Below are positions 1 through 6,882 of a stretch of 6,882 nt of DNA, one piece after another. Within the stretch, counting starts at the first letter, position 1, and each line of letters begins with the position of its first letter. Position numbers and translations under genes: made by a program. Under the pieces are notes generated by a model. The model saw only the letters and a list, made by a program, of their open reading frames with translations. It was not told the origin of the DNA and did no database searches. The stretch comes from Elusimicrobiota bacterium (lineage in GTDB: Bacteria > CG03 > SLGR01 > PWQF01), in NCBI GenBank assembly GCA_003557485.1, contig PWOI01000056.1, forward strand, positions 1 through 6,882, read 5' to 3'.

Positions 1-1
1 C

Positions 2-175
2 CTTTCCCTCTTTAACAGCCTTGCGTATTTTTTCGGGAAAATTGTCCATATCGGGCATTTTTCTTACAACAGCTATTATAGGCCGGCCAAGGAATTCTTC
101 ATCTGCAAGCATCCCTTTAATAAGATTTATGCCTATAAACCCTGTACCTCCCGTAACAAGGACAGGATGATCAGC
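2..175 (-). other. Extended SDR / NAD-dependent epimerase-like Rossmann domain, N-terminal part only
   Basis: Residues 2236-2293. The strand VLVTGGTGFIG (glycine-rich TGxxGxxG motif, Thr2243 to Gly2250) is followed by an INLIKGML helix and a second strand ending IIAVVRK. This is the dinucleotide-binding start of an extended short-chain dehydrogenase. The basic residue after the second strand (Arg in VVRK), instead of an acidic one, is more in keeping with NADP(H), as in thioester/fatty-acyl reductase-like members, than with NAD-using sugar epimerases. The catalytic YxxxK lies beyond the window, so the reaction cannot be assigned. Confidence 0.82.
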
Positions 176-3100
176 CGGGTATTCCGTATTACGCGCCGGA
201 ATCTCTTCAGCAATACCGGCAGAGGCCTTTTTGATGTGAGCTATCAGTTCCTTTCTTGCCTCCGGTGTATTAACATTCTCTAATCCGCCGATAAAATCTT
301 TAAGCAAAGTTTTCTTCTCAAAAAGTTTTGCACCCAGAGACTCCACATCAGACGAAGTTACTATTCTTCCTGTTTCTTCCCTGTCTTTCTTCCAACCTGC
401 AAAGTTTTCCGCCGCTGCCGCAAACGAAACCCTGGAACGAAACCAATTAACCCAGAACCTGTAATCACTGCGGGCTGTTAATCTTCCCATATATCTGTCA
501 AAATAAAACGGCTGCATAAGTTCTTCAATTTTTTTATAGATATATTGTGTATCTTTAAGTCTTTTGTTTTTATCTAAAATACCTCTTAATGGCTCCGCCT
601 GCATATATTTTTTCATTTCAGCCGGCCATTTATTCGGATCAAAGCTTCTTATTTCATCCAGATTGCCTTCATTATGCAAAAGAGCAATTTCAACGCTTAC
701 TTCAGGATAATAATACCCAATGATCATTTTATAGAGCATAGGTATAGTTCCTACCTGTCCCGTATCAACAAGAGAAACTTTTTTCTTTTCTTTTACCCCC
801 AGTTCGTCAAGTTCTTCTTTTATCTCTGCAACCAGGTTCCTGAACTCCACATCAGCCGACCCCTTTGAAACACTCTCATCCATTCTCAGATTGAAATCCT
901 CCTTGAGAAACTCAAAAAAATATTCTTCCTGGTTTTCAGAATGGTTTAAAATCTCTTCTATAGTTTCAACGTATTCATTATAATTTTTGAAATTGGCGCG
1001 TGCCCTGTACAAAATGTCTGCATTGGCGCCGGGCTTCCCTGTGTTTCTTGAAAGAGCATCATCAATATAATAAAGCCAGTTCGCGTCCCGGGCAAAATAT
1101 ATGCGGAAAGAATCCCGAGGTGCCTGTTCGGCAATAAAGAGTGCTAAAAGCGACCCTATTGCCAATTTTTCAGGATCTGAAATACCTTTAATCCTTGTAT
1201 CAGCAAATCCGGGATTAAAGGAAAAGAGGTTTTTCCAATCCATGGAATCACGCGGAACAGCTGTATCAACTATATCTCTGAAAAACTTGTCCATTATTCT
1301 TCTTAATCTTCTATTTCTTATGCCATACAAACCCAGCACGAGATGATCGAAATTAGCAGCAAGGGCGTATGCTAAATCTGCTTCCTCTTCTCCTTCGCTT
1401 TCCCTGATAAAACTCTCGCCGTAAACAAGAAAAAGCAGTGCAATCCTGACGGCTTCTTTCAGCCCCTCAATATCTTCCGGAGCGGATCTGGTTATATTTT
1501 CGTAAAAAATTCTCTCGGATGGATGGCCAAACTCTCTCACCATTTTTCTTAATGCTTCAGGATTCGGAACTACATCAATTTTTTTCTCGGGAAAAGTTAA
1601 AGCGGAGGTGTAATCCCCGAAATCGCTCCAGACCGCCAGCAGACTGTCAACGAACGCGGCGCCGGCATATGTGAAACCTATGACTGGAATAAGGGGAGAA
1701 GAAAAAAAGAACGGGCTTATAAACATAAAAGTGAACGCTGCAATTATAACTCCCGAATCAAACATATACGCAAACGGTGAAGCCCTCAGACCGGCATGTC
1801 CATCAACAAAGTTTTTCCAGTTTATCTTAGCTTCATACCCCTTAAGTCTTACTTCGGCCCAGGCTAGGAAAACATGAGCCGGAGTAAAACCTAAAACAAA
1901 AAGAGGAACCCTTGAAATCCAGTCCGCAGTTTTCACCCAGCCTTCTTCAAGCCGAATTAGTATTGAGGTTGCAAAATTTCTTACGGTATCGGATTCCGGA
2001 GCAAAATCCCCGGTTCCCGTAAAAATTGAAATTGCCGCATCAAAGATACTGAAAGACAGAAGGGCCGACCCTGTCACCATTACCGCCAGGGGAAGTAAAA
2101 AAAGCGAAGACAAGAACAATGCCCCTAAGGAAACTCCTAAAAGCAATGACCCGGTAAGAAAAGTTCCGGCAACCCCAGAATATCTGATTAAAGGAGAAGC
2201 TCTTGCAGAAATATTTCCTAAAATCAGATTTTTCCATTTCAACTCTATTTTTTGACCGGAAAACCTTGCCGCTGCCCAGTGTGAAAGTTCGTGTAACACC
2301 GTAACAGGCGCTATCAGAAAAAATGGAACGGCATAACTCCAGTCACCAGAACTTATTCGCGAGACAAAATAATTGGCCAGTGACGATTTTAGTTCTTCTA
2401 TAGGTTCCCTTTGCCGGGAAAACCCTTCTACTGCCACCTGAATTCCCCGTTTTGTCAAATGCCAGCTAACCCACTCGGCCGGTTCGCTGGATAAAACTGC
2501 CCCGGTTCCCTCTGTATCTAAAAAGAGAGGTTTTCCAAAATTTTCCATATGGCGCATAAAATGCTTATTTAAATCTTTTTCTTTGATGTAATCGGGTATT
2601 AATAAAAACTCTTCCGTGAGATATCCCTCAGTTTCGCGAATGGCTCTTCCTATATCAAAAGAAGCTATCCCGTTTATATCCTCAAACTCATTATAGAGAA
2701 GCATAACTTCAACTTCGGGAGCGCCTTCCCCGTAAAAATGTTCCATTACGAGCTTGTAAAAAATCGGTATTGTTCCGTAGCGCCCGGTATCAATAAGATA
2801 TAAACTTTCTTTATCATATATGTTCAGTTCATCCAGTTCTTTTTTTATTTGCTTGATAAAGCTGCTAAATTGCGCGTCGCTTTTTATTTTTTCATCAAAA
2901 TAACTCCTGAGATAACCATAAAAAACCTCTTTGCCTTCTTTTCCGCTCCTTCTCATACTGTCTATCGTATCTCTTATGTGATGCGACATTTCCAAGTAAT
3001 ACGGAAAATTATCCCGGCTTCTGAATACTATGTCAGCGTTAGCCCCCTCTTCCCCTCTTAACTTTGCCATCCCATCGTGAAGCAGATGAAGCCAGCCGGC

Positions 3101-6100
3101 ATCCCGGGCAAAATATATGCAGTAGTTTTCATTAGATACCATTTCATCAAAGAACATCGTTAATAAAGAGATTATTGAAAAAACTATCCCCGGATCCTCT
3201 TGATGCTCTGTTCTACCGGCGCTTAACTCAGGATTGTAGCCGTATATGGATTTCCAGAAATCACCCCTTTCCACCATAAATTCACGTGCTGTTCTTTTAA
3301 AAAAATCATTGATTTCAGGACTTATTTTCGGCGCTTTTTTTATTGCCATTAGCAGTCGGTCCATATTGGAGGCAAGCGCAGCGGAGATTTCCGCAACTTC
3401 GGTTCCTTCTCTTTCAATGACTTCTTCCCGGCTGAAGAAAATTGAAAGTAAAGCCAACCTGACAATTTCTTCCAATGCATCTTGATGTTCCTTCCCCATC
3501 CTTTCAATGGCGCTGTAGAACCCCTCTTCATCCAGTTTTCCTCTTGTATACATAAGGGTTTTTATCAGGTCATTTCTCTTTTTTGTATCTCTAATTAAAT
3601 ATTTAAATCTGAACAATTTATTCTCTTCGTGGTCTTCAGCTAAAGATTTATGGTAATCCTCAGAACTTTTTCCCTCATTTTCTTTCTTTGCAAGGTACTC
3701 ATATTCATTTATTTCATGGCGGGCAAGAATTTTTAGCAATTCTTTTGTTTCCTCCGGAAGAGGTTCATCAGAATAAGCGGAAAACCCCCTTACCTTTAGG
3801 GCATTAAAAACCATCTCGTGGACTATCAACCTCAGTTTTCCCGTTTTTGTATCGGTTTCTACCGTGACTAGGCCGTAAATATCGTCACTCTGAAAAACCA
3901 GTCCGGGATCCTGAACACTTACCATAACATCCAGGCCGCTCTCTTGCTTGAGGACTTCTGCCATTTCCCTTATAAATAAAGGCATATCTGAAACATTTCT
4001 TAAATGTTTTGAATCGGCGCCCTTTAGCAGGGAAACCAGGGCGTTTTCGGCAGAAACCGAAAGTGAAGTGTCCAGTACGGGCAGAAAAGCCGGATCTGCG
4101 CCTGCTTCCATAAGGCTTTTGAGCGCATTTGTTATTAATAACGGCAGGTTTTCCCCGAACGCCGGAGCGTTTTTTTGCTCAAATCTTTTAAGCCTTCCCA
4201 CTGCTTCTTTGTACCATCCGGATTGCGCCACAATTTCCCGGACTTGAGCACTGTTTGCTGCAAGAAAAAGAAGAGCCTGGTCAAGAAATAAAGCTTTCTC
4301 ATTTAGAACCTCGCCTGTGCGGGGGCATAGAGCATCGGGAGCCGGACCGTCCAGGGATATAGAATCAAATATTTTTTCCAGATTGCGTAAAGCATCAGCA
4401 TCGCCTGTTGTTGCCAAAAGCGCTGCGGCATAGGGTGAAACAACACCGGTTTCATCCAGCCCGTATTCCGAATATCCGCCTTCCGGATTGGTTGCCGGAG
4501 CCCACCCGTATAAGGAATAACCTTTTTCTACTGCCCTATTCCTGGAAAGCTCAACATAATTCCGGTGACTCAACCCCATGGTACCGGGAGCATAATTCTT
4601 TTCGTTCAGAAATATATTTGGGGCCAATTCAACAAACGCGCTCCAATTCCAGCCTTCAGCTACTTTTAACCCGTCCCTTTCAACCCACCTGTAAAACATA
4701 TTTTCCCAGGCTTCTTCGGGAAGCATTCCCTCACCTATAAGGGAAAGAATCACGGTTCTTGCTTCACTGTTTATATTGTCATAGCTGAAATCAAAAACGT
4801 CTCCGGCTCCCCTTTCCCCTGTAGATACTTTTTCCCTGAATCCGGCGCCCATTAATCCGTCCTTCATAAAAACCGAATAGTCCTGGTCTTCAATAAGATT
4901 GGCTGCTGCCTCAGATATTTCCGTTCCCGGGTAGACATCCCTTATCAGGCTGAGGGCAAGGGTAAGCCATCCCGAATCCAGGGAGGAATATTTTACAAAC
5001 CCGTCCTCTATTTCTGTTGAGATTCTGCCGTCTTCTCTTATATTTAAAAACTCGGGAAAAATGTTTCCGTTTTCAGACCTCCTTACACGAGGTGAACCTA
5101 GAACATGCAGAACCCTTTCCATATGAATCCTTGCTTCATCCTGACTTATAAGCTCTTTCCTCTCTGCAACAATAGTTGATAGCAGGTCAAGGGCGACATT
5201 GGTAGCTTTTGTATAATTCATTCCCCATTGCCCGGTATTATCACCTACTACGGAGGTCCCGCGAGCTCTCATAGCTTTCAGCCCGTAATAGAGTTTCCTA
5301 TTATACTCTTCAGCAATATTATCAGATACTTCCTGTACATATTCCATAGGCACCAGTTCCGCGTCTGCCGTAAAAGCAGTAAAAATGGGACTCAGGAAAA
5401 GGCTAAATACGGTAAAATAGGTGAGAACAAAACTGCCGGCACCGATTATGCGCTCTGCCAACCTCCTAGAAACAACCCTTTTAAGCGCTGAAACCTTACT
5501 CTCAAGTACCTCTAACTCCTTCTTCCAGTCTTTCTCTGAAACAAGTGACAATGCATATATTGTTCCGGTTCTTCCAGATATTTCCAGGTAACCCCTGTTT
5601 CCACCATACACATCAGCAAACCCGACATCAACATTTATTATCTTACCCCCGGGAGAAACCCTGACTTTGGCTCCCTCCCTCCTTTGCGGAGAGTGCGCTG
5701 TCACCTGCGGGATCTCAATATCCTCCTCACTTACCAGAAGTTCTCTATAATCAGCCCAAAATATTCCCGGAAGCTTATCTGTATATAAATTACTCCGGGC
5801 TCGGCCAACATAAAAGATACTATCACTAAAATCATTCCTTTTGACAGCGCTCACTAAAATGCTGTTAAAAGATTCTTCCAATTCCTCCACAGTACGTCCT
5901 CTTGAAATATGCGGAAGACCCCCCCCGTGTGTAAATATCCGTCCGCCTGCGGAGTAGGACGCCACAATACGCCCGTCTAATATATCTTTTTTCATATCAT
6001 CTGCTATTTTGAGAAGCTTTTCATTCTTGTTTAATCCGGTTGTTTCGACCAGACCCACAACATCGTCGAATAAAATTTCGTTTGGCTTTCGGCCATCAAA

Positions 6101-6880
6101 AAACTGCTTAACAGCCGGAATATAGATTTCACTTTTCTCATCAACAAGATACTCATACCCTCCATTTAAAACCCAGTTTGCCAGCTGGTCGTAATCACCC
6201 ATCATTCCGCGCAACAAAAACAGCTCGTGGTTTCCAAGAAGCCGGATTACTTTCCCTCCGTGACTTTCCGCCTGCTTTTGGAGTTTTCTTATAAACTCTA
6301 TTGTTTCTGTAAAGAAAGGCCCTCTATCAATCAGGTCTCCCATCTGCACCAGAACAGAACTTCCGCCGGACCAGTTATCATCTTCATCAATTAACCCGGC
6401 ATCACGAAAAGCAACTTTAAATCCGTCAAGTTCACCGTGAATGTCTCCAATTACTAAGTGCCTTGCACCCACACTGCCCGTAAAAAAAACTTCTCTGCCC
6501 TCTTCATCCCTACTGGAAGCGTAACTTCTTACCCATCCCCGCTCAGCGTTCTTTTTTCTTGTTGCAATTACTGTTTCAATACGGCTTTTTATAGACTCTG
6601 CCGTTTCTTTACTGAATATTTTATTTATATACCGTACTGCATCAGTTACAGAATTAAACTCGCCAGGAAGAAAAACCCTTGGTTTTAGTAAAAACTCTCG
6701 ATATATATCGGCGCGCGTATTGTAATCCAGATTAGATTCGCTCATATCAAAAGACCCCATTAATGATACGAGCATTTTATCTATGCCTTCTATCCTTTTC
6801 CTCAAATTCTCAACATCCTGTTTAAAGGCTGATATTATTTTTGACTGGAAGGCGGCATCTTTTATCCCTAATTCTTCAAT
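2..6880 (-). CDS. Giant multi-domain protein, partial at both ends (2293 residues visible)
   Basis: A single minus-strand frame is open across the entire window, with no stop in 2293 codons. Longest competing frames are about 110 codons. At the right edge the preceding codon is cut and ends in TG, so whether it is a start cannot be told; at the left edge one base is left over. The frame carries recognisable motifs from end to end: GDIHG, GDLIDRG and GNHE (PPP phosphatase), a DUF3131/glucoamylase-like domain, two FARDAxW domains, HELSH (M50-like), and TGGTGFIG (extended SDR). It is therefore one gene rather than several fused by chance. The product likely combines phosphatase, glycan hydrolase, membrane protease and NAD(P)-dependent activities, possibly for envelope glycan metabolism (inference). 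Only two cysteines were seen, at residues 852 and 1254. No family of this full architecture is known to me. Confidence 0.93.
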   Translation of the reverse strand, partial: MEELGIKDAAFQSKIISAFKQDVENLRKRIEGIDKMLVSLMGSFDMSESNLDYNTRADIYREFLLKPRVFLPGEFNSVTDAVRYINKIFSKETAESIKSRIETVIATRKKNAERGWVRSYASSRDEEGREVFFTGSVGARHLVIGDIHGELDGFKVAFRDAGLIDEDDNWSGGSSVLVQMGDLIDRGPFFTETIEFIRKLQKQAESHGGKVIRLLGNHELFLLRGMMGDYDQLANWVLNGGYEYLVDEKSEIYIPAVKQFFDGRKPNEILFDDVVGLVETTGLNKNEKLLKIADDMKKDILDGRIVASYSAGGRIFTHGGGLPHISRGRTVEELEESFNSILVSAVKRNDFSDSIFYVGRARSNLYTDKLPGIFWADYRELLVSEEDIEIPQVTAHSPQRREGAKVRVSPGGKIINVDVGFADVYGGNRGYLEISGRTGTIYALSLVSEKDWKKELEVLESKVSALKRVVSRRLAERIIGAGSFVLTYFTVFSLFLSPIFTAFTADAELVPMEYVQEVSDNIAEEYNRKLYYGLKAMRARGTSVVGDNTGQWGMNYTKATNVALDLLSTIVAERKELISQDEARIHMERVLHVLGSPRVRRSENGNIFPEFLNIREDGRISTEIEDGFVKYSSLDSGWLTLALSLIRDVYPGTEISEAAANLIEDQDYSVFMKDGLMGAGFREKVSTGERGAGDVFDFSYDNINSEARTVILSLIGEGMLPEEAWENMFYRWVERDGLKVAEGWNWSAFVELAPNIFLNEKNYAPGTMGLSHRNYVELSRNRAVEKGYSLYGWAPATNPEGGYSEYGLDETGVVSPYAAALLATTGDADALRNLEKIFDSISLDGPAPDALCPRTGEVLNEKALFLDQALLFLAANSAQVREIVAQSGWYKEAVGRLKRFEQKNAPAFGENLPLLITNALKSLMEAGADPAFLPVLDTSLSVSAENALVSLLKGADSKHLRNVSDMPLFIREMAEVLKQESGLDVMVSVQDPGLVFQSDDIYGLVTVETDTKTGKLRLIVHEMVFNALKVRGFSAYSDEPLPEETKELLKILARHEINEYEYLAKKENEGKSSEDYHKSLAEDHEENKLFRFKYLIRDTKKRNDLIKTLMYTRGKLDEEGFYSAIERMGKEHQDALEEIVRLALLSIFFSREEVIEREGTEVAEISAALASNMDRLLMAIKKAPKISPEINDFFKRTAREFMVERGDFWKSIYGYNPELSAGRTEHQEDPGIVFSIISLLTMFFDEMVSNENYCIYFARDAGWLHLLHDGMAKLRGEEGANADIVFRSRDNFPYYLEMSHHIRDTIDSMRRSGKEGKEVFYGYLRSYFDEKIKSDAQFSSFIKQIKKELDELNIYDKESLYLIDTGRYGTIPIFYKLVMEHFYGEGAPEVEVMLLYNEFEDINGIASFDIGRAIRETEGYLTEEFLLIPDYIKEKDLNKHFMRHMENFGKPLFLDTEGTGAVLSSEPAEWVSWHLTKRGIQVAVEGFSRQREPIEELKSSLANYFVSRISSGDWSYAVPFFLIAPVTVLHELSHWAAARFSGQKIELKWKNLILGNISARASPLIRYSGVAGTFLTGSLLLGVSLGALFLSSLFLLPLAVMVTGSALLSFSIFDAAISIFTGTGDFAPESDTVRNFATSILIRLEEGWVKTADWISRVPLFVLGFTPAHVFLAWAEVRLKGYEAKINWKNFVDGHAGLRASPFAYMFDSGVIIAAFTFMFISPFFFSSPLIPVIGFTYAGAAFVDSLLAVWSDFGDYTSALTFPEKKIDVVPNPEALRKMVREFGHPSERIFYENITRSAPEDIEGLKEAVRIALLFLVYGESFIRESEGEEEADLAYALAANFDHLVLGLYGIRNRRLRRIMDKFFRDIVDTAVPRDSMDWKNLFSFNPGFADTRIKGISDPEKLAIGSLLALFIAEQAPRDSFRIYFARDANWLYYIDDALSRNTGKPGANADILYRARANFKNYNEYVETIEEILNHSENQEEYFFEFLKEDFNLRMDESVSKGSADVEFRNLVAEIKEELDELGVKEKKKVSLVDTGQVGTIPMLYKMIIGYYYPEVSVEIALLHNEGNLDEIRSFDPNKWPAEMKKYMQAEPLRGILDKNKRLKDTQYIYKKIEELMQPFYFDRYMGRLTARSDYRFWVNWFRSRVSFAAAAENFAGWKKDREETGRIVTSSDVESLGAKLFEKKTLLKDFIGGLENVNTPEARKELIAHIKKASAGIAEEIPARNTEYPADHPVLVTGGTGFIGINLIKGMLADEEFLGRPIIAVVRKMPDMDNFPEKIRKAVKEGK
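176..397 (-). other. Linker between A2 and the SDR domain
   Basis: Residues 2162-2235 are charged and helical (KKDREETGR, KLFEKKTLLKDF, EARKELIAHIKKA) and finish in a Pro-containing stretch just before the Rossmann fold. No domain recognised. Such a segment is typical of a flexible inter-domain linker or a docking helix. Confidence 0.5.
398..1525 (-). repeat. FARDAxW domain, copy A2 (uncharacterised)
   Basis: Residues about 1786-2161, a diverged paralogue of A1. Shared landmarks: FY (1792-1793), RIALLFL and ALAANFDHLV helices, IYFARDANW (Arg1931, Asp1932, Trp1935), PGANADILYRARANF, EIKEELDELGV, LVDTGQVGTIP (Asp2039 onward), LLHNE and a RFWVNWF end. Differences include a longer stretch between the two signature motifs and a different C-terminal third. 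The signature Arg, Asp, Trp, Asp-Thr-Gly and Gly-Thr-Ile-Pro are kept in both copies, so both are probably functional in whatever the domain does. It follows B2 and comes before the linker to the SDR domain. Confidence 0.7.
1610..1981 (-). repeat. M50-like membrane unit, copy B2 (degenerate, HVFLA in place of HELSH)
   Basis: Residues about 1634-1757 directly follow B1 and align with it by eye. Both copies match without gaps over 34 residues, from the first His (1530 and 1669) through WKN (Trp1549 and Trp1688) to RASP; the His-to-Trp distance is 19 in both. Upstream VPFFLI aligns with VPLFVL. Downstream FDAAISI..GTGDF aligns with VDSLLAV..DFGDY, 11 residues between the two aspartates in each (1614/1625 and 1745/1756). 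HExxH has become HVFLA: the catalytic Glu is Val1670 and the second zinc His is Ala1673. The copy keeps its hydrophobic helices but should not be a working peptidase. Confidence 0.75.
2006..2377 (-). repeat. M50-like membrane metallopeptidase unit, copy B1 (HELSH intact)
   Basis: Residues about 1502-1625. A hydrophobic helix (VPFFLIAPVTVL) runs into HELSHWAAARFSG, where His1530, Glu1531 and His1534 form an HExxH zinc site of the M50/site-2-protease style, the motif being embedded in a membrane helix. Then come WKN (from Trp1549), RASP (1560-1563), two or three hydrophobic helices (about 1568-1620) and an FDAAISIFTGTGD segment with Asp1614 and Asp1625, one of which could be the third zinc ligand. 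M50 enzymes cleave within or near membranes. The unit is small, with about 125 residues, and the usual NPxDG-type motif is not obvious, so activity is likely but not proven. Confidence 0.72.
2420..3538 (-). repeat. FARDAxW domain, copy A1 (uncharacterised)
   Basis: Residues about 1115-1487. Landmarks: FY at 1121-1122, an LALL...LASNMDRLL helix pair, IYFARDAGW (Arg1259, Asp1260, Trp1263), EGANADIVFRSRDNF, and LIDTGRYGTIP (Asp1364 to Pro1372), then LLYNE and an EWVSWHL end. A second copy (A2) is found at 398-1525 with near-identical spacing: from the FY pair to the Arg of RDA is 138 residues here and 139 there, and from that Arg to the Asp of DTG 105 and 108. RDG-type and D.G..GT.Q-type motifs also occur in the C-terminal half of COG5610-like HAD-related proteins of polysaccharide loci; I recall this only loosely, so relation is tentative. 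No activity is assigned. Confidence 0.7.
3539..4225 (-). other. Uncharacterised linker region with HE-rich motifs
   Basis: Residues 886-1114 join the glycan hydrolase to the first FARDAxW domain. I do not recognise a family. The first half is helical (repeated AL.SL patterns near 917-965). A predicted beta-rich part follows (DIYGLVTVETD, GKLRLIVHE with His1021). Then comes a helix with RHEINEYEYL (His1055, Glu1056, Glu1059) and His1077 and His1084 about 20-30 residues later. The HExxE-plus-His pattern hints at a metal-binding helix, as in some gluzincin-like or inactive peptidase folds, but this is weak. The end (KLFRFKYLIRDTKKRN) is very basic. Confidence 0.4.
4226..5326 (-). other. Glucoamylase-like / DUF3131-type glycan hydrolase domain
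   Basis: Residues about 519-885 match, from memory of the family, the (alpha/alpha)6 barrel shared by DUF3131, the glucoamylase-like domain of cyclic beta-1,2-glucan synthases, and GH144/GH162-type glucanases. Landmarks in order: TKATNVALDLLS near 553-564; the segment LDSGWLTLALSLI; the SEAR segment followed by LI.EG..P.E.W; GWNWSAFVELAPNIFL from Gly743; GTMGLSHRNYVE; YGWAPATNPEGGYSEYGLD around Trp793 to Asp809; and VVSPYAAALLA from Val813. The family acts on glucans, often beta-1,2-linked, usually outside the cytoplasm, which agrees with the membrane segment just before it. Conserved acidic residues such as Glu800, Glu805 and Asp809 are present, but I cannot assign the catalytic pair. Substrate is not known. 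Confidence 0.82.
5360..5449 (-). other. Transmembrane segment or internal signal-anchor
   Basis: Residues 478-507 begin IIGAGSFVLTYFTVFSLFL and continue through a hydrophobic stretch to a TADA end. The uncharged core is about 25 residues, preceded by Arg/Lys and followed by acidic residues. This fits an N-in/C-out membrane anchor. The small-residue end (ADA) resembles a signal peptidase site, so internal cleavage is possible but unproven. It separates the phosphatase from the glycan hydrolase domain. Confidence 0.75.
5450..5539 (-). other. Charged helix, possible coiled coil, before the membrane segment
   Basis: Residues about 448-477 (starting SEKDWKKELEVLESK) form a charged amphipathic helix with Leu/Val spacing compatible with a short coiled coil. 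It ends in a basic cluster (KR, RR, ER) just before the membrane segment. By the positive-inside rule this places the N-terminal phosphatase in the cytoplasm and the following domain outside. Confidence 0.55.
5561..6469 (-). other. PPP-family metallophosphoesterase domain, Shewanella-like (SLP) type
   Basis: Residues about 138-440 form a calcineurin-like phosphoesterase. All PPP signature motifs are present in order: GDIHG (145-149), GDLIDRG (181-187), GNHE (216-219), THGGG with His318, and a TAHSPQ motif with His396. The expected metal ligands Asp146, His148, Asp182, Asn217, His318 and His396, plus catalytic His218 and Arg186, are therefore intact. The wording around them (AGLID, NW.GG, VLVQMGDL, KLQKQAE, GGKVI.LLGNHE, and the closing VDVGFADVYGG) fits bacterial Shewanella-like phosphatases better than ApaH or lambda phosphatase. 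The family removes phosphate from phosphoproteins or small substrates using two metal ions. It should be catalytically competent; the substrate is unknown. It lies before the first membrane segment, so it is probably cytoplasmic. Confidence 0.9.
5919..5926 (-). other. Homopolymer tract of eight G in the coding strand
   Basis: Eight consecutive C on the + strand (G in the coding strand) encode the Gly codons right after metal-ligand His318 of the phosphatase. The frame is intact through it in this sequence. Runs of this length are prone to replication or sequencing slippage. Confidence 0.9.
6470..6880 (-). other. N-terminal visible region: helical lead-in, no recognised domain
   Basis: Residues 1-137 are rich in Lys, Glu, Arg and Ile and look mostly helical. 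I see no catalytic motif, signal peptide or membrane segment. Two stretches (about 10-35 and 85-115) have a charged, heptad-like look that could be short coiled coils or the end of an upstream domain. The region leads directly into the phosphatase beta strand (LVIGDIHG) and may simply be its N-terminal extension. Confidence 0.5.
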
Positions 6881-6882
6881 CA

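Follow-up and report, generated by a model that had tools for sequence, protein, structure and literature searches.

The window, a DNA stretch of 6,882 b that makes up the entire contig G000:C119, comes from the interior of a giant gene. A single open frame of 2,293 codons runs through it on the minus strand and leaves it at both ends, and both the start and the stop of its gene lie outside the contig. The gene probably encodes an exported, envelope-associated multi-enzyme chain from a lineage-specific family of giant genes, the export of this particular chain, its topology, its activity and its target being inferred. Shared ends, a repeat module and recruited metabolic enzymes make up the anatomy of the family, which goes beyond what the preliminary description of this DNA had contained.

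The open frame and its domains

The uninterrupted frame of at least 2,293 codons, open at both edges, had been reported in the preliminary description and is borne out. An ORF scan found 68 to 184 stops in each of the five other frames, and the chance of 2,293 codons without a stop is 9e-70 at the base composition of the window. Codon-position bias, with position 1 enriched in A/G and in G+C, was detected in nearly every 100-codon block, linkers included. A series of separate genes with internal starts was rejected as a candidate: a Shine-Dalgarno-like stretch accompanied 3 of 51 in-frame ATG codons versus 5 of 77 out-of-frame ones. The single giant chain with an unusual mix of domains is real. 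Signal peptides and transmembrane (TM) helices were called here and below from hydropathy and by inspection. The features of the window are as follows.

2..6880, minus strand: single open frame of 2,293 codons, running off both contig ends; internal part of a giant gene
5480..6622, minus strand: PPP-type metallophosphatase region, aa 87-467, from motifs and Pfam
5393..5449, minus strand: predicted TM helix, aa 478-496, after an R/K-rich stretch; hydropathy 1.93
4166..5365, minus strand: glycoamylase/cyclic-glucan-synthase-like domain, aa 506-905
3587..4168, minus strand: family repeat module, aa 905-1098, with AF2 model
3704..3718, minus strand: HEINE motif of the repeat module (HExxE, not HExxH)
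2411..3586, minus strand: copy 1 of a duplicated domain of ~390 aa, aa 1099-1490 (IYFARDA ... LIDTGRYGTIP)
1931..2368, minus strand: site-2-protease-like membrane domain, aa 1505-1650, with intact HELSH at aa 1530
1526..1930, minus strand: second site-2-protease-like copy, degenerate (HVFLA in place of HELSH)
371..1573, minus strand: copy 2 of the duplicated domain of ~390 aa, aa 1770-2170
2..172, minus strand: putative first part of an SDR/NAD(P)-binding domain with VTGGTGFIG, truncated where the contig ends

From the N-terminal side, the order is phosphatase, TM helix, glycoamylase-like domain, module, duplicated domain, two site-2-protease-like copies, duplicated domain and start of the SDR domain. 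Of the five kinds of domain named previously, the phosphatase is firm, the glycan-hydrolase-like domain and the membrane protease are of moderate confidence, and the SDR domain is represented by its first ~55 residues only, which contain the TGxxGxxG motif and match PF07993 below the cut-off (E 0.0014). That list was also incomplete, as it lacked the two copies of the ~390-aa domain and the repeat module.

All PPP motifs are present and in order, namely, GDIHG (aa 145), GDLIDRG (181), GNHE (216) and HGG (318), and the Pfam score is 45.6 bits compared with a cut-off of 21.5. The closest solved relative of aa 138-251 is a cold-active protein-tyrosine phosphatase of the PPP type (PDB 2z72, 1v73; E 1.7e-12), which, in contrast to the phosphatase embedded in the giant chain of the window, is a stand-alone protein of ~340 aa. 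Matches to phage records were confined to this domain.

The glycoamylase-like domain is 44% identical to another giant, L038. Its score for glycoamylase/DUF3131 is 14.3 bits, under the Pfam threshold of 20.3. Profile comparisons with the PDB gave E 1.7e-6 for 8xuj and E 0.006 for cyclic glucan synthase, the latter through similarity to the glycoamylase-like domain of cyclic beta-1,2-glucan synthase (PDB 8rf9); the partner domains of the synthase were not found in the window. We assign the domain as glycan-hydrolase-like with moderate confidence, the profile match to the PDB supporting a relationship only.

The HELSH motif lies in a membrane helix, as is characteristic of M50 peptidases, and giant L035 has HEIAH. 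The best structural match of this domain, obtained with a low-confidence model, is the Methanocaldococcus (M.) jannaschii site-2 protease (PDB 3b4r; Z 6.0, 24% identity over 86 residues), which likewise has HExxH in a membrane domain. Unlike that protease, the window has GDF where the canonical LDG-type second metal motif is expected, a degenerate second copy and a giant chain around both. No Pfam match was obtained for the domain, and a membrane protease is a moderately confident assignment based on HELSH and the model. The two copies of the ~390-aa domain are 31% identical, and their structure was poorly modeled (pLDDT 50); their ARDG/DTG-like motifs hint at a possible resemblance to HAD-type hydrolases. 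Six hydrophobic segments were detected in the window by hydropathy, several TM helices being a feature also of the giants of Omnitrophota.

A family of giant genes with shared ends

An initial search of genome contigs, with the window as the query, gave no match. Two other genera of the same order have pieces homologous to the window, located in open frames of 1009 to 6000 codons. Three known giant starts (L038, L033 and L039) encode a Sec-type signal peptide, MKFLSSIYTKIICWTVSGAMFFTSVINNYAHA, followed by an N-domain of ~430 aa that is 50-68% identical among them. Six known giant ends share a tail domain of ~110 aa (E 2e-26 to 2e-40); one of them (L029) belongs to the window's own genome, in which two more frames contain part of the tail domain or a weak match to it. 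No relatives of the N-domain were found in viral contigs and plasmids. Within 759-2412 of L039, a response-regulator gene separates the stop of one giant from the start of the giant that follows.

The phosphatase region of the window is 43% identical to aa 837-1244 of L033, a giant of genome G003. Because this match is located ~840 residues after the start of the L033 frame, the window is probably close to the front of its gene and would begin about 750-840 codons past the start. Beyond the phosphatase the two chains diverge, and the family is therefore a mosaic.

The longest frame in the window's own genome is 15.9 kb and is also cut, and that of the window, cut at both ends, is 6.9 kb, the size criterion for giant ORFs of Omnitrophota being longer than 20 kb (Seymour et al. 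2023). In G002, a genome of the same order without the module, one 60.7-kb contig (G002:C45) is a single open frame of 20,244 codons. That frame (L076-L079) has cytidylate kinase-, CofD- and ARMT1-like domains, SH3 domains and 31 hydrophobic segments, and it is hardly similar to the window.

For the window, we favor an exported chain that would begin, as in the family members, with a Sec-type signal peptide and the conserved N-domain, would continue with enzymes, membrane segments and ~190-aa modules in variable succession and would finish with the conserved tail domain. Export of this chain is suggested by the signal peptides shared by the relatives. Judging by the TM and site-2-protease-like segments, the envelope would be crossed or occupied at several points. 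The string of enzymes (phosphatase, glycan-active domain and proteases) would work at the cell surface or outside it, with other cells or polymers as probable targets. The target may be prey, a host or a polymer, and a possible role in predation is suggested by publications on comparable giants (PMC10066038, PMC12057145). Export is at odds with the presence on giants of enzymes that need cytosolic cofactors (PEPCK, PK, PPDK, glutamate dehydrogenase and SecA), which fit poorly unless they act in the cytoplasm of another cell or have changed in function. In addition, the known starts are on other chains than most of the metabolic enzymes. As these enzymes are hard to reconcile with export, we also considered a chain cut into separate enzymes, a cytosolic chain and a scaffold.

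The repeat module

A module of ~190 aa sits between the functional domains of the family giants. Its AF2 model has a pLDDT of 84.8 and a pTM of 0.80. Most copies have the motif HE[ILV][ND]E rather than the HExxH of zincins, and conserved H residues flank the HE on both sides; the H, HE, H arrangement is kept in most copies, and those of L039 and L042 are without the H. The top structural row is selecase (Z 5.4), and Ste24p (4.9), BlaR1 (4.1) and BepA (3.5) are also among the rows; Hsp90 and other unrelated chains score close to them, and Z values under 8 may reflect merely a common arrangement. Foldseek gave no match below E 0.001, and library searches yielded no solved relative of the module or of the N-domain. 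The modeled fold is weakly zincin-like, and the module cannot be classed as a peptidase.

The module is present in 3 of the 16 genomes of the phylum, with each match within a frame of more than 1000 codons. Across 386 genomes it was found in three only, all of this order, three extra weak matches being to unrelated proteins. Public viral contigs contained no relatives.

In five cases, the module begins -5 to 21 residues past the end of a functional domain (M3, MTTB, PGM, GlcN6P isomerase and glycoamylase-like). A rough estimate for this adjacency is P ~6e-6, calculated after the pattern had already been seen and with ~40 domain ends counted by hand. Two other gaps between domain and module are 72 and 131 residues. 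The module may have a role in processing or positioning.

Processing would be central if the giant chain were a polyprotein cut into separate enzymes by its metallopeptidase-like modules. This would account for modules right behind functional domains, and it agrees with the zincin metallopeptidases among the best structural rows, with the retained H, HE and H and with G003, whose only detected PEPCK and PK are giant-borne. We nevertheless consider such cleavage unlikely, given a motif that is HExxE, some copies that lack the H, Z values under 8 that Hsp90 and other unrelated chains come close to, the empty Foldseek result, the two long gaps and the post hoc nature of the adjacency estimate.

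Metabolic enzymes on the giants

In the window's own genome, PGM and GlcN6P isomerase are found on L031, phosphorylase and an HD domain on L013, and a methyltransferase and a transglutaminase-like domain on L030. The giants of the relatives carry PEPCK, PK, PPDK, glutamate dehydrogenase (GDH), MTTB, FBPase, starch synthase, peptidase M3, a cation efflux domain and a second SecA. Most motifs are intact, including GCGKT in PEPCK, ARGDLG in PK, HEFGH in M3 and GEGKT in SecA; in the giant PGMs, the residue after TASHN is K rather than P. PGM, GDH, PPDK and SecA are also encoded by separate genes. For SecA, PK and GDH, the separate genes outscore the giant copies, and the giant PPDK domain has the best score of its family in the phylum. 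G003, in which no PEPCK or PK was found outside the giants, is 88% complete, and several relatives have separate genes for both.

The giant-borne PGMs of three genera form one clade (support 100/100) beside the separate PGM lineage of the order. The giants are therefore old and inherited and predate these genera.

The giant PEPCK of G003 is split over the ends of L067 (G003:C163) and L034 (G003:C93), which match the profile at 1-304 and 310-357. L067 and L034 are therefore probably adjacent parts of a single gene, which would have at least about 3640 codons. L034 also has an Imm5-like immunity-protein domain within its giant frame (aa 96-194), and L042 has MraZ domains (aa 1743-1802). In L069 (G003:C226), a second, divergent SecA with a Walker A and a DEAD-type motif occupies aa 4266-5050 of a 6000-codon frame, the normal SecA of G003 being a separate gene. 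Divergent SecA domains in giants are reportedly described in a preprint by West-Roberts et al.

The enzymes listed above could also be taken to channel central carbon and storage-sugar metabolism in a cytosolic multi-enzyme chain, a metabolon on a string. PEPCK, PK, PPDK, FBPase, PGM, starch synthase, phosphorylase, GlcN6P isomerase and glutamate dehydrogenase on giants and long stretches without predicted TM helices are in keeping with this. Signal peptides on the known starts, separate PGM, GDH and SecA genes in the same genomes and a window that has TM and protease domains instead of a pathway make it a slender chance. It is just as improbable that the recruited domains are dead and serve as the bulk scaffold of a giant surface protein. 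The lower scores of the giant SecA, PK and GDH, the degenerate site-2-protease copy of the window and the K in place of P in the giant PGMs point in that direction, but most catalytic motifs are intact and the giant PPDK domain is the top-scoring one of its family in the phylum.

A more elaborate scheme, which we regard as rather unlikely, is that the giant-gene family, with some members possibly exceeding 20,000 codons, took in housekeeping enzymes successively, each followed by a metallopeptidase-like module that would free or position it, and that the whole would be exported as one chain, at least one species having its sole PEPCK and pyruvate kinase on a giant. If giants do hold the only central enzymes of a cell, this would be a new way to organize metabolism.

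Host genome and lineage

The host genome (G000) is a draft of 2.07 Mb in 212 contigs, 86.6% complete. The tetranucleotide profile of the window correlates with that of the rest of the bin (r = 0.966). Some contigs of 3 to 8 kb in the bin are far off in profile (r down to -0.14), possibly through contamination. In ordinary frames of the genome, TAA, TGA and TAG serve as stops 179, 134 and 38 times, respectively, and recoded stops were ruled out since all three codons are in normal use. A search with the whole window revealed no end overlap with other contigs of the bin. A false long frame caused by misassembly, misbinning or an altered code, for which the fragmented, incomplete draft and its contigs of outlying composition leave some room, is barely credible in view of a window composition that fits the bin, normal stop usage and the same features in three genomes.

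The host belongs to a small candidate phylum, with 16 genomes (16 species) in the set compared. Because Omnitrophota comprise 276 counted species (Seymour et al. 2023, PMC10066038), this phylum is taken not to be Omnitrophota. The placement of the host outside Omnitrophota is deduced from these species counts and from the deposit labels of its relatives, and no 16S gene was found in the G000 bin. Two relatives of the order, both among the three genomes that carry the module, have been deposited as the MAGs Elusimicrobia bacterium T1Sed10_83R1 and Candidatus Sumerlaeota CSSed165cm_109; their isolate names and PMC12057145 suggest that they come from soda-lake sediments. The preliminary description had linked the window to the giant genes of Omnitrophota; the likeness holds (PMC10066038), and membership does not, given a phylum of 16 species and relatives labeled Elusimicrobia or Sumerlaeota.

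Comparison with known giant proteins

The function of giant bacterial proteins has been hard to assign since few of their domains can be named. A family with defined ends, a recurring module and many recognizable enzymes, most of their motifs being intact, makes function, export and processing testable piece by piece.

Among the giants of Omnitrophota, V. archaeovorus has a protein of 39,678 aa with 42 TM helices, and for such many-TM giants a role in predation or symbiosis has been proposed (PMC10066038). The family described here shares with them the great length of its single frames, the presence of several TM helices, a scarcity of annotated domains and poor conservation between species. 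It differs in belonging to another, small phylum and in having many recognizable metabolic enzymes, a shared module and shared start and tail domains. Large or giant genes are also described in PVC-related lineages including Elusimicrobia and CG03 (PMC12057145, which cites the preprint by West-Roberts et al., 10.1101/2023.11.21.568195), where, as here, the lineages concerned have relatives in saline and soda lakes. In the Menyafoubacter protein of ~6000 aa, beta-helix, lyase and Rhs-like domains are present and TM helices are absent (PMC12057145); those three kinds of domain were not found in the window.

Two further contigs of the window's own genome are open from end to end. In these frames, L102 (G000:C103) and L134 (G000:C135), bacterial Ig-like domains are matched at weak to moderate strength, which points to a different kind of large surface protein.
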